The notes beneath the pieces were generated by a model. It had not been told where the DNA came from and made no database searches. It saw only the letters and a program-made list of their open reading frames with translations. Of a stretch of 64,000 nt of DNA, positions 1-64,000 are shown piece by piece. How positions within the stretch are numbered: position 1 is the first letter of the stretch; the number at the start of each line of letters is the position of its first letter. The stretch is from Natronorubrum texcoconense. GTDB taxonomy: Archaea > Halobacteriota > Halobacteria > Halobacteriales > Natrialbaceae. Where the stretch lies: assembly GCF_900100335.1 (NCBI RefSeq), contig NZ_FNFE01000007.1:186001-250000 (forward strand), read 5' to 3'. The translations under genes were made by a program, and so were the position numbers.

Positions 1-314
1 TAGCTACACTCGTACCCGCTCTCGACCAGCGCCTCCGAAAACGTCTCCATCTCAGCAGGCAGATTCGGCCGAATTGCGTCGGCCTCGTGGCTGTTGTTGA
101 GCATCCCGTGGTCGTGGGGGAACCGGCCGGTCATGAGCGACGCGCGGGCGCTCGTACAGATGCTGATCGGGGTGAACGCCTGCGAAAAGTGCATTCCCTC
201 CCTCGAGAGCCGATCCATCGTCTCGGTCTCGACCGGCGGCCCGTCGGGCGCGCTACAGTCGTATCGCTCCTGGTCAGTGAGGACGAAGAGGACGTTCGGT
301 CGGCTGTCAGCCAT
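1..314 (-). CDS. Sulfatase-family protein, N-terminal part (cut by window edge)
   Basis: About 104 N-terminal residues are present, starting at the ATG at 314; the rest lies beyond the left edge. The start, MADSRPNVLFVLTDQER, is the first metal-binding strand of the sulfatase/alkaline phosphatase fold. ICTSARASLMTG contains the C-x-[SA]-x-R sulfatase signature whose Cys is matured to formylglycine in active enzymes, followed by RFPHDHGML. Members hydrolyse sulfate or phosphate esters. The substrate cannot be told from this fragment, and no sugar or polysaccharide genes are visible beside it. Confidence 0.88.
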   Translation of the reverse strand, partial: MADSRPNVLFVLTDQERYDCSAPDGPPVETETMDRLSREGMHFSQAFTPISICTSARASLMTGRFPHDHGMLNNSHEADAIRPNLPAEMETFSEALVESGYECS

Positions 315-478
315 CGGACGTGCTACGCCGACGCCGTAATTAATGCTGGGGGCTGCAGGAATACGACCGACGGTTCTCGAGTCGGACACGACGACCGTGG
401 CGGCTTGGACTCGAGTCGACGGCCACCCACGCTCGACTCGATCACGCAGATAACGTCCGTCTATGTCAAGGCTGACCG

Positions 479-703
479 TTGAGTCGATCGGCGTCGAAGT
501 ACCGAATAGTGCCGATCGCGTACTGTGCGGCGTGTGAGTGGGAGCGACGAGCGGACGAGGACTCGAGCGAAGATCTCAACCGGCCGATGATCAACCACTA
601 CGTCGAGACCGGCCACGGTCCGATCGAACGGCTCGACCTCGCGGACTCGCTCTCGACGCTATCGGCGCGTCACGACTCCTGGGACCGTCACGAACGCGAG
701 TAG
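479..703 (+). CDS. Small hypothetical protein with CxxC
   Basis: A 74-residue acidic frame read from a TTG at 479; a GTG at 509 is the other possible start and there is no ATG. It contains YCAAC near the N-terminus and an HYVETGH stretch in the middle, which together could hold one zinc ion. I cannot name a family. Acidic composition and G+C-rich third positions suggest coding. It lies between the divergent sulfatase and the convergent hisS, so it is probably a single-gene unit. Start and reality are moderately uncertain. Confidence 0.5.
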   Translation: MSRSASKYRIVPIAYCAACEWERRADEDSSEDLNRPMINHYVETGHGPIERLDLADSLSTLSARHDSWDRHERE

Positions 704-840
704 CCGCTGCCGAAAGACAGGGATCGGCTGTGAACGGCTCTGTGCTCGTGACTCCCAAGACGATCAGCGCCCGCTCGAAATCGTCGACCGGCAGCCGAGG
801 GCTCCCTCTTCGAGACCGGTGATCGGTGACCGAGAGTGCC

Positions 841-2139
841 CTACTCGAAATCGTCGATCGTCGGTCGCTCGAGGTCCCCGGGGAAGGAGTCGACCGGCAC
901 CTGAATCTGGTCGCCCGATTCCATATCCTTGATCGTGACTTCGTCGTTCTCGAGATCCTGCTCGCCGACGATGACGACCGTCTCGGCGTTGATCGAGTCG
1001 GCGTAGTTCAACTGCGCGCCGAAGGATCGACCGGCGACGTCGGTCTCGACGACGTGGCCCGTCTCGCGCAGGTCGCGGGAGATCCGGGCTGCTTCCGTCC
1101 GCGTGTCGCCGACCTGGAGCACGTAGTACTCCGTTTGGACTTCTTCCTCGGGCCAGACGCCCGCACGCTGACACAACAGCGACAGCGTCGCGTGGCCGGG
1201 CGCGACGCCGACCGCGGGCGTCGGCTGGCCGCCGAAGCTCTCGATCAGGTCGTCGTAGCGGCCGCCACCGAAGATCGACCGCGAGACCTCGCCCGTCGAG
1301 TCGAAGCACTCGAAGACGACGCCGGTGTAGTAGTCGAGTCCGCGCGCGGTCTCGAGCGAGATCGTACAGTACTCGCGAGCGCCGAAGTCCTCCGCAGCGG
1401 CGAGCACGTTTTGCAGGTTCTCGACGGCATCGGTCACGCGCTCGCTGTCGGCAAACGCTTCGACGTCCTCGAGGTCGCCGCCCGCGATGAGGTCGGCGAA
1501 CTCGGCGGCCTGATCGGCCGTCAGCCCGGCACCGATCAGCAGGTCGTGGTACTCGACCTGCGAGAGCTTGTCCGATTTGTCGACCGCGCGGATCGCGGCG
1601 TCGGTATCGAGATCCGTATCGTAGCTCTCGAGGACGCCGCCCAGAATATCTCGGTGCGAGATTCGGAACTCGAAGTGCTCGCCCGTCAGGCCGAGGCCGG
1701 TCAGCGCGTCGGCGGCCCACGCCAGAATCTCGGCGTCTGCTTCGGGTTCCGAGGAACCGAAGATGTCGACGTTGGTCTGGTAGAACTCGCGCTGGCGGCC
1801 CTGTTGGACCTGCTCGTAGCGCCAGAACGGCCGCGTCGAGAACCACTTGATCGGCTTCGAGAGCGCTTGCTGTTTCGCGACGACCATCCGCGCGACGGTC
1901 GGAGTCAGTTCCGGCGTGAGCGTGACGTGGCGACCGCCCTGGTCCTCGAACGAGTAGAGTTCGTCGACGATGTCGTCGCCGCTCTTGTCGGTCCACAGCT
2001 CGGCTCGTTCCAGGGCCGGCGTCCCGATCTCGCGGAAGCCGTAGCCGCGAGCGGTCTCCTCGACGACGTCGATGGTCGCCCGTCTGGCGGCCATCTCGCC
2101 GGGATAGAAGTCACGAAAGCCCTTGATCCGGTCGTACAT
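841..2139 (-). CDS. hisS: Histidyl-tRNA synthetase
   Basis: Cytosolic class II aminoacyl-tRNA synthetase that charges tRNA-His. The N-terminus MYDRIKGFRDFYPGEM matches the family; motif 2 is around FRYE-like RPFWRYEQVQQGRQREF, and the HisA signature region is LDYYTGVVFECF followed by the motif-3 region FGGGRYDDL. The C-terminal anticodon-binding domain ends in an acidic tail. The ATG at 2139 gives 432 residues; a GTG at 2157 would add six. It is divergent from the histidine kinase at 2307. Confidence 0.96.
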   Translation of the reverse strand: MYDRIKGFRDFYPGEMAARRATIDVVEETARGYGFREIGTPALERAELWTDKSGDDIVDELYSFEDQGGRHVTLTPELTPTVARMVVAKQQALSKPIKWFSTRPFWRYEQVQQGRQREFYQTNVDIFGSSEPEADAEILAWAADALTGLGLTGEHFEFRISHRDILGGVLESYDTDLDTDAAIRAVDKSDKLSQVEYHDLLIGAGLTADQAAEFADLIAGGDLEDVEAFADSERVTDAVENLQNVLAAAEDFGAREYCTISLETARGLDYYTGVVFECFDSTGEVSRSIFGGGRYDDLIESFGGQPTPAVGVAPGHATLSLLCQRAGVWPEEEVQTEYYVLQVGDTRTEAARISRDLRETGHVVETDVAGRSFGAQLNYADSINAETVVIVGEQDLENDEVTIKDMESGDQIQVPVDSFPGDLERPTIDDFE

Positions 2140-2306
2140 GCTCGTCCGTTCGGGCACGGCGAACTTCTATCCTGTTATTCCCGAACGGCTGGGGCATCGA
2201 TAGCGGTAGCCGCCCCTTTCGTACGGTGTTCTCGGCGGTTATTTCCACCTCGATCGAGATGAGATACTCCCGTAAATTGATATCTTTCTGGGTGGTCCGT
2301 GGGCCT

Positions 2307-3347
2307 GTGCAACCCACTGCGGACGACGACTGGGTCGCCGAGATCGGCGACCAACTTCCGGTTTCACCGCTGTCGCTCCTCGGATTCGTCCTCGCGGCCA
2401 CCATCGGCGTTCGGATCGCCGGCGAGAGCGCCTCGAGCCAGGCGCTCCTCGAGAGCGTCTTTCCGCTCGTGACCGCGACGGCGGTCGTCCTCGCCGATCG
2501 CTTTCTGGTGGCGATGGACGTCCCGATACGCGACCGACTCACCGTTTTCGCCTACGCGCTCGGCGGCTTTCTCGCCGCCGTCGTCGTGACGTCGCTCCAC
2601 CTCTACATCGCCTACCTCGAGGGGACCGGCGCTCACGCGCCGTTGTACTTACTGTTGATGGGCGGGACGATGGGCGTCGGTGCCGGCACCGTCGCCGGCG
2701 TTTTCGACATCAAACAGCGAGCGGCAACCCGCGAGGCGCGACGCCAGAGCGACCGACTCGAGGAGTTCGCGAGCGTGGTGAGCCACGACCTTCGGAACCC
2801 GCTCAGCGTCGCGCGCGGTCGCCTCGACGCGGCGTTTCGGACCGGCAGCGCCGACCACCTGAAAGAGGTCGACGCCTCCCTCCGGCGGATGGACGAACTG
2901 ATCGACGCCTCGCTGTCGGTGGCCCGCAACGGGACGCAGGTCGAGGAGACCTACGAGGTCCCGCTGATCGAACTCGCGAGCGACGCCTGGTCGGCCACCG
3001 CGACCGACGAGGCGACCTACGAGGTCGTCGACTCTCGGACGCTGCAGGTCGACCCGCTGCGCACGAAACGGCTGTTCGAGAACCTTTTTCGCAACTCGCT
3101 GGACCACGGTCGGGACGACGTTCACGTCCGCGTCGGTTCCTGTGACGGCGGCTTCTTCGTCGAGGACGACGGTCCCGGCATCCCTGAGGACGAACGCGAC
3201 AAAATTCTGGAACAAGGATACTCGACCGCGAGGGACGGTTCGGGGCTGGGACTGGCCATCGTCCGCGCCATCGCCGACGCCCACGGCTGGTCGATTACGG
3301 TGACCGAGAGCGAATCGGGCGGGGCCCGGTTCGAATTCACTGGGTAG
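2307..3347 (+). CDS. Membrane-anchored sensor histidine kinase
   Basis: The N-terminal part carries about four hydrophobic segments (LLGFVLAATIGV, VTATAVVLADRFLV, FAYALGGFLAAVVV, YLLLMGGTMGVG). Then comes a HisKA dimerisation domain with H-box FASVVSHDLRNPL (His about residue 160) and a HATPase domain with N-box NLFRNSLDHG, DDGPGIP and GSGLGLAIV. No extracellular sensory domain or PAS is visible, so the membrane part itself may sense. No response regulator gene is adjacent. I chose the GTG at 2307 because upstream in-frame starts precede an A+T-rich promoter-like stretch; an ATG-less extension to 2226 is possible. Confidence 0.88.
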   Translation: MQPTADDDWVAEIGDQLPVSPLSLLGFVLAATIGVRIAGESASSQALLESVFPLVTATAVVLADRFLVAMDVPIRDRLTVFAYALGGFLAAVVVTSLHLYIAYLEGTGAHAPLYLLLMGGTMGVGAGTVAGVFDIKQRAATREARRQSDRLEEFASVVSHDLRNPLSVARGRLDAAFRTGSADHLKEVDASLRRMDELIDASLSVARNGTQVEETYEVPLIELASDAWSATATDEATYEVVDSRTLQVDPLRTKRLFENLFRNSLDHGRDDVHVRVGSCDGGFFVEDDGPGIPEDERDKILEQGYSTARDGSGLGLAIVRAIADAHGWSITVTESESGGARFEFTG

Positions 3348-3362
3348 GGCAGTCGGCGTCGA

Positions 3363-3749
3363 TCACGTCGACGTCCCGTACTCGGTGTACGTCAAGAGGA
3401 GAAAGGGAACGAGCGCGCCGACGCCGAGGACGAGCACGTAGATGATCCCCTCGGAGAGGGCGGTGAACTCGTCGAGTCCGAACAGAAGCCCCATTCCGAG
3501 TATGACGAAGACGCCGATCAGCTTGTTTTCGGCAGTGATCAACCCCTCTCGCTTGACGGCAATATAGAGCGACACGAGCACGAGGACGACGGTCCCGGCG
3601 AGAACGGCGACGAACAGCCGAATCAACCCCGTTGCCAGGCCGACCCAGAACCCGATCCCAACCAGCAGGTAGCCGGCTGCGAGTGCCGTCGTCGCGACCC
3701 GTCCGGTTAGAAATTCGCTGTCGTTCGGTTCCGCCCGCGCAGTGCACAT
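3363..3749 (-). CDS. Small integral membrane protein, about four TM helices
   Basis: 128 residues from ATG 3749 (MCTARAEPNDSEF). Four hydrophobic stretches: ALAAGYLLVGIGFWVGLA, IRLFVAVLAGTVVLVLVSLY, LIGVFVILGMGLLFGL and IIYVLVLGVGALVPFLLL. Short charged loops separate them (VKREGLITAENK between 2 and 3). I do not recognise the family. It is convergent with the histidine kinase, whose stop lies 15 bases away, and upstream of it is the PP-loop ATPase on the same strand about 155 bases off, so it is probably transcribed alone. An upstream extension to 3824 looks non-coding. Confidence 0.7.
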   Translation of the reverse strand: MCTARAEPNDSEFLTGRVATTALAAGYLLVGIGFWVGLATGLIRLFVAVLAGTVVLVLVSLYIAVKREGLITAENKLIGVFVILGMGLLFGLDEFTALSEGIIYVLVLGVGALVPFLLLTYTEYGTST

Positions 3750-3904
3750 ATTTCGAGGGCGTCGTGTAGTGTTAAATGTATTACTGTTGTAGGATTTCGC
3801 GTGAATGCATAGGTCCACACTCACGGCCGCCCTCGCGGCGTTCGCCGTTGCTCGTCTCCATCTCGACAGGAGAGCGACTCAGAACGGAGCACGGAACCAG
3901 CGTA

Positions 3905-4501
3905 TTACTCCTGCTGGACGCCCGTCACGTACGTCTGCGTGTGGTCCGGAAAACACTCCGCGATGGCACCGGGACCGGCTTTGTCGGCGATGATCGCCCG
4001 TAGCTCCGCCTCGTAGTCCGCCCGGTCGATCTCCTCGCTCGGCCCGACGACGACCTCGAGTTCCGTCTCGACCAATCGATCGACGGCGGTGCGGCCAAAG
4101 CCCGACAGCGGGGCGATGTAGTCGACGTCGTGGCGGTCCTCGAGGCTCTGAGCCTGTGCGCGCGAGACCGTGGGGACGCGGTCGTCGCGCCGGGTGCCGT
4201 CCGCGATGGCGTCGTACTCTCGCTCGGCCAGCCGCTCTAAGGCGTGCAGGTGGACCTGCTGGATGCCGTTGCGGGGGAAACCATCCTCGCGGATCGTCCC
4301 GGCGGCGTCCCGGGCGATGTCGGGATCGAGTTCGAGGCGTTCGAACTCGAAGTCGAGAGCTGCGGCCGTCTCGCGGGCGTGGGTCCAGTCGTCACTGATG
4401 CCGAAGTGGGCCGTGACGAGGGTGACGTCGTAGAACTCCTCTAAGAGCAGCGCCGCGAGCGTCGAGTCCTTGCCGCCGCTGTAGAGAACCCCGAGCTCCA
4501 T
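3905..4501 (-). CDS. PP-loop ATPase family protein (DUF7411-like)
   Basis: 198 residues. The N-terminal LYSGGKDSTLAALLL holds the SGGKDS pyrophosphate-binding loop of adenine-nucleotide alpha hydrolases (ATP to AMP + PPi, as in tRNA thiolases, NAD synthetase or diphthamide ligases). A second conserved-looking block, DAIADGTRRDDRVPT, resembles the ADGTxxDD substrate-side motif seen in related families. The C-terminus has no obvious RNA-binding domain. It overlaps the stop codon of the PDCD5-like gene by one base, so translation is probably coupled and it belongs to the rps19e ribosomal operon; a role in tRNA or translation-factor modification is an inference from that context. Confidence 0.75.
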   Translation of the reverse strand: MELGVLYSGGKDSTLAALLLEEFYDVTLVTAHFGISDDWTHARETAAALDFEFERLELDPDIARDAAGTIREDGFPRNGIQQVHLHALERLAEREYDAIADGTRRDDRVPTVSRAQAQSLEDRHDVDYIAPLSGFGRTAVDRLVETELEVVVGPSEEIDRADYEAELRAIIADKAGPGAIAECFPDHTQTYVTGVQQE

Positions 4502-4857
4502 CAGCGACGCGTGATGTCGAAGCTCTTCGAGTCGGGCTTTAACTCCTGGAGGAGCTTCTTCATCTTGTCGTCGTCAATTTTGCCCTGAATGCGGCCGCTC
4601 TTGGCCAGCGTGACGACCTGTCGCTCGACCTGCTCGCCGAACTGGGGCTTGCTCATCTTGACCGTGTTGAGCCGTTTCCGGGCGTCGTCGGTCAGGTACT
4701 GACGCAGGAGCGCCTTCTTCTGGGCTTCGGCCTGCTGCTGGGCCGCTTCCTGCGAGGCACCGCCCTGGCCTTGCTGGCCCTCGGCCTGTTCCTGTAGCTG
4801 CTCCATCTTCTTCTGTCGGAGCTCCTCGAGTTTCTCTTCGTCGGGTGAACCACTCAT
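4501..4857 (-). CDS. DNA-binding protein of the PDCD5 family
   Basis: 118 residues, typical for archaeal PDCD5/TFAR19-like proteins. A charged, Gln-rich N-terminal helix ([14 protein letters not shown], then repeated Gln/Ala) precedes the helical bundle with [18 protein letters not shown] and [15 protein letters not shown]. Archaeal homologues are small DNA/nucleic-acid-binding proteins of unclear function, almost always beside the S19e gene, as here (rps19e stop-side gap about 105 bases). It overlaps the downstream PP-loop ATPase by one base. Confidence 0.92.
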
Positions 4858-4962
4858 AGGCTACTGTTGTGTTCCACGGTGGAAAATGATTACGGACGAG
4901 ATGTACGACTGCCGGTGCTCGAGGGGACGTTCGGTGAGAAAAGCCGGTCTCGCGTCGCGTCG

Positions 4963-5415
4963 TTACGCGTAGCGCTCGAGTTCCGGACGGTCGAGCTCTT
5001 CGAGGACGGTACCAGCGGTGTCGTCGAGCAGGCTCTGACCCGCGGGCGTGATGCGTCGGCCCTCACCCTCGGCGGTCTCGACGAGGTCCTCTTCCTCTAA
5101 CTGCTGGAGGATGGTGCGGATCAGGTTCTTCGAGCCGTCGGCGCGCTTGTCCGGGGCGACCTGGTAGCGGTTCGAGGTCTTGCCGCCGCCGTACTCCGTC
5201 GAGAGTCGCTCGACACCGACGGGACCGCGGTCGGAGACCTTGCGCAGGAGGCTCGCGGCGCGGGTCGCCCAGAACGTCTCCTGTTCCGGTGGGAGTTCGC
5301 GATCGACACCGCTCTTTGCGAACTTACCCCAGTCGGGTTCGTCGAGCCGTTCCTCGAGATCGTCGGCGAGCGCCTCGATGAGGTCGTCCGCCGGAACGTC
5401 GTACATCGTAGCCAT
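4963..5415 (-). CDS. rps19e: 30S ribosomal protein S19e
   Basis: 150 residues from the ATG at 5415 (MATMYDVPADDLI); a frame extension to 5451 crosses the upstream region and is less likely. S19e landmarks: PDWGKFAKSG, TFWATRAASLLRKV, GPVGVERLSTEYGG and RRITPAGQSLLDD, forming a winged-helix-like all-alpha protein used in 30S assembly in archaea and eukaryotes. It opens the run rps19e, PDCD5, PP-loop ATPase on the minus strand. Confidence 0.95.
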   Translation of the reverse strand: MATMYDVPADDLIEALADDLEERLDEPDWGKFAKSGVDRELPPEQETFWATRAASLLRKVSDRGPVGVERLSTEYGGGKTSNRYQVAPDKRADGSKNLIRTILQQLEEEDLVETAEGEGRRITPAGQSLLDDTAGTVLEELDRPELERYA

Positions 5416-5610
5416 TGGCGTGTGGTTTCCGTCCGCGGCATTTAAGGCCATCGTATTCTGCCGGTGTGTCGCGGTGCGTGCGGAGTGTGTACACGGGTTT
5501 CACGGACTCCGCGGGGGCGACTCGAGACTCGCTCTCCAGCGTCGAGGTCGGTTCCGCTCTCGCGGCCGCAGCCCGGACCGTTTTTCGTGCTGGACTCGAA
5601 ACGCCCAGAT

Positions 5611-6507
5611 ATGGACGAACGCGCCGCGCTGGCGCTGCTGGAACGCGAACTCGAGGCCGCGGGCGACGACGCTGCCGTCGTCGACGGACTCGTGATCACG
5701 ACGGATATGCTCCACGAGCGGACGGATTTCCCGGCCGGAACGACCCGCTACACGGCGGGTTGGCGGGCCGTCGGGGCCTCGCTCTCGGACGTCGCCGCGA
5801 TGGGTGCCGAGGCGACCGCCGCCGTCGCGGCCTACGCGGCCCCCGAGTTCGACGCCGAGGAACTGCTCGCGTTCGTACGCGGCGCGAGCGACGTCTGCGA
5901 ACGCGTCGGCGGCGAGTACGTCGGCGGCGATCTCGACGGCCACGAGGAGTTCACCGCAACGACGACCGCGATCGGCAGCACTGACGACCCCGTCTACCGC
6001 AGCGGTGCGACTCCCGGCGACGTCGTCTGCGTCACCGGGACGCTGGGCCGCAGCGCCGCCGCACTCGAGCTGTTCGAACGCGGCACGCGTCATGACGACC
6101 CGGACGTACTCGAGCGCGCGAACGAGCTGTTCCGGTTCGAGCCGCGAATCGCGGCCGGCCGAGCGCTCGCACCCCACGCGACCGCGATGATGGACTCGAG
6201 CGACGGGCTCGCCCGCTCGCTACACCAGCTCGCCGAAGCCAGCGACTGCGGATTCGAGATCGACGCCGAGACGATTCCGATCGACGACGCGTTGCGCTCC
6301 GTCGCCGCGAGCGACGACGAGGCGCTCGAGCGCGCGACGACCTTCGGCGAGGACTTCGAACTCGTCGTTACGATACCCGAGGACGCAGTTGAAACCGTAC
6401 AGTCGGCGCTCGCGGTCGATCTGTCAGTGATCGGGTCCGTCACCGCGCGCGAGAACGGAATCACGATGGACGGCGAAGCGCTCGAGGATCGCGGCTACAC
6501 GCACTGA
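5611..6507 (+). CDS. thiL: Thiamine-monophosphate kinase
   Basis: 298 residues. Phosphorylates thiamine monophosphate to the cofactor thiamine diphosphate with ATP. Family landmarks: VITTDMLHERTDFP (substrate and Mg-binding Asp), YTAGWRAVGASLSDVAAMGA (the dimer/Mg loop with SDVAAMG), VGGDL, the ATP-binding region VCVTGTLGRSAAAL, MMDSSDGLARSL and the C-terminal GEDFELV. Start chosen at ATG 5611 because MDERAALALLERE matches the usual N-terminus. It is divergent from rps19e and has no other thiamine gene nearby. Confidence 0.94.
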   Translation: MDERAALALLERELEAAGDDAAVVDGLVITTDMLHERTDFPAGTTRYTAGWRAVGASLSDVAAMGAEATAAVAAYAAPEFDAEELLAFVRGASDVCERVGGEYVGGDLDGHEEFTATTTAIGSTDDPVYRSGATPGDVVCVTGTLGRSAAALELFERGTRHDDPDVLERANELFRFEPRIAAGRALAPHATAMMDSSDGLARSLHQLAEASDCGFEIDAETIPIDDALRSVAASDDEALERATTFGEDFELVVTIPEDAVETVQSALAVDLSVIGSVTARENGITMDGEALEDRGYTH

Positions 6508-6525
6508 TAGCGGAGTCACGGTTCG

Positions 6526-7692
6526 TTACGGGATGATCTCGAGGGGAACGGGCATGAAACAGAGCGCACCGAGCCCGAACGTGAGAATTCCCACGAGGAG
6601 TCGGCCGGTACCGAGACGCTCGTCGGTGACCGGGCGGGCCGCCCCCGCCGAGGCGAAGAGCGCGGTCAGGATCCCCCACAGGATCCAGATGAACACCGAC
6701 TGGAACCCGTAGCCGCCGACGAAGTAGAGGTAGCCGGCGAGTGCGATCAGCGCAGTCGGAACGATCGTGCTGACGAGCGCGTGGAACTCTCCGGCCATCG
6801 CCCGGAGGATGTGCCCGCCGTCGAGTTGACCCACCGGAATCAGGTTGAGGAAGGTGACGAACATGCCGACCCAGGCGCCGATGACGACCGGGTTGACGTT
6901 TCGAGTCGGGTCGTCGGCGTACATCGGCTGGTCGACCGCCCACGCGAGCAACTCGAGCATCGGCGGGATTCCGAGTCGGAACCCGCTCCCGTCGGCCTCC
7001 TCGAGGAGCGGCTCCGGAACGGTGACGGGCGGCATATGTAGCCCGATAATCGCGACGGCGATCGTCGCCACCAGTCCGGCGAGCGGCCCGGCGACGCCGA
7101 TGTCGAACAGCGCTTTCCGGTCGGGCATCTGCCCCTTCAACCTGATCACCGCCCCCATCGTCCCGATGATCGTCGGGATGGGGATAAAGTACGGGAGCGA
7201 GGCGTCGACCTCGTGGTAGCGGCTCATCACGTAGTGACCCAGTTCGTGGACGCCGAGTACCCCGAGAATCGCGAGCGAGAAGGGCCACGCCTGGAGCATC
7301 ACCATCGGATCCGACAACGGATCGAGCTGGGGGTACCACCAGAGTGCGCCGACGAACAGCGTCGAGACGACCGTCGCCAGCAACAATAGGACGTTCGTCC
7401 ATGGGATCCCGTTGATGCCGAGGTCGATCGGCTCGGCGACGAGCACGTACTCGCCGTACCGGGTGGTCAGCTGCGGATCGTAGCCCGCCTTTCGGAACGC
7501 GGGCCACAGCTCGCGCATCGCCTCCTCGGGATGTACCCGCGGATCGCCGTAGTAGATCAGCTGATCGCCCTCGGTTCGGATCTCGTAGATCGTAAACACG
7601 GACTCGATGCGCTCGAGCGGCGGCCCGGCGTCGAGCGACGAGCCGTTCGTCCGCGCGGACCCGAACTCGGACGAGTCGACGTCGTCCATCAT
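6526..7692 (-). CDS. Site-2 protease family (M50) membrane metalloprotease, cytosolic N-terminal domain
   Basis: 388 residues. A soluble N-terminal domain of about 90 residues (Phe/Tyr-rich beta strands, VFTIYEIRTEGDQLIYYG) precedes six or so membrane segments. The catalytic zinc motif is VHELGH at about residues 148-153, with the third ligand in NLIPVGQLDGGHILRA. S2P enzymes cut membrane-bound substrates such as anti-sigma-like or regulatory proteins; the substrate here is unknown. A TTTATAC box at 7713-7719 lies 20 bases upstream of the ATG, implying a leaderless mRNA. There is a second, different M50 protease at 12217. Confidence 0.92.
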   Translation of the reverse strand: MMDDVDSSEFGSARTNGSSLDAGPPLERIESVFTIYEIRTEGDQLIYYGDPRVHPEEAMRELWPAFRKAGYDPQLTTRYGEYVLVAEPIDLGINGIPWTNVLLLLATVVSTLFVGALWWYPQLDPLSDPMVMLQAWPFSLAILGVLGVHELGHYVMSRYHEVDASLPYFIPIPTIIGTMGAVIRLKGQMPDRKALFDIGVAGPLAGLVATIAVAIIGLHMPPVTVPEPLLEEADGSGFRLGIPPMLELLAWAVDQPMYADDPTRNVNPVVIGAWVGMFVTFLNLIPVGQLDGGHILRAMAGEFHALVSTIVPTALIALAGYLYFVGGYGFQSVFIWILWGILTALFASAGAARPVTDERLGTGRLLVGILTFGLGALCFMPVPLEIIP

Positions 7693-7712
7693 CGATGGTT
7701 CAAGGTCTCCTC

Positions 7713-7719
7713 GTATAAA
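7713..7719 (-). promoter_or_regulatory. TATA box for the M50 protease gene
   Basis: TTTATAC read on the minus strand, 20 bases before the ATG at 7692. The same heptamer at the same spacing precedes pstS in this window, so I take it as the archaeal TFB/TBP box. It lies between the gene and the repeat element at 7747. Confidence 0.65.
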
Positions 7720-7806
7720 TCGCCTGTCGTCGGCGGCGCCGACTGGGATAGTAACAACTGAAACGATTTACACACCGATCGCATAGCTCGCGGGTCGTCG
7801 CTCCCC

Positions 7807-7897
7807 CTCGCTTTGCCGCGGTTCTCGCTCACTTCGTTCGCTCGCGGGTCACTGCGTTCCCCGCTCGCTTTCCCGCGGTTCTCACTCACTTCGTTCG
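7807..7897 (+). repeat. Two direct copies of a 34-base unit, period 57
   Basis: The unit at 7807-7840 (ctcgctttgccgcggttc...) recurs at 7864-7897 with two differences. Both contain the low-complexity string TCACTTCGTTCG. They lie inside the long palindromic element. This kind of GC-rich 'cgctcacttcgttcg' sequence yields open frames on the minus strand but I see no sign of a real gene. Confidence 0.7.
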
Positions 7898-7898
7898 T

Positions 7899-7958
7899 TC
7901 CGAACCGCGTACGCTCCGAACCGCGTACGCTCCGAACCGCGTACGCTCCGAACCGCGC
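7899..7958 (+). repeat. 16-base tandem repeat, 3 full copies plus a partial one
   Basis: Unit tccgaaccgcgtacgc at 7899, 7915 and 7931, then 12-14 bases of a fourth from 7947. The copies are identical and have no spacers, so it is a simple tandem array, not CRISPR. It sits in the centre of the long palindromic element. Confidence 0.85.
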
Positions 7959-8030
7959 TTCCCTCCTGCGATCGGATGTGCATTGACTTTCAGTGTCTAC
8001 TATCGGTTGCACTACAGGGTTCGAAACGAA

Positions 8031-8060
8031 CGGGTCGGACGGAAGGGGGTGGCCGACCCG
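8031..8060 (+). other. GC-rich perfect hairpin in gene-free sequence
   Basis: CGGGTCGG (8031-8038) and CCGACCCG (8053-8060) form an eight-base-pair perfect stem around 14 bases. It lies between the palindromic element and the 3' end of the DUF7123-type gene. The surrounding 8004-8205 is G-rich on the plus strand and holds no convincing gene. It could be a terminator for the leftward... or rightward transcript, or part of a structured RNA; no T-run follows. Confidence 0.4.
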
Positions 8061-8205
8061 AAAGGGGTGCTGCGGGGACTTCAGGGAACGTGCCGGATCG
8101 CGGGAGAACCGCGTTGACACGCAGGGTGTAGGTGCGGTGGGTGTAGCGGGGATCGGGGGAGATCCGTCGCGTCGTGGCTGGAACAGCCGATCGACACGAT
8201 CTGCG

Positions 8206-8451
8206 TCAGGCGGGGGCGACGCGCCAGGTGGTCGCGCTCGTGTAGGACCACTTCTCGATCTCGAGATCGCTGACCGAGTCGGAGAGTTTGACCATCAACG
8301 CGCCGATCTCTTTGGGGGACATGCCGACGTCGTCTGCGATGAACTTGCCTTTGAAGTACAGCTCGCCGTCTTCCGCGCGGTTGCGCAGGTAGTTCGTGAG
8401 GCGACGTTCTTTGCTTTCCGTGGAGGGTTGGGCTGTCGTGCTCATCGACAT
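8206..8451 (-). CDS. Small winged-helix-like protein, DUF7123 type
   Basis: 81 residues from the ATG at 8451 (MSMSTTAQPS); an ATG two codons later is equally possible. SKERRLTNYLRNRAEDGELYFKGKFIADDVGMSPKEIGALMVKL is a helix-turn-helix-like core, followed by a short strand pair ending SYTSATTWRVAPA. The protein is highly conserved among haloarchaea as I remember it and probably is a transcriptional regulator, but no target is known to me. A TTTATAAC box at 8474-8481 lies 23 bases upstream, implying a leaderless transcript. Confidence 0.8.
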   Translation of the reverse strand: MSMSTTAQPSTESKERRLTNYLRNRAEDGELYFKGKFIADDVGMSPKEIGALMVKLSDSVSDLEIEKWSYTSATTWRVAPA

Positions 8452-8473
8452 CAACTGCTTGTGGGGGGAATAT

Positions 8474-8481
8474 GTTATAAA
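8474..8481 (-). promoter_or_regulatory. TATA box for the DUF7123-type gene
   Basis: TTTATAAC on the minus strand, 23 bases upstream of the ATG at 8451. The 250-base region 8452-8702 behind it is A+T-richer than its surroundings and includes a GTTTTAAAAC palindrome at 8589-8598; I see no gene there. Confidence 0.6.
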
Positions 8482-8702
8482 GGGAGGATGGTTAGCGGCA
8501 TTTCGTTTGTGTTCAGCGATCTGGGGGGTAATCGACGTTTTATTCTCGGTAATGATAACTTCTCTCGAGCGACGAGATCGTCCGAGACGTTTTAAAACCG
8601 CCGCTAATCTATTATCGCCGGCGAAACACTCACGGAGATTAGAATATCCTTTTTCGAGAGGCTTGACCTATTTTGAACGGAAGGTTCACGAAACCAATAG
8701 TG

Positions 8703-9551
8703 TTACGATCGCTCGTGAACCCAGAACTCGTCGTCGACCGTCACCTCTTTTTTGAACAGGGGAACTTCGTCTTTCAACCGGTTGATTCCGTCTTCGACGG
8801 TCCGAAACGCCTCACCGCGGTGTCCGGCTAGCACCACGACGAAAACGATATCCTCGCCGTCCTCGACGACGCCGGTCCGATGGTAGAGTTCGACCTCGAG
8901 GACGCCGTCGCGGGACTCGAGATCGGTTTTGAGGGAGGCCATGCGCTCCTCGGCGATCCCCTCGTACTTCTCGAACTCGAGGTACTGGGTGCGCGCGTCG
9001 TCCGCGTCGTCTTTCGCCCGGACGCGGCCGGTGAAGGTGGCGATCGCACCGGATAGCTCCGCTTTCGGCGAGCGTTTGACGCGGTCGACGAGCGACTCGA
9101 GGGTTTCGTGGGGATCACAGTCCTCGAGGGCGGCCAGCACGGCGTCCGAATCGAGGTCCCCGGGCGCTTCGACGGCTGCGATCACGCGGTCGTCGTTTTC
9201 GTCCGCTGAAGCCGCCGCCTCGCCGTCCGCGCCGACGACGACGGTGGGGTGTCGGAGTCCGTCGACGCCGACCACGACGGCGTAGTCGCAGTCGACCGCG
9301 AGCTGGTCGACGACGCTTTCGATCGTCATTCCGGTTCCGGAGGCCGCCCAGTCCCCGTCCGCGCCGAGTTCGTAGCTGACGTCGCCGCCGACGGTCAGCG
9401 AGTCGTGGGCCTGCATCCCGTCGGCGATCGTCGCGTCGTATCTGACGACGCCGACGCGCCCCTCCCGCTCGAGTCGATCGACGAGCCGGTCGACGACGCG
9501 CTCGAGCGCGTCGTCGCCCGTTCCGTGGTCGCAAACGCCGAGTACGTGCAT
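8703..9551 (-). CDS. moaE: MobB-like/MoaE molybdopterin synthase protein
   Basis: 282 residues, about twice the length of bacterial MoaE. The C-terminal half is MoaE, the large subunit of molybdopterin synthase, which inserts two sulfurs into precursor Z: GAIATFTGRVRAKDD, YLEFEKYEGIAEERM, LYHRTGVVEDGEDIVFVVV and HRGEAFRTVEDGINRLKDEVPLFKKE with its catalytic lysines. The N-terminal half (MHVLGVCDHGTGDDALERVVDRLV) has the layout of the MobB GTP-binding domain, but the loop lacks the Lys-Ser/Thr of a working P-loop. So nucleotide binding there is doubtful. It stands alone, divergent from pyrH. Confidence 0.88.
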   Translation of the reverse strand: MHVLGVCDHGTGDDALERVVDRLVDRLEREGRVGVVRYDATIADGMQAHDSLTVGGDVSYELGADGDWAASGTGMTIESVVDQLAVDCDYAVVVGVDGLRHPTVVVGADGEAAASADENDDRVIAAVEAPGDLDSDAVLAALEDCDPHETLESLVDRVKRSPKAELSGAIATFTGRVRAKDDADDARTQYLEFEKYEGIAEERMASLKTDLESRDGVLEVELYHRTGVVEDGEDIVFVVVLAGHRGEAFRTVEDGINRLKDEVPLFKKEVTVDDEFWVHERS

Positions 9552-9758
9552 GTTCCAACCGAGGTGCCCTCGGACTTTGTAGCTGTCGACGCCGAGAAGC
9601 TCGCGAGGGGTCGGCGCGGTCGTGATCGCGTTGATGCCGTCTACCGCTGGTTCACCACCGCTCTGGCTTCGGGATTCGCTCCCGTGTTCGTGTGAGACAC
9701 GCGCGCTGCCTCTCAGTTGGCAACCCTTAAGATAGCAACCCGGTTACACCGGGATAGC

Positions 9759-10484
9759 ATGAAAGTGGTCGTCTCTATCGGCGGAAGCGTGCTCGTGCCC
9801 GAACTCGGGACGGATCGGGTAGCCGAACACGCAGCCGTCGTCGAAGACCTCGTCGCGGACGGCTGTCGCGTCGGTGCCGTCGTCGGGGGCGGCGGCGTCG
9901 CACGCGAGTACATCGGCGCCGCTCGCGACCTGGGGGCAAACGAGATCGAGCTCGATCAGTTGGGAATCGACGTCACCCGACTCAACGCACGCCTGCTGAT
10001 CGCCGCGCTGGGCGGCGACTCGGTGACGGCGCCGGCGAAAGACTACGAGGAGGCCGGCGAAGCGCTGCAGCGGGGCGGTATCTCCGTGATGGGCGGTGTC
10101 GCACCGGCTCAGACGACCGACGCCGTCGGCGCCGCTCTCGCGGAGTACGTCGACGCCGATCTGCTCGTCTACGCGACGAGCGTCCCCGGCGTCTACAGCG
10201 ACGACCCCAACGAGAACGCCGAGGCGACGAAGTACGATCGGCTCTCCGCTGCGGACCTCGTCGACGTTATCGCCGGCCTCGAGATGAACGCCGGCGCGTC
10301 GGCACCCGTCGATCTGCTGGCGGCGAAGATCATCCAGCGCTCGGGCATGCGCACGATCGTCCTCGACGGCACCGATCCGGACCGCATCTCGCGTGCCGTC
10401 CGCTACGGCGAGCACGACGGCACCGACGTCATCCCCGAGGGTGCGGGTGAAGAACCGACTTACTGGGCGCAGGACGAACGATGA
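9759..10484 (+). CDS. pyrH: UMP kinase
   Basis: 241 residues; converts UMP to UDP with ATP in pyrimidine nucleotide synthesis, archaeal short type. MKVVVSIGGSVLVPE is the phosphate-binding start, VVGGGGVAREYIGAA the second glycine loop, and DQLGIDVTRLNARLL the UMP-contact region; VYATSVPGVYSDDP and LDGTDPDRISRAV complete the amino-acid-kinase fold. The ATG at 9759 follows a CTTAAGA-like box about 27 bases upstream. Its last four bases overlap the start of lysS (ATGA), so the two are translationally coupled. Confidence 0.95.
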   Translation: MKVVVSIGGSVLVPELGTDRVAEHAAVVEDLVADGCRVGAVVGGGGVAREYIGAARDLGANEIELDQLGIDVTRLNARLLIAALGGDSVTAPAKDYEEAGEALQRGGISVMGGVAPAQTTDAVGAALAEYVDADLLVYATSVPGVYSDDPNENAEATKYDRLSAADLVDVIAGLEMNAGASAPVDLLAAKIIQRSGMRTIVLDGTDPDRISRAVRYGEHDGTDVIPEGAGEEPTYWAQDER

Positions 10485-12145
10485 GCGACGAGAGTCCGTA
10501 CACCCTCCAGCGCGAGGACGCGGAACGACACGCCTTCTGGGCGGATGTCGTCGCGGATCGAGTGGAAGAGCGCGTGGCCGACCGTCCCGGCGATGACCCG
10601 ATCGTCGTCAAGGGCGGTATCTCGCCGTCGGGCGTTCCCCACCTCGGCAACGTCAACGAACTCCTGCGGGGCTACTTCGTCGCCGAAGTGCTCCGTGATC
10701 GCGGCCACGAGGTTCGGCAGGTCTTTACCGCAGACGACCGCGACCCGCTGCGAAAGCTCCCCCGGACCCTCTGTGATCTCGAGGGGAACCTCGTCGACCT
10801 CGGCGACGTCGACGCGGGCGCGCTCGGACGCAACCTCGGCGCGCCGTACACGGACATCCCGGACCCCTTCGGCTGCTGTGACTCCTACGGCGACCACTTC
10901 TCGACGATCATTCAGGACAGCGCCGACGCCGTCGACGTGCCGATCGAACTGCTCTCGAACACCGAACTGTACGAGAACGGCGACTTCGAGGACGTGACCC
11001 GATTCGTGCTCGAGAATCGCGAACGCGCACGCGACGTCCTCGCCGAGTACCAGGACAAGGTCGACGAGGACTACGTCCCGTTCAACCCCATCTGTGCGGA
11101 GTGCGGGAAAGTAACCGAGACCGTCACGAGCGTCGACCTGGACGCCGAGCCGCCGACCGTGGACTACACGTGTACCGACATGGACGCCGGCGACCGGACC
11201 ATCGACGGCTGCGGCCACGAGGGCACCGCGACGCTGCGCGAGGGCAAACTGCCCTGGCGCTTCGAGTGGCCCGCCCAGTGGCAGACCCTCGGCGTCGACT
11301 TCGAGCCCTTCGGGAAGGACCACGCCGAAGGGTCCTGGCCCAGCGGACAGGACGTCGCCCGAAACGTCCTCGAGATCGAGCCGCCCGTTCCGATGGTCTA
11401 CGAGTGGTTCACCCTCGAGGGCGAGCCGTTCTCCTCCTCGGAGGGGAACGTCATCCTCGTCTCGGACGTGCTCGAACTGTTAGAGCCCGAAGTGCTGCGG
11501 TACTTCTTCGCGAAGGACCCCGCGAAGGCGCGGGATTTCAGCATCGAACGGCTCGACCAGCTGGTCGACGAGTTCGACCGCATCGAGGCGATCTACTTCG
11601 ACGAGATCGATGCGGACGAGGACGAGACGGCCTTCGCGAAGCGCGTCTACCCGTTCGTCGTTGAGGAACCCAGAGTAGAGCGGGTACGGCTTCCTTACAC
11701 CTTCGCCGCCGTGCTCGGTATGACCGACGACCCCGACCTCCGGGAGGAGATCGCCCGCCGCGAGGGTCACATCCCCGACGATGCGCCCGACTGGGCCGTC
11801 GAGGGCGCCCTCGAGCGCGTCGAGCAGGCCCGCAACTGGGCGCGACGCACGGAAAACGAGTTCGACTACGAACTCAAGCGCAGCGAGATCCCCGACCACG
11901 AGTTCGACGCGGCGACGGAGGACGCACTCGAGGAGCTCGCCGACTTCATCGAAGCGGGTCACGAACCCGACGAAATTCAGGGCGAGATCTACGAGACGGC
12001 GCGCCGCCACGACGTCGACGTCGGCGACTTCTTCACCGCGGGCTACCGGCTCTTTTTCGACGAGGAACAGGGGCCGAAGCTCGGCTCGTTCCTCGCGAAG
12101 GTCGACCGCGAGTTCGTCGTCGCTCGGTTGCGCCGGGAACGGTGA
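10481..12145 (+). CDS. lysS: Lysyl-tRNA synthetase, class I
   Basis: 554 residues. The archaeal class I enzyme, unrelated to bacterial class II LysRS. The HIGH-like motif is PSGVPHLGN (about residue 50), and the KMSKS-like motif is EPFSSSEGN, the variant used by this class. A zinc-binding insertion is marked by CAECGKV and a later YTCTDMDAG...CGHEG. The C-terminal all-helical domain, like that of class I GluRS, binds the anticodon. Second gene of the pyrH-lysS operon. Confidence 0.96.
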   Translation: MSDESPYTLQREDAERHAFWADVVADRVEERVADRPGDDPIVVKGGISPSGVPHLGNVNELLRGYFVAEVLRDRGHEVRQVFTADDRDPLRKLPRTLCDLEGNLVDLGDVDAGALGRNLGAPYTDIPDPFGCCDSYGDHFSTIIQDSADAVDVPIELLSNTELYENGDFEDVTRFVLENRERARDVLAEYQDKVDEDYVPFNPICAECGKVTETVTSVDLDAEPPTVDYTCTDMDAGDRTIDGCGHEGTATLREGKLPWRFEWPAQWQTLGVDFEPFGKDHAEGSWPSGQDVARNVLEIEPPVPMVYEWFTLEGEPFSSSEGNVILVSDVLELLEPEVLRYFFAKDPAKARDFSIERLDQLVDEFDRIEAIYFDEIDADEDETAFAKRVYPFVVEEPRVERVRLPYTFAAVLGMTDDPDLREEIARREGHIPDDAPDWAVEGALERVEQARNWARRTENEFDYELKRSEIPDHEFDAATEDALEELADFIEAGHEPDEIQGEIYETARRHDVDVGDFFTAGYRLFFDEEQGPKLGSFLAKVDREFVVARLRRER

Positions 12146-12216
12146 GCCCGACCGACCCGGTTGAGTCGGTCGAATAGACAAAAGCCCTTTGAGAACCCCT
12201 CCCCGAAGTAGGACCA

Positions 12217-14046
12217 ATGGATCACGGTTTCCCTGCTGTCGTCTCGGTTCCCGAACTCTACGGCTCGGAGACGCTTACGTGGGTCGTCGCCGGCCTGCTC
12301 GTCTACTGGTTCGGGATCATCGCCCTTCGACGAGCGGATCTGCTGCCGGAGTACGTCGGGGCGCAGGGACCCATTCTCACGTTCCACACCAAACGCGGCC
12401 GGGAGTTCCTCGACCGACTGTCGAAACCGAAGCGGTTCTGGCGAGCCTGGGCTAACCTCGGCGTCGGCATCGCCATCGTCGTGATGGTGGCGATGTTCGT
12501 CCTGCTTCTGCTCGCCGCCATCTCCGCGATCACGTCGCCCCAGCCGACCGGCGGCGTCCAGCAGCCCCGTAACGTCGTACCGTTCCCCGGCGTCAACGAC
12601 TTCCTGCCGCTCTCGGCGACGCCCGGCATCGTCATCGGGCTCCTCGTCGGACTGGTCGTCCACGAGGGTGGCCACGGCCTGCTCTGTCGCGTCGAGGACA
12701 TCGGCATCAAGTCGATGGGTGTCGCTATGCTCGCGATCATCCCCTTCGGCGCGTTCGTCGAGCCCGAACAGGAGAGCAGCAAAAAGGCCTCGAGAGGGGC
12801 CCAGACGCGGATGTTCGCGGCGGGCGTCACGAACAACTTCGCGGTTACGATCATCGTCTTCGCCCTCCTCTTCGGTCCGATCGTGGGGGCCATCGCCGTC
12901 GCCCCCGGTGCCGCGGTCGGCGGCGTCGCACCGAACTCGCCCGCCGCCGACGCCGGCGTCGAACCGAACGACCGCATCACGGCCGTCGAGGGCGAGGCGG
13001 TCGAGACGAACGACGACCTCGCCGACCGACTCGAGGCCCACGACGGCCAACAGGTCGAACTCGAACTCGACGGCGAACGGACCGTCACGGTCGATCGGTC
13101 ACTGCTCGTGACCGCCGCGATGGAGAACGGTCCCGCCGGCGTCAACGCCGGCGACGCGATCGTCGAGGTAAACGGCGAGACGGTCGTCACCGAGCGCGAG
13201 TTCCTCGAGGCCGTCGGCGACGACGAGGTCGTGACGCTGACGATCGAAACCGAGGCCGGCGACCGGAGCGAGCGCGAGGTACCGATCGGCGCCGCGGTCG
13301 GCGTCGTCGAGGACGGCCCGCTCGAGGAGGCGCTCGGTCCGACCGACGAGACGTTCGTCATCACCTCCTTCGAGGGGGAGCGAACGCACTCCTACGACGA
13401 TCTCGACGCGTTGCTCTCGGAGACCGAATCGGGCGACGAGGCGACCGTCGTCGGCTACCTCGACGGCGAGCGCGAGGAGGTCGACGTGACCCTCGGCGAG
13501 CATCCACGAGACGACTCCGGATTCCTCGGCGTCAGCCCCACTCCCGGCACGTCCGGCTTCGAAGTGAGCGATATCGGCGTCCAGCTCTATCCCGCCGAGG
13601 AGTATCTGTCCATTCTCGGGGGTAACGGTGGCAGCAGCTACGGCGGCGTCGCCGACTCCTTCTTCGGAAAGATCGGACTTTCGATACTGCTCCCGGTCAT
13701 CGGCGTCGTCGGCTTGCTGCCGTTCAACTTCGCCGGCTTCACCGGCGGCGTCGAGAACTTCTACGAGGTGCAGGGATCGCTCGCGGTGCTCGGGGATAGC
13801 ACCGTGTTCATCCTCGCGAACATCCTGTTCTGGACCGGCTGGATCAACGTCCAACTCGGCTTCTTCAACTGCATTCCGGCGTTCCCGCTCGACGGCGGGC
13901 ACATTCTCCGGACGAGCACCGAGGCCGTCGTCTCGAGGCTCCCCGTCGAGACGACTCGTGGGCACGTACGGACGGTGACGACGACCGTCGGGCTAACGAT
14001 GCTCGTCAGCTTCCTCACGATGCTGTTCCTCCCCTTCCTCCTCTAG
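12217..14046 (+). CDS. Site-2 protease family (M50) membrane metalloprotease with internal PDZ domains
   Basis: 609 residues. N-terminal membrane segments, the zinc motif VVHEGGHGLL at about residues 148-154, a long extracytoplasmic insert with two PDZ-like units (GVAPNSPAADAGVEPNDRITAVEG and NGPAGVNAGDAIVEVNGE), then more membrane helices with NCIPAFPLDGGHILRT carrying the third ligand. The architecture matches RseP/MlaA-type proteases which cut membrane regulators after a first cleavage. PDZ units normally bind the trimmed substrate end. Different from the M50 enzyme at 6526, which has a cytosolic domain instead. Alone in its unit. Confidence 0.93.
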   Translation: MDHGFPAVVSVPELYGSETLTWVVAGLLVYWFGIIALRRADLLPEYVGAQGPILTFHTKRGREFLDRLSKPKRFWRAWANLGVGIAIVVMVAMFVLLLLAAISAITSPQPTGGVQQPRNVVPFPGVNDFLPLSATPGIVIGLLVGLVVHEGGHGLLCRVEDIGIKSMGVAMLAIIPFGAFVEPEQESSKKASRGAQTRMFAAGVTNNFAVTIIVFALLFGPIVGAIAVAPGAAVGGVAPNSPAADAGVEPNDRITAVEGEAVETNDDLADRLEAHDGQQVELELDGERTVTVDRSLLVTAAMENGPAGVNAGDAIVEVNGETVVTEREFLEAVGDDEVVTLTIETEAGDRSEREVPIGAAVGVVEDGPLEEALGPTDETFVITSFEGERTHSYDDLDALLSETESGDEATVVGYLDGEREEVDVTLGEHPRDDSGFLGVSPTPGTSGFEVSDIGVQLYPAEEYLSILGGNGGSSYGGVADSFFGKIGLSILLPVIGVVGLLPFNFAGFTGGVENFYEVQGSLAVLGDSTVFILANILFWTGWINVQLGFFNCIPAFPLDGGHILRTSTEAVVSRLPVETTRGHVRTVTTTVGLTMLVSFLTMLFLPFLL

Positions 14047-14136
14047 AATCGGTCGGCCGGCTTCGGTTCGAACTGACGGTCCGCCGTCTCCGTTTTGTAC
14101 TGTCGACAGAACGGTTCGACTCAACCTCGTCGAACG

Positions 14137-14718
14137 CTAGTCGTCTTCGTCTTCGTCCGTGTCCGCCTCGTCGTCCGCGTCCGATGTCGCCGCTTCGACG
14201 TCTTCGTCGATGCCGTGGCGCTCGTAGAACTCGTCGGGCGTCGCCTCGATTCGGTCGAACTCGGTATCGAAGTAGTGTTCGTGGTGGCGGACGACCTGTT
14301 CGACGATCCACTCGCTGAACGTCTCGTCGAACCGCCACTCGCCGTTGGATTCGGGTATTTCGAACCGTTCGTCGGTCGAGAACGCCGCATAAACGTGAAA
14401 AAAGCCCAGAATGACGTCCGCGAAGTCACGAGCTTTCTCGGTGGAGCTCTCGCGGCGCTCCAAGAGTTCCGCGTATCCCTCCTCCGTGAGTTCGAAGTAC
14501 TTCCGGTCCGGTTCGTCTTCGCGTTCGATCCGCTCGGTCCACCCCTTCTCCTCGAACTTGTAGAGAATGGGGTAGACGGAGCCGTACGAGGGCTCCCAGT
14601 GACCGCCGCTGATCTCGCGAATCTCCTTCAAAATCTCGTAGCCGTACCGCGGTTTCTCCTCGAGAAGTTCGAGAACGAGATAGGCGATGAGTCCTTTCGG
14701 CGGCCCACTTTTCCGCAT
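14137..14718 (-). CDS. PadR-family transcriptional regulator
   Basis: 193 residues. The N-terminal winged helix is typical PadR: KGLIAYLVLELLEEKPRYGYEILKEI, then GHWEPSYGSVYPILYKFEEKGWTE and YFELTEEGYAELLERR. The C-terminal half is helical and probably dimerises; it ends in a run of Asp/Glu. PadR proteins repress genes for efflux pumps or detoxification, and often themselves. GTTTAAAT about 12-15 bases upstream of the ATG may be the promoter box. It is divergent from pitA, which it could regulate; that is inference from position only. Confidence 0.9.
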   Translation of the reverse strand: MRKSGPPKGLIAYLVLELLEEKPRYGYEILKEIREISGGHWEPSYGSVYPILYKFEEKGWTERIEREDEPDRKYFELTEEGYAELLERRESSTEKARDFADVILGFFHVYAAFSTDERFEIPESNGEWRFDETFSEWIVEQVVRHHEHYFDTEFDRIEATPDEFYERHGIDEDVEAATSDADDEADTDEDEDD

Positions 14719-14888
14719 GTAACCCGTGATTTAAACCGCCGTACGTAAAGGGTTTCGGTCGGATCCAAATCTGCCGAGCGGCGGCTGAGACGGACGATTT
14801 CGACGGTCGGTGGCTCGGCTCCGAGTGGCGCGATCGATCTCGTCGCGAAACCCGGTCCTTCTTAGCGTCGCCGACCCAACCCGGGCAC

Positions 14889-16439
14889 ATGGAACGACGG
14901 CAGCCGCCACAGACCGAAGAGGGCTGGTACGTCCTGCACGATTTCCGGTCGATCGACTGGGACGCCTGGCGCGACGCGCCGGAACGACGTCGCTCGCAGG
15001 CGATCGACGAGGGTATCGACTACCTCACCGCCGCCGAGAACGTCTCCGACGCCGACGAGGGCGACTCGGCGACGTTCGCCGTCCTCGGCCACAAGGCCGA
15101 CCTGCTCGTGCTCCACCTCCGACCGACGCTCGGCGATATCGACGCCCTCGAGCGTCAGTTCGAGCACACGGCGCTCGCCGAGTTCACCGAGCGAGCGGAC
15201 TCCTACCTCTCGGTGACGGAGGTCTCGGGCTACATGTCCCAGGACTACTTCGACGACGACGCCGAGATGGAGGACGCCGGGATGGCCCGCTACATCGAGT
15301 CGCGGCTCAAACCCGAGATTCCCGACGCGGAGTTCCTCAGCTTCTATCCGATGAGCAAGCGCCGCGGTCCCGACCACAACTGGTACGAACTGCCGTTCGA
15401 CGAGCGCGCGGAGTACCTCTCGAACCACGGCGAGATCGGCAAGGGGTACGCCGGCCGCGTCACCCAGATCATCTCCGGCAGCCTCGGACTGGACGACTTC
15501 GAGTGGGGTATCACCCTGTTCGGCGACGATCCGACCGACGTGAAGGAACTGCTCTACGAAATGCGCTTCGATCCCTCGAGTTCCCGCTTCGCCGAGTTCG
15601 GTCGCTTCCTCTCGGCCCGCCGCTTCCCGCCCGAGAACCTCGGCGCGTACCTCGCGGGCGACCGAGTTCCACAGGAGGGTGGCGACGGTCACGGCGGCCA
15701 CCATCACGGAGAGTCGGACTCCGGCGGTCATCACGGAGACGCTGGAGGTCACCGCAGTGATTCCGGGGGCCATCACGGCGACTCCAGTGGGGCACACGGC
15801 GACTCGAGCGGCGGCCGACCCGGCTCCGACGGCGAGGACGTCCGCAGCGAACTCGAGGAGATCGGCGTCTACGCGGGCCAGCCACACGGCGAGGACGTTC
15901 ACGCGGTCGTCCTCTACTCCGAGGCCGACGCCGACGAGTTGTTCGACGAGGTCGACGGGCTTCGGACGAACTTCGACCACTACGATACGCACGTGAAGAC
16001 GGCGGTCTACGAACCGAGCGACGCAGGCTCTCGAGGCGACGACGCCGAGAACGCCATCGTCAGCCTCTGGGAGACCGAGCGTGCCGCGAACACGGCCGCC
16101 GGCTTCCTCGCTGATCTGCCGGATATCGTCCGGCAGGCTGGCGACGACGACAGCGATTCGTGGGGGACGATGGGCATGTTCTACACCGTCGAGCCCGACC
16201 ACCGCGAGGACTTCGTCGGGACCTTCGGCGACGTCGCCGGCCTGCTCGCCGACATGGACGGCCATCGCAAGACCGACCTGCTGGTCAACCGCGAGAACGA
16301 GAACGACATGTTCATCGCCAGCCGCTGGGACTCCCGCGAAGACGCCATGGCGTTCTTCCGCAGCGACGCCTTCGGCGAAACCGTCGAGTTCGGTCGCGAC
16401 ATCCTCGCCGACCGGCCGCGACACGTCTTCCTGGCCTGA
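14889..16439 (+). CDS. pitA: Heme-binding chlorite-dismutase/monooxygenase fusion protein with His-rich linker
   Basis: 516 residues in three parts. The N-terminal ~260 residues are a chlorite-dismutase/HemQ-like domain (GWYVLHDFRSIDWDAW; SFYPMSKRRGPDHNWYELPFDERAEYLSNHGEIGKGYAGRV; EWGITLFGDDPTDVKELLYEMRFD). Residues about 265-315 are a low-complexity linker with repeated GGHH/GDSSG units. The C-terminal part has two repeats of an antibiotic-biosynthesis-monooxygenase ferredoxin-like fold. The same fusion is known from Haloferax volcanii as PitA. Biochemical role is unsettled; heme handling is likely, and the linker may bind metal. Confidence 0.87.
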   Translation: MERRQPPQTEEGWYVLHDFRSIDWDAWRDAPERRRSQAIDEGIDYLTAAENVSDADEGDSATFAVLGHKADLLVLHLRPTLGDIDALERQFEHTALAEFTERADSYLSVTEVSGYMSQDYFDDDAEMEDAGMARYIESRLKPEIPDAEFLSFYPMSKRRGPDHNWYELPFDERAEYLSNHGEIGKGYAGRVTQIISGSLGLDDFEWGITLFGDDPTDVKELLYEMRFDPSSSRFAEFGRFLSARRFPPENLGAYLAGDRVPQEGGDGHGGHHHGESDSGGHHGDAGGHRSDSGGHHGDSSGAHGDSSGGRPGSDGEDVRSELEEIGVYAGQPHGEDVHAVVLYSEADADELFDEVDGLRTNFDHYDTHVKTAVYEPSDAGSRGDDAENAIVSLWETERAANTAAGFLADLPDIVRQAGDDDSDSWGTMGMFYTVEPDHREDFVGTFGDVAGLLADMDGHRKTDLLVNRENENDMFIASRWDSREDAMAFFRSDAFGETVEFGRDILADRPRHVFLA

Positions 16440-16577
16440 TTAGTTCGGCTGTTGTCACGGGAGAGAACCAAGAAGACGCACCAACCCTTGTGGTCGGTTC
16501 TGTTCGAGTTATCTACAGCATTCACCAACAGAACTGTAGTCAGAAGATATTTAGTTACATTTCCGAATAATTTTGTA

Positions 16578-17000
16578 ATGAATCGCCGCTACGTGTTAGC
16601 CTCAGCATCCGCCGGAATGATACCGAGTATTGCGGGATGTCAACGGTTTTGGCATACTTCAGCACAACCTACTTCCGTAGGAATTATTGAATTGATAAAT
16701 CAGCGTTCTGGCACAGCCCGATTTCAAGTATATCTCGAGACGGAAAGCGAGGTCGTGTTCTGGGATTTTTACGAGCTCGAAGGCACCGACACAGATAGAT
16801 CAACTACGCTAGTGATAGATGAGGATTTGCCGGTAGACATCAGTGAGGAACTAACCATCCGGGTTTGGATAGATGGCGTTTGGGAATCGGCCGTATTATC
16901 TGATTATGAATGTGTATACGCTGGTGCTTGGGCCAGGCACACTTCGGAAGATGATATCTCAGTAATTATCCAAGAATATGATGATTGTCCAGATGAATGA
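16578..17000 (+). CDS. Putative lipoprotein, unusually AT-rich gene
   Basis: 140 residues from the ATG at 16578. MNRRYVLASASAGMIPSIAGC is a short signal sequence with twin Arg and a lipobox ending in SIAGC, so export and lipid anchoring are likely. The mature part (SAQPTSVGIIELINQRSG..., ending in a Glu/Asp-rich tail) has alternating hydrophobic residues as in a beta sandwich; I do not recognise it. An A+T-rich stretch 16545-16556 could be the promoter. Base composition departs from the neighbours: 16681-16740 has 23 G/C in 60. That suggests recent acquisition. Confidence 0.68.
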   Translation: MNRRYVLASASAGMIPSIAGCQRFWHTSAQPTSVGIIELINQRSGTARFQVYLETESEVVFWDFYELEGTDTDRSTTLVIDEDLPVDISEELTIRVWIDGVWESAVLSDYECVYAGAWARHTSEDDISVIIQEYDDCPDE

Positions 17001-17155
17001 TTGGCATAGCGTGTTGATTTAGATCTGTGTTCTACTATTCGTCCGCTCGTGATCGTGCCTCGAGGGCTGAGTAGCGTCAAACAGATCAACAACGGTGTGT
17101 GGCCGATCCCGCAGTCGCTCCTTTTGGAATCGACCGCCCGCCCGTTCGATTCCGC

Positions 17156-17323
17156 TCACTCGTCGTAGAAGAAGTAGCCGGCGAGACCCGCGAGCCCCAG
17201 TGCGAGCGTGATGTACGGCCAGTTTCCGGCGTCGGTGTCCGTCAGGTGGGCGTGGCCGGCGACGAAGATAGCGAAACCGATGTGAGCGACCAGCGTCGCG
17301 AGCAGGAACGCAGCGATATCCAT
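17156..17323 (-). CDS. 55-residue membrane protein
   Basis: ATG at 17323, TGA at 17156-17158. MDIAAFLLATLVAHIGFAIF is one membrane helix, then a short polar loop (AGHAHLTDTDAGNW), then a second helix (PYITLALGLAGLAGYFF) ending YDE. Two-helix hairpin of the size and charge pattern of many haloarchaeal small membrane proteins. Third codon positions are almost all G or C, which supports coding. Function unknown. Divergent from the lipoprotein at 17409. Confidence 0.65.
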   Translation of the reverse strand: MDIAAFLLATLVAHIGFAIFVAGHAHLTDTDAGNWPYITLALGLAGLAGYFFYDE

Positions 17324-17408
17324 CGTTCGGGTGATTTCACGGTCCGGTATTAGCCGTTTCGGAGTCTCGAGGAAAACATTCTCGAGGCCGGTCCACGATA
17401 GTTACCGT

Positions 17409-17864
17409 GTGAACCGACGCGCGTTCGTCGCTCTCGTCCCGTCGATCGCCCTCGCGGGCTGTCTGACGCGGCTCGGTCTCGCCGATCGCGTCGAGATCGC
17501 TCGGAAATCCGTGCGCCTCCAGCCGACGGAGACGGACGATCCGATCGACGCGGCCGTGCGGCGATACGATCCCGACGAGGGGGCGTTCTACGACGGCGAA
17601 ATCCACGAGACCCTCGCCGACGAGGTCGGCGAGGACGACCCGCTCGTCCTCTCAGACGTCCTCGTTGCGGAACTCGAAGATGAGTTCGAAACCGTCGAGT
17701 ACCGGATCCGTGCGTGCGAGACGGACGAGAGCGACGACTGTCGGCGCACGACGCTCGTCCGCGAGGACTTCAACGAGATCGAAGTCGGCGACGTCGCCGA
17801 TTTCGTCTTCCGTAGCTCCGGCGGATTGGTCTCCGTTCACGAGCGACGGGACCAGCGCGACTGA
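17409..17864 (+). CDS. Putative lipoprotein
   Basis: 151 residues from a GTG at 17409 (VNRRAFVALVPSIALAGC). The signal has paired Arg, a hydrophobic stretch and lipobox ALAGC, so it is probably exported and lipid-anchored. The mature protein is acidic, with VEIARKSVRLQPTETDDP and a cysteine pair RACETDESDDC that might form a disulfide. Similar in plan (size, lipobox, terminal acidic part) to the lipoprotein at 16578 but with normal haloarchaeal base composition. No family recognised. Confidence 0.7.
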   Translation: MNRRAFVALVPSIALAGCLTRLGLADRVEIARKSVRLQPTETDDPIDAAVRRYDPDEGAFYDGEIHETLADEVGEDDPLVLSDVLVAELEDEFETVEYRIRACETDESDDCRRTTLVREDFNEIEVGDVADFVFRSSGGLVSVHERRDQRD

Positions 17865-17961
17865 GCGGTCGGGTGTCGGCGTCACATCGACCCCCGCGGG
17901 TAGCGCGGACGACGGGCTAGCCGTGATGTTTCGTCCGAGAAGCGCGACAGCGGTTCGCCGA

Positions 17962-18351
17962 TCAGGCGTCGACGTCGTGGTCCGGATCGTCCTCGACGGA
18001 TCGTTTCATCGAGTCGCGGCGGGACTTGGCGTCTCGGCCGGTCGCCTCGAGCAGGAAGTCGTTCTTCGCGTCGACGGCGTCGGCTGCGGCCTCTAACTCC
18101 TCGGGGCCGAGTTCGGTCGGATCGCGCTCGTAGAACTCGACGCCGAGTTTGTCCTTCTTGCCGGAGTACTCGATCGTCCCGACGACGACCTTTTCGAAGA
18201 CTGGATTGTCGGGTTCGCCGATCACGAAGAGGTCGCTTCCCTTGTACTCCTCCGTGTCGGTGATGGGGCCGAAGTAGTCCACGACTGTCGACTCCATATC
18301 GGGGATTCGCTCCTCGAGATACTCACCGCGACGCATCTTGTACTCCTTCAT
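17962..18351 (-). CDS. Conserved haloarchaeal protein, DUF5611 type
   Basis: 129 residues from ATG 18351 (MKEYKMRRGEYLEERIPDM); an ATG at 18390 would add 13 residues. The core, VVDYFGPITDTEEYKGSDLFVIGEPDNPVFEKVVVGTIEYSGKKDKLGVEF, is a compact alpha/beta domain; the C-terminus is helical and charged (LEATGRDAKSRRDSMKRSV). I believe it is DUF5611; function unknown. CTATGAAAAG about 30-40 bases upstream of 18351 favours the shorter start. Confidence 0.8.
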   Translation of the reverse strand: MKEYKMRRGEYLEERIPDMESTVVDYFGPITDTEEYKGSDLFVIGEPDNPVFEKVVVGTIEYSGKKDKLGVEFYERDPTELGPEELEAAADAVDAKNDFLLEATGRDAKSRRDSMKRSVEDDPDHDVDA

Positions 18352-18538
18352 GAATCGGAAATACACGGCGGACTGTTTACCTCTTTTCATAGCCGATCTC
18401 TCATCGCTTCGACAGACGGCGCGTGCAGCGGCTGGTGACGGGGAGTAACGCCCCCAGTTCTGCAGTCGTCGCGGACGACAGCAGTCGACCACTTCCGGTG
18501 AGCGCCAGTCAACCGCTCGGTCGCCCGTGCGGGCTGCG

Positions 18539-19582
18539 CTACCGCTCGCGCTCGCCGAGGTAGCCCTTCCGGCACTCGGGGCAGATGTCGCCGGCGCGGA
18601 GCGAGCTCCGATCGCTTCCCGCGACGTACTCACATCGCGGACAGTAGAACTCGGAGGGGACGTCGTCACGAGCCGTGCCGCCGCTCTGGCCGGGCGTCGG
18701 CGCGGTCGCCGCTCGCTCGATACCGGAGCCGGAACTGCCACCGGCGTCGGCCTGCGGCGTCGCATCGTCCGCGTTCTGAGCGTCCGACGGGGTCGGGGCC
18801 GACGTGGTCACCGACCGCGCGTCGGCCGCCGCGGGTGACTCGGCTCCGGTGCCGGTCGCGTCGGTGTCGTCCTCGAGGACGATCGCGTCGTCGGTGACCT
18901 CGGTGTCCGCGTCGACGAGTTCGGCGTCGTCGTCGGTCTCGGCGGATGGCACCGCGTCGTCGTCTGCCTTCGCGTCGTCCGCCTCCGCGTCGTCGCTGTC
19001 CGGCCATTCGGTCGGTTCGTTTTCCGCGCCGACGGGCGGCCCGACATCCTCCGAGTCGGGCCACTCGCCGTGTTCGCGGTCGCGATCGACCGTCGACTCG
19101 TCGTCCTCGAGGATTTCGCCGTCGTCGGTGATGGGGTCGCCGTTCTCGTCGGTCGGAACGTCGAACTCGTCCTCCTCGTCGTCGGCCGCCGACTCGGGTT
19201 CGGGTGCATCGGCAGTCGCGGCGGCCGGATCGACGTCACCGTCGTCGGCGTCGATGAACGCCGCGTCGTTCTCGCCTTCGGAGAACTCGACCTCGGTGCC
19301 GGCCTCGGCGGCCGCGTCGGGTGGTGTTTCGACGGCGTCGCCGTCGGTCGGTGCAGTCGAATCGGACTCGAGCTCGTACTCGTCGGGAAGCGCGTCGGCG
19401 GCCGTCTCGGCGGAGAGGCTCGTTACCTCGGTGTTCTCGCTGATGACGTTTCGATCGCCACAGCGCTCACACTCTTCGTACTCCTGGACGGTTACGACGA
19501 CCTCACTGCCCCGTTCTTCGCGCTCGCGTTCGACGTCGGTGTCACCGTAGTCGTGACCGAGCAGCGAACATCGCAGGACCAT
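18539..19582 (-). CDS. Acidic low-complexity protein flanked by zinc ribbons, DUF7093 type
   Basis: 347 residues from ATG 19582. N-terminal MVLRCSLLGHDYGDTDVERE and YEECERCGDRNVISENTEV hold a first Cys cluster; the C-terminal ~40 residues hold FYCPRCEYVAG...CPECRKGY, a zinc ribbon. Between them lie about 220 residues of Asp/Glu/Ala/Thr-rich low-complexity sequence, including two copies of an EWPDS-DDA/EDV unit. The zinc ends suggest nucleic-acid or protein binding, joined by a disordered acidic linker suited to high salt. Function unknown; divergent from the gene at 19729. Confidence 0.8.
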   Translation of the reverse strand: MVLRCSLLGHDYGDTDVEREREERGSEVVVTVQEYEECERCGDRNVISENTEVTSLSAETAADALPDEYELESDSTAPTDGDAVETPPDAAAEAGTEVEFSEGENDAAFIDADDGDVDPAAATADAPEPESAADDEEDEFDVPTDENGDPITDDGEILEDDESTVDRDREHGEWPDSEDVGPPVGAENEPTEWPDSDDAEADDAKADDDAVPSAETDDDAELVDADTEVTDDAIVLEDDTDATGTGAESPAAADARSVTTSAPTPSDAQNADDATPQADAGGSSGSGIERAATAPTPGQSGGTARDDVPSEFYCPRCEYVAGSDRSSLRAGDICPECRKGYLGERER

Positions 19583-19728
19583 TGTCCCACCGTACCCAGT
19601 CACGGCATAAAAAACGTACTGCCTCTCGAGACACGAGTTATACCCGTTCGGCGACGGCCGACTCGATCGCCCCTCGCCGCTCAGCGAACGACAAACGTCA
19701 AATCCCCGGTCGTCGAAGACGGAGACGG

Positions 19729-20028
19729 ATGAGAGCAAAGCGGGAGTACCGAGACCGGGAGTCGACGGAGGTGGCGGTACTCGACGCGCTCGTCGATCGT
19801 ACCGACGACGGGATGACCGTCTTCGAACTCCGCGCCGCCGTCGAGGTCGACATCGACGAACTCGAGACCGCGCTGTCGACGCTCAAGGAGGACGGCCTGA
19901 TCACCGTCGAATCCGGAACCAGCGAGACCGTCATCAAGCCAGACGACCGGGTCGTCCCCGATGCACCGACCGACGAGGATGACGCGCAGACGATCGGCGA
20001 CTGGATTCGCGACCGCCTCCCCTTCTGA
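19729..20028 (+). CDS. Small winged-helix protein, DUF6432 type
   Basis: 99 residues. MRAKREYRDRESTEVAVLDAL begins a winged helix: MTVFELRAAVEVDIDELETALSTLKEDGLITVE is the HTH with its recognition helix and wing. A short acidic segment and IGDWIRDRLPF end it. Probably a DNA-binding regulator specific to haloarchaea. Its stop is 39 bases from the start of ygfZ on the same strand, so the two may be cotranscribed. Confidence 0.78.
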   Translation: MRAKREYRDRESTEVAVLDALVDRTDDGMTVFELRAAVEVDIDELETALSTLKEDGLITVESGTSETVIKPDDRVVPDAPTDEDDAQTIGDWIRDRLPF

Positions 20029-20067
20029 ATCGAAACGCCTGTGGGGTACAGGCTCCTGAGAGTAGGC

Positions 20068-21159
20068 ATGAGCGTCATCGAGTCTATTCATACCGATCAC
20101 GGCGCGACGTTCGGCGAGCGCGACGGCCGAACGATCGTCGAACACTTCGGCCGCCCCGAGCGGACCCACCGCGCGGTCCGCAACGGCGTCGGCCTGCTCG
20201 AACTGGCCTACGGCGTCGTCGTCGTCGAGGGCGACGACCGCCTCGAGTACGTCGACAACGTCGTCTCGAACCGCGTCCCGGCGGAGGACGGCCAGGGCTG
20301 TTACGCGCTCGTACTGGACCCGCAGGGCGGGATCGCCGTCGAGCTCTACGTCTACAACGCGGGCGAGCGCCTCTTGCTCTTCACGCCGCCCGCCGAGGCC
20401 GAACCGCTGGCCGAGGACTGGTCCGAGAAGGTGTTCATCCAGGACGTCGACATCCGCGTCGCGACCGACGACTACGCCATCTTCGGGATCCACGGACCCC
20501 ACGCCACCGAGAAGATCGCCAGCGTCCTCAACGGCGCGGCGTCGCCAGACGAACGCTACTCGTTCGTCCGCGGGACGATGGGCGACGAGGGCGTGACCGT
20601 CATCCGAACCGACGCGCTCACCGGCGAGGAGAGCTACGAGGTTATCTGTGCGGCCGACGACGCCGCGGGCGTCTACGATACGCTCCTAAATCAGGGGCTC
20701 AACGCCGCGCCTTTCGGCCACCGAACGCTCGAGAGCCTCGCGCTCGAGGCCGGATCGCCGCTGTTCGAAACCGAACTCGAGGGCACGCTCCCGAACGTGC
20801 TCGGCCTGCGAAACGCGCTCGACTTCGAGAAGGGCTGTTACGTCGGCCAGGAGGTCGTCTCCCGCGTCGAGAACCGCGGCCAGCCGAGCCGGCGGCTGGT
20901 GGGGCTGACGCTCGAGGGTGAAGCAGTTCCGGACACCGGTGCGGCCGTCTTCGACGGCGACGCCTCCGTCGGCGAGGTCACTCGTGCGGGCGAGAGCCCG
21001 CTGCTCGAGGAGGTCATCGCGCTTGCCTTCGTCGACTACGGACTCGAGAGCGACGAACTGACGGTTCGCGTCGGCGGCGAGGAAGTGCCCGCGACCGTCA
21101 CCGAGTTGCCGTTCGTCGAGGGATCGGACTCGTCCGATCGGTTGCCAACGTATCAGTAA
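20068..21159 (+). CDS. ygfZ: YgfZ/GcvT-family folate-binding protein
   Basis: 363 residues. A tetrahydrofolate-binding GcvT-fold protein which in bacteria and mitochondria supports iron-sulfur cluster assembly. The diagnostic motif is FEKGCYVGQEVVSRVENRG with the conserved Cys (about residue 258). The N-terminal part (FGRPERTHRAVRNGVGLLELAY) and the C-terminal beta-barrel (RRLVGLTLEGEAVPDTGA) are complete. Start at ATG 20068, MSVIESIHTDHGATF. A decayed copy of its last ~45 codons lies 410 bases downstream. Confidence 0.9.
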   Translation: MSVIESIHTDHGATFGERDGRTIVEHFGRPERTHRAVRNGVGLLELAYGVVVVEGDDRLEYVDNVVSNRVPAEDGQGCYALVLDPQGGIAVELYVYNAGERLLLFTPPAEAEPLAEDWSEKVFIQDVDIRVATDDYAIFGIHGPHATEKIASVLNGAASPDERYSFVRGTMGDEGVTVIRTDALTGEESYEVICAADDAAGVYDTLLNQGLNAAPFGHRTLESLALEAGSPLFETELEGTLPNVLGLRNALDFEKGCYVGQEVVSRVENRGQPSRRLVGLTLEGEAVPDTGAAVFDGDASVGEVTRAGESPLLEEVIALAFVDYGLESDELTVRVGGEEVPATVTELPFVEGSDSSDRLPTYQ

Positions 21160-21262
21160 CGCCCGCGTTCGGCATCCAGCAGTCGAACGACGCAACGACG
21201 CGCGCCGTCTCATACTCACAGTCTCCGACATAATTACGACGATTGACAGCAAACGACCGGGT

Positions 21263-21505
21263 ATGTCAGATCTGATTCTCGTCCTCCTGGTCGGTCTCTT
21301 CGCCATCCAGATCCCGATGGCCGTTCTCGTCTACATCGATGCGAGGCGACTCGGACTCGAGAACCCCGAACAGTACGATCTGGGGATCATACTACCGGCG
21401 GCCGGGTTTCTCGTCTTCGCTTACTATCTGTCCAAGCGAGGGTCGCTCGCACGACGAGCCGCGGAGTCGGATGACGGGCAACGAACCGAAACCGAACGCG
21501 CCTGA
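21263..21505 (+). CDS. Small membrane protein, two TM helices
   Basis: 80 residues. MSDLILVLLVGLFAIQIPMAVLVYI is helix one, then a polar loop DARRLGLENPEQYDL, then GIILPAAGFLVFAYYLSKRG, helix two, and a charged C-terminus. Family unknown. It sits between ygfZ and the fragment of ygfZ at 21560. Confidence 0.68.
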   Translation: MSDLILVLLVGLFAIQIPMAVLVYIDARRLGLENPEQYDLGIILPAAGFLVFAYYLSKRGSLARRAAESDDGQRTETERA

Positions 21506-21559
21506 CGGCCTCGAGTCCGTCGCCGGTACCCAACACCCGTAGCCTCCTCACTGGTGCTA

Positions 21560-21693
21560 CTCGAACGATCGCTATGGACTCGAGAGCGCCGAGCTGACGG
21601 TTTCGTCGCCAGTGAGGAAGTGCCTGCGACGGTTCTTCGCTGCCGTTCGTTGAGGGCTCGGATCGATCGGGTCGATTGCGCGACTATCAGTAG
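21560..21693 (+). pseudogene. Decayed fragment of a ygfZ 3' end
   Basis: From 21573 (tatggactcgagagc) to the TAG at 21691-21693 the sequence follows the last ~120 bases of the ygfZ gene (21037-21159) base for base, with two single-base deletions. In pieces the copy reads YGLESAELTV, then EEVPATV, then LPFVEGSDRSGRLRDYQ and stop, against YGLESDELTV, EEVPATV, LPFVEGSDSSDRLPTYQ and stop in the real gene. Further upstream the match is weak (ctactcgaacgatcgc versus ctgctcgaggaggtcatcgc). It has no start, no full domain and is frameshifted, so it cannot be expressed as a functional protein. Confidence 0.82.
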
Positions 21694-21745
21694 TCTGTCC
21701 TGGGAGTGTAGATGGATTTTTGATACGTCCGCTCGAGGGGGTCGT

Positions 21746-22081
21746 ATGATCGAAACGGTGACGATCGTCCTCTCGGTCGTCTTTCTGGTCGGCGGGCCGC
21801 TCGCCGTCGCCAACGGCTATCGGATCTACACGGCGGAACAGCGGGCCAGGGCGAACCGGCTCTGGCGGGCCTGGATCGCGATGTCGGCCCTCGAAAGCGT
21901 CGTCGGACTCGTCTGTCTGGCCTGGATCCTCACGAGAGGACTGACCACGATCTGGATCTTTACCGCGCTAACGTTCGTCCCGCTGCCCATGGCGCTCGTT
22001 CAGTGGCGCATGCACGAGCACATGGAGTTTACGGGCTGGATGGACGAGTGGTTCTCCAGTCGCGGCTCGAGTGATCCGTAG
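21746..22081 (+). CDS. Membrane protein, three TM helices
   Basis: 111 residues from ATG 21746. Helices: ETVTIVLSVVFLVGGPLAVANGYRI, IAMSALESVVGLVCLAWILT and IWIFTALTFVPLPMALVQW, followed by HEHMEFTGWMDEWF and a Ser-rich tail. No recognised family. Begins 50 bases after the ygfZ fragment. Confidence 0.62.
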   Translation: MIETVTIVLSVVFLVGGPLAVANGYRIYTAEQRARANRLWRAWIAMSALESVVGLVCLAWILTRGLTTIWIFTALTFVPLPMALVQWRMHEHMEFTGWMDEWFSSRGSSDP

Positions 22082-22158
22082 CTTTCCGGCCCGATCGGGA
22101 ATCTTCGAAGGGCAGGTGAGTTTCCTTTTCAACGAGCATTGACGACCGCCCGCCGTTG

Positions 22159-22989
22159 CTATCCGCGCGCGGTGAGGCGGTACGATTCCATCGGGAAGAC
22201 GACTCCGTCGTCGTCGGTGTACCCGTCGAGGCCGTCTTCGACCGCTCGAATCAGCTCGTCTCGAACCGTCCCCTCGGCGGCTGCGATCGGCTCGGCCAGG
22301 GGTGAGCTTGCGGCCTCTCGACGGACGAATTCCTCGATCGAGGGATAGCGCATCGTACCGATCTCGATGGTGATCGATACGTCGTCGAACCCCGCCTCGC
22401 TGGCGAGCGTTCGGAGGAACTCCCCGTCCCACGCGGGGAACGGTGAGCGCATCATCGTCCCGGCCTCGTCTCCGATATGGCGCTCCAGCGCGTCGGCCGC
22501 GACGACGTAGCCGGGCTGGTGCTCCAACGGTCGCCAGACGCTGAGCGCCACGCGCCCGCCCGGCGCGAGGACGCGGTGCATCTCCTCGAGTGCAGTGGAC
22601 GGCTCGTCGACGAACTGGAGGGCCTGTTGGCAGCAGACGACGTCGAATCGTCCCTCGGGAAACGGGAGGTCGGTCGCGTCCCCACGTCGCCACTCGATCG
22701 TAGGTCGGCGGTCGTCGTCGGTCGTCTCAGCCGCCACCGCGAGCATTCCCTCGTTGGTGTCGAGGCCCACGACGGCTCCGTGTTCACCCACCCGGGAGGC
22801 GGCGCTGCGCGCCACGATGCCGGTCCCGCACGCGACGTCCAGGAGACGATCCCCCGCTTGCGGATCGGCGGCATCGAGGAGTCGTTCGGCCCACGGGGCA
22901 AACAGCGGTGGGACCAAGTACCGTTCGTAGGCTTCGGAAGCGGATTGTTCGAGCTGCCAGCCGGCGGATTGGCGTTCCTGATCACTCAT
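22159..22989 (-). CDS. Class I SAM-dependent methyltransferase
   Basis: 276 residues. Rossmann-fold methyltransferase: motif I LLDVACGTGIVARSAA, motif II VVGLDTNEGMLAVA, DATDLPFPEGRFDVVCCQQALQFV and MHRVLAPGGRVALSVW. The layout is that of UbiE/methyltransferase type 11 enzymes acting on small molecules. The C-terminal part probably caps the substrate site. Substrate unknown; the next upstream gene on the same strand is a regulator 110 bases away. Confidence 0.9.
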   Translation of the reverse strand: MSDQERQSAGWQLEQSASEAYERYLVPPLFAPWAERLLDAADPQAGDRLLDVACGTGIVARSAASRVGEHGAVVGLDTNEGMLAVAAETTDDDRRPTIEWRRGDATDLPFPEGRFDVVCCQQALQFVDEPSTALEEMHRVLAPGGRVALSVWRPLEHQPGYVVAADALERHIGDEAGTMMRSPFPAWDGEFLRTLASEAGFDDVSITIEIGTMRYPSIEEFVRREAASSPLAEPIAAAEGTVRDELIRAVEDGLDGYTDDDGVVFPMESYRLTARG

Positions 22990-23102
22990 GTCAGTTCACC
23001 ACGAAAACGAGTACGCGACGGGCGAATGTGTATCTGTCTAGTGAAATATTTCACGACGTGAACGCAGCGGCCGGCAGAGCGAGGGTTCGATTCGGGCACC
23101 GC

Positions 23103-23921
23103 TCACGGGAACGATTCGACCGAGAGGAGATCGTCCGCCGCCTCGAGCGGACTGGCTTCCGCCCGAAACTGCTCGTAGTACGACGTCGCCCAGTCGTGCA
23201 TCTCGTCGCTCCCCGTATCGACGAGCGATCGGAGCGTTCCGGTCTCGTACTCGTAACAACAGATGCTGACCCGGTCGTCGAAGAGGCAGATTCCACACCG
23301 TTCGTCTATCGGCAGGTCGTCGTGCAACAAGACGGTGTAGTTGGATCGCGTGGTCGCCTCAATGACGGTTTCTTTGTCCCACGCCAGGAGTTCCTCGAAG
23401 ACGCCGGGCGGATAGATGTATTCACACACCAGATCGTCCAGGGCGCGCTCGAAGAACGCGTCCAAATTACTGGACTTGAGTATCGCCATCCCGAACCCGT
23501 ACATCGTCGTCGTCTCCGCGAAGAGGTCCGTGAGACGTTCGACGGGCTGATAGGGATACCCGGGACCCGGAACGGAGACGACCGCGTCGGTGAACAGGTC
23601 GACGCTGAACCCGTCGGTCTCGTGTGGCAGCCACGGCCAGACGTCGCGAAGTTGTCGCTCGAGCGCCATCGCGTCGACGAACGTTCCGAATCGATCGGCG
23701 ACGAACGCGCCCAACTCGGTCAGCCGGTACGTTCGTCCGTCCCGTTCGATCCAGCGGCGATCCTGAAAATCAGTAAGGATTCGTCCCATCGTCGGCGAAG
23801 AGGCCCCCGTCGCGGCGCGCAGGTCGTTCCGATCACACGGGCGTTCGGCCAGCGTCTCGAGTACGCCGACGCGGTGGTCGGAGCGGACGAGAAAGTCGAT
23901 ATCGTCGAGTGTCTCACCCAT
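23103..23921 (-). CDS. Winged-helix regulator with FilR1-like sensory domain
   Basis: 272 residues from ATG 23921. The N-terminal winged helix is DHRVGVLETLAERPCDRNDLRAATGAS...TDFQDRRWIERDGRTYRLTELG. The rest resembles the middle domain of archaeal FilR1-type regulators (GYPYQPVERLTDLFAETTTMYGFG; NYTVLLHDDLPIDE). It includes four cysteines in a short space, RCGICLFDDRVSICCYEYETG-like, which could sense redox or bind metal. Target genes unknown; the adjacent methyltransferase is the nearest candidate. Confidence 0.78.
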   Translation of the reverse strand: MGETLDDIDFLVRSDHRVGVLETLAERPCDRNDLRAATGASSPTMGRILTDFQDRRWIERDGRTYRLTELGAFVADRFGTFVDAMALERQLRDVWPWLPHETDGFSVDLFTDAVVSVPGPGYPYQPVERLTDLFAETTTMYGFGMAILKSSNLDAFFERALDDLVCEYIYPPGVFEELLAWDKETVIEATTRSNYTVLLHDDLPIDERCGICLFDDRVSICCYEYETGTLRSLVDTGSDEMHDWATSYYEQFRAEASPLEAADDLLSVESFP

Positions 23922-24101
23922 AGACGTGGTACGATGTGACACACGATAATCGTGCAGGTAGAGCGCTGGCCGAACGGCCTCGCTCCGCGAGCACCGGCTG
24001 ACAGCGAGGCTCGCCTCACGGATGGCTCTCACTCCGCCGCACGGCTTCCTCCCGGAACTGGCCGGCCGTACCATCAAGGACGCCGACGGCGGACGCCAGC
24101 T

Positions 24102-24521
24102 ATGGGCTCGAGCCACGACACCCCGATCGACGCCGCGACCGACTTCGAGGAACTGTCCGCGCGTCTGCGCACGCAGTCCAGCGACGCCCCCGGCTCCGAC
24201 ACCGCGCGCGTGACGATCCGCTCGTTCGACGAAGTCAGCGCCGACTCGCTCTCCGAGTTACTCGAGGCGGGCGAGAACGACGCCGCCGACCCGTCCGATC
24301 TCGTCTTCGTGCTCTCGCGAGCGAACGCCGAACTTCTGCTCGAGCGGGAGTTCGACATCGACGACGCGGACGAACTCGAGGAGGTGCTGGGCCGGACGGT
24401 ACAGATCGAAGGCGAGATGCCCGACGACACGATCCTCCTGTTGGATCCGGACGCGGTCGACGGCGAGGAGATCCGTGACCCCGACGCCATCGCCTGCGGG
24501 ATCGTCGGTGCCGACGACTGA
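24102..24521 (+). CDS. Conserved haloarchaeal acidic protein, unknown function
   Basis: 139 residues from ATG 24102 (MGSSHDTPIDAATDFEELSARL). Very acidic alpha/beta protein; segments VTIRSFDEVSADSLSELLEAGE, DLVFVLSRANAELLLEREFDIDDADELEEVLG and PDDTILLLDPDAVDG alternate strands and helices. No catalytic motif recognised. The upstream in-frame extension (from 23952) looks non-coding. Followed 81 bases later by the DUF389 gene on the same strand. Confidence 0.66.
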   Translation: MGSSHDTPIDAATDFEELSARLRTQSSDAPGSDTARVTIRSFDEVSADSLSELLEAGENDAADPSDLVFVLSRANAELLLEREFDIDDADELEEVLGRTVQIEGEMPDDTILLLDPDAVDGEEIRDPDAIACGIVGADD

Positions 24522-24602
24522 CGCTGTTCACGTGCTACTCGTCCCGTCATACCCGTCTCCTGCCGCCCCCGGGATTATCCACGGCTCGAGTGTGGTGCCC
24601 GT

Positions 24603-25943
24603 ATGCGCTATCTCGAGATTACGGTCCCCGAGGGGAAACGTCGGGCCGTCCTCGACATCTTAGAGGAGGAGGGGATCGACTACGTCGTCAGCGACGAAAC
24701 CAGCGGCCGGGGATACACCGCAGTCGTCCGGTTCCCGCTGCCGACGCGGGCCGTCGAGCCGGTGCTCGACCGACTGAAGCGAGCCGGCATCAGCGACGAC
24801 TCCAGCGTCGTCGTGATCAATGCCGAAACGGTCCTCTCCGAACAGTTCTCGACGCTTCGCGACCAGTACAGCCAGGGCGGGAAGGGGGCTCGCACCTCGA
24901 GACAGGTGCTCCGAACCAAAGCCGACGAACTCACGCCGCCATTTCCGATCTACGCCGTCATGCTGCTCATCAGCGCCGTCGTCGCCACCGCGGGGCTGTT
25001 GGCCGACTCGCCGGCGGTCGTCATCGGCGCGATGGTCATCGCCCCGCTGCTCGGCCCCGCGCTCGCGGCCAACGTCGGGATCGTCACCGGCGACGCCCGG
25101 CTCAAGTCCACCGGCTTCTCCTACCAGTTCGTCGGCGTGACGATCGTCGTCGGTGCCTCGATCGTCCTCGCGGTGCTCGCCCGGTTCGCCGGCCTCGAGC
25201 CCGCGGGCGTCGACATCGTCGTCGCGACGGAACTGGGAGAGCGAGTCTCGCCGAACCTGTTCTCGCTCGCGGTCGCGCTGGGGGCCGGGATCGCCGGCAT
25301 TCTGAGTCTGACGCGGGGCTTCTCGGAGGCCATCGTCGGCGTGATGATCGCCGCGGCGTTGATCCCGCCCTCCGCCGCGGTCGGGATCACGGTCGCCTGG
25401 GGGATGTACGGCGCGGCGATCGGTGCCGCCGTGCTCGTGATCGTCAACCTGCTCTCGATCAATCTCGCCGCGCTGGCGACGCTGTGGGTCGCCGGCTATC
25501 GTCCGCAGGGGTTGTTCGAAGTGTCGCCGAGCCGAACGCCGACGTACACGTACGCGACGATTTTCGGAATCGGGCTCCTGGTGCTCACCGCGCCGCTGGC
25601 CGGCGTCACCCTGCTCGATTTCCACACGACCCAACTCGAGTCGTCGGCCGAGGACGAGGTCGACGCGGTGCTCGCGGAGTCCGAGTACGAGCACCTCCAG
25701 AACGAAGACGTCACGGTCGAACTCGACGGCGACTACCCGATCCAGTCGGTCGATCGAATCGTCGTCACCGTCGGCAGCGAGGAGCCGGGACCCGAGTCGG
25801 GGCTCGCCGATCGGCTCTACGAGGCGATCGAACCACACGGCGACGAGTCGCTTGTCGTCGAGGTGCAGTACGTGGTCGTCGAACAGCGCGGTGACGAAAC
25901 GGAGACACAGTCGGCGACAGTTCGCCCCTCGAGCGGGGCCTAA
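24603..25943 (+). CDS. DUF389/TIGR00341 membrane protein
   Basis: 446 residues. The N-terminal ~110 residues form an ACT-like regulatory domain (MRYLEITVPEGKRRAVLDIL; PLPTRAVEPVLDRLKRAGI). The membrane part is the DUF389 hallmark: IYAVMLLISAVVATAGLLADSPAVVIGAMVIAPLLGPALA, with further helices (VGVMIAAALIPPSAAVGITVAWG). The C-terminal ~130 residues form a second soluble domain. Function unknown; widespread in archaea and actinobacteria, proposed transporter or channel. Confidence 0.9.
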   Translation: MRYLEITVPEGKRRAVLDILEEEGIDYVVSDETSGRGYTAVVRFPLPTRAVEPVLDRLKRAGISDDSSVVVINAETVLSEQFSTLRDQYSQGGKGARTSRQVLRTKADELTPPFPIYAVMLLISAVVATAGLLADSPAVVIGAMVIAPLLGPALAANVGIVTGDARLKSTGFSYQFVGVTIVVGASIVLAVLARFAGLEPAGVDIVVATELGERVSPNLFSLAVALGAGIAGILSLTRGFSEAIVGVMIAAALIPPSAAVGITVAWGMYGAAIGAAVLVIVNLLSINLAALATLWVAGYRPQGLFEVSPSRTPTYTYATIFGIGLLVLTAPLAGVTLLDFHTTQLESSAEDEVDAVLAESEYEHLQNEDVTVELDGDYPIQSVDRIVVTVGSEEPGPESGLADRLYEAIEPHGDESLVVEVQYVVVEQRGDETETQSATVRPSSGA

Positions 25944-25950
25944 GCGACGC

Positions 25951-26142
25951 TCACTCACTCATTCCGGCGCCGAGAGCGACGCCGATGGCGACGCCGATCG
26001 GCAGCCACAGCGCCAAATTGTCCGTTGCGATACCGATCGAGACGCCGATCGCCATTCCGATCGCGATTCCGGCGCCGAAGCCCGTCTCGTCGAGACCGTT
26101 GCTATCGTCCGATTCGGATCCCGGCGCTGCAGGATCAGCCAT
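25951..26142 (-). CDS. Small glycine-zipper membrane protein
   Basis: 63 residues from ATG 26142 (MADPAAPGSESDDSN). An acidic N-terminus precedes a helix with Gly every four residues (GAGIAIGMAIGVSIGIA) and a second one (LPIGVAIGVALGAGMSE), typical of tightly packed helix pairs. An alternative start at 26283 gives 110 residues: a TTTATAC box at 26303-26309 lies 20 bases upstream of it and third positions in the extra stretch are mostly G/C. Function unknown. Its stop lies seven bases from the DUF389 stop, tail to tail. Confidence 0.66.
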   Translation of the reverse strand: MADPAAPGSESDDSNGLDETGFGAGIAIGMAIGVSIGIATDNLALWLPIGVAIGVALGAGMSE

Positions 26143-26321
26143 ATCGGACGATAGCGTTCCGGGGTGATAACTGTCTCCCGGGTTCGCGTTGGCCGACGAG
26201 TGGACGCTCCGACCACTGAACCGGGTGCCGTCGTCGCTCGCCGACTTAGCCGGTTCCAGACGCTTGATCGTCGGCGCCGTCATATCTACACGGTTGATCA
26301 TCGTATAAATCGCCAAACTAG

Positions 26322-26328
26322 TTTATCG
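26322..26328 (+). promoter_or_regulatory. TATA box for the FAD oxidoreductase gene
   Basis: TTTATCG on the plus strand, 23 bases before the ATG at 26352. A second box, TTTATAC on the minus strand at 26303-26309, faces the other way, so 26284-26350 is a divergent promoter region. Confidence 0.55.
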
Positions 26329-26351
26329 CTGCCGATAGCGTAGGTCGATCC

Positions 26352-27785
26352 ATGGCAACGGTAGGCAAGACAGCAGGTGAGAAGGCGCTCGCCGACCTTC
26401 CGAGCGGTGCCGTCCGATCGTTCGAGGCCGACGTCTCCGGCGACGTGGTCCGTCCGTCGGATCCGAAGTACGAACGGGTTCGGCAGGTCTGGAACGGAAT
26501 GATAGACCGGTATCCGGCGGTCGTCGCCCGCTGTGCCGGCGTCGCCGACGTCGTCGCGTCGGTGACGTTCGCTCGAGAGCACGACCTGCCGTTCGCCGTT
26601 CGAAGCGGCGGACACAACGTCGCCGGGACGGCCGTCTGCGACGGGGGCCTCGTCGTCGACCTCTCGACGATGCGGAGCGTCCGGGTCGATCCGGATCGAC
26701 GAACCGTTCGCGTCGAGGGCGGTGCAACCCTCGGGGACGTCGACCGCGAAACGCAACTGTTCGGACTCGCGACGGCCCTCGGCGCGGTTTCGGAGACCGG
26801 CGTCGCCGGGTTGACCCTCAACGGCGGTTACGGTCACCTGAGTCGGCAGTACGGGCTCGCACTGGACAACCTTCGGAGCGTCGACGTCGTGACCGCGGAC
26901 GGACAGGTTCACACCGCAAGCGCCGACCGAAACGCGGACCTGTTCTGGGGGATCCGCGGCGGCGGTGGCTCCCTCGGCATCGTCACGTCGTTCGAGTTCG
27001 ACTGCCACGAGGTCGGTCCCGAGGTGTACGCGTTCTTCGCGTGGTTCCACGGCGACGACACGGCGGCCGCGATGGAGCGCTGTCTCGAGTGGGCCGCCGA
27101 CGCGCCGCGCGAGGCCGGCGTGCTCGCCTTTACCGGTTACGTTCCCGACCTCGAGGAGTTCCCCGAGGACTCGTGGGGCGACCCCGCTCTGGCCATGCTC
27201 GGCACGTACCGCGGCGATCCGGCGGACGGCGACGCGGTCTTCCGACCGCTGCGCGAGAGCGCGACGCCCCTCGCCGACTTCAGCGGACCGATGGACTACG
27301 TCGACGTGCAGTCGATGCTCGACGAGGACTACCCCGACGGACTCCGGTACTACTGGAAGTCGGTCTACCTCACCGAAGTCACCGACGAGGTCGTCGATAT
27401 CATGGTCCGGTACACCGAGTCGGCCCCCTCGGCGCTCTCGACGATCGACCTCTGGTGTCTCGGCGGCGCCGTCGAGGACGTCCCGGCGGACGCGACCGCG
27501 TTCTACCACCGCGAGAAGCCGTACATGCTCAACTTCGAGGCCAACTGGGGCGACCCCGCAGACGACGACGCGAACGTCGCCTGGGGTCGGGCGGGAATCG
27601 CCGAAGCGAGCGAGCTGGCGGTAGCGTCGGGGAGCTACGGAAACTTCCCGGGACTGAACGAAGACCCCGCGAAACAGCGCTTCGGGGACAACTACGAGCG
27701 GATGGTCGATCTCAAAACCGAGTACGACCCGGAGAATCTGTTCGGCTCGTCCGGGTCCGTCGCTCCGCGACCCGGTGGTGACTGA
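26352..27785 (+). CDS. FAD-dependent oxidoreductase, berberine-bridge-enzyme type
   Basis: 477 residues. FAD-binding PCMH fold: YPAVVARCAGVADVVASVTFAREHD, then VRSGGHNVAGTAVCDGGLVVDLS with the His that takes a covalent flavin bond in this family, and GGATLGDVDRETQLFG. LNGGYGHLSRQYGLALDNLRSVDVVTADG and FWGIRGGGGSLGIVTSFEF complete the FAD domain; the C-terminal BBE segment ends DPENLFGSSGSV. The position after GGYG which supplies a second covalent link (Cys) in bicovalent enzymes is His here. Oxidises sugars, alcohols or heterocycles; substrate unknown. Confidence 0.92.
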   Translation: MATVGKTAGEKALADLPSGAVRSFEADVSGDVVRPSDPKYERVRQVWNGMIDRYPAVVARCAGVADVVASVTFAREHDLPFAVRSGGHNVAGTAVCDGGLVVDLSTMRSVRVDPDRRTVRVEGGATLGDVDRETQLFGLATALGAVSETGVAGLTLNGGYGHLSRQYGLALDNLRSVDVVTADGQVHTASADRNADLFWGIRGGGGSLGIVTSFEFDCHEVGPEVYAFFAWFHGDDTAAAMERCLEWAADAPREAGVLAFTGYVPDLEEFPEDSWGDPALAMLGTYRGDPADGDAVFRPLRESATPLADFSGPMDYVDVQSMLDEDYPDGLRYYWKSVYLTEVTDEVVDIMVRYTESAPSALSTIDLWCLGGAVEDVPADATAFYHREKPYMLNFEANWGDPADDDANVAWGRAGIAEASELAVASGSYGNFPGLNEDPAKQRFGDNYERMVDLKTEYDPENLFGSSGSVAPRPGGD

Positions 27786-27841
27786 CGGCGTCCGCCGGCC
27801 CGCAGAAACGACGGTCGGTATCCGCCGAGCCGTCTGCGATC

Positions 27842-29269
27842 TCAATCGGCATCGGCCGAGGGTCGATACCGCCGGCTCACGGCCTTCCAGCGGCCGCTTC
27901 GGAACAGCCAGTAGTTGATCCCGCCCGGGACGAACGTCTCGAGCAGCAGGGCGAGGTAGAGCGCGGTGACGCCGAGCGGCGTGACCAGTCCGAGCGCCGC
28001 CGCCGGAACCGCAAAGCCGTAGCGACCGACCAGCGAGGCGACGAACGGCCAGCGCGTGTCGCCGGCGCCGAGCAGTGCCCCCGCCGCGGCGCCGTCGATT
28101 CCGAACCCGATCGAACTGATCGCGCCGACGGCGACGAACGTAGCCGCCAGCGCGACCTCTTCGCTCCCGACGAACAGGCCCGCGATCGGTTCGGCGAAGA
28201 CGACGACGAGCGCGGCCAGTCCGGTGAAACACACCACCGAGAGCCGGATGATCGCCGCGCCGTACGCGCCCGCTTCATCCTCCTCGTTCGACCCGAGCCG
28301 TTGGCCTACGAGCGAACTCGAGGCCAGCGACAGCCCCCAGTTGACGCTGTTGATGACGCTCCGGACCCGGCGGCCGACCTCGAGGGCGGTGACGACCACG
28401 GGACCGAACGTCGCGGCGATCCACAGCAGCGGGAAGACGACGATCCCCTGGGCGAGTTTGCGACCGATCTCGGGTGCGGAGATCTCGATCACCTGCCGGA
28501 GAATCGTCGGCTCGAGCCACGGCCCCGAGCGCGTGACGGGGACGGGACTGGGCTCCATCCCGAGTGCGCCGTAGGATCGGCCCACCATTCCCCAGCCGAG
28601 GACGACGGTAACGAACCCCGTCGAGAGCGTCGTGCCGATCGCCGCGCCGGCGACGCCGAGGTCGAAGCCGAAGATGAGGATCGCGCTCAGGACGACGTTG
28701 AGGATCGCCCCGCCCGCGCGGGCGACCATCTCCGTGAACGTGTCGCCGACGCCGGTGTAGGTTCGGCTGGCGATCAGGTTCAGGAGTTCGAACAGGACGG
28801 CCGGCGCGACGAACACGAGGTAGGTGCTCCCGTGTTCGAGCGAGGCCGGCTGGGCCCCGAAGAGGCCGATCAGCGAGTCCGCAAAGAGCAGGAAGACGGC
28901 GACGATCGGGAGCGCAATCGCGGTCGCGAGAAGGATGCTCTGTGTCACCACGAGCGAGGCGCGGTCGGTCTCCTCGCCGCCGTAGTTCTGGGAGACCAGA
29001 CTGACGGTGCCGCCGGCCAGCCCCAGTCCGATCATCGTGACGATCTCCCAGAACGCGAGCGCGAACGCCAGTCCCGCGGTTCCCGCCGTCCCGACCGCGA
29101 TACCGACCATCGCCAGGTCGGCCGTCTGCTTGGACATGATCGCGAAGCCGGTTACGATCCGGGGCCACGCCAGATCCGCGGTCGGGTGGAACCGCTCGGC
29201 GTCGATGATTCCGAGGCGCTCGAGGCTCCGCGCGACGAACTCGACCGCAGCGCGCTGCCGGCCAGTCAT
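27842..29269 (-). CDS. MATE-family efflux transporter
   Basis: 475 residues with twelve hydrophobic segments arranged as two six-helix halves, as in the multidrug and toxin extrusion family. Recognisable segments: GFAIMSKQTADLAMVGIAVG at the start, VSLVSQNYGGEETDRASLVV after helix 2, and the matching half-2 segment SSSLVGQRLGSNEEDEAGAYG. Exports drugs or metabolites using a sodium or proton gradient. Gene end is convergent with the FAD oxidoreductase. Confidence 0.93.
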   Translation of the reverse strand: MTGRQRAAVEFVARSLERLGIIDAERFHPTADLAWPRIVTGFAIMSKQTADLAMVGIAVGTAGTAGLAFALAFWEIVTMIGLGLAGGTVSLVSQNYGGEETDRASLVVTQSILLATAIALPIVAVFLLFADSLIGLFGAQPASLEHGSTYLVFVAPAVLFELLNLIASRTYTGVGDTFTEMVARAGGAILNVVLSAILIFGFDLGVAGAAIGTTLSTGFVTVVLGWGMVGRSYGALGMEPSPVPVTRSGPWLEPTILRQVIEISAPEIGRKLAQGIVVFPLLWIAATFGPVVVTALEVGRRVRSVINSVNWGLSLASSSLVGQRLGSNEEDEAGAYGAAIIRLSVVCFTGLAALVVVFAEPIAGLFVGSEEVALAATFVAVGAISSIGFGIDGAAAGALLGAGDTRWPFVASLVGRYGFAVPAAALGLVTPLGVTALYLALLLETFVPGGINYWLFRSGRWKAVSRRYRPSADAD

Positions 29270-29751
29270 CTACTGGCCGTTTCGGGACGGACGCCTTCGC
29301 TCTGTCGGCTGCGGGTTCCACCGTGCGCGTCGACGATTCGGGGTTGAGCGGCTCGAGACGCCGTCGGTGCGTAGACGAACGTATTCGGCGGAAGGCTGGT
29401 GATCGGAGCGTGCCAACACGCTCTCGTGGGCACACGGACGACCGCTGGAGGCGGCGAGGTCACACCCACGCTGGAAAAACGAGTGTGCGGCGACGGACCG
29501 AATCGGCTGCTCGGTTCGGCTCTCGGCGGCGCGACGGCACTGCGAGCACGGGATGGGGTCGCTCGAGCATCAGTGCATCGCTGAGAACGGTGGGCGGATT
29601 CGTTTGGGCACACGGACGGCTCCATAGCGGAGCGTCACATCCACCCACCGATCGAATGAAAGGCACAGCTATTGTTAAACACTATGGCCATATTCTCGAA
29701 ATCGTATAACCACGTTCGCCGATCTAGTTCAGATCTTGCGCTTTTCTCCAG
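29270..29751. other. Gene-free stretch between MATE and geranylgeranyl-reductase genes
   Basis: About 480 bases with no convincing gene. It holds an imperfect direct repeat (29428-29471 and 29606-29650), an ATTGTTAAAC-like A+T-rich patch near 29670, and a small inverted repeat GATCT-n5-AGATC at 29721-29735 just beyond the stop of the flavoprotein gene. Long open frames exist in several phases but show no family features. Confidence 0.5.
29428..29650 (+). repeat. Imperfect direct repeat pair
   Basis: 29428-29471 and 29606-29650 both begin GGGCACACGGACG and both continue, after a diverged 15-18 base centre, with GTCACA-C/T-CCAC. The units are about 44 bases long and 178 bases apart, in a gene-free stretch. 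May be the relic of a small duplication. Confidence 0.45.
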
Positions 29752-30849
29752 TCAGTTCCGCGAGCGAGAGAGCATCGCCTTGAGGTGCGACGGCGAGACG
29801 AGCGATGTCGGTCGATCCATGTGGACGCCGATCTCGCCGGAGAGCGCGCCGAGGCCGAGATGCTGGACGGGCTCGGGGAGCGAGTAGGCCCGACGGAGGT
29901 AGTGGCCGAGTTCCTGCTCGCGTTCCAGGTCGTTGCGCCAGGCGTGTTCGTAGGCCGCGAGCGTGGTCGGCCGGTCGGGATCGATCTCGCGGGCGGCGTG
30001 GTCGGCGCTGGTCATGCTGTAGAGGATGCCGCCGCCGGTGAAGGGCTTCGTTTGGGCGGCCGCGTCGCCGATCAGGAACGCGCGTCGGCTCGTGACGCGG
30101 TCCGGCGGACCGATCGGAATCGGGCCCGAACAGCGGTGGGAGACGTCGATCTCGTAGCCGTCGATCAGCTCCTCGAAGTGTTTGGTGACCTGGACGCCCG
30201 GCGGCGCCGCGAGTCCGTACTCGACGCCGGCATCGCCGCGGGGGATGCGCCAGGCGAAAAAGGTCGGCGCGGTGAGGTGGACGTCGACGAAATTCTGGTG
30301 GTCCTCCTCCTCGGAGAACGCAAGCACGCCGTGGAGGAGTTCGTCTGGCTCGGGGAGTTCGAGTTCGTCCCGCACTCGCGATCGAGCCCCGTCGCAGCCG
30401 GCGAGCATCTTCGCTTCGAACTCGACGGTGCCGTCGGGACCGTTGGCGGTGACTTCGACGCGGTCGTGGTGTTCGGTGATCTCCGTAACGGTGTGTCGCT
30501 CGCGGACGTCCGCGCCCGCCTCGCTCGCGAGATCGGCGAGGTGGCGGTCGAGTCCGACGCGGTCGATGACGTTCGACGCGACCTCGTTTTTGTAAAATGG
30601 GTAGGCCTCGCTGTGTGGCCCGCCGACGTGGAATCGCGCGCCGTAGATCTCGTTCTGGAACAGCTCCTCGCGCGCGCCGTCGCCGGTAAACTCCCAGATA
30701 TCCGTGCTCACGTGCCCCGAGCAGGCCAGCGGCTCGCCGATCGTTCCCTTCTCGAGCGCGAGCACGTCGGAGCCGTCTTCGGCGGCGCGGCGGGCGAAGC
30801 GCGCTCCCGGCGGTCCGACGCCGACAACGACGAAATCGTACATGTTCAT
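29752..30849 (-). CDS. Geranylgeranyl-reductase-family flavoprotein
   Basis: 365 residues. FAD-dependent enzyme of the family that saturates isoprenoid chains of archaeal lipids, quinones or carotenoids. N-terminal Rossmann loop DFVVVGVGPPGARFARRAAE, CSGHVSTD, the substrate-side sheet, and the second FAD motif FLIGDAAAQTKPFTGGGI. Three residues separate two candidate ATGs (30849, 30843). TATTTAC about 20 bases upstream may be the promoter box. Which isoprenoid it acts on cannot be told; haloarchaea carry several paralogues. Confidence 0.87.
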   Translation of the reverse strand: MNMYDFVVVGVGPPGARFARRAAEDGSDVLALEKGTIGEPLACSGHVSTDIWEFTGDGAREELFQNEIYGARFHVGGPHSEAYPFYKNEVASNVIDRVGLDRHLADLASEAGADVRERHTVTEITEHHDRVEVTANGPDGTVEFEAKMLAGCDGARSRVRDELELPEPDELLHGVLAFSEEEDHQNFVDVHLTAPTFFAWRIPRGDAGVEYGLAAPPGVQVTKHFEELIDGYEIDVSHRCSGPIPIGPPDRVTSRRAFLIGDAAAQTKPFTGGGILYSMTSADHAAREIDPDRPTTLAAYEHAWRNDLEREQELGHYLRRAYSLPEPVQHLGLGALSGEIGVHMDRPTSLVSPSHLKAMLSRSRN

Positions 30850-31121
30850 GGGGTTCTCGTGAGCGTGTAAATACCTTCTCGAGATTCTCTCGAGCGTAGC
30901 GGCAATGGCTCTCGGAGCGACGCCGGGCGAATCGAGTCCTCACCGCTCTCAGGGCCGGTGCATCACTCTCCCACCTCAGCGGTTCCGGGACGACGGCTCG
31001 GCAACGTCGTGATTCGGAACGGCGCTCCGATGCTGTAGCTACCGGCACAGAAGCGATTCGGTCGCGCTATCGGGGTCTGAAGGCGCGAGAACGGGCTACT
31101 CCCGGTTGGGAGCGATTTCGT

Positions 31122-31583
31122 TCAGTCGTCGTCGGTCTCGAGTTCGAACTGTTCGTTCTCGGCGACGGTGTTGAGAACGATGCTCGTGTTCGACTGGTTG
31201 ATGTCCGGATCGGTGATCAGCGTCTTGATCTGGTCGTTCATGTCGTCGGTGTCTTCGAACTTGCCGATCGCGATCACGTCGTAGTCGCCCGTGACCTCGT
31301 AGACCGAGATCATCTGTCGGTGGTCTCGAAGCGTCTCGGTGATCTCGGGCAGCGCGTGGCCCTCGGCTTTGAGCTGCATGATCGCGGTGACGTCGTAGCC
31401 GAGTTCGTCGTAGTTGACCTTCGGCGTGTAGCCCTCGATCACGCCCTCCTCTTCGAGATCGGAGAGGTGGTTGGAGACCGTCGTTACCGAGACGTCGAGC
31501 TCTTCGGCGAGGCTGCGGAGACTCGCGCGACCGTTGTCGAGAAGTTCGTTTACCAGATCGTCATCCAGTGTTTCGTAGGTCAT
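31122..31583 (-). CDS. lrp: Lrp/AsnC-family transcriptional regulator
   Basis: 153 residues. N-terminal AsnC HTH ([45 protein letters not shown]) followed by the ligand-binding ferredoxin-like domain ([40 protein letters not shown]). Archaeal Lrps control amino-acid metabolism and usually their own gene. The start codon is part of a perfect palindrome (31582-31591). Divergent from the cyclase-FAH operon, which is a natural target. Confidence 0.92.
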
Positions 31584-31591
31584 TGTACAAT
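31582..31591. promoter_or_regulatory. Perfect palindrome at the lrp start, candidate Lrp operator
   Basis: ATTGTACAAT, ten bases, reads the same on both strands and overlaps the lrp ATG (31581-31583, minus strand). Flanks are A+T-rich (gatattgtacaatg). A bound dimer would block transcription start, fitting autoregulation. Confidence 0.5.
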
Positions 31592-31709
31592 ATCAATCAC
31601 TCTTTGTATTAGGAGGTTACGAATATCCAGTTCTATTCGCAGCGGAGTGTTGTCGTCACAGCCAGCACCCGCAGTCAGTTTCAAATGTATGCCCCGAAAC
31701 GTAGCCCCT

Positions 31710-32558
31710 ATGAGCGGACTGTTGACAGCCGACGATGCGACACTGATCGACCTGAGCATCGGTCTCGAGGACGACCCGCCGAGCGAGCCGATGCCGCCGT
31801 CGATCGACGCGTTCGGCCACGAAGCCGGTGCCGAACGCCTCGCGGAGAACCTCCGCGGACTCGGCCACGACGTCGAGGCGAGCGACTTCCCCGACGGGAT
31901 GGGGCTGGCCTGGGAGGACCTTGAGGTCATCCCCCACGCCGGAACCCACATGGACGCCCCCTGGCACTACGGCCCCGAGGTCGACGGCGAGCCGGCGAAG
32001 ACGATCGAGGAGGTCCCCCTCGAGTGGTGTCGCGGAAACGCCGTCGTCCTCGACTTTCGCTCGGTGGATCCCGGCGAGGAGATTTCGGTGGCGGACCTCG
32101 AGGACGCCCTCGACGAGCTGGATCACGAGCTCTCGCCCGGCGAGATCGTCCTGATTCAGACCGGTGCCGACGAGCTGTGGGGCCAGCCGGAGTATCTCAC
32201 CCAGTTCCCCGGCATGAGCGCTGCGGGAACGAAGTTCCTCGTCGAACAGGGCGTGAAAGTGATTGGAACCGACGCCTACGGTTTCGACAAGCCCTTTACC
32301 GCGATGGGGGAACGCTACGTCGAATCGGACGATTCGGACGAACTGTGGCCGGCCCACTTCGCCGGCCGCGAGGTCGAGTACTGCCAGATCGAGAAGATGG
32401 CGAACCTCGATAAACTACCGCGCAAGACCGACGTCCCGATCGTCGCGTTCCCGATTAAGATCGAGAACGGGAGCGCGGGGTGGGTTCGTCCGGTTGCGTT
32501 CGTCGAGGCCGACGCCAACGACGGAGCTGGCGGCGAAGCCGGAGGTGACGCGGCGTGA
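31710..32558 (+). CDS. Cyclase-family metal-dependent hydrolase (kynurenine-formamidase-like)
   Basis: 282 residues from ATG 31710 (MSGLLTADDATLIDLS); an ATG at 31689 adds seven. The PF04199 metal site is HAGTHMDAPWHYGP, with LIQTGADELWGQPEYL and GTDAYGFDKPF further on. Family members open amide or lactam rings, e.g. N-formylkynurenine or isatin. It overlaps the FAH gene by four bases (GTGA), so they are coupled and probably act on one pathway of aromatic or cyclic amide breakdown; the substrate is not certain. Confidence 0.85.
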   Translation: MSGLLTADDATLIDLSIGLEDDPPSEPMPPSIDAFGHEAGAERLAENLRGLGHDVEASDFPDGMGLAWEDLEVIPHAGTHMDAPWHYGPEVDGEPAKTIEEVPLEWCRGNAVVLDFRSVDPGEEISVADLEDALDELDHELSPGEIVLIQTGADELWGQPEYLTQFPGMSAAGTKFLVEQGVKVIGTDAYGFDKPFTAMGERYVESDDSDELWPAHFAGREVEYCQIEKMANLDKLPRKTDVPIVAFPIKIENGSAGWVRPVAFVEADANDGAGGEAGGDAA

Positions 32559-33544
32559 AGCTCGCCACCTTCGAAGTCCAAACGTCGGTCGGCCCCGTCG
32601 AGCGCATCGGTGCCGTCGACGAGTCGACGGCGGACGATACGGCGGGAGAGGCCACCCTCGTCGACCTCACCGCGGCCTACGGCGCGGCCCTCGAGGCCGA
32701 GGGCGAACCCGCACCTGCCGACCTCGCCCACGCCCGCGTCCCGCCGGAGATGATCGCTTTCCTCGAGCGCGGCGATCGAGCGATCGCCGACGCCAGAGAG
32801 GCTCTCGAGTATGCGGCCGAAACGGATCGCGAGCGCGGCCCCGGCGGCGCCAAAATCCGCTACGAACCCGGCGAGTACGACCTACTCGCGCCCCTCCCAC
32901 GGCCGAACTCGCTGCGCGACTTCATGGCGATCGAAGAGCACGTCCAGAACAGCATGGACGGCGAGATCGACGACGTCTGGTACGAGTTGCCGGTGTACTA
33001 CAAGGGCAACGCCGACAGCGTCGTCGCGCCCGGCGAGACGGTCAAGTGGCCCGCGTACTCGTCGATCATGGACTACGAACTCGAGATCGCGGCCGTGATC
33101 GGCAAACGCGGACGGGATATCGCGGCCGAGGACGCCGAAGACCACATCGCCGGCTACACCGTCTTCAACGACTTCAGCGCCCGCGACATCCAGGGCAGGG
33201 AGATGAAGGGACGGCTCGGTCCGGCGAAGGGCAAGGACTTCGCGAACGGACTCGGCCCGTACTTCGTTCCCGCCGAAGATATCAACGTCCTCGAGGCCCC
33301 CATGACCGCCCGAATCGACGGCGAAGTCTGGTCGGAGGGCACCGTCGACGAGATGTACCACTCCTTTTCCGACATCATCGCGCACGTCTCCCAGTCCGAG
33401 ACGCTCCACCCCGGCGACGTCATCGGGAGCGGCACCGTGGGTGGGGGCTGTGGGCTCGAGTTAGGCAAGTGGCTCGAGGACGGCTCGACCGTAGAACTCG
33501 AAATCGAGGGGATCGGCACCCTCGAGCACACCGTCGTCGAGTGA
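32555..33544 (+). CDS. Fumarylacetoacetate-hydrolase-family protein
   Basis: 329 residues, GTG start coupled to the preceding cyclase gene. The FAH fold is marked by LPRPNSLRDFMAIEEHV, the metal-binding block YELEIAAVIGKRGRDI, FNDFSARDIQGREM and the C-terminal SETLHPGDVIGSGTVGGGCGLELG. Members cleave beta-diketone carbon bonds or decarboxylate ring-fission products. Together with the cyclase this looks like a catabolic two-gene operon under Lrp. Confidence 0.88.
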   Translation: MKLATFEVQTSVGPVERIGAVDESTADDTAGEATLVDLTAAYGAALEAEGEPAPADLAHARVPPEMIAFLERGDRAIADAREALEYAAETDRERGPGGAKIRYEPGEYDLLAPLPRPNSLRDFMAIEEHVQNSMDGEIDDVWYELPVYYKGNADSVVAPGETVKWPAYSSIMDYELEIAAVIGKRGRDIAAEDAEDHIAGYTVFNDFSARDIQGREMKGRLGPAKGKDFANGLGPYFVPAEDINVLEAPMTARIDGEVWSEGTVDEMYHSFSDIIAHVSQSETLHPGDVIGSGTVGGGCGLELGKWLEDGSTVELEIEGIGTLEHTVVE

Positions 33545-33593
33545 GGACGTCGACCCGACCACCTTCTCGCCACCTACGCTCCGCGTCGGCGCG

Positions 33594-34361
33594 TCAGTCG
33601 ACTCGCGTCGCGCGAACGAGCGCCTTGAGGTTCGCGAACGACCGGACGGTCCCGTCTTCGGCCTCGATCTCGAAGAACGACGTCGCCTCGGGCGAAGCGT
33701 CGAGCAGTATCGACTCGAGTTCCGCCCGGCGGTCGGCGTCGACCGACTGCGCGGCGACCCAGCTATCGAACTCGAGGGTCTTCGTCAGGTGGCTGGTCTC
33801 CTCGACGACGAAACCCTGCCCCTCGAGCCACTCATACCACCGATCCGTGCGGTGCGAACGGACGTGCGTCGGATCGCGGAGCCGTTCGACGCGGTCGAGA
33901 AACGACTCGAGCGCCGGATCGGGTGGCGCGACGTTGTCCTCGAACGCGAACGTCCCGCCCGGGCGAAGCACGCGGGCGACCTCCGCGACGAACGCCTCCG
34001 GGTCGGGAAAGTGGTGGGCCGCGATGCGACAGGCGACGGCGTCGAACGAGTTCGCGGCGAACGGCAACCGCTCGGCGTCGGCCATCGCGCCAGCGACCCC
34101 GTCGAACTCCCGTTCGGCGGTCGCGACCATCGCTCGCGAGGCGTCGACGGCGACGACGGTCGGAACGCCGCGCTCGGCCACGGCTCCGGCGACGTGTCCC
34201 GCGCCCGTGGCGACGTCGAGCGCCGTCTCCGCGTCCCGACACCAGTCGGCGAGGCGCTCGAGATCGGCCCCCTGCCTGTGGACGTCGCTGTCGACGTAGT
34301 CGGCAGCGGCGACGTCGAACGACGACGCAGTCTCCCGTTTCGCCTCGGAATCGTCTCTCAT
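33594..34361 (-). CDS. Class I SAM-dependent methyltransferase
   Basis: 255 residues. Motif I is ALDVATGAGHVAGAVAERG, then VVAVDASRAMVATAEREFD, AMADAERLPFAANSFDAVACRIAAHHFPD and ARVLRPGGTFAFEDNVAPPD, as in type 11 methyltransferases of UbiE type. The C-terminus is variable. Convergent with the FAH gene and downstream of the dephospho-CoA kinase gene on the same strand by 76 bases. Not similar enough to the methyltransferase at 22159 to suggest recent duplication. Confidence 0.9.
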   Translation of the reverse strand: MRDDSEAKRETASSFDVAAADYVDSDVHRQGADLERLADWCRDAETALDVATGAGHVAGAVAERGVPTVVAVDASRAMVATAEREFDGVAGAMADAERLPFAANSFDAVACRIAAHHFPDPEAFVAEVARVLRPGGTFAFEDNVAPPDPALESFLDRVERLRDPTHVRSHRTDRWYEWLEGQGFVVEETSHLTKTLEFDSWVAAQSVDADRRAELESILLDASPEATSFFEIEAEDGTVRSFANLKALVRATRVD

Positions 34362-34437
34362 CGACCTCGAGTAAACGGTCGAGAACCATAGTTGCGGTCG
34401 AACCGGCGGCCGAGCGGACGGCGTCGACTATCGAGAA

Positions 34438-35046
34438 CTATTCGCCGTCGGCGCCTCCCTCGAGCAGGTCCCAAAACCGCTCCGTATCGCCCTCGAAACG
34501 CTCGAGCAACGCGCGCATCTCCGTCCGGTGGTCGTCGCTCACCTTCACGTGGACCATTCCCTCGCCGGGCTGGCCGTAGACGACGCTTGCCCCCTCCGGT
34601 GCGGCGACGATCGCGGGCAGCGCGACCAGATCCTCTTCGCCCTCGACGAGGATGGTCGTCGGTTCGTCGCTCGCCATGGCCTCGCGAAGCGCCTCGATCA
34701 TCTCGGCCGAGAGCTCCGCGGGCGGGTTGACGGCCTCGAGATTGGTCGACTCGGTGACGGTCTCCCGAATCTCCTCGTCGACGGCCGATCGCTTGGTTCG
34801 CTCGTCGACCACCGCGACGTCGGGCGCGCGGCCGGCCTGCAGGAAGTGGTAGGTGACGACGTCGCCGACGGCGATCAGCGGGCCGTCAACGGCCGAAAGC
34901 AGGACGTCGGCGTCGGTCTCGATCGGCCCCATCGGCTCCTTGAGCTCGTGGCGAAGGTCGTCGGGAAGAACCAGTAGCTGGTCGTCGACGTCGGCGGGCG
35001 CCGCGTCGTCGGTCGAGCCGCCAGGTTTGTCGTCGTCGCGAGTCAC
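34438..35046 (-). CDS. GTP-dependent dephospho-CoA kinase (DUF359)
   Basis: 202 residues. Archaeal enzyme of the last step of coenzyme A synthesis, using GTP. Landmarks: VLPDDLRHELKEPMGPI near the N-terminus, IAVGDVVTYHFLQAGRAPDVAVVDERTKR, and NPPAELSAEMIEALREAM with ILVEGEEDLVALPAI. The GTG at 35046 is two bases after the stop of spt4, so it is part of that operon. Family usually follows spt4 in haloarchaea. Confidence 0.88.
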   Translation of the reverse strand: MTRDDDKPGGSTDDAAPADVDDQLLVLPDDLRHELKEPMGPIETDADVLLSAVDGPLIAVGDVVTYHFLQAGRAPDVAVVDERTKRSAVDEEIRETVTESTNLEAVNPPAELSAEMIEALREAMASDEPTTILVEGEEDLVALPAIVAAPEGASVVYGQPGEGMVHVKVSDDHRTEMRALLERFEGDTERFWDLLEGGADGE

Positions 35047-35048
35047 GG

Positions 35049-35246
35049 CTACCGGACTTTCAGCGCGTACGCGCCGGGTTCCGTGACCTGCATCTCGGTC
35101 GCGATCTGGCTCTCCTCGGGGTGGGCGATGACGACGTAGCCGGCCCAATCCTCGGTCAGCGACGAGGAGTTACAGGCGTCGCAGGTTTCGTTGTCCGGTT
35201 CGTTGACCCGGTGGCACTCGCGACAGACGAGCCGATCCGATGCCAT
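35049..35246 (-). CDS. spt4: Transcription elongation factor Spt4
   Basis: 65 residues, normal size for archaea. Zinc ribbon: LVCRECHRVNEP and ETCDACNSSSL supply four cysteines; the rest (WAGYVVIAHPEESQIATEM) pairs with Spt5/NusG for processive transcription. Two bases from the kinase gene downstream and two from rpo7 upstream. Confidence 0.95.
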   Translation of the reverse strand: MASDRLVCRECHRVNEPDNETCDACNSSSLTEDWAGYVVIAHPEESQIATEMQVTEPGAYALKVR

Positions 35247-35248
35247 GG

Positions 35249-35818
35249 TTATTCACCCGCAGCCGCTTCCTGCTTCTCGTGGTCTTCCTCGAGCCAACCG
35301 TGCTTGCCGAGCCCCGGCTGTTTGGCCGTCAGGCCGATCTTCGAGTCGCGCGGGTTGCGCTCGTCGATGCTCTTGGTGACGATCCGTGCGCGGACGGCGT
35401 CTTCGACGCCCAGCGTCCGGTTGGATTCGTTCGAAGCGAGCTGCTGGTTCTCGCCGTCGTAGGCGAGGTACTCGTCGCTGATCTGCGAGACGTGGAGGAG
35501 TCCGTCGACGGGACCGATCCCGACGAAGGCGCCGAACTCGACGACTTCGACGACGGTGCCGTCGACCACTTCCTGCATCTGTGGATCGAACGTGACGGCG
35601 TCGAACGTGGCCTCGTAGTAGACGCCCGGCCGGTTCGGCAGTACCGTCCCTTCACCGATATCGTCGACGTCGGTGACGGAGACGATGCTGCCGACCTCTT
35701 CGTCCATGCGTCCCTCGAGTTTGTCCTGCAGCAGTCGCTTCACGAGGTCCGGCGAAACGTCGCCGAGCTCCTCGGGCGGTACTTCTACCGTGTCCGTTAG
35801 GGTGACCCGCTTGTACAT
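35249..35818 (-). CDS. rpo7: RNA polymerase subunit Rpo7 (E')
   Basis: 189 residues. N-terminal RNP-like tip domain (MYKRVTLTDTVEVPPEELG, then LLQDKLEGRMDEEVGSIVSV) and C-terminal S1 domain (VVDGTVVEVVEFGAFVGIGPVDGLLHVSQI) plus a charged tail. Forms the polymerase stalk with Rpo4 and binds nascent RNA. It starts on the base after the stop of the PIN gene. Confidence 0.95.
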   Translation of the reverse strand: MYKRVTLTDTVEVPPEELGDVSPDLVKRLLQDKLEGRMDEEVGSIVSVTDVDDIGEGTVLPNRPGVYYEATFDAVTFDPQMQEVVDGTVVEVVEFGAFVGIGPVDGLLHVSQISDEYLAYDGENQQLASNESNRTLGVEDAVRARIVTKSIDERNPRDSKIGLTAKQPGLGKHGWLEEDHEKQEAAAGE

Positions 35819-36211
35819 CTATGGTTGAGTGATCGCTAACTTGTTTCTCCCGCGTAATGCAATTACCGGTACGCTCGCCGCGAGTATCCGGTCGCCCAGC
35901 GGACGGTCGTTCGTGACGACGTAGTCGACCCCTCCCTCGCGGGCGAGTTCGACTAACGCGTCGTCGGCGTACGACGCCTCCGTGTCGACGACGAGACAGC
36001 GTTCGGTCGCCAGATCGTGCCCGACGTTCGCGGCCGTCCCTTCGGTGCCGCCCTTCTCGGAGAGGCGTCGAAGTTCTTCCACGACGGCCTGCGGTATCGT
36101 GGGCTCGTACGAATCGACGAGTCGATCGAGTTCGTCGAACAACCGAACGTCGAGTTCGACCGGCATCATGAGGGCACTCGTATCGAGTGCGACCCGCGTC
36201 GGCGTGCTCAT
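35819..36211 (-). CDS. PIN-domain protein, Fcf1/Utp24-like
   Basis: 130 residues. PIN nuclease fold with acidic residues in VALDTSALMMP, IPQAVVEELRRL, SYADDALVELAREG and VVTNDRPLGDRIL. The same protein follows aIF2-gamma in many archaea and resembles the eukaryotic pre-18S rRNA endonuclease Utp24, so an rRNA role is likely; it has no partner antitoxin, unlike the PIN gene at 63130. Sixteen bases follow the stop before the aIF2-gamma... the gene lies directly downstream of aIF2-gamma. Confidence 0.88.
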   Translation of the reverse strand: MSTPTRVALDTSALMMPVELDVRLFDELDRLVDSYEPTIPQAVVEELRRLSEKGGTEGTAANVGHDLATERCLVVDTEASYADDALVELAREGGVDYVVTNDRPLGDRILAASVPVIALRGRNKLAITQP

Positions 36212-36227
36212 TCGTCTTCCGTCGGCG

Positions 36228-37460
36228 TTACTCCGTGAGCGTTCCGAGCCCGATCAGCCGCCAGCGCGCGCCGATGCGGCGGTTGATCGCGATCTTTGCC
36301 CCTGGTTCGGCGGCGACCGGCCGCTTGAGGTTGACCTCGCACTCGCCCTCGCGAGCGCTGGTGACCGCGCCGACGGTCGTCGCCGTCCCGACGGTCATCA
36401 TCAGCGGCTCGCCGGTGCTGATCTCGTCGACCGTCTCGCCGCTTTCGGCGCCGACGACGCGCTCGAGCAGGTCGACCTCCATCGTGAACTCCTGCCACGT
36501 CGGCGGGAGCGACCCCGGCGGACCGGCCAGTCGGCCGGCCAGCGCGTCGCCTTTCGTCAGCGCCGGATCGAGTCCGGTACCGACGCCGAGCAGGCCGCCC
36601 GGGCTGACGGTGTCGACCGTCTCGCCGCCGGCTTGCAGCGAGCGGATCGTCGTCTCGATCGGGACGTACTCGGTTTGGCCCCCCTCTTCGACCTCGCGGC
36701 CGGGTTTGATCTCGATCTCGTCGTCGACCGAGAGCTCGCCCTGCACCAGGCTGCCGCCGAGGACGCCGCCGGCGAGATCCTCGTAGGTCGTCCCTGGCTT
36801 GTTGATGTCGAAACTGCGGGCGACGTGCATCCGCGGATCGGCGTCGGGATCCCGCTCCGGCGTCGGGATCTCCTCCTCGATCGCCTGAATCAGCAGGTCC
36901 ATGTTGACCTCCTGGCCGGCCGAGACGGGAACGACTGGCGCGCCTTCGGCGACCGTCCCTTCGACGAACTCCTGGATCTGCTCGTAGTTGTCTCGAGCCG
37001 TCTCGCTATCGACGAGGTCGACCTTGTTCTGGGCGATGACGATGTTGTCGATGCCGATGATGTCGAGCGCCATCAGGTGCTCTTCGGTCTGGGGCTGTGG
37101 GACGGACTCGCTGGCGCTGACGACCAGCACGGCGCCGTCCATCAGCGAGGCGCCAGAGAGCATCGTCGCCATCAGGGTCTCGTGACCCGGGGCGTCGACG
37201 AACGACACGGTCCGCAGCGGCTCGCTTTCGGAGCCGTCCGGACACTCCTCCTCGACGGTGTAACACTCGGGTTCCTCGGCGCCCTCGCAGTAACGGAACG
37301 TCGCGTCCGCGTAGCCCAGCCTGATGGAGATCCCGCGTTTCATCTCCTCAGAGTGCTGGTCAGTCCAGGAGCCGCTGAGCGCCTGGACTAGCGTCGTCTT
37401 GCCGTGGTCGACGTGACCGACGAGCCCGATGTTCACCTCCGGTTGTTGAGTTCCTGCCAT
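36228..37460 (-). CDS. Translation initiation factor aIF2 gamma subunit
   Basis: 410 residues. GTPase core of the factor that delivers initiator tRNA. G1 [15 protein letters not shown], switch and zinc-knuckle region with [21 protein letters not shown]3 [12 protein letters not shown]4 IAQNKVDLV; then two beta-barrels ([28 protein letters not shown]). It leads the operon aIF2-gamma, PIN, rpo7, spt4, dephospho-CoA kinase, a gene order widespread in archaea. Confidence 0.96.
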
Positions 37461-37501
37461 AAGACGGTAAGTAATCTTAGGTAGGCCTATCCCCGTGCGC
37501 T

Positions 37502-37508
37502 TGATAAA
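37502..37508 (-). promoter_or_regulatory. TATA box for the aIF2-gamma operon
   Basis: TTTATCA on the minus strand, 41 bases before the ATG at 37460. The spacing allows a short 5' leader, unlike the leaderless genes in this window. Confidence 0.5.
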
Positions 37509-37764
37509 CCTACTGTTCTGCGCTCTCCGGATCGGGGTGACGACGGTTCCTGCAGCGGATCACGGACGTCGCGGTGACTGACTGGACGAGTGACTACTCG
37601 CGTCGAACGCCGACACGAATCGCGTCCGGCATCGGGCACGTTCCTCGCTCGAACCGGTTCCGACGACGAGCGGCGTTTCGATGAGGCTATCAATAGTGCT
37701 CCGTACCCCTCGGGACGCCTCCTAGTTCGTTTTATGCGCGGTTCCGTCCATTCGTCGGCTACGC

Positions 37765-37920
37765 ATGCCCACCATACAGGAGTACCCGCGACTGCTGGTC
37801 GTCTGCGATCGCTGTCGGAGCCCGCTGGTCGCGCGCGAACTGCCGAACGGCACCCTCAGACCGATCGGATCCGGAAAAACGTGTCCGTGTGGCTGCGGCG
37901 AGTTTTCGATCTACGAGTGA
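37765..37920 (+). CDS. 51-residue zinc-ribbon-like protein
   Basis: ATG 37765 to TGA 37918-37920. Reads MPTIQEYPRLLVVCDRCRSP at the start and ends KTCPCGCGEFSIYE. CDRC and CPCGC give the four cysteines of a small zinc ribbon. Third positions are mostly G/C. Function unknown. It is the only gene I see between 37485 and 38077. Confidence 0.68.
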   Translation: MPTIQEYPRLLVVCDRCRSPLVARELPNGTLRPIGSGKTCPCGCGEFSIYE

Positions 37921-38077
37921 ATCGGAGCGGCCGGCACCGTCGAGGACCTCGTCGGACTAAAAGCGTCGGTCTCCACTTCACTGGAGCGGTGATACGCCGC
38001 TTCTCCTTCCGATTACGTGCCGGCCAGTACGGACCGAGAGCGAGAGTCGCACTCGAGAACGCGTAACGGAGCCACTC

Positions 38078-39082
38078 TCACTCTTCGAGTCCCGCTTCGA
38101 TCTCGGTTTCGGCGATCGTGAGACCGATCTCGGCCAGCTGGCGGAGGCTCGAGAGGAGCGGACTGTACAGACACGCGTCGGTCTCACAGCGGGCGTACGC
38201 TCGCTGGGTGAGGTCCTCGAGGCCCTCGTCGACGGCGGCGTGCGCGTCGCTCGCGGCCCGATCCTCGCCCGAGAGGGCGGCCTCGAGCAGCCGCCGGATA
38301 TCGGCCGCGACGGAGTCGATCTCGTCCCGAAGCGCGTCGTCGGGCGGGCCGGACTGATCCAGCGTGACAGCGGCGATTCGGCCCGCGTGGTCGGCGAGCC
38401 GCTCGAGCTGGCGGGCCGTCCGATACTCGCGAAAGGCGACCGTTCGATCGGTCCCCAGTCGGCCGATGTCCCGGACGTCCTCGAGCCCGCGGTGAAAGCC
38501 CCGGCTCACGAACGCGAACAGCCGGTCGACGTCGTCGTCCCGGCTCCGGACTCGTCGCGCGAGTTCGTCGTCGTCACACAGGAGCGCCTCGATCGCGTCG
38601 TCGTACAGCTCGAGCGCGAGTTGGCGCGCCTGGGCGACCGTTTGCGGGAGCGAGACCTCACCGGTGTCGAGCAGGTTTACGACGGTGAGTCGGTCGTCTG
38701 TCGTCTCCTGAATTTCGATGCCGATGAGTCGACCGACGGTTCGCTCGAGTTCCCGCCGCGAGTCGGTCTCGAGATCGGCCACTCCCGTGACGGTGATTCG
38801 ATCGGAGCCCGTCGCGTACGCCGCCCGAACCCGTTGCAACAGCGCTTGCTCGTCGCCGTCCGTCGCGTCGATCGTCACCGATCGATCCCGCCCCGAGACG
38901 TGCTCCGGGGCCGCGATAACCCGGTCGTCGTGCGGATAGAGGTACATCGACATGCCGGACTCGAGGCCCCGCTCGAGGGCCCACTCCTTCGGCAGCGAGA
39001 CGACGAACGTGGAGTTGCCGGTCAGCTGGACCTTTCGCTCGACGGGCTCGAACGACTCGTCGGAAACGGAGTGCTGGCTCAT
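38078..39082 (-). CDS. AbrB-PhoU phosphate regulator, downstream of phoU
   Basis: 334 residues. N-terminal SpoVT/AbrB DNA-binding domain (VQLTGNSTFVVSLPKEWALERGLESGMSMYLY) and a PhoU-like helical domain (ARQLALELYDDAIEALLCDDDEL; ARQLERLADHAGRIAAVTL). Last gene of the pst operon, four bases after phoU. Haloarchaeal proteins of this kind are thought to sense Pst status and act on phosphate genes. A paralogue lies divergently at 44067. Confidence 0.9.
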   Translation of the reverse strand: MSQHSVSDESFEPVERKVQLTGNSTFVVSLPKEWALERGLESGMSMYLYPHDDRVIAAPEHVSGRDRSVTIDATDGDEQALLQRVRAAYATGSDRITVTGVADLETDSRRELERTVGRLIGIEIQETTDDRLTVVNLLDTGEVSLPQTVAQARQLALELYDDAIEALLCDDDELARRVRSRDDDVDRLFAFVSRGFHRGLEDVRDIGRLGTDRTVAFREYRTARQLERLADHAGRIAAVTLDQSGPPDDALRDEIDSVAADIRRLLEAALSGEDRAASDAHAAVDEGLEDLTQRAYARCETDACLYSPLLSSLRQLAEIGLTIAETEIEAGLEE

Positions 39083-39085
39083 CGC

Positions 39086-39763
39086 TCAGTAGATCAGTTC
39101 GTCGTCGTTCTCGACCATGTACAGCGTTCGCGCGGCGATGTTGACCGCGTGGTCGCCGACGCGCTCCAGATCGCGGATCGTCAATAACATCCGCGAGACG
39201 TCGTCGAGGAGCGCTTCGTCCTCGACGCCCTCGACGGCCCCCGTCCCGGCTTCGAGGACGCTCCGAACGACGACCTGGCTCGCGTTCTCACAGAGCGCGT
39301 CGATCTCGTCGTCCAGGGCTGCGATGTCGTGGGTCGTTCCGGGGTCGTCCTCCGCGTAGGCGTCCATCGCCATCTCGACCATCTCGACCGTCTGTGAACC
39401 GATGTAGCCGATGTCGATCTCCGAGTAGCGATCCCGCTCCGCCTGCAAGGTGTACTCGCCGAGGTTGACCGCCAAATCGGCGATCCGCTCGAGATCGGTG
39501 ATGATCTTGAACGAGGCGGCGATAAAGCGAAGATCGCCCGCAACCGGCTGTTGGAGCGCGAACAGCTCGATGCACGTCTGTTCGATCTCGAGGTACAGTT
39601 CGTTGATCTCGTGGTCGCCCGCGATGATCTGCTCGGCGAGTTCGTCGTCTTTCGCCTCGAGAGCCTCGAGCGCTCGCTCGAGTCGGTGACAGACGAGGTC
39701 GCTCATCTCGAGGACGCGGTCGCGCAGTTCGGTGAGTTGCTGTTGGTAGTCGTTTCGTGCCAT
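39086..39763 (-). CDS. phoU: Phosphate signalling protein PhoU
   Basis: 225 residues, two three-helix PhoU repeats: MSDLVCHRLERALEALEAKDDELAEQIIAGDHEINELYLEIEQ and FIAASFKIITDLERIADLAVNLGEY, then the second set ending RMLLTIRDLERVGDHAVNIAARTLY. Couples Pst activity to regulation and limits phosphate uptake. Two bases from pstB. Confidence 0.95.
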   Translation of the reverse strand: MARNDYQQQLTELRDRVLEMSDLVCHRLERALEALEAKDDELAEQIIAGDHEINELYLEIEQTCIELFALQQPVAGDLRFIAASFKIITDLERIADLAVNLGEYTLQAERDRYSEIDIGYIGSQTVEMVEMAMDAYAEDDPGTTHDIAALDDEIDALCENASQVVVRSVLEAGTGAVEGVEDEALLDDVSRMLLTIRDLERVGDHAVNIAARTLYMVENDDELIY

Positions 39764-39765
39764 AG

Positions 39766-40593
39766 TTAGCCGAATTTGCCGGTGATGTAGTCTTCGACGC
39801 GGTCGTGTTCCGGGTCCTCGAAGATCGTCGCGGTGTCGTCGTACTCGACGAGGTTACCCCCGGTGAGAAAGACGGCCGTTTTGTCGGAGATCCGGGCCGC
39901 CTGCTGCATGTTGTGCGTGACGATGACGACCGTGTACTCTTCGGCGAGGTCGGCGATCAGATCCTCGATCTTCGAGGCGGCCACGGGATCGAGTGCGGAC
40001 GTCGGCTCGTCCATCAGGATGACCTCCGGGTCCGGCGCGATGGCGCGGGCGATACAGAGTCGCTGTTGTTGCCCGCCCGAGAGGTCGAGCCCGCTCGAGT
40101 CGAGCTGGTCGTTCACTTCGTCCCACAGCGCCGCAGCCCGCAGCGATTCCTCGACGCGCTCGTCGACGTTCTCGGTCTTCCCCTGGACGGTGAGTCCGTA
40201 GGCAACGTTGTCACGGATCGATTTCGGGAACGGGTTCGGTTTCTGGAACACCATCCCGATCTTTCGGCGTAAGGCGACGGGGTCGACGTCCTCGTCGTAG
40301 ACGTCTTTCCCCTGAAAGGCGAGCGACCCGTCGACCCGGCACGAGGGTATCTGGTCGTTCATTCGATTGATACACCGGAGGAAGGTCGACTTCCCGCAGC
40401 CCGACGGGCCGATGATCGCCGTCACTTTTCGATCGGGGATCTCGATGGTGACGTCGTCGAGCGCTTGCTCCTCGCCGTAGTAGACGTCGAGCTCCTCGGC
40501 TCGGAGGACCGTTTCGTCCGGGATCTCCGAGCGAGCGGTTTCCGCGGCCGATACCTCCGTCGTAATCAGTGAGTCGGATTCGTGTTGTGCCAT
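39766..40593 (-). CDS. pstB: Phosphate ABC transporter ATPase PstB
   Basis: 275 residues. Walker [23 protein letters not shown]-loop region [11 protein letters not shown] (highly typical of PstB), signature [16 protein letters not shown], Walker [14 protein letters not shown] and H-loop [13 protein letters not shown]. Energises phosphate import by PstAC. One base separates it from pstA. Confidence 0.97.
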
Positions 40594-40594
40594 G

Positions 40595-41512
40595 TTAGTA
40601 CTCTCGTTCGTACCTGTTTCGCACGAAGAACGCGATCCCGTACATTCCGAGCAGGATCGTCATCAGGACCGCGATACCCATCGCAGCGAGGTACTGCAGC
40701 GCCTGCTCGGGAAGGAACGCCCACTCGTAGATCTGCGTCGGCATCGCGCCGAACCGATCGAGCGGGCCGGGAACGTGGCGTAGCCCCCAGATCGTGCCGA
40801 CCATGAGCAGCGGCGCCGTCTCGCCGATCGCACGGGCGAGTGCGAGGATCGTCCCGGTGACGATTCCCGGCATTGCAGAGGGGAGAACGACCCCTCGAAT
40901 CGTTTGCCACTGGGTTGCCCCGGTCGCCAAGGAGCCGTTTCGGACGCCGTCCGGTACCGCTCGCAACGCCTCCTGGCTCGAGACGATGACGATCGGCGTG
41001 ACGAGCAGCGCGAGGGCGAGCGCCCCGGCGATGAGGATCGGTCCCATCCGCATCGCGTTGACGAACACGCCGAGCGCGAGCAGGCCGTAGACGACCGAGG
41101 GAACGCCCGCAAGGTTGGTCAGGTTCGCCTCGATCAGCCGGGTCGTTCGCGTGTCGGGCGCGTACTCCTCGAGGTAGACCGCCGTGCCGACGCCGAAGAA
41201 AAAGGAGAACAGGAGCGTAAAGACGAGCAGCCAAATCGAGCCGACGATCGCGGCGAGGAAGCCGGCCTGGGTCCAGTCGCTCGAGGCCGTCTGCGTGAGG
41301 AACGTCTCGATGCCGATTTCGAAGACGACGATCCCGATCAAGGTATCGAGGATCACGTCGGCGATCAGCAACGCCAGCATGAGCACGCCGAACAGGGAGG
41401 CGCCGACGAGGACGAGGTGAAAGAGCCGGTTCTTTCGCTTCACCCACGTGAGATCGACGTCCGCCGCCCAGTTTCGAGCGGAGCTGTCACCAGCATCCGT
41501 CTCGGTACTCAT
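40595..41512 (-). CDS. pstA: Phosphate ABC transporter permease PstA
   Basis: 305 residues with six membrane helices after a polar N-terminus. The EAA loop contacting PstB is [75 protein letters not shown] is the periplasmic/core helix 3 region. Overlaps pstC by four bases. Confidence 0.95.
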
Positions 41513-42519
41513 CGGTACACCTCCCGGTAACTCCGTTTAACGTAGTCGTTCACCAGGTTCGCCGCCAGCGTCATGATGAACAGCGCGAGTCCGACGGCAA
41601 ACAGACTCTGGTACTCGACCGAGCCGACGAGCATCGTCGACCGCGTCGAGTCGACCATAAAGGCCGTCATCGTCTGAATTTCGGCTAACGGATTCGTCGT
41701 CAGCCGCGGCGTGACACCTGCGGCGAGCGCGACCGCCATCGTCTCGCCGATCGCTCGCGAGACCGCGAGGATGTACGACGCCATCACGCCGGAGATCGAG
41801 GCGGGGAGAACGACGCTGGTCGAGACCGAAAACTTCGACGCGCCGAGCGCGTACGCACCATTGCGAAGTTCGTCGGGAACCGAGGACATGGCGTCTTCGG
41901 AGATCGACGCCACCATCGGAATGGTCATGATTCCGACGACGATCGCTCCCGACAGCGCGCTGAACCGCCCGACGTCGTAGCCGAAGGCGGCCGCGACCGG
42001 GGCGATTATGTTCGGCGTGATGAACGTCAGCGCGAAGAAGCCGTAAACGATCGTCGGGACCCCGGCCAGCACCTCGAGCGTCGGCTTAAGGTACTTGCGG
42101 GTCCGCGGTCGGGCGTACTCCGAGAGGTAGAGCGCGGTGGCCGTTCCGATCGGGATCGAGACGAACGCCGCACCGACGGTCACGAGCAGCGTTCCTGCCG
42201 CGAGCGGGAGGATGCCGAAGCGCGGGTCGTCCGCGTGAGACGGCCGCCACTCCGTATCGAACAGGAACTCGGTGATGGCGACGCGCTGTTCTGGGAAGAG
42301 TCGGAACTCCGTTACCAGTCCGATCAGCCACTCGTGGAAGCGGACGTCGTAAAAGAAGTTGAACGTGTTGTCGAACAGGACGGCGAAGATCGCCACCGTC
42401 GTCAACACGGTGATGCTCGTACACCCGAACAGGAGCCGACGGATCCGGCGGTCGCGACGCCGATGCGCGTCGGCGTCACCGCCCGTAATTCCCGAGTTCG
42501 GGTCTGTTTCCGTACTCAT
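41509..42519 (-). CDS. pstC: Phosphate ABC transporter permease PstC
   Basis: 336 residues, six membrane helices. EAA loop SEDAMSSVPDELRNGAYALGASKFSVSTSVVLPASISGVMA; LSEYARPRTRKYLKPTLEVLAGVPTIVYGFFAL precedes it. Forms the channel with PstA. Starts 15 bases after the pstS stop. Confidence 0.95.
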   Translation of the reverse strand: MSTETDPNSGITGGDADAHRRRDRRIRRLLFGCTSITVLTTVAIFAVLFDNTFNFFYDVRFHEWLIGLVTEFRLFPEQRVAITEFLFDTEWRPSHADDPRFGILPLAAGTLLVTVGAAFVSIPIGTATALYLSEYARPRTRKYLKPTLEVLAGVPTIVYGFFALTFITPNIIAPVAAAFGYDVGRFSALSGAIVVGIMTIPMVASISEDAMSSVPDELRNGAYALGASKFSVSTSVVLPASISGVMASYILAVSRAIGETMAVALAAGVTPRLTTNPLAEIQTMTAFMVDSTRSTMLVGSVEYQSLFAVGLALFIMTLAANLVNDYVKRSYREVYR

Positions 42520-42534
42520 TGTGGGTAAGTGGTG

Positions 42535-43611
42535 TTACTCGTCGTCTTCATCGTCCGACTCTTCGACTTCGAACTCGTCTTCGCCCGGCTCGCCGCCGAG
42601 CGCCTGGAAGTAGCCGACGCCGCCCCAGCCGAGGGCGTACTGGTTGTCGGCGACTCCTTCCATGATCGAATCCGTGTGCGTGTGAGCGCTGTAATCGGTC
42701 CGAATGGAGCCGATTTCGCCGTTGATCTCCCGGGTAAAGTAGTCGAACGTCCCGGAGTCGCTGTCGCGGCCCCAGAGTTCGATCTCCTCGTCGGGGTAGT
42801 CGTCGTCGATATCGTTCCAGTAGGTGACGTCGGATTCGTACTGCCAGACCGCGTGCAAGTTCTCGATCGAAATCTCGTCCAACCAATCGTTCTCTCCGTG
42901 TTTGACGACCGAAAGTCCGTCCCAGCCGATCTCGTAGTGGCTGTACTCGACGCCGTTTGCCTCGGCGATTTCGGCTTCCTCGTCGAGGATCTCCCGGCTC
43001 GCGCTCTGAACGTCCGAATCGCCCTCGGCGAACGCCTGGAATCCCGCACCCGTTCCCTCGGGGTCGACGAAGACGTTCGCGCCGGGGTATTCGTTCTCGA
43101 AGGACTCGCCGGCCGTGTCCGTCACCGGCGCGACGGTGTTCGACCCCGAGCAGTCGATATCGTCGTCGACGGCGTCGGGATCGGGATCGATGCCGAGGTC
43201 CTCGAGCACCGTATCGAAGGTCTCGATATTTCCGTCTCGAACCTCGTCCGTCGCGGCGTAGTAACCGGCTTCCCGCGAGAAGTCGTGCTGACCTTCGAAG
43301 TAGTGCTGGACGTACGTCGCGAGCGTATCGGGTTTCTCCTCTAAGCTCGCGTGATTGACGTAAATGAAGAGCGGTCGGGTCAGCGGCGAGTAGACGCCGC
43401 TCTCGATGTTCTCCTGCGTCGGGTGGTAGTACTCGCCGTCCTCGTCGCTTTCGACCGCGACTGTCGAGAGCACGGCGTCAGTTTCGGCCTGCCTCTCGAG
43501 GAAACTCGAGCAACCCGCGAGCGCTACGACGCCCGCTGCGCCGGTTCCGACAAGGAAGTTCCGCCGCGATGCGACCCCGGTTCGACCGGTTTCGGACGTG
43601 TTGTCCGTCAT
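42535..43611 (-). CDS. pstS: Phosphate-binding lipoprotein PstS
   Basis: 358 residues from ATG 43611 (a GTG one codon earlier is possible). Tat signal ASRRNFLVGTGAAGVVALAGC ends in lipobox ALAGC, then a substrate-binding protein fold. Phosphate-contact regions: CSGSNTVAPVTDTAGE (the S-G-S-x-T motif), GTGAGFQAFAEGDSDVQSASREI, and RDSDSGTFDYFTREI. Captures phosphate outside the membrane for PstCAB. First gene of the operon pstSCAB-phoU-AbrB/PhoU. Confidence 0.95.
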   Translation of the reverse strand: MTDNTSETGRTGVASRRNFLVGTGAAGVVALAGCSSFLERQAETDAVLSTVAVESDEDGEYYHPTQENIESGVYSPLTRPLFIYVNHASLEEKPDTLATYVQHYFEGQHDFSREAGYYAATDEVRDGNIETFDTVLEDLGIDPDPDAVDDDIDCSGSNTVAPVTDTAGESFENEYPGANVFVDPEGTGAGFQAFAEGDSDVQSASREILDEEAEIAEANGVEYSHYEIGWDGLSVVKHGENDWLDEISIENLHAVWQYESDVTYWNDIDDDYPDEEIELWGRDSDSGTFDYFTREINGEIGSIRTDYSAHTHTDSIMEGVADNQYALGWGGVGYFQALGGEPGEDEFEVEESDDEDDE

Positions 43612-43633
43612 CACCCGGAGGGTAGTCCAGATC

Positions 43634-43640
43634 GTATAAA
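43634..43640 (-). promoter_or_regulatory. TATA box of pstS
   Basis: TTTATAC on the minus strand, 22 bases from ATG 43611; implies a leaderless transcript. Confidence 0.65.
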
Positions 43641-43646
43641 GAGGAT

Positions 43647-43662
43647 ACTATTATCTATATAG
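43647..43662 (-). promoter_or_regulatory. Candidate phosphate-control motif upstream of pstS
   Basis: Minus strand CTATATAGATAATAGT, six bases upstream of the TATA box. It agrees in 12 of 16 positions with CTCTATAGATCCAAGT at 44019-44034, which holds the same place before the divergent gene. A B-recognition or activator site is equally possible. Confidence 0.45.
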
Positions 43663-44018
43663 TTGATCACTGCTCTCGATATATCAGTACGTAACCGCCC
43701 ATAGATCGCAATAGTGATCGATTCTGCCGCGCAATGTAAGCTAGATTTCTGCACATATACGCCATTTACTCCCGCTTTTGACCAGGTTCGGGCTCGAAGT
43801 TCGGGTCGTCTCCGCACCGGGATCATTCGCGGTCGACACGCTTCGAATCGCCCTTCGAACCGCGTTCCGGAGCAACCATCGCTCATTCCTCACTACCCAC
43901 TACTCACTATATATCCCTACGTTCGAGTACGATTATCTGCCGAGAAATACATCTAACTATGACGACTACGTTCGGTATTATAGCTTCTTAGCGCTTTGAA
44001 GCGGAGATAAAAGTTCAC

Positions 44019-44034
44019 CTCTATAGATCCAAGT
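44019..44034 (+). promoter_or_regulatory. Candidate phosphate-control motif upstream of AbrB-PhoU
   Basis: CTCTATAGATCCAAGT, three bases before the TATA box at 44038, matches the pstS motif in 12 of 16 positions. It also lies inside an inverted repeat TTCAC (44014-44018) and GTGAA (44033-44037). Confidence 0.45.
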
Positions 44035-44037
44035 GAA

Positions 44038-44044
44038 TTTATAG
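44038..44044 (+). promoter_or_regulatory. TATA box of the divergent AbrB-PhoU gene
   Basis: TTTATAG, 22 bases before ATG 44067, mirroring the pstS arrangement. Confidence 0.62.
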
Positions 44045-44066
44045 TCCAGGCATAGAAATCCCCTGT

Positions 44067-45062
44067 ATGGAGACCCGCAAGGTCCAGGTGACCGGTGGCT
44101 CGACGTATACGGTGTCGCTCCCGAAGTCGTGGGCGACGGAAAACGGTGTCAGCAGTGGCTCGACCGTCGAAATATATTCGGACGACGATACGTTGCTCGT
44201 CACGCCACAGCGCGAGACTGATCATCAGGAGGGGACCCTCGAGATCGCCACGCTCGAGGACGAACAGCTGATCCGAGCCGTCCTGACGATGTACGTCAGC
44301 GGCTTCGATATCATCCGTCTCGAAGCGGGGCGGATCACGACTGACCAGCGGCGCGCGATTCGCAGCGCGGTCCAGGGGCTCGTCGGCGTCGAAGTCGTCG
44401 AGGAGGGCAGCGGCTCCGTCGTCGTCCAGGACCTCCTCGACTCCGCGGAGCTATCGATCGTCAACGCCGTCAGTCGGATGCGCCTGATCGCCACCTCGAT
44501 GCTCGCGGACGCCGTCACCGCCCTCGTCGAGAACGACGACGACATCGCCCGCGACGTGATCGAGCGCGACGACGACGTCGATCGACTCTTCCTCGTCGTC
44601 TCCCGGATCTTCCGGGCGACGCTGCGCTCACCCCGCGCCGCCGAGGGGCTCGGCGTCTCCCGCGAGGACTGCTTCGACTTCCACTCGAGTGCGCGCCAAC
44701 TCGAGCGCGTCGCCGACCACGCCGTCAAGATCAGCCAACTCGCGCGCAAACTCGACGACGTCCCGGAGGGCGTCGCCGATGCCCTGCTCGAACTCCACGC
44801 CGACGCGTCGACGATCATCGAGCAATCGATGGACGCCCTCTTCGCCGAGGACAGCGACGAGGCGACGAAGCTGGGTCACGAGGCGCTCGAGTCCGTCCTC
44901 GAAATCGACGAACACACCCGGACGATCGACGACATGCTTCGGGACCTCGAGCCCGTACAGGCACAGTCCCTCGGCCTGATTCTCGACTCGCTGTCCCGAA
45001 GCGCGGACTACGGCGGCAACATCGCCGAGACGGCGCTGCAGAAGGCCGCGCCGCGCCCCTGA
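44067..45062 (+). CDS. AbrB-PhoU phosphate regulator, divergent from pstS
   Basis: 331 residues. AbrB domain METRKVQVTGGSTYTVSLPKSWATENGVSSGSTVEIY, then PhoU helices (MRLIATSMLADAVTALVENDDD; ARQLERVADHAVKISQLARKL; LSRSADYGGNIAETAL). Same plan as the protein at 38078 but clearly diverged, so old paralogues. Divergence from pstS and matching promoters suggest it controls both units. Known relatives in Haloferax and Halobacterium affect pst expression. Confidence 0.9.
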   Translation: METRKVQVTGGSTYTVSLPKSWATENGVSSGSTVEIYSDDDTLLVTPQRETDHQEGTLEIATLEDEQLIRAVLTMYVSGFDIIRLEAGRITTDQRRAIRSAVQGLVGVEVVEEGSGSVVVQDLLDSAELSIVNAVSRMRLIATSMLADAVTALVENDDDIARDVIERDDDVDRLFLVVSRIFRATLRSPRAAEGLGVSREDCFDFHSSARQLERVADHAVKISQLARKLDDVPEGVADALLELHADASTIIEQSMDALFAEDSDEATKLGHEALESVLEIDEHTRTIDDMLRDLEPVQAQSLGLILDSLSRSADYGGNIAETALQKAAPRP

Positions 45063-45131
45063 TGGTCCCTTCCTTTAGTATCAACACCGTTACAAAAACG
45101 TCGTTCAGGGAACGGTTTTGTCAACTGGTCC

Positions 45132-45147
45132 CATACGCAAACGTATG
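45132..45147. promoter_or_regulatory. Inverted repeat over the start codon of the winged-helix gene
   Basis: CATACG-CAAA-CGTATG, perfect six-base arms; the second arm contains the ATG at 45145. Candidate operator for self-repression by the winged-helix protein. Confidence 0.45.
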
Positions 45148-46050
45148 AGTAAGTCTGACGCCTCGAGCGAACGCGAGAGCGTCCTCGCGTGCACCGACTG
45201 TCTCGATCCGGCGGACGCCTTCGCCCTGATCGGCAACGAGACCCGCCTCGCGATTCTCGAGGCGCTGTGGGCGGCCGACGACCGTCCGGTTGCGTTCTCG
45301 GAACTGCGACGCGAGGTCGGGATGCGCGACTCGGCGCAGTTCAACTACCACCTCCAGAAGCTGCTCGGCCAGTTCGTCGTCGGCTCCGAGGACGGCTACG
45401 ACTTCAAACACGCCGGCGAGAAGGTCGTCCGCTCGGTGATCGCCGGCTCGTTCAACGAGCACCCGACGATCGATCCGTTTCCGGTCGAGGGCTCCTGCGT
45501 CGCCTGCGGCGGGCCGCTCGAGGCCCGCTATCGGGACGAACGACTCGCGATCGGCTGTCGCGACTGCGGACACGGCCACGGCGAGTACGGCTTCCCGCCG
45601 GGCGGGCTGAACGACCGAACGCGAGACGAAGTTGCCGCCGCCTTCGATCAGCGGGTGAAACACCTCCACTGTCTCGCGGCCGACGGCGTCTGTCCGGAGT
45701 GCAGCGGTCGCGTCGAATCGCACGTCGTCGAGGACGACGACTGCTGTCTCGGGGCCACGGTGCGCATCGATCACGAGTGCGTCCAGTGCGGTCACACCCT
45801 CTGTTCGGCGCCCGGACTCCGCCTGCTCGATCACTCGCAGGTGGTCGGCTTCCACCGCGAGCGCGGCGTCTCGCTGGACGAACGGCCCTACTGGACCCTG
45901 CCGTGGTGTGTCTCCGACGAGTACACGACCGTCGTCGACCGCGATCCGATCCGGCTCCGGGTCCGCGTCCCGCTCGAGGGCGACGAACTCCGCGCCACGC
46001 TAGACGCGGATCTCGAGGTACTGGAGACGACCGTCGAATCGGCCGACTGA
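45145..46050 (+). CDS. Winged-helix regulator with Cys-rich zinc domains (DUF7351-like)
   Basis: 301 residues from ATG 45145. N-terminal ArsR-like winged helix (DPADAFALIGNETRLAILEALWAADD; MRDSAQFNYHLQKLLGQFV). Then two or three zinc ribbons: GSCVACGGPLEARY with AIGCRDCGHGHGEYGFPPGG, GVCPECSGRVESHV, HECVQCGHTLCSAP. The C-terminal part has a beta-rich domain. Probably a haloarchaeal transcriptional regulator responding to a metal or metabolite. It follows AbrB-PhoU by about 80 bases on the same strand but has its own inverted repeat. Confidence 0.8.
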   Translation: MSKSDASSERESVLACTDCLDPADAFALIGNETRLAILEALWAADDRPVAFSELRREVGMRDSAQFNYHLQKLLGQFVVGSEDGYDFKHAGEKVVRSVIAGSFNEHPTIDPFPVEGSCVACGGPLEARYRDERLAIGCRDCGHGHGEYGFPPGGLNDRTRDEVAAAFDQRVKHLHCLAADGVCPECSGRVESHVVEDDDCCLGATVRIDHECVQCGHTLCSAPGLRLLDHSQVVGFHRERGVSLDERPYWTLPWCVSDEYTTVVDRDPIRLRVRVPLEGDELRATLDADLEVLETTVESAD

Positions 46051-46117
46051 ACGGCGAGCCGGACGGATCGCGCCACGATTCGCGCGCTTTTTCCCGCTGG
46101 CACCCCTCTCGAGGGAC

Positions 46118-47134
46118 GTGAGTGAGTTCGCGTTCGAACTCGAGCTGTGTGCCCACCTCGAGTCGCGTCGCGAGGGGGTCCTCGCCCGCCAGCTCGGCGC
46201 GAGCGTCGCCGATCCCGGCGGGCGAATCCTCGACGTGGTCTGCGTCGAACCGGGCCCCGCGTTCGACGACCGCGTCGCCCTCTCGAGCGCCGCCGTTCCG
46301 GACGCTGCGATCGAGGCCGACGTGGGTACCGGACGGGCGCGCTACTGGAAGGACGCCTTCGACTGTCACCCCGATCAAGCCCGACGCGCCGTCGACCGAG
46401 CCTGCGAGATCGGCTTCTTCGAACGCGAACGCCGCAAGGGTCGCGAGTACGTCCGACAGGTGGCCCGCTACCCGGACTGGTATAGTCGCATCGTCGGTAT
46501 CGAGAACAAGCCCGATCTGGGTCGGCCGGGGGATCTCGAGGCCCAGCTCCGAACCGACGTCAGCCTCGCGGTGGTCGACGAAATCGTGCTCGCGACGGAG
46601 AGCTACGTCACGCGCGCCCACCTGAACCGAATCCCCGAGGCGGTCGGCGTCTGGCGCGTGCATCGCGAAGACTCGAGTGGGCAGGGCGAGGATGGAGTTG
46701 AGATCGAGGTGATTCGGGAATCCGAGCCGCTTGCCGTCGAGGATTCGGGGATCGAACCCCTCGAGTCCCACCCCGGCCGAACCGACATCGCCGTCGTTGC
46801 CCCCGACGCGAAGGCCCGCAAGCGGCGTCGGATCGGCGAGCGAGCCTACGGCAAGGGGTGGCGAACGTACGACTTTCCGGCGTGTGGGACCTGTCGTCCG
46901 GACGACTCGAGCGGCGCGACGCTTCCCTACTGTTCGTGGAAGGGGCGCGTGGTCGACGCCGGCTCGGAGTGTGGGACTTCGTGTGGGGGGTACGAGCCCG
47001 TATCGGAGTCGTGTTCGGAAACAGAGTCGCCTCCGGCGGTGGATCTCGAGGCCGAGCGCGACCGCCGAACGCCCTGGACCGCCGACCCGGACGGGAAACG
47101 GCGTCGGCAGTCGGGGTTGGATCAGTTCGGGTAG
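46118..47134 (+). CDS. Conserved haloarchaeal protein, DUF5787 type
   Basis: 338 residues from a GTG at 46118 (the frame has no ATG nearby). FAFELELCAHLESRREGVLARQLGASV opens it; a central WYSRIVGIENKPDLGRPGDLEAQLRTDVSLAVVDEIVLATE resembles the D-x(n)-ExK core of restriction-like nucleases (E and K in IENK). The C-terminus has several cysteines (ACGTCRPD, YCSWK, CGTSCGGY). Probably a DNA-repair-like or nuclease-fold protein; activity not shown. Confidence 0.75.
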   Translation: MSEFAFELELCAHLESRREGVLARQLGASVADPGGRILDVVCVEPGPAFDDRVALSSAAVPDAAIEADVGTGRARYWKDAFDCHPDQARRAVDRACEIGFFERERRKGREYVRQVARYPDWYSRIVGIENKPDLGRPGDLEAQLRTDVSLAVVDEIVLATESYVTRAHLNRIPEAVGVWRVHREDSSGQGEDGVEIEVIRESEPLAVEDSGIEPLESHPGRTDIAVVAPDAKARKRRRIGERAYGKGWRTYDFPACGTCRPDDSSGATLPYCSWKGRVVDAGSECGTSCGGYEPVSESCSETESPPAVDLEAERDRRTPWTADPDGKRRRQSGLDQFG

Positions 47135-47457
47135 GCTGCTCGATCGTTGAGTTTAGTGAACGCTTTGTGTTGCTCAGTGGTTGAGAAGACGAGCGGTTTG
47201 CAATCGCTGGCGGCAGTGAGTGCCACGTCCTCCCCAACCGATTCACTCGCTCCAAAGTCGCTCGCTCATCCCTCACACGTCTTCGAGCCGCGGTTCACCG
47301 TCAGTTCACCGCGGCTCAGCGCGCGCCACCGCACGTGGTTTGGTTAGTCCGAACGGTAACGCCTTGCCCTGTACTGAACGACAGGGAACACTGCTACTCG
47401 CGCTACGAACGGTCCGTTTCACGGCGTCAAAGCGTCGTTATCGACTCAATACAACGA
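47135..47457. other. Gene-free stretch with a strong hairpin
   Basis: 323 bases. Contains repeated TCGCTC/CACTCGCTCC low-complexity sequence near 47245-47275, in style like the insert of the long palindromic element, and the hairpin at 47285-47317. I see no gene and no transposase trace. Confidence 0.5.
47285..47317. other. Ten-base-pair GC-rich hairpin
   Basis: GAGCCGCGGT and ACCGCGGCTC pair perfectly around 13 bases which themselves contain a short direct repeat (TTCACCG twice). Sits between the convergent DUF5787 and lipoprotein genes; could terminate either, or be the remnant of a mobile palindromic element. Confidence 0.5.
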
Positions 47458-47964
47458 TTAGTCGTCGCCCTCGAGAACCCGAAACGCGCCCGTAAACTCC
47501 TCGCCGTCCGCGTCGCGACTGCCGTAGAGATACGCGCCGTCGGCCCAGAAGAGTCGGTCGAACTGGTAGCCCGCCTCCTGCTCGTCGACGGAATCTTCGT
47601 CGACGTCCTCGTCCCAGACGCACTCCGGCGGGATGTCGATCGGATAGATACCGGTACTTGCCCCCTCCCAGGTCCACTCGAGGACGGTGTCCTGATCGAT
47701 CTCGAGCGCGTCAGGCTCGAAACCGTCCCCATCGGGGTCGACCGTGATCTCGACGGTCTCTTCGCCAGTGTGGTCCTCGAGGTTGCGCGCTTCGAGGACC
47801 GACTCGGCGTCGCGGTCGTCGCCGTTCGCGCTCTCGGTCTCGTTTTCGTCCTCGTCGTCCCCCGGGTTTTCGTCTCCGTCGTCGGCACTGTCCTCACCGA
47901 GACAGCCGGCGAGCGCAGCAGCAGCCACAGTCGTCCCGACGATCCGTCGCCTGGTCCACTCCAT
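47458..47964 (-). CDS. Cupredoxin-like lipoprotein lacking copper ligands
   Basis: 168 residues. Signal MEWTRRRIVGTTVAAAALAGC (Tat-like Arg, lipobox ALAGC), then about 35 acidic residues, then a halocyanin-like fold: DGFEPDALEIDQDTVLEWTWEG, GIYPIDIP and LFWADGAYLYGSRDADGEEFTGAFRVLEG. In halocyanins the same places carry HNV and YYCTPHxxxGM; here they are YPI and YGSRDA..GAF, so His, Cys, His and Met are all replaced. It should not bind type 1 copper. Cell-surface protein, last of three same-strand genes after the KaiC and kinase genes. Confidence 0.74.
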   Translation of the reverse strand: MEWTRRRIVGTTVAAAALAGCLGEDSADDGDENPGDDEDENETESANGDDRDAESVLEARNLEDHTGEETVEITVDPDGDGFEPDALEIDQDTVLEWTWEGASTGIYPIDIPPECVWDEDVDEDSVDEQEAGYQFDRLFWADGAYLYGSRDADGEEFTGAFRVLEGDD

Positions 47965-48024
47965 GGCCGGAATACGGGCTCCAACATCTTGAATTCTCGA
48001 CTCGGTTCTCCGTGGAGACGGCCC

Positions 48025-49119
48025 TTACGGGTCGTCGACCGCGGGGAGGGAGAACGTGAACGTCGCTCCCTCGCCCGGCTCGGACTCCACCCAGATCCGT
48101 CCGTCGTGGCGCTCGACGATCCGCTTACAGAGGGCGAGGCCGATTCCGGTGCCGGCGTGTTCCTCGTGGCTGTGGAGCCGCTGGAAGATCTCGAAGATCC
48201 GCTCTTGGTCGCCGGGGTCGATACCGATCCCGTCGTCGCTGACCGACAGGCGCCACCGCGAGCCGACTCGCTCGGCTCCGATGCGGATCTCCGGCGTACC
48301 GGTGCCGTTGTACTCGATCGCGTTCGACAGCAGATTTTGGAACAGCTGCCGAAGCTGGTCGGGATCGCCTTCGACGCGGGGGAGCGGTTCGACCCGGATA
48401 TCGGCGTCGTGCTCCTCGATCATGACCATTAGATCCGTGAGCGCGTCCTCGAGCACCGTGTTCAGGTCCATCGGCTCGAGCGGATCTCCCTCCGAGTCGA
48501 CCCGGGAGTACTCGAGCAGGCCGTCGATCATCGCGCTCATCCGATCGGCGCCGTCGATCGCGAACTCGAGGAACTCGTCGGCGTCCTGATCGAGTTCGCC
48601 GCCGTATCGCTGCTCGATCAACTGGAGGTAGCTCGAGACCATCCGCAGGGGCTCTTGCAGGTCGTGTGAGGCCGCGTAGGCGAACTGCTCGAGGGATCTG
48701 TTGGACTCCTCGAGTCTCGCGATGTAGTGGCGGAGCTCTTTCGACTGCGACCGACGGGTAAGTAGGGTGTTCAGCCGCCGAAAGAGGACGTTTCGGTCGA
48801 TCGGCGCATCGACGATTTCGTCGACGAGCAGGGGTGGCTCGCGCTCGTCCGGATCCGGAAGCGAGATCCGAAGCCTGCTGTCCCGCCGGCGAACGACGAC
48901 GACCGGACAGAAGACGGGATCGCTCTCTTCGACGCGCTCGCGCAACTCGCGGTGATACTCGGGAAACGTGTGATCGTCGATGAGATAGCAGTCGGCCTCG
49001 CCGACCGCCTGCTCGGTCTCGACCTCGTAGTGTCCCTCGAGCAACGCCTCGACGGCAGCACGGTTGCCCGCTTCGCCGATGAGTAACTGAATCGTTCCGC
49101 GCTGGTCGGCGGCCGTCAT
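48025..49119 (-). CDS. Histidine kinase with receiver-like N-terminal domain
   Basis: 364 residues, no membrane segments. Residues 1-125 have the layout of a receiver (IQLLIGEAGNR; DCYLIDDHTFPEY; FCPVVVVRRRD; EIVDAPIDRNVLFRRLNTLLTRR), with Asp residues near the phospho-acceptor strand though not a typical LVDxxMP. Then a coiled-coil, HisKA (EQFAYAASHDLQEPLRMVSSY, His 152) and HATPase (NLLSNAIEYNG, DDGIGIDP, GTGIGLALCKRIVERHDG). Probably relays signals inside the cell. The upstream gene is a KaiC-like ATPase 40 bases away on the same strand. Confidence 0.87.
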   Translation of the reverse strand: MTAADQRGTIQLLIGEAGNRAAVEALLEGHYEVETEQAVGEADCYLIDDHTFPEYHRELRERVEESDPVFCPVVVVRRRDSRLRISLPDPDEREPPLLVDEIVDAPIDRNVLFRRLNTLLTRRSQSKELRHYIARLEESNRSLEQFAYAASHDLQEPLRMVSSYLQLIEQRYGGELDQDADEFLEFAIDGADRMSAMIDGLLEYSRVDSEGDPLEPMDLNTVLEDALTDLMVMIEEHDADIRVEPLPRVEGDPDQLRQLFQNLLSNAIEYNGTGTPEIRIGAERVGSRWRLSVSDDGIGIDPGDQERIFEIFQRLHSHEEHAGTGIGLALCKRIVERHDGRIWVESEPGEGATFTFSLPAVDDP

Positions 49120-49159
49120 GGATGCGGGTCGGTGGGCCGACGGCGCGTTCCTGGTCCCA

Positions 49160-50650
49160 TCATTCGGTTCGGGGGCTGTTCGCGGGACCGCTCGCTCTCG
49201 GAGATCCCTGAAGAATTCCGTAGAGACCCGTCAACGGTTCGCCGACGTGGATTCCGTTCGACGTGATTTCGAACTCGCGGAGACTGTGTTCGAACCCGCC
49301 GGTTCGCTTTTTCAACACGCCGATGACCTTTCGGAGGCTGCCGTCCATCTCGACGTAGCTCAGGAACATGAGATTGTCCGCGATATAGCTCAGATCACCG
49401 CTCGTCGCCCTCGAGATCCCCGTGATCTCGGAGATTTCGTTCATGATGAGCACCGTCACGCCGCGGCTCTTCAGATACCGAGTCAGCGCGTGTAGTTTCC
49501 GCACGAGTTCGGACTCCTGTCCCTGTAGCGAGACCGTGTAGCCGTCGATCCCGTCGATCATCACGATGTCTGCCCCCTGTTCGTTCACCTGCTGTTTGAC
49601 CATGTGCCCGAACTCCTCGCCCGAGCGCGTGAGCGGTTCGACTTCGGTCACCGCGAGCGATCCCTCCTCGCGAAGCCTTCGGACGGGTAAGCCGATCGAC
49701 TCCGATCGGTGATCGTACGTTCGTCCGTCCTCCTCGAAGAGATAGATCGCCGACTGGAGACCGTTCTCGGCCGCCTGACACAGCAACTGTGTGCCGGTCG
49801 ACGTCTTTCCGGTCCCCGTCGGTCCGCTGATGAACGTCACGGTCTCTTGCTCGAAGCCGCCGCCGACCAGATCGTCGAGTTCATCGATACCGAACTGGAC
49901 GCGCTCGGTCTCGAAGCGGCGGTTCTGCTTGGCTTGTTCGTCGGCCTGTTCGGGAATCAGCTGCGGAAATACCTCGATACCCTCGCCGCGGATTGCCATC
50001 CCGTGATCCCCCTCTATCTGACCGCGTGCACGGTGTTTCGCGGCTTTGATCCGACGGCCGCGCTCGCCTCGAGTGAGTTCGAGGATCCCGTCGCTGAGCG
50101 AGCGGATCTCCGAATCGTACTCCTGTCCGGTGGCGGACGTCGCCGTCGCGATCACGGTTACTTCGCGCTGCTTGAGAAAGCGCATGAACGCGAGAATGCG
50201 CTTTCGAAACTGGTGGTCGTTCGCCTCGACGTATCGTAGTTGCGTGATCGGATCGACCACGACGCGGTCGGGATCGATGTCGCGGATGGCGTCGTGAATA
50301 TCCTGCGTGTACCGGTTCTGTTCGATATCGCTCGGATTGACCAGATCGTAGGAGTAGTCTTCGATGAAGAATTCGGAGTCGGGTCCCAGGTCGAGAAATT
50401 CCGCCTCGGAGATGTCGATGCCGACTGCGGCCCCGTTCGAGAGAATCTCCCCGCGAGACTCCTCGCTGTGGATGAACAGTACCGTTTCGTCCGCCTCGAG
50501 ACCCTCCTCGAGAAAGTGCATGCCGAGTAACGTCTTTCCGGTACCCGGCTGGCCCTGAATGAGATACATACGGCCGGTGACGAGGCCGCCGCGGAGAATA
50601 TCGTCTACCCCATCAACTCCGCTATGTATCGATGATACGTTCGATCCCAT
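49160..50650 (-). CDS. Dual-domain KaiC-like RecA-superfamily ATPase
   Basis: 496 residues from ATG 50650 (a GTG at 50662 would add four). Two KaiC domains in tandem: Walker A GQPGTGKT at about 33-40 and GPTGTGKT at 276-283; catalytic Glu pairs in LFIHSEES and LFEEDGRTYDHRSE; Walker B RVVVDPITQLRY and DIVMIDGIDGY; the second domain ends with TGISRATSGDLSYIADNLMFL and KVIGVLKKRTGGFEHSLREFEI. Haloarchaeal KaiC homologues have been linked to light/dark control and signalling; here it is paired with a histidine kinase. Confidence 0.92.
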   Translation of the reverse strand: MGSNVSSIHSGVDGVDDILRGGLVTGRMYLIQGQPGTGKTLLGMHFLEEGLEADETVLFIHSEESRGEILSNGAAVGIDISEAEFLDLGPDSEFFIEDYSYDLVNPSDIEQNRYTQDIHDAIRDIDPDRVVVDPITQLRYVEANDHQFRKRILAFMRFLKQREVTVIATATSATGQEYDSEIRSLSDGILELTRGERGRRIKAAKHRARGQIEGDHGMAIRGEGIEVFPQLIPEQADEQAKQNRRFETERVQFGIDELDDLVGGGFEQETVTFISGPTGTGKTSTGTQLLCQAAENGLQSAIYLFEEDGRTYDHRSESIGLPVRRLREEGSLAVTEVEPLTRSGEEFGHMVKQQVNEQGADIVMIDGIDGYTVSLQGQESELVRKLHALTRYLKSRGVTVLIMNEISEITGISRATSGDLSYIADNLMFLSYVEMDGSLRKVIGVLKKRTGGFEHSLREFEITSNGIHVGEPLTGLYGILQGSPRASGPANSPRTE

Positions 50651-50797
50651 GTACCCGTACACGGAACTGGCGGTTATGAATCACACTATCCTAACTGTCC
50701 TCGAGCGTATAGGAACCGGTAACGGTCACGGATATCCCCACGGGCGTTCCTTCGAACCCACCTTCCGTCTCCAGATAGAGGACCGGTCGAACACGGG

Positions 50798-51622
50798 TTA
50801 GAGCACGTACTGCTCGCCGTCGATCGCCAGCGGCTCCTCGAACGCCTCATCGGCCGGATAGTAGTGTGCGAGGTGGACCAGCCGCGTTCGCTCGGCGTTC
50901 AACTCGTCGGCCAATTCGAGCGCGCCCTCTCGAGTCATGTGTTTCGTCCCGAACGTCCGGGGAACGCCCGCGTCGTTCTCGTGGCGACCCCCGATCGGGT
51001 GGTACTCACAGAGGTGTGCGGGGACGATGCCGTCCGCGAGCAACAGGTCGGGGTCGGCGAGGGCCTCGCGCGAGTCCGCCGGAACGTTGTAGCTCGTATC
51101 GCCCGAGAGCGACAGTTTCGCGCCCGTCTTGGGGTCCTCAATCGCGACGCCGTAACACAAAAGCGGCGGGTGTTCGACCGGGACCAGCGTCACGTCGAAG
51201 CCACAGACCCGAACGGACTCGAGGGGCGTCGTCGGGTGGACGTCGATCGACTCGAGGTAGTGGTAGTCCGCCCGGACCGTCTCGGCGACGCTCTTGTCCG
51301 TCTTCGGATCGGTTTCGTTCGCCGCGTAGACGTCGAGGGAGTCGAAGACGCGAAAGACGTTGCCGAGCCCGTCGAGGTGATCGAAGTGGATGTGCGTGAC
51401 GATGGCCGCGTCGGGCAGCGGGACGTCGTCGCGCAGGAACTGATACCGAAAGTCGGGGCTGAAGTCGATCAGCAGCGACTCCTCGGTGCGTTCGTTCTCG
51501 ACGTGAACCGAAAACCGGGTGCGCTCGACCTCGCGCTCGCGGGCGGTCTCGCAGGTGTCACAGTCGCAGCCGACGGTGGGCGTCCCGGTCGTGTCGCCGG
51601 TTCCGAGCAGGGTGACGCGCAT
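50798..51622 (-). CDS. Metallo-beta-lactamase-fold hydrolase, PhnP-like
   Basis: 274 residues from ATG 51622 (MRVTLLGTGDTTGTPTVGC); a GTG at 51628 precedes it. Zinc ligands in VTHIHFDHLDGL, VPVEHPPLL, LSLSGDTSYNVP and HLAHYYP; CDCDTCETARE near the N-terminus is the PhnP-type structural zinc site. Family members hydrolyse cyclic phosphodiesters or nucleic acid ends. Substrate unknown. Confidence 0.87.
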   Translation of the reverse strand: MRVTLLGTGDTTGTPTVGCDCDTCETAREREVERTRFSVHVENERTEESLLIDFSPDFRYQFLRDDVPLPDAAIVTHIHFDHLDGLGNVFRVFDSLDVYAANETDPKTDKSVAETVRADYHYLESIDVHPTTPLESVRVCGFDVTLVPVEHPPLLCYGVAIEDPKTGAKLSLSGDTSYNVPADSREALADPDLLLADGIVPAHLCEYHPIGGRHENDAGVPRTFGTKHMTREGALELADELNAERTRLVHLAHYYPADEAFEEPLAIDGEQYVL

Positions 51623-51712
51623 GGTCACCGTCGTCCTCCGTGGGAGTCCGGTGAGCTACCGGCTCCCAGACCGACTACGGGTCCGCGCACGGGACCGCCG
51701 GTCCGTCGTCGC

Positions 51713-52042
51713 CTACACATACGACCGCCCTTCTTCGAACGCCGTCCGCACGAACGGGTGGTCCTCGCTGGCTTCGAACCGCTCGACCGGCAGCACGTAC
51801 ACCGAGGTGACGACCCCGTGTTCGAGACCGACGCGCTCGCCGAGTCCCTCGAGCTGCCGTTCGGCGGCCTCGTCGTGGTCCTCGAGGACGACCAGCGCCT
51901 CCCACTCGGCGCGCATGCCGCGGTCGTCACCTCGGACCGCGTCACCGAAGACGACGAGGTGACGGATCGAGTCGCCGTACTCCGCCTGCGCTCGGTCGGC
52001 GAACGCGTCCGCGGCGCTTCCCTGTGACGATCCATCGCTCAT
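51713..52042 (-). CDS. Nucleotidyltransferase-like protein with degenerate active site
   Basis: 109 residues from ATG 52042 (MSDGSSQGSAADAF). IRHLVVFGDAVRGDDRGMRAEWEALVVLED aligns with the GS-x(10-13)-DxD core of minimal nucleotidyltransferases, but GS is GD and the DxD is not kept (EWEALVV). The C-terminal half, VTSVYVLPVERFEASEDHPFVRTAFEEG, is typical of the HEPN-partner MNT fold. Probably not catalytic; no HEPN gene is adjacent. Confidence 0.65.
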   Translation of the reverse strand: MSDGSSQGSAADAFADRAQAEYGDSIRHLVVFGDAVRGDDRGMRAEWEALVVLEDHDEAAERQLEGLGERVGLEHGVVTSVYVLPVERFEASEDHPFVRTAFEEGRSYV

Positions 52043-52143
52043 TGGCGTCCGATTAGAACCCGCCACATAAAGGGTATTCCCCCGCCGGTCGTCTCCGGTC
52101 GCTCGGTCCGACGGTCGCTGGCGATTCGACGGCCGATTGCGAA

Positions 52144-52572
52144 CTACCGCGTTCCGAATCCGTCAGTGGATGCACCCTCGTCCGCGTCTCCCCCGCCGCG
52201 TTCGCCGCGCTCGTACTCGTGCTCTCGAAGCAGATCCGGCTCGACGTCGCGGAGGACGGCCTCGTGAGTCGCCTCGAGGACCACCGGCGGTGCACAGTCG
52301 GCCTCGACCGACTCTATCCATCGCCCGAGACAGAGACACCACCGATCCCCAGGCTCGAGACCGGGGAACTCGAACTCGGGCTTCGGCGTGACGAGGTCGT
52401 TTCCCCGGGCGCTGCTGAACCGCAGGAACTCCTCGGTCATCACGGCACAGATCTCGTGGCGGCCCCGATCCGATTCGACGCGACGACAGCAGCCGTCCCG
52501 GAGAAAGCCGGTCGATGGATCGGTGCCACAGGGTTCGAGGTCGGTCCCGTAGACGTTCCGGTCCGTACTCAT
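52144..52572 (-). CDS. DUF2237 protein
   Basis: 142 residues from ATG 52572. The conserved DUF2237 pattern is complete: NVYGTDLEPCGTDPSTGFLRDGCC, HEICAVMTEEFLRFSSARGNDLVTP, FEFPGLEPGDRWCLCLGRW and PPVVLEATHEAVLRDV. Widespread in bacteria and haloarchaea; biochemical role unknown. Ends in an acidic, Gly-rich tail. Confidence 0.88.
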   Translation of the reverse strand: MSTDRNVYGTDLEPCGTDPSTGFLRDGCCRRVESDRGRHEICAVMTEEFLRFSSARGNDLVTPKPEFEFPGLEPGDRWCLCLGRWIESVEADCAPPVVLEATHEAVLRDVEPDLLREHEYERGERGGGDADEGASTDGFGTR

Positions 52573-52719
52573 ACTCGGGCTATCGGATGTCGCCAACAAA
52601 AAGGCGTGTCCTCAGCGCCCGAGGCGCGAGCACATCCCATCGTTCTCGAACCTTCGCAACTGTCGGCACCAACTCTGGGGACACACCGGACACGCAATTC
52701 CTGTACGAATGGGATCGAC

Positions 52720-53526
52720 TCAGCCTTCGGTTGGGACGCGTTGCCTGTCGAGCCCCGGCGGTTCGACCGACTCGAGATCGCGGCGCTCGAAGTACTCCTC
52801 GAGGAACGCGGCTCGGTCGCCGATCTCGCTCGGTCGGTGGGAGTCGGAGCCGACGGTGACGGCGACGTCGTGCTCCCGTAACACGTCGAGGAACGTCTCG
52901 GAGGGGTGGACGATCGCCATGTCGGCGATCGCTCGGCCGGCGTTGATTTCGGGAACCGTTCGCGAGTCCGCGAGCGCCCGGGCGACGGATTCGTAGTGGT
53001 CCGTCGTCGCTCGCCCGCGCAAGGGCGGCGTCCGTTCGATCAAATCGACGTGGGCCGCGACGTCGAACAGCTCCGACTCGATCAGCGAGACCAGGTTCTC
53101 GAAGTAGCCGTCGACGAGTTCGTCGCGCCTCGCGTCGGTTAGCTCCGCAAAATTGCTCGGCACCTGGACGTTCAGCCCGTCGACCGCGTGGACGCTGCCG
53201 ATCGTGTAGTCGAAGTCGGCCACCTCGAGAAAGTCGCGAATGTCGGTCTCGTCGCGCGGGTCGTAGTCCATCTCGACGCCGTCGTAGATCTCGATCGAGA
53301 CGCCCTCGCGGCCGCGAAGTTCCTCGATGGCTCGACGTCGTCGCTCGTAGGTCACATCCAGGTTGAAGCCGTAGATGGTTCGGGTGGTCGCCGGCTTCTC
53401 GCGGGACGAAACCGTACAGTGATCCGTCAGCCCGATTCCCTCGAGTCCGGCCGCCTCCGCGGCCTCGACCATCCCCTGGAGAAATCCCCCGTCGGAGTAG
53501 GTCGTGTGCGTGTGGAAGTCCTTCAT
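52720..53526 (-). CDS. PHP-domain phosphoesterase, histidinol-phosphatase-like
   Basis: 268 residues from ATG 53526 (MKDFHTHTTYSDGGF). Metal ligands: DFHTHTTYSDGG, GLTDHCTVS, DYTIGSVHAVDGL, DVAAHVDLIER and TVGSDSHRPSEIGD, as in HisK-type PHP phosphatases. Probably dephosphorylates histidinol phosphate or a similar small phosphate ester; hisS is far away and no his gene is adjacent. Upstream in-frame sequence runs into the palindromic repeat, so the shorter start is preferred. Confidence 0.88.
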   Translation of the reverse strand: MKDFHTHTTYSDGGFLQGMVEAAEAAGLEGIGLTDHCTVSSREKPATTRTIYGFNLDVTYERRRRAIEELRGREGVSIEIYDGVEMDYDPRDETDIRDFLEVADFDYTIGSVHAVDGLNVQVPSNFAELTDARRDELVDGYFENLVSLIESELFDVAAHVDLIERTPPLRGRATTDHYESVARALADSRTVPEINAGRAIADMAIVHPSETFLDVLREHDVAVTVGSDSHRPSEIGDRAAFLEEYFERRDLESVEPPGLDRQRVPTEG

Positions 53527-53577
53527 ACGCGGATGACACCGGGCAAACAGTTGGGCGTTTCGCTCGTACTCAACTGC

Positions 53578-53660
53578 TATAGTAGCCACTGAAAGTCAAT
53601 GCACACCCGATCGCACGACAGCTGTGCGATCGGTGTTACATCGTTTCAGTTGTTACTATA
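53578..53660 (-). repeat. Palindromic dispersed element, short copy (copy B)
   Basis: 83 bases. Plus strand reads tatagtagccactgaaagtc at its left end, then gcacacccgatcgca, nine unpaired bases (cgacagctg), tgcgatcggtg, and cagttgttactata at its right end. It is copy A (7747-8003) in the opposite orientation with the long insert absent. The last bases supply the TAG stop (53656-53658) of the VOC gene. Lies between the VOC and PHP genes. Confidence 0.8.
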
Positions 53661-54084
53661 CGTCCGCGGGTTCATCCGGCGCGACGACCTCGACTTTGAT
53701 CCCCTCGGGATCCTCGCAGTAGAGCGCGTAGTAGCCGCCGGCGTAGGGGTGGCGATCCTCGTAGAGCACCGTCGCGTCCGCCCGGTCGCGAACGCCGTCC
53801 GTGAGCCGATCGACCTGTTCGCGGGAGGTGCCGTGAAAGGCGAGGTGGTTCAGACCGGCGGCCCGACGGTCGAACGGCTGGTCGGCGTCGTCCGCCCGGA
53901 CGAGCACGAGATACGTCGGCCCGTTGATCCACGACCGACCCCCGCCCCACTCGTTTTTCTGTTCGTAGCCGAGTTCGGCCAGCAGCCAGTCCCAGAACGC
54001 GACGGACGCCTCGAGGTCGGACGCGTACAGTTCGACGTGATGGAGCCCTCCGGCGCGGGCTGGATCGGCGTGGTCGCGGCTCAT
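53656..54084 (-). CDS. VOC (glyoxalase/dioxygenase fold) protein
   Basis: 142 residues. GGLHHVELYASDLEASVAFWDWLLAELGY and LNHLAFHGTSREQVDRLTDGVRDRADATVLYEDRHPYAGGYYALYCEDPEGIKVEVV form the two beta-alpha-beta-beta-beta modules with the metal-type His and Glu (HHVEL, HLAFH, IKVEV). Function in small-molecule resistance or catabolism; substrate unknown. The stop codon is the edge of the palindromic element. Confidence 0.86.
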   Translation of the reverse strand: MSRDHADPARAGGLHHVELYASDLEASVAFWDWLLAELGYEQKNEWGGGRSWINGPTYLVLVRADDADQPFDRRAAGLNHLAFHGTSREQVDRLTDGVRDRADATVLYEDRHPYAGGYYALYCEDPEGIKVEVVAPDEPADV

Positions 54085-54187
54085 ACTGGTGATCCGGCGG
54101 CCTCGGTCAATACTGTTCGGGAGCTGACTCGATACCGGTGAAAATTAACTCGGGACGGTGGACGCTGCCCTCGATCGAGTACCGGCG

Positions 54188-55657
54188 TTAGTGACTGTGA
54201 TCGTGGGCGTGATCACCGTGAGCGTGGTCGTGATCCCCGTGGTCGTGGCTGTGATCGTGTCCCCCCTCGGAGCCGTCCGGTTCGCCGCCGTCGCTGGCCT
54301 TTCCGAGGTCTCCGCCGGCGACGAGCGCGTCGTGGTCGCCGCCCATCATGTCCATGTTCTTCAGCGTATCGCGCTCCTCGAACTCCTCGACGGCGTTGAG
54401 CAGGTCCTCCTGTGTCAGCGTCGTTCGGTCTTCCGTCAGGGCCTCGAGGACGGCCTCTCGCAACACCATTCGAAGGTCGCTGCCGGTCAGTCCTTCGGTG
54501 ACCTCGGCGATGAGGTGGGGTTCGAACTCGTCGATATCCATCGTGCGGGTGATGAGCGAGAGGATGTCCGCCCGCATGCCGTGGTCGGGTTTGGGGAAGT
54601 TGATGATCTCGTCGAAGCGCCGCCAAGCGGCGTCGTCGAGCTGGTCGGGGTGGTTGGTCGCCCCGATCAACAGGACGTCGTCCTCGATGAGCGAGATGTT
54701 GTCGATGCTCTTGAGGAGCGTGTTGACCGCGCGTTTGAGGGCGGCGTGTTCGTCGCTGCTTCTGGTCTTGGCGACGAAGTCGAACTCGTCGATGAAGAGG
54801 ATACACGGCGAGAGCCGTTTGGCGACCTCGAACGTCTTGTCGACGTTCTTGGCCGTCTCGCCGAGATACTGGCTCGTGATCATCGACAGTTTGACCTCGA
54901 CGAACGGGAGATCCATGTCCTGAGCCAGCGCCTGCGCCGTCGACGTCTTCCCGGTCCCCGGCGGCCCGACGAACAGCAGTTTCCCGATCTCGCGAAGCCC
55001 GATATCCGCGAGGTAGTCGCGGTGTTCGATCGCCTTCGCGATCTTGTTGAGTTCGTTCTCCTGATCCTTGGTAAGCACGAGGTCGTCGAGGGACATGTCG
55101 ACCTCCTCCGGCGCTCGAACCTCGACGAGGTCGAGCATCTCCTCGTCGTCTTCCTCGTCGAAGTACTCGTCGAGCAGCCCGTCGATCCAGACGCGGTCGG
55201 CCTGAATCGGCCGGTTTTCCTCCCGCGCTTCCTCGTGGGTCACGTCGAACTGGTCGCCGTGTTCCTCGTGGGTCGTGAAGTGTTTCGTCAGCGTCGGGTT
55301 CTCGCGCAGTCGCTCGTCGTCGACGCGCTCGGCGAACCACTGCTCGGCCATCTCCTCCTGTGCGAGGGTGATCGTTCCCGAAAACTCGTCGCGTTCGGTG
55401 AACATCAGCTCCGAGACGGCGTCCCAGGGTCGGTCGACGTCCGTCGCCTCTCGGGCGGTTGCGTTGGTCGCCGAGAGGGGACGACTGATGCCGGCGTGTT
55501 TGCGCCCCTCACCGCTGTCGCCCTCCTCCTCGACACTCCCGGTCCAGAAGACCCGCCGGAACGCCGGCGGGAGATCGTTCTCGTCTAGCGTCCTGTCGTC
55601 CGAATACACGCTCGTCGTGAGCAGGAACTCCACGACATCGAGCGCCGCATCACTCAT
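54188..55657 (-). CDS. AAA ATPase with long N-domain and His-rich tail
   Basis: 489 residues from ATG 55657. The first ~220 residues (LDVVEFLLTTSVYSDDRTLDENDLPPAFRRVFW...) have no family I recognise. AAA core: LLFVGPPGTGKTSTAQALAQ (Walker A), ILFIDEFDFVAKTRSSDEHAALKRAVNTLLKSID (Walker B), LIGATNHPDQLDDAAWRRFD with the arginine finger, and GLTGSDLRMVLREAV. The final 25 residues hold 11 His in HDH/GDH units, a likely metal-binding tail. Cytosolic; resembles the proteasome/Cdc48/FtsH-type AAA core without a protease. Substrate unknown. Confidence 0.88.
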   Translation of the reverse strand: MSDAALDVVEFLLTTSVYSDDRTLDENDLPPAFRRVFWTGSVEEEGDSGEGRKHAGISRPLSATNATAREATDVDRPWDAVSELMFTERDEFSGTITLAQEEMAEQWFAERVDDERLRENPTLTKHFTTHEEHGDQFDVTHEEAREENRPIQADRVWIDGLLDEYFDEEDDEEMLDLVEVRAPEEVDMSLDDLVLTKDQENELNKIAKAIEHRDYLADIGLREIGKLLFVGPPGTGKTSTAQALAQDMDLPFVEVKLSMITSQYLGETAKNVDKTFEVAKRLSPCILFIDEFDFVAKTRSSDEHAALKRAVNTLLKSIDNISLIEDDVLLIGATNHPDQLDDAAWRRFDEIINFPKPDHGMRADILSLITRTMDIDEFEPHLIAEVTEGLTGSDLRMVLREAVLEALTEDRTTLTQEDLLNAVEEFEERDTLKNMDMMGGDHDALVAGGDLGKASDGGEPDGSEGGHDHSHDHGDHDHAHGDHAHDHSH

Positions 55658-55860
55658 TCCGTCATCGTATTCACCACACGCTCTTAACGTCGTCGTCCTG
55701 CGCAACGTCTGCGGCCGATACGCGCGGTGTTCACTCACACTCGAGTATTCGTTCGCGACACTCGAGAGCGGGGGTCGACAGCGTACGGCCACCCCGACGT
55801 ACCCTCGAGAACGGTCCCAGCGGCACAACGGTTTTCGTGCATGGGTGCACAGTCATGCGT

Positions 55861-56229
55861 ATGAACGTCTTAGTGGGAATCGTCGGCAGCGACGAATCGA
55901 TCAAGACACTCCGCCGAACGATCGATCGCACCCACGAGGTCGGCGACGACCTCACCGTCGCGGTCGTCGATAAACCCGAGGCGAAACGCTCACAGGATGC
56001 GATGGCCGAACGGGCACGAGAGCTGCTCTCGGAGGCCGGCGTCGACGCGGAGATCGTCCAACTCGAGGGCGATCCCGGCAGTTCGCTGGTCGACTACGCC
56101 GAACAGGGTGAGTACGATCAGCTGGTGATCGGCGGCGGGACCCTGAGTCCGATGGGGAAAATCCAGCTCGGACCGATCACCGAGTTCGTCCTGTTGAACG
56201 CGCCGACGACCGTCAAACTGGTGCGATAA
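55861..56229 (+). CDS. Universal stress protein-like protein
   Basis: 122 residues from ATG 55861; an ATG at 55855 adds two. MNVLVGIVGSDESIKTLRRTIDR begins the UspA fold; DQLVIGGGTLSPMGKIQLGPITEFVLLNAPTTVKLVR ends it. The usual GxxGxxxxxxxGS nucleotide loop is only partly kept (GGGTLSPMGKIQLGP), so nucleotide binding is uncertain. Two bases from the GNAT gene. Confidence 0.8.
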   Translation: MNVLVGIVGSDESIKTLRRTIDRTHEVGDDLTVAVVDKPEAKRSQDAMAERARELLSEAGVDAEIVQLEGDPGSSLVDYAEQGEYDQLVIGGGTLSPMGKIQLGPITEFVLLNAPTTVKLVR

Positions 56230-56231
56230 CG

Positions 56232-56792
56232 ATGGCTGACACGCGACCGTATCCGGACGAGTCAGCCGGACCGTTTCCCGCACCACCGACGACGCTCGAG
56301 GACGGAGCGGGCCGCCAGATCGAGGTTCTGGCGTCCGACGACTTCGAAGACACCCTCGAGGACGTCGTCGAGATGTACGACCAGTTCGACCCCACCGACC
56401 GAGCGCAAGGGATCCCACCGACCGGCGAAGAGCGCATTCGCAACTGGCTCGAGACGATCGCCGACGAGAGCGTCAACGTCGTCGCCCGCCACGACGAGGA
56501 CGTGATCGGCCACGCGATGCTCGTCCCCGACACCGACGATCCGGCCTCGATCGAGGACAACGCCGACATCGAGTGGGAGCTCGCGATCTTCGTCCTGCAG
56601 GCCTACCAGCGCGCCGGGATCGGAACGATGCTGCTCGAGCACCTCCTCGGCCACGCGAGCACCGTCGGCATCGATCGGGTGTGGCTGACCGTCGAGCGCT
56701 GGAACAACCCGGCGATCGCGCTCTACGAGCGGGTCGGCTTCGAGTCGACCGGCACCGAGAGCTTCGAACAGGAGATGGCGATCCGGCTGTAA
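56232..56792 (+). CDS. GNAT-family N-acetyltransferase
   Basis: 186 residues. Acetyl-CoA site: WELAIFVLQAYQRAGIGTMLLEHLLGHA with Q/R-x-x-G-x-G/A pattern QRAGIG, then VWLTVERWNNPAIALYERVGFESTG. Begins with an extra ~50-residue region. Acceptor unknown. Two bases after the USP gene suggest an operon; one idea is acetylation in stress response. Confidence 0.9.
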   Translation: MADTRPYPDESAGPFPAPPTTLEDGAGRQIEVLASDDFEDTLEDVVEMYDQFDPTDRAQGIPPTGEERIRNWLETIADESVNVVARHDEDVIGHAMLVPDTDDPASIEDNADIEWELAIFVLQAYQRAGIGTMLLEHLLGHASTVGIDRVWLTVERWNNPAIALYERVGFESTGTESFEQEMAIRL

Positions 56793-56891
56793 CGGCCGGT
56801 GGCTATTCGAACGCGGCGAACACGCCGCCGTCCCTTCGCTCAATTCTCGGCGGGAGTCGCGACGAAATCGCGCCCGTTCCTTCGTATCGGA

Positions 56892-57353
56892 TTAGACCGA
56901 CAGCACGGGCTGGCTCGCGTAGGACAGCACGTACTCGGCGACCTGCTCGAGGACCTCCGCCGATGCGGTGTCGGCGACCGGTTCCCTGGGCAACACGATG
57001 AAGTCGGCGTCGATTTCGTCGGCGGTGTCGAGCACGACGTTTCCCGGATGCCGAGTCTTGCGAGTCGGCGAGAAGCCGTCGTCGACGGAGGTTCCGATCG
57101 GGACGTCCGCCTCGTCGGCGATGCGAGTAACGTCGTCGAAAAAACCCTGCGTGTCCGTCGCAACGTCGTCTTCGTCGACGGCGCCGGCGTTCATCCCCTG
57201 CACGACACCGCGGCCGAGTACGAACAGAGCGTGGACCGAGGCATCGTAGCGGTCGGCGACTGCGACGGCGTACTCGACGGCGGTGGCTGACTCCTCGCTC
57301 CCGTCGACCGGCGCGAGAACGGTGTCGACGGTAAACGGCTCGCTGTCGTCCAT
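56892..57353 (-). CDS. Universal stress protein
   Basis: 153 residues from ATG 57353 (MDDSEPFTVDTVLAPVDGSEES). UspA fold with TVLAPVDGSEESATAVEYAVAVADRYDASVHALFV. The C-terminal ATP loop is altered: DFIVLPREPVADTASAEVLEQVAEYVLSYASQPVLSV, lacking GRxGxxxxxxGS. Divergent from the next USP gene at 57522. Confidence 0.85.
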   Translation of the reverse strand: MDDSEPFTVDTVLAPVDGSEESATAVEYAVAVADRYDASVHALFVLGRGVVQGMNAGAVDEDDVATDTQGFFDDVTRIADEADVPIGTSVDDGFSPTRKTRHPGNVVLDTADEIDADFIVLPREPVADTASAEVLEQVAEYVLSYASQPVLSV

Positions 57354-57521
57354 ACGCGCTGGTGTGTGGCCCGTCGTCAAAAAGCCATCCCACGTTCCGC
57401 GAAATCGGGACCCGTTTTCACGACGAGATGCGTTCCAAAGAGCACGGACGAGACGAGACCCGCTCTCGAGGTGACGGACGAGGAGAGAGCGTTTAAGCCG
57501 CTTCGCCTGTAACCCTCGCGT

Positions 57522-57998
57522 ATGTTCGATACGGTCGTGATCGCCACCGACGGCTCCGACAGCGTCAAACGGGCCGTCGACGTCGCCCTCGATCTCGCCA
57601 ATCGCTTCGACGCGGAGGTCCACGCCCTCTCGGTCGTCGACGCCAGCGAGGTCGACGCCTCACCCCAACAGCTCCGAGACGAGCTCCAGACCGCCCTCGA
57701 GACGACCGCCGACGCCGCGCTTGCGACCGTCGAGAACCGGACGGCTGACGGGAGAGAGATCATCACGGCCGTCCGCGAGGGACGACCCGCCGTCGAACTC
57801 TGCGAGTACGCTCGCGAAGTCGACGCCGATCTGATCGCGACCGGCACCCGCGGCCGCCACGGCGAGAACCGACTCCTGCTCGGCAGCGTCGCCGAACGAG
57901 TCGTCCGCACGTCACCCGTTCCCGTCCTCTCGGTACGCCAACTCGAGACGGTCCGGGACGCCGACGCCAACGGCGAAGAAGTGACGACCGAGGCCTGA
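57522..57998 (+). CDS. Universal stress protein with intact ATP-binding loop
   Basis: 158 residues. MFDTVVIATDGSDSVKRAVDVALDLANRF, then DLIATGTRGRHGENRLLLGSVAERVVRTSPVPVLSVRQ, where GTRGRHGENRLLLGS is the G-2x-G-9x-G(S/T) ATP motif. A GTTTAAG box at 57492-57498 precedes the ATG by about 24-30 bases. Third UspA-fold gene within 2.2 kb. Confidence 0.93.
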   Translation: MFDTVVIATDGSDSVKRAVDVALDLANRFDAEVHALSVVDASEVDASPQQLRDELQTALETTADAALATVENRTADGREIITAVREGRPAVELCEYAREVDADLIATGTRGRHGENRLLLGSVAERVVRTSPVPVLSVRQLETVRDADANGEEVTTEA

Positions 57999-58092
57999 GC
58001 CGCCCCGTCGTTTTCCGGCTCTCCGTGCCAACGCGAGCCAGTGGCCACCACAGAGGGGAAGTCACTTCCCCCGCCAGCGCGCAGTTCCGGAT

Positions 58093-59370
58093 ATGTACGA
58101 CGAACTCATCGATAGCGGCGAGCTCCCCATCGCCCGGAAGTCGGTCGTTCCGGGCACCGGGTTCTTTCTCCCGGACACGCTCGAAGAGGACTTAGAAGAC
58201 GAGCAGACTGCGGCCGCACTCGAGGGAGCCGACGTCGCCGTCGTCGCCGATCCCGACGCCGACGGACTGGCCTGCGTCGCGCTGATTCGCGAAGCCTACG
58301 ACGACGTTCGGAACGTCCCGGAGCCGGACGACGAGGACGACGACGCCGACGAAACTGCCGACGATGAGCCCGCCGCGGACGCTGTCGACGTCGCCGACGA
58401 AGCGGCCGCCGCGCTCGCTGCCGGCGATGCGGCCGAGGCCCCACTCGAGGAGCCCGAACCCACGCCCCACAGCGTGGCGTTGATCCCCGCCAGCCCGCAC
58501 GACGTCGAGGACGCGCTGGCCCGCGTCGCTGAGTACGGCGACGAGGGGATCGATCTCTTCGTCTGCGACCTCGCGCCCGACCGATACGAGTACGTCGAAG
58601 ACGAACTCGACGCGGCGCTCGAGACCGCGAGCGGCGTCTCTTGGTACGACCACCACCAGTGGGGCGACGACGTCGCCCAGTCGGTTCGGGACGCCGGCGT
58701 CGACCTGGTCGTCGGCGATTCGGACGAGGAGTGTAGCGCCGACGTGGTCTACCGCTCGCTCGAGTACGACTTCGCCTCGATGTACGAGGAACTCGCGGCC
58801 GTCACCCGCGATCACGACCTCTGGCTGCGCGAGGATCCCCGCAGCGACGACCTCGCGGATTACGCCTACTGGTCCGATCCCGCGGCGTACGTCGAGGTCG
58901 TCCGCGAGTACGGCGCCGACCTGCCCGACTGGGTGGGCGAGTTCCTCGAGGAGCGACGCGTCGAGAAACAGGCGCTGATCGACCAGGCGGTCGGCCGCTC
59001 GGAGCTCCGCGAGATCGGCGGCTACACCGTGGGGATCACCTACGGCCGCTGTTCCCAGAACGAGGTCGCCGAAGCGATGCGCGAGCAGGGCGCCGACGCC
59101 TCCGTGATCGTCAAGCCCGCCGGCTCGGCCTCGATTCGGGGCACCGACGAGTTCCAGCTGTGTCACGAGGTCGCGGGCAAGGTCAACGGCGGCGGCCACC
59201 CCAAGGCCGCGGGCTGCAAGCCCGATATCTACGACGACATGCTCGACTACGCGAACCACTGGGTGACTCGAGGAGCGGTGACGAAGCAGGTCATTCTGAA
59301 CGCGTTCGAGGAAGTCGTCGAGAACGCTGCTGATGCGGACGACGGAGCAACCGATACGGACGACGCGTAG
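58093..59370 (+). CDS. DHH/DHHA1 phosphoesterase with acidic insertion
   Basis: 425 residues. DHH motifs: VVADPDADGLACVALI (motif I), LFVCDLAPDRYEYV, VSWYDHHQWGDDV (DHH-like), VTRDHDLWLRED; DHHA1 domain ends with CHEVAGKVNGGGHPKAAGC. Such archaeal proteins act on oligoribonucleotides or 5'-phosphorylated nucleic acid like RecJ/NrnA. Residues about 77-125 are an Asp/Glu/Ala-rich insertion between motif I and the next strand that is not part of the usual fold. Alone in its unit. Confidence 0.88.
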   Translation: MYDELIDSGELPIARKSVVPGTGFFLPDTLEEDLEDEQTAAALEGADVAVVADPDADGLACVALIREAYDDVRNVPEPDDEDDDADETADDEPAADAVDVADEAAAALAAGDAAEAPLEEPEPTPHSVALIPASPHDVEDALARVAEYGDEGIDLFVCDLAPDRYEYVEDELDAALETASGVSWYDHHQWGDDVAQSVRDAGVDLVVGDSDEECSADVVYRSLEYDFASMYEELAAVTRDHDLWLREDPRSDDLADYAYWSDPAAYVEVVREYGADLPDWVGEFLEERRVEKQALIDQAVGRSELREIGGYTVGITYGRCSQNEVAEAMREQGADASVIVKPAGSASIRGTDEFQLCHEVAGKVNGGGHPKAAGCKPDIYDDMLDYANHWVTRGAVTKQVILNAFEEVVENAADADDGATDTDDA

Positions 59371-59522
59371 TCGACTCGAGGAGACGACGATCCAACGGAC
59401 CGCGACCGTTTGACTCCGTTATTCTTCCTGTCTGCGCGACGTTCCGTGAACGGTCAGTACTGGCAGCCATCGGTGAGTCGCGGCTTGACGGCGGCAGTCC
59501 ATAGTCGACCGGTAGAAACGGT

Positions 59523-59981
59523 CTACTCCTCGGCGTTTGCTCGACGGACGATATTGTGAGACGTGATCGACATGACCTCCGCGCCGTCGACGTGGACGGT
59601 ACGGCGGAAGTCGACGTAGCCGCGATCCGATCGGCTCTCGGAGGGCGTCTTCTTCAGCACCTCGGCTCGAACGCGGAGCGTATCGCCGGGGCGGACCGGC
59701 TCGTGCCACCGCAGGTCGTCCATTCCGAGCCCGCCCATGTTCGCGACTCCCTCCTCGCCCTGGACGAAGTCCGTGATGAACAACCGAACCGACAGACAGA
59801 GCGTGTGCAGCCCGCTGGCGACGAGTTCTCCGAACATCGACTCCTCGGCCGCCGCCTCGTCGACGTGGAACGGCTGCGGATCGAACTGCTCGGCGAAGTC
59901 GACGATCTCTTCCTTGGAAACGGTGTAGCTCCCGGTTTCGTACGTGTCTCCGACCGTCAGGTCCTCGTAGTAGCGCGTCAC
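59523..59981 (-). CDS. MaoC-like hotdog hydratase
   Basis: 152 residues from a GTG at 59981. YYEDLTVGDTYETGSYTVSKEEIVDFAEQFDPQPFHVDEAAAEESMFGELVASGLHT contains the hydratase-2 motif (D-P-Q-P-F-H-x-D with the active-site Asp and His). Catalyses hydration of enoyl-CoA thioesters. No adjacent fatty-acid genes; physiological acyl-CoA unknown. Confidence 0.9.
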   Translation of the reverse strand: MTRYYEDLTVGDTYETGSYTVSKEEIVDFAEQFDPQPFHVDEAAAEESMFGELVASGLHTLCLSVRLFITDFVQGEEGVANMGGLGMDDLRWHEPVRPGDTLRVRAEVLKKTPSESRSDRGYVDFRRTVHVDGAEVMSITSHNIVRRANAEE

Positions 59982-60085
59982 GAAGCGTACTCTCTCGGGA
60001 GAAGTGATTAAATCGACCGGTTCAGGGGCTCGAGTTCCCGGCTACTCGGTAGCTATCGCGCCGAACGCTGGCCCGAAGCGCCACC

Positions 60086-60784
60086 TCAGTCCTGGGACAT
60101 CACGTACCGCATGACGAGCTGCAGGACGTGAACGAACACACCGGCGACGGCGATGTAGACGCCGATCGTCTGGAGGGCGACGCGCGCATCGCGGTGGTCC
60201 CGAACCTGCCAGATCTCGTAGCCCAGCCGGAGGATGAAGCCCAGGAAGATGAGGACGAAGCCGACCAGGAGCAGGACATCGAGGATGAACGTCCCGACGA
60301 GGATCACGCCGAGGCCACCGAGGAACGCGTAGTTCGCGAACCGTCCCCAGTGCTCGAACGTCGTCGAGCGGGCGTAGATGTAGCCCGACACCAGCGCCGT
60401 CATCAGCGCGGTGACGACAGCCGTAATTCCCAGTACCGTGAGCTGTGTCTCCTGCGGAGCCATCGACAGGATACCGGCGCCGAAGACGCCGAAGGCCAGT
60501 TGCAGAACGACCATCCCGGCGAAGGCGATCCCCATATCGCCGCCCTCGATCCCGCGTTCGGCGATGATCTCGCCACCCATGATCGCCGCACCGTAGACGA
60601 GCACGCCCACGATCGGGGCCGCAAAGAGGTAGTCGTTGACGACCGCGAGCGGCGTCGCCGCGAAGACGTACATCAACGCGACGGTGATCGCCATCAGCCC
60701 GGTCGCGCCGCCGATCACCTGCACCTCTCGACTCGAGAGCCCGAAGCCACGGTCGGTCTTGTGCGGTGTTTCGAAGGAACTCAT
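60086..60784 (-). CDS. Seven-TM membrane protein, Bax inhibitor-1/YccA-like
   Basis: 232 residues with a polar N-terminus (HKTDRGFGLSSREVQVIGG) and seven hydrophobic segments: ATGLMAITVALMYVFAA, YLFAAPIVGVLVYGAAIMGG, GIAFAGMVVLQLAFGVFGAGIL, LTVLGITAVVTALMTALVSGY, FLGGLGVILVGTFILDVLLLVGFVLIFLGFIL and ALQTIGVYIAVAGVFVHVLQL. The arrangement recalls BI-1/YccA calcium-leak proteins, but I cannot place a family signature with certainty. Confidence 0.6.
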   Translation of the reverse strand: MSSFETPHKTDRGFGLSSREVQVIGGATGLMAITVALMYVFAATPLAVVNDYLFAAPIVGVLVYGAAIMGGEIIAERGIEGGDMGIAFAGMVVLQLAFGVFGAGILSMAPQETQLTVLGITAVVTALMTALVSGYIYARSTTFEHWGRFANYAFLGGLGVILVGTFILDVLLLVGFVLIFLGFILRLGYEIWQVRDHRDARVALQTIGVYIAVAGVFVHVLQLVMRYVMSQD

Positions 60785-60860
60785 TGCTCGAGGGTAGCCG
60801 GCCGGATCGCAAAAGCGTGTTCCTTACGGTTGAAAAGATAGCTTTGTTGATGCGACGCAG

Positions 60861-61289
60861 TCAGGCGTCGGTCGCGTTCCACCGATCCGAATACGCCGTC
60901 CCGCACGTACACTTTGCGTAGGCGTGCACCACGTCACCCTCCGCGTAAATTCCCCCGACGTCCTCGTTTTGCTCCTCCGCGAAGGCGAAGACGAACTGGA
61001 CCGCGTGGTCCTCGTCGTCCGAGGCCTCCGGACAGCTGCCGCTCGAGAGTTCGTCGTCGATCTCGCCCTCGAGATCCATCGCCGACTTCGCGAACTCCAT
61101 CGCCTGCGTGCCGGTCGCCGCCTGAAACGCGCTCCGGCCGCGCTCGCCGTCGACGACGATCAGGACGCCCTCTTCGACCCGGTCGCCGAACTGCTCGAGG
61201 CGGTCGTCCGAGACGTACGAGTCGGCCAAAAACAGTGCGACGTCGTCGGGCCGCTCGCCGGCTAGGAATTCCTCGCGTGCGTTGGTCAT
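60861..61289 (-). CDS. Conserved haloarchaeal protein, DUF5807 type
   Basis: 142 residues. REEFLAGERPDDVALFLADSYVSDDRLEQFGDRVEEGVLIVVDGERGRSAFQAATGTQAMEFAKSAM is the core; a Cys cluster SGSCPEASDD and HAYAKCTCGTAYSDRWN at the C-terminus could bind zinc. I believe it is DUF5807; function unknown. Monocistronic. Confidence 0.82.
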   Translation of the reverse strand: MTNAREEFLAGERPDDVALFLADSYVSDDRLEQFGDRVEEGVLIVVDGERGRSAFQAATGTQAMEFAKSAMDLEGEIDDELSSGSCPEASDDEDHAVQFVFAFAEEQNEDVGGIYAEGDVVHAYAKCTCGTAYSDRWNATDA

Positions 61290-61434
61290 AGGGCAGTATT
61301 TTCGCTCGAGGTGGAAAAAGGACGCGTCATACGGGTGACTGTGTAAGGGACTCGGGTCAGTGGAACAGCTACGAGTCGATCACATCGAAAACGAATTCTT
61401 CGCCGCGCATTCCTCGTGGCGTCCGCCTACCCTG

Positions 61435-61878
61435 TCAGCGTGAGGGCGGCGCAACGTCGAGATCAGACGCGGCCAGCATCACCTGCAGCGCCTCGCTGGG
61501 CGACATATCGTCGTCCAGCTGGCCCGCATACCAGGTCAGGAGCTCCACGAACACCTCGCGGACGTCGTGCGACGTGGCGCGGTGGTGTGCGAGTTCGCCG
61601 TCGGTTTTCAGCGTGATCTCGACCCCGTGGGGGTCGGCCGCCTCGGCGAGCGAGGTGTCCGCCGACTGGTCTGACGGGGTCGACTCGAGGTGCGCGGGAC
61701 TCGAGTCGGCGTCTGTGATGTTCGCAGCGGCGTCGGCCGCCGGCATCTCGGCCGTCGCGCCCGCTCCGTCCGATCGAACGAGATACCGGTTCTCGCTGAG
61801 TTTGGCGACGTTGTCGTCCTCGAGTTGCAACTCCTCGGGAGTAAGGATGCCGTCGTCCTGAGTTGGGTCGGAGGTCAT
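61435..61878 (-). CDS. Haloarchaeal acidic protein, DUF7500 type (intact copy)
   Basis: 147 residues. N-terminal ILTPEELQLEDDNVAKLSENRYLVRS, a variable Ala/Asp-rich middle, then the conserved block HGVEITLKTDGELAHHRATSHDVREVFVELLTWYAGQLDDDMSPSEALQVML. The C-terminal block is duplicated, with a stop codon in it, at 63665-64000. Function unknown. Confidence 0.72.
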   Translation of the reverse strand: MTSDPTQDDGILTPEELQLEDDNVAKLSENRYLVRSDGAGATAEMPAADAAANITDADSSPAHLESTPSDQSADTSLAEAADPHGVEITLKTDGELAHHRATSHDVREVFVELLTWYAGQLDDDMSPSEALQVMLAASDLDVAPPSR

Positions 61879-61956
61879 GGTGGATTGCTATCGTAGCAGT
61901 AGTGTGTGAACGGTCGAGGGTGCTGGTCTTGTTGGCCGGCAGTGAGGTGATCTCGA

Positions 61957-62739
61957 TCAATCGTCGGTCTCGGCGTCACCGTCCTCACTCTCGGTGTCAT
62001 CAGCTGTCTGATCCTCGGCCGCGTCGTCGCTGTCGTTCTCCTGACCGCCATCGTCGTCTCCGGTCTCGTCGGTGTCGTCTCGGTCGGGTTCCTGGTCCTG
62101 ATCGGTCTCGGTTCCGCCCTCGTCGTCTCCGTCCGCTTCGAGGTCGTCCTCGTAGACCTTCGTGTTCATAATATTGTTCCAGAGCGTCATCTGGTTCATA
62201 TCGATGCCATCACCGGTGCTCTCGTTCCCAGCGGTCTCGTTTCCGTCGGGAGTGGTCGAGTTATCCATATCCGACTCGTTCCCTTCGGCCGCCGTCTCGT
62301 CGCTGTCGAACTCGTGGATCCACTCGGAGTTGATCCCCCAGCCCAGCGCCTGCCCGTCGAAGGGGTTCGAGAGTTCCGTGTAGATAAACTCGATCTCCGA
62401 GCCGCGGTGGATCAGCGCCTGTTTGTAGACTTCGTAGATGAGCCAGATCTCCTCGTCGGACTCCTCGACCGTTTCGGCCTCGGAGCGGTACGTGAGGTAG
62501 AGTTCGTCGTCCTCTTCGAGGAGTTCGTCGACTTCGATGCCGTTCGACTCGAGGAAGTAGTAGAACTCGCCGGGGGTTCCCTCCCGCGGTTGGGAGGGTT
62601 CTTCGGGTTCGATTTCGGTGGCTGCCGTCGAGGTGCCGATAACCGAGTCGAGGCAGCCGGCGGTCGCGACGGTCGCGGCCGTCCCGGCGGCCGCACCGAG
62701 GAACTGCCGCCGCGAGGGTGTGGGGAACGCGTCTGTCAT
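61957..62739 (-). CDS. Tat-exported lipoprotein with acidic tail
   Basis: 260 residues from ATG 62739. Signal SRRQFLGAAAGTAATVATAGC is a Tat motif (SRRQFLG) ending in a lipobox. The mature part GEFYYFLESNGIEVDELLEEDDELYLTYRSEAETVEESDEEIWLIYEVYKQALIHRG is a compact domain conserved in haloarchaeal surface lipoproteins as I remember it; the last ~100 residues are Asp/Glu/Thr-rich and disordered. Function unknown. Divergent from the toxin-antitoxin pair. Confidence 0.76.
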   Translation of the reverse strand: MTDAFPTPSRRQFLGAAAGTAATVATAGCLDSVIGTSTAATEIEPEEPSQPREGTPGEFYYFLESNGIEVDELLEEDDELYLTYRSEAETVEESDEEIWLIYEVYKQALIHRGSEIEFIYTELSNPFDGQALGWGINSEWIHEFDSDETAAEGNESDMDNSTTPDGNETAGNESTGDGIDMNQMTLWNNIMNTKVYEDDLEADGDDEGGTETDQDQEPDRDDTDETGDDDGGQENDSDDAAEDQTADDTESEDGDAETDD

Positions 62740-62851
62740 AGCTCTGCATCGGTGTACCACCTGCAAAAAGACCCGGACGATATCGAGTCGTGAGTCGTGG
62801 ATCGACTCAGTACGCGCGGTGTCTCACCTGACCGATGGGTTCAAGCGTCTG

Positions 62852-62868
62852 CGTAAGGAAATCTTACG
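62852..62868. promoter_or_regulatory. Inverted repeat upstream of the AbrB antitoxin gene
   Basis: CGTAAG-GAAAT-CTTACG, perfect six-base arms, ending four bases before the ATG at 62873. Position and symmetry fit an operator for AbrB-type autorepression. Confidence 0.55.
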
Positions 62869-62872
62869 TAGA

Positions 62873-63133
62873 ATGAGTACCGATCCGGAACTGACGACGG
62901 TGACCTCGAAGGGACAGATCACGATCCCGAGTCGACTGCGCGAGCAGTTCGGTCTCGAACAGGGCACTAAACTGATGGTCGTGCCGACCGATTACGGTCT
63001 CGTCCTGAAAAAGATCGATCTCCCCTCAGTCGAGGAGTTTCAGAACCGAGTCGAAAACCGCGCTACGTCCCTCGATCTCTCGAGTGAGGATGTCGAGCAA
63101 TTGGTCCACGAGGCACGGGGCGCTGATGAATGA
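62873..63133 (+). CDS. AbrB/MazE-type antitoxin
   Basis: 86 residues. The SpoVT/AbrB fold is TTVTSKGQITIPSRLREQFGLEQGTKLMVVPTDYGLVLKKI; the C-terminal helix region (VEEFQNRVENRATSLDLSSEDVEQLVHEARG) should bind the toxin. Overlaps the PIN gene by four bases (ATGA). Type II antitoxin that binds DNA and the toxin. Confidence 0.9.
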   Translation: MSTDPELTTVTSKGQITIPSRLREQFGLEQGTKLMVVPTDYGLVLKKIDLPSVEEFQNRVENRATSLDLSSEDVEQLVHEARGADE

Positions 63134-63543
63134 GGGCTGTCCTCGACACGAACGTTCTCATTTCGTCGGTGATCGCGACCGGCACGCCTCACGAGGTCGT
63201 CGTGGCAGGATTCGAAGGCGAGTATCAGATCGTCGTCTCCGTACCCACGCTTACGGAGTTCCGTGAGACGCTACTCAAATACCCCGACCGATTTCAGATG
63301 GATGCGGAGGCCGTTCAAACGGAAGTCGAAACGATCCGCTACTTTGCGGAGTTCGTCGAGCCGGACGAAAGCATTACGGCAGTGAATGCCGATCCCGATG
63401 ACGACAAATTTCTCGAGGCTGCTGTCGCGGGTAACGTGGAGTATCTCGTCTCCGGCGACCAGCACTTGCTCGACCTCGATACCTTTCGCGGAGTCGATAT
63501 CGTCTCTCCTCGAGTATTCTACGATGTTCTCGCCGAGCAGTAG
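63130..63543 (+). CDS. PIN-domain toxin (VapC-like, TIGR00305 type)
   Basis: 137 residues. PIN fold with acidic residues in AVLDTNVLISS, VSVPTLTEFRETL, NADPDDDKFLEAAVAGN and YLVSGDQHLLDL. RNA-cutting toxin expected, held by the AbrB partner. Coupled start in the ATGA overlap. Length is typical of the COG1569 group. Confidence 0.9.
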   Translation: MRAVLDTNVLISSVIATGTPHEVVVAGFEGEYQIVVSVPTLTEFRETLLKYPDRFQMDAEAVQTEVETIRYFAEFVEPDESITAVNADPDDDKFLEAAVAGNVEYLVSGDQHLLDLDTFRGVDIVSPRVFYDVLAEQ

Positions 63544-63664
63544 CTGAATCGTGTTCGAGTACGCTCCAGCACCGAGTTGAGAACAGCGAACCACCGCAGT
63601 CCGCCAGAATGCAACACGCCGCGCCCTGTATTCCCTATACGGGCATGCGTGTCGAGTCGACGAG

Positions 63665-64000
63665 TTAGACCTCGAGATCGGATGCGGCCAGCATCACCTG
63701 CAACGCTTCGCTCGGCGACATATCGTCGTCCAGCTGGCCTGCATACTACGTCAGGAGGTCCACGAACACCTCGCGCACGTCGTGTGACGTGGCGTGATAG
63801 TGTGCGAGTTCGACGTCGGTCTTCAGCGTGATCTCGACCCCGTGGGGGTCGGCCGCGTCGGCGAGTTCCGTCGCCGGTGCCGACTGTGCGTGGTCCGACT
63901 CGAGGTGCGTGGCACTCGAGTCGGGGGTGATCGTCGTAGCACCGGCGGCCGGATCCGCGGCGGCCGTCTCCCCGTCCGACCGCACGAGATAGCGGTTCCC
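63665..64000 (-). pseudogene. DUF7500-type duplicate with a premature stop (5' end off window)
   Basis: The minus strand follows the gene at 61435-61878: HGVEITLKTDVELAHYHATSHDVREVFVDLLT, then TAG (63746-63748) where the intact copy has TGG for Trp, then YAGQLDDDMSPSEALQVML, ASDLEV and TAA at 63665-63667. One C-to-T change on the plus strand makes the stop. The remainder is close in sequence and in frame, so the break is recent. The N-terminal part continues beyond the right edge. Confidence 0.82.

Follow-up and report, generated by a model that had tools for sequence, protein, structure and literature searches.

Two loci in a 64,000-nucleotide stretch of the Natronorubrum texcoconense genome (the window) carry inverted palindromic sequences with centres of very different lengths, which raises the questions of what kind of element they represent, how it moves, and how its centre changes. 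We conclude, with high confidence, that both are copies of a MITE of the IS630/Tc1-mariner type, in which two IS-like ends (A and B) are paired, insertion is at TA and favours CTAG, mobilisation would be in trans by an IS630-family transposase, and the loop is subject to rewriting.

Two inverted copies of an asymmetric element

A first-pass annotation of the window reported two inverted palindromic loci with their arms in opposite order, and the arm matches at both loci show that these are real. Copy 1 (7749–8002, minus strand in the A-to-B orientation) reads B..A and copy 2 (53580–53658, plus strand) reads A..B; the loci had been placed correctly, but the spans are slightly narrower than first given, the outer bases being the target dinucleotide. 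In copy 1, the B arm (TAGTAACAACTGAAACGATTTACACACCGATCGCA; 7749–7783, plus strand, starting at 7749) and the A arm (TAGTAGACACTGAAAGTCAATGCACATC..; 7967–8002, minus strand, starting at 8002) enclose a long core of tandem GC-rich modules (7784–7966, no strand assigned), with 2.0 copies of a 57-bp unit and a 32-bp period made of two 16-bp units. Copy 2 consists of an A arm (53580–53615, plus strand, starting at 53580), a short loop (53616–53623, no strand assigned) and a B arm (53624–53658, minus strand, starting at 53658) with a 1-nt deletion relative to the consensus. The cores are as unequal as had been claimed, with about 184 nt between the arm matches in copy 1 and about 10 nt in copy 2.

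Over 28 nt the A arms of the window have 0 and 2 mismatches to consensus A (TAGTAGCCACTGAAAGTCAATGCACACC) and the B arms have 0 and 6 mismatches to consensus B (TAGTAACAACTGAAACGATTTACACACC), the six in copy 2 resulting from the 1-nt deletion. Chance is excluded for these matches, since a shuffled arm gives a mean of only 0.05 such matches per window. Arms A and B differ from each other at 8 of 28 positions, and the proposal of an asymmetric element with an orientation therefore holds. The arms also travel as a unit, as proposed: in each of the 120 arm pairs examined an A is partnered by a B, with no A+A or B+B, and the inter-arm gap is usually 10–12 nt. The short form (TAGTA...TACTA) spans about 80 bp, with a loop of about 10 nt separating arm A from arm B, while long forms reach about 507 bp; the consensus is TAGTAGCCACTGAAAGTCAATGCACACCCGATCGCACGACGGCTGTGCGATCGGTGTGTAAATCGTTTCAGTTGTTACTA with TA on either side. 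The terminal inverted repeats are imperfect, and this short unit has no transposase ORF.

Copy 2 is flanked by TA duplicates at 53578–53579 and 53659–53660. At copy 1 these positions are degenerate, with GA on the left (7747–7748) and TC on the right (8003–8004) in place of TA. GA and TC are complementary to one another, as if a correction process had extended the palindrome into the target duplicate.

The element is dispersed and multi-copy

The arms occur well beyond the two sites in the window. Searching the 4.64 Mb genome from which the window derives (G000) with both copies revealed at least 36 loci, at least 28 of the short form and at least 8 of the long form. In a first sample, the element was present in 30 of 37 genomes of the same family compared with 1 of 24 others, and in an order-wide sample it was present in 77 of 293 genomes, 50 from the same family and 27 from three other families, with up to about 140 candidates in each element-bearing genome. 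It is an abundant short repeat of the family that includes Natronorubrum, Natrialba and Natrinema, and is also found in Haloarcula and its relatives. Plasmid matches include Natrinema, Haloarcula, Natronorubrum, Halomontanus and Halomicrobium, and most of those listed lie outside annotated genes, with no annotated feature beneath them; no match was found in the phage records and viral contigs searched. At three loci (L058, L086 and L111) there are tandem or near-tandem copies with almost identical flanks, and some of these stretches contain N.

Insertion occurs at TA with a preference for CTAG

The first-pass annotation had suggested looking for target duplications, and we joined the flanks of G000 copies and sought the corresponding empty sites within the genus. 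In the nearest relative, G003, the sites of L012, L028 and L018 are empty and contain a single TA where G000 has TA-element-TA; the site of L035 is also empty, although the right duplicate there is mutated. These four sites establish insertion with TA duplication, and the count leaves out L027, for which the empty site is ambiguous, and L013 and L015, which are too diverged. Five other copies (L031, L026, L017, L025 and L038) are present in both G000 and G003 and so are older. The element is thus polymorphic in its insertion as well as dispersed and multi-copy.

The TA is preceded by C and followed by G in 29 of 67 element copies, whereas CTAG accounts for about 1% of background TAs (14 of 1188 across the window, 9 of 553 close to elements). 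We conclude that the element inserts into TA, prefers CTAG and duplicates the TA. Movement of IS630-family elements is by cut-and-paste with duplication of TA (PMC2170065), and that article also cites Tenzen & Ohtsubo 1991, whose title states a preference of IS630 for TA within 5'-CTAG-3'.

The ends resemble those of IS630-type elements

In N. aibiense, two IS630-type elements have ends that read, directly after the TA, TAGTAG.. and TAGTAAC.. (or TAGTATC..). The closest relationship of the arms is to the group these represent, the ISNamo16 group (annotated as ISNamo16 or ISNpe3 in plasmid records), which spans 1055 bp between TAs, is found in 77 of 125 genomes of the family, and shares with the element the asymmetric ends TAGTAG.. 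/ TAGTAAC... Both arms of copy 1 are related to these ends, arm A to the 3' (transposase-downstream) end (TAGTAGACGTTAGAAATAATTGCTCAC) and arm B to the 5' (transposase-upstream) end (approximately TAGTAACCGTTAGAAYTTTYTRCTCA). Ungapped identity is 16–21 of 28 positions (mean 18.2) for arm A with the 3' end and 15–19 of 28 (mean 16.8) for arm B with the 5' end, and neither score was reached in 20,000 shuffles. The first 6–8 terminal bases are alike, position 6 shows the same G/A asymmetry, the spacing to an inner TGCNCAC / TACNCA motif is identical, and the IS itself lies in CTAG in 23 of 27 cases. The ISNamo16 group scores 32–39 of 56 against the arms and other IS630 subgroups about 6–29 of 56. 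When the first seven terminal bases are removed the similarity is modest (p = 0.0016 for arm A with the 3' end and p = 0.12 for arm B with the 5' end), and so the end-by-end match of arm B rests largely on the terminal bases. Given the arm-end similarity, the spacing, the CTAG target and the lesser likeness of other subgroups, the asymmetry of A and B is best explained, from sequence comparison, as that between the right (A) and left (B) ends of an IS630-type element. The two nonetheless differ: the ISNamo16-group IS has TTAGAAA-type ends and two overlapping transposase ORFs in its 1055 bp, and the element has ACTGAAA-type ends and no transposase ORF in its approximately 80 bp. The two overlapping transposase ORFs, as seen at L068:1427-2485, suggest a programmed frameshift.

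The TA duplication, the CTAG targets and the IS-like ends together indicate that the element is a MITE and that an IS630-type transposase acting in trans most likely moves it; the large number of copies and the lack of an ORF also support the mobilisation in trans that was first proposed. Such a transposase would bind arms A and B and cut and paste the element, and if it needs one end of each kind, this would account for the element's orientation. Changes to the stem pairs and loop may come from slippage during replication, from template switching, and from gene conversion acting within a copy and between copies.

The first-pass annotation had also envisaged a full-length parent carrying a transposase. 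The related ISNamo16-group ends were recovered, but no IS with exact ACTGAAA-type ends (TAGTAGCCACTGAAAGTCAATGC / TAGTAACAACTGAAACGATTTAC; TAGTAGCCACTGAAAGTC / TAGTAACAACTGAAACGATT) was found among IS630 locus ends across many genomes, and a search of N. aibiense plasmid sequence totalling about 784 kb found none with ACTGAAA-type arms either. A single long A..B candidate, L177/L296, came to light; it was rejected as a parent because here an ISNamo16-type IS has inserted into an existing copy of the element. At L177:947-2087, on the N. magadii plasmid NC_013924.1, this ISNamo16-group IS630 is located at a TA inside arm B of a MITE copy.

It is a tenable possibility, to which we give somewhat less than an even chance, that the helper is specifically an ISNamo16-group transposase and that the element descends from such an IS by internal deletion and divergence. 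The shared terminal bases, position 6 asymmetry, spacing and CTAG target, together with the wide occurrence of the IS in the family, are in its favour, but the identity of the ends is limited and the abundance of the element does not track the presence of the IS, with G007, G009 and G112 being element-rich and lacking such an IS. We detected no DDE_3 transposase in G000, nor in the element-rich genomes G112, G107, G129, G178 and G157, and a comparison by eye of helper presence with element copy number showed no supportive relation. Because several element-rich genomes have no DDE_3 match, the helper may have been lost, missed or be of a different kind. The assignment of the element to the general IS630-type class is firm and that of its exact helper is not.

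Covariation in the stem

At stem positions we counted 81 double Watson-Crick changes; shuffles averaged 25 and never exceeded 36, and sliding the pairs left 3–10. Cells in this test count sequences rather than events and the numbers are therefore inflated by shared ancestry; the sample was partly picked using an exact 25-mer of arm A, and the subset not picked in this way gave the same outcome (52 versus at most 30). This covariation would be explicable by paired terminal repeats acting under one protein, or by template switching at the palindrome. It is rather doubtful, in our estimation, that the hairpin is kept by selection or active intrastrand correction, as a long-lived and partly domesticated palindrome in which the loop is a hot spot of tandem-repeat growth. 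If true, this would represent an archaeal system that rewrites the centres of elements in place through palindrome-driven template switching or gene conversion.

A further alternative is that the sequence is a structured RNA or a host regulatory element, such as a terminator or processing site, that is retained for its hairpin. The excess of double compensatory changes and the position of most plasmid copies outside annotated genes are in keeping with this, but the G-T and A-C deviations in the stem are comparable (83 and 67 respectively) and so carry no sign of an RNA strand, an Rfam search of the copy 1 region gave no match, several insertion positions are specific to a species and have clean empty sites elsewhere, loops are inverted or replaced at orthologous sites, and fitting of both terminal repeats to one transposase, or template switching, would also generate covariation. 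We regard this explanation as very unlikely.

The element also forms a strong but imperfect hairpin in which internal loops are conserved and compensatory changes occur, and this would fit a REP-, PATE- or IS200/IS605-type element that a Y1 transposase moves in single-stranded form. In PATE and IS605 types the target is not duplicated (PMC3119063), and REP/IS200-605 elements likewise leave no target duplication. The duplication of TA at empty sites contradicts this class, and the ends are IS630-like; we reject it as highly improbable, and with it the suggestion that the element might be a REP.

The long core and changes of the centre

The long core of copy 1 (about 184 bp) is built of GC-rich modules, a unit of 54–58 bp and a 16-bp unit (GCGCGGTTCGGAGCGT), and long cores of other copies also include a 35-bp palindromic unit. 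A 29-mer from the core unit is nearly confined to Natronorubrum, and in N. bangense as many as about 5.5 units of 54 bp occur together. Of the core-module stretches sampled, most are flanked by arms A and B and a few occur alone; core-type modules without recognisable MITE arms are seen at G000:C2:866341-866426, G000:C9:31904 and G000:C10:308494. At one orthologous site (L017 versus L142) G000 has a short core where G003 has a long one, and at a second (L026 versus L141) the loop is inverted, from which it follows that the centre changes in place.

These observations qualify the earlier suggestion that the element can exchange its centre: a difference between short and long core is borne out at an orthologous site, but the long core is a genus-specific, VNTR-like composite filling of the loop. 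As such cores are found mostly between these arms, loop expansion, contraction or gene conversion is favoured over cassette exchange; the change could have taken the route of slippage, template switching or gene conversion. In Natronorubrum such changes may have loaded some loops with GC-rich modules in tandem, from which the long-core form at 7749–8002 would have arisen. A site-specific recombination site that swaps cassettes at its centre could produce the differences at both orthologous sites, but the long cores belong to a single family of tandem modules in one genus and insertion of the whole element with TA duplication accounts for its dispersal, and we consider this explanation scarcely credible. 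The loop differences at orthologous sites provide a natural record of palindrome-associated sequence change.

Relationship to known elements

Several bacterial MITEs, including Correia/NEMIS and RUP, are attributed to IS630-type helpers. Like the element described here, these are TA-flanked palindromes of about 80–150 bp with dozens of copies and no transposase, although the haloarchaeal element has a different sequence and different hosts, unlike arms that are always paired as A+B, and a tandem-repeat loop in one genus. The MITEs, PATEs and SMRs of Haloquadratum are likewise transposase-free mobile repeats of haloarchaea (PMC3119063), but PATEs have neither terminal repeats nor target duplications and SMRs, which target other mobile elements, make no target duplication (PMC3119063), whereas the element has both features. 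An SMR of the Haloquadratum type, with inverted repeats and an unknown means of mobilisation, would be similar in size and copy number (PMC3119063); the TA duplications and the resemblance of the ends to a known IS are the opposite of the SMR definition, and this class is rejected as having almost no likelihood.

The mechanism is an ordinary one and the element is apparently undescribed: we found no paper that treats IS630 MITEs in haloarchaea, nor one on ISNamo16, and a name may exist in ISfinder, which lay outside the search. With a measured target, defined ends and a candidate helper family, the element lends itself to annotation, can serve as an insertion marker for comparing strains, and offers a two-ended IS630 substrate for testing.

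Neighbouring genes

Copy 1 appears to be intergenic. Copy 2 adjoins a glyoxalase/VOC-like gene, named from its sequence (53656–54084, minus strand), the TAG stop codon of which (53656–53658) coincides with the element's first three bases, and the last codon of which, GTA, includes the TA duplicate. The end of the protein set by this stop is ...VVAPDEPADV, and the element-supplied stop probably replaces an earlier C-terminus.
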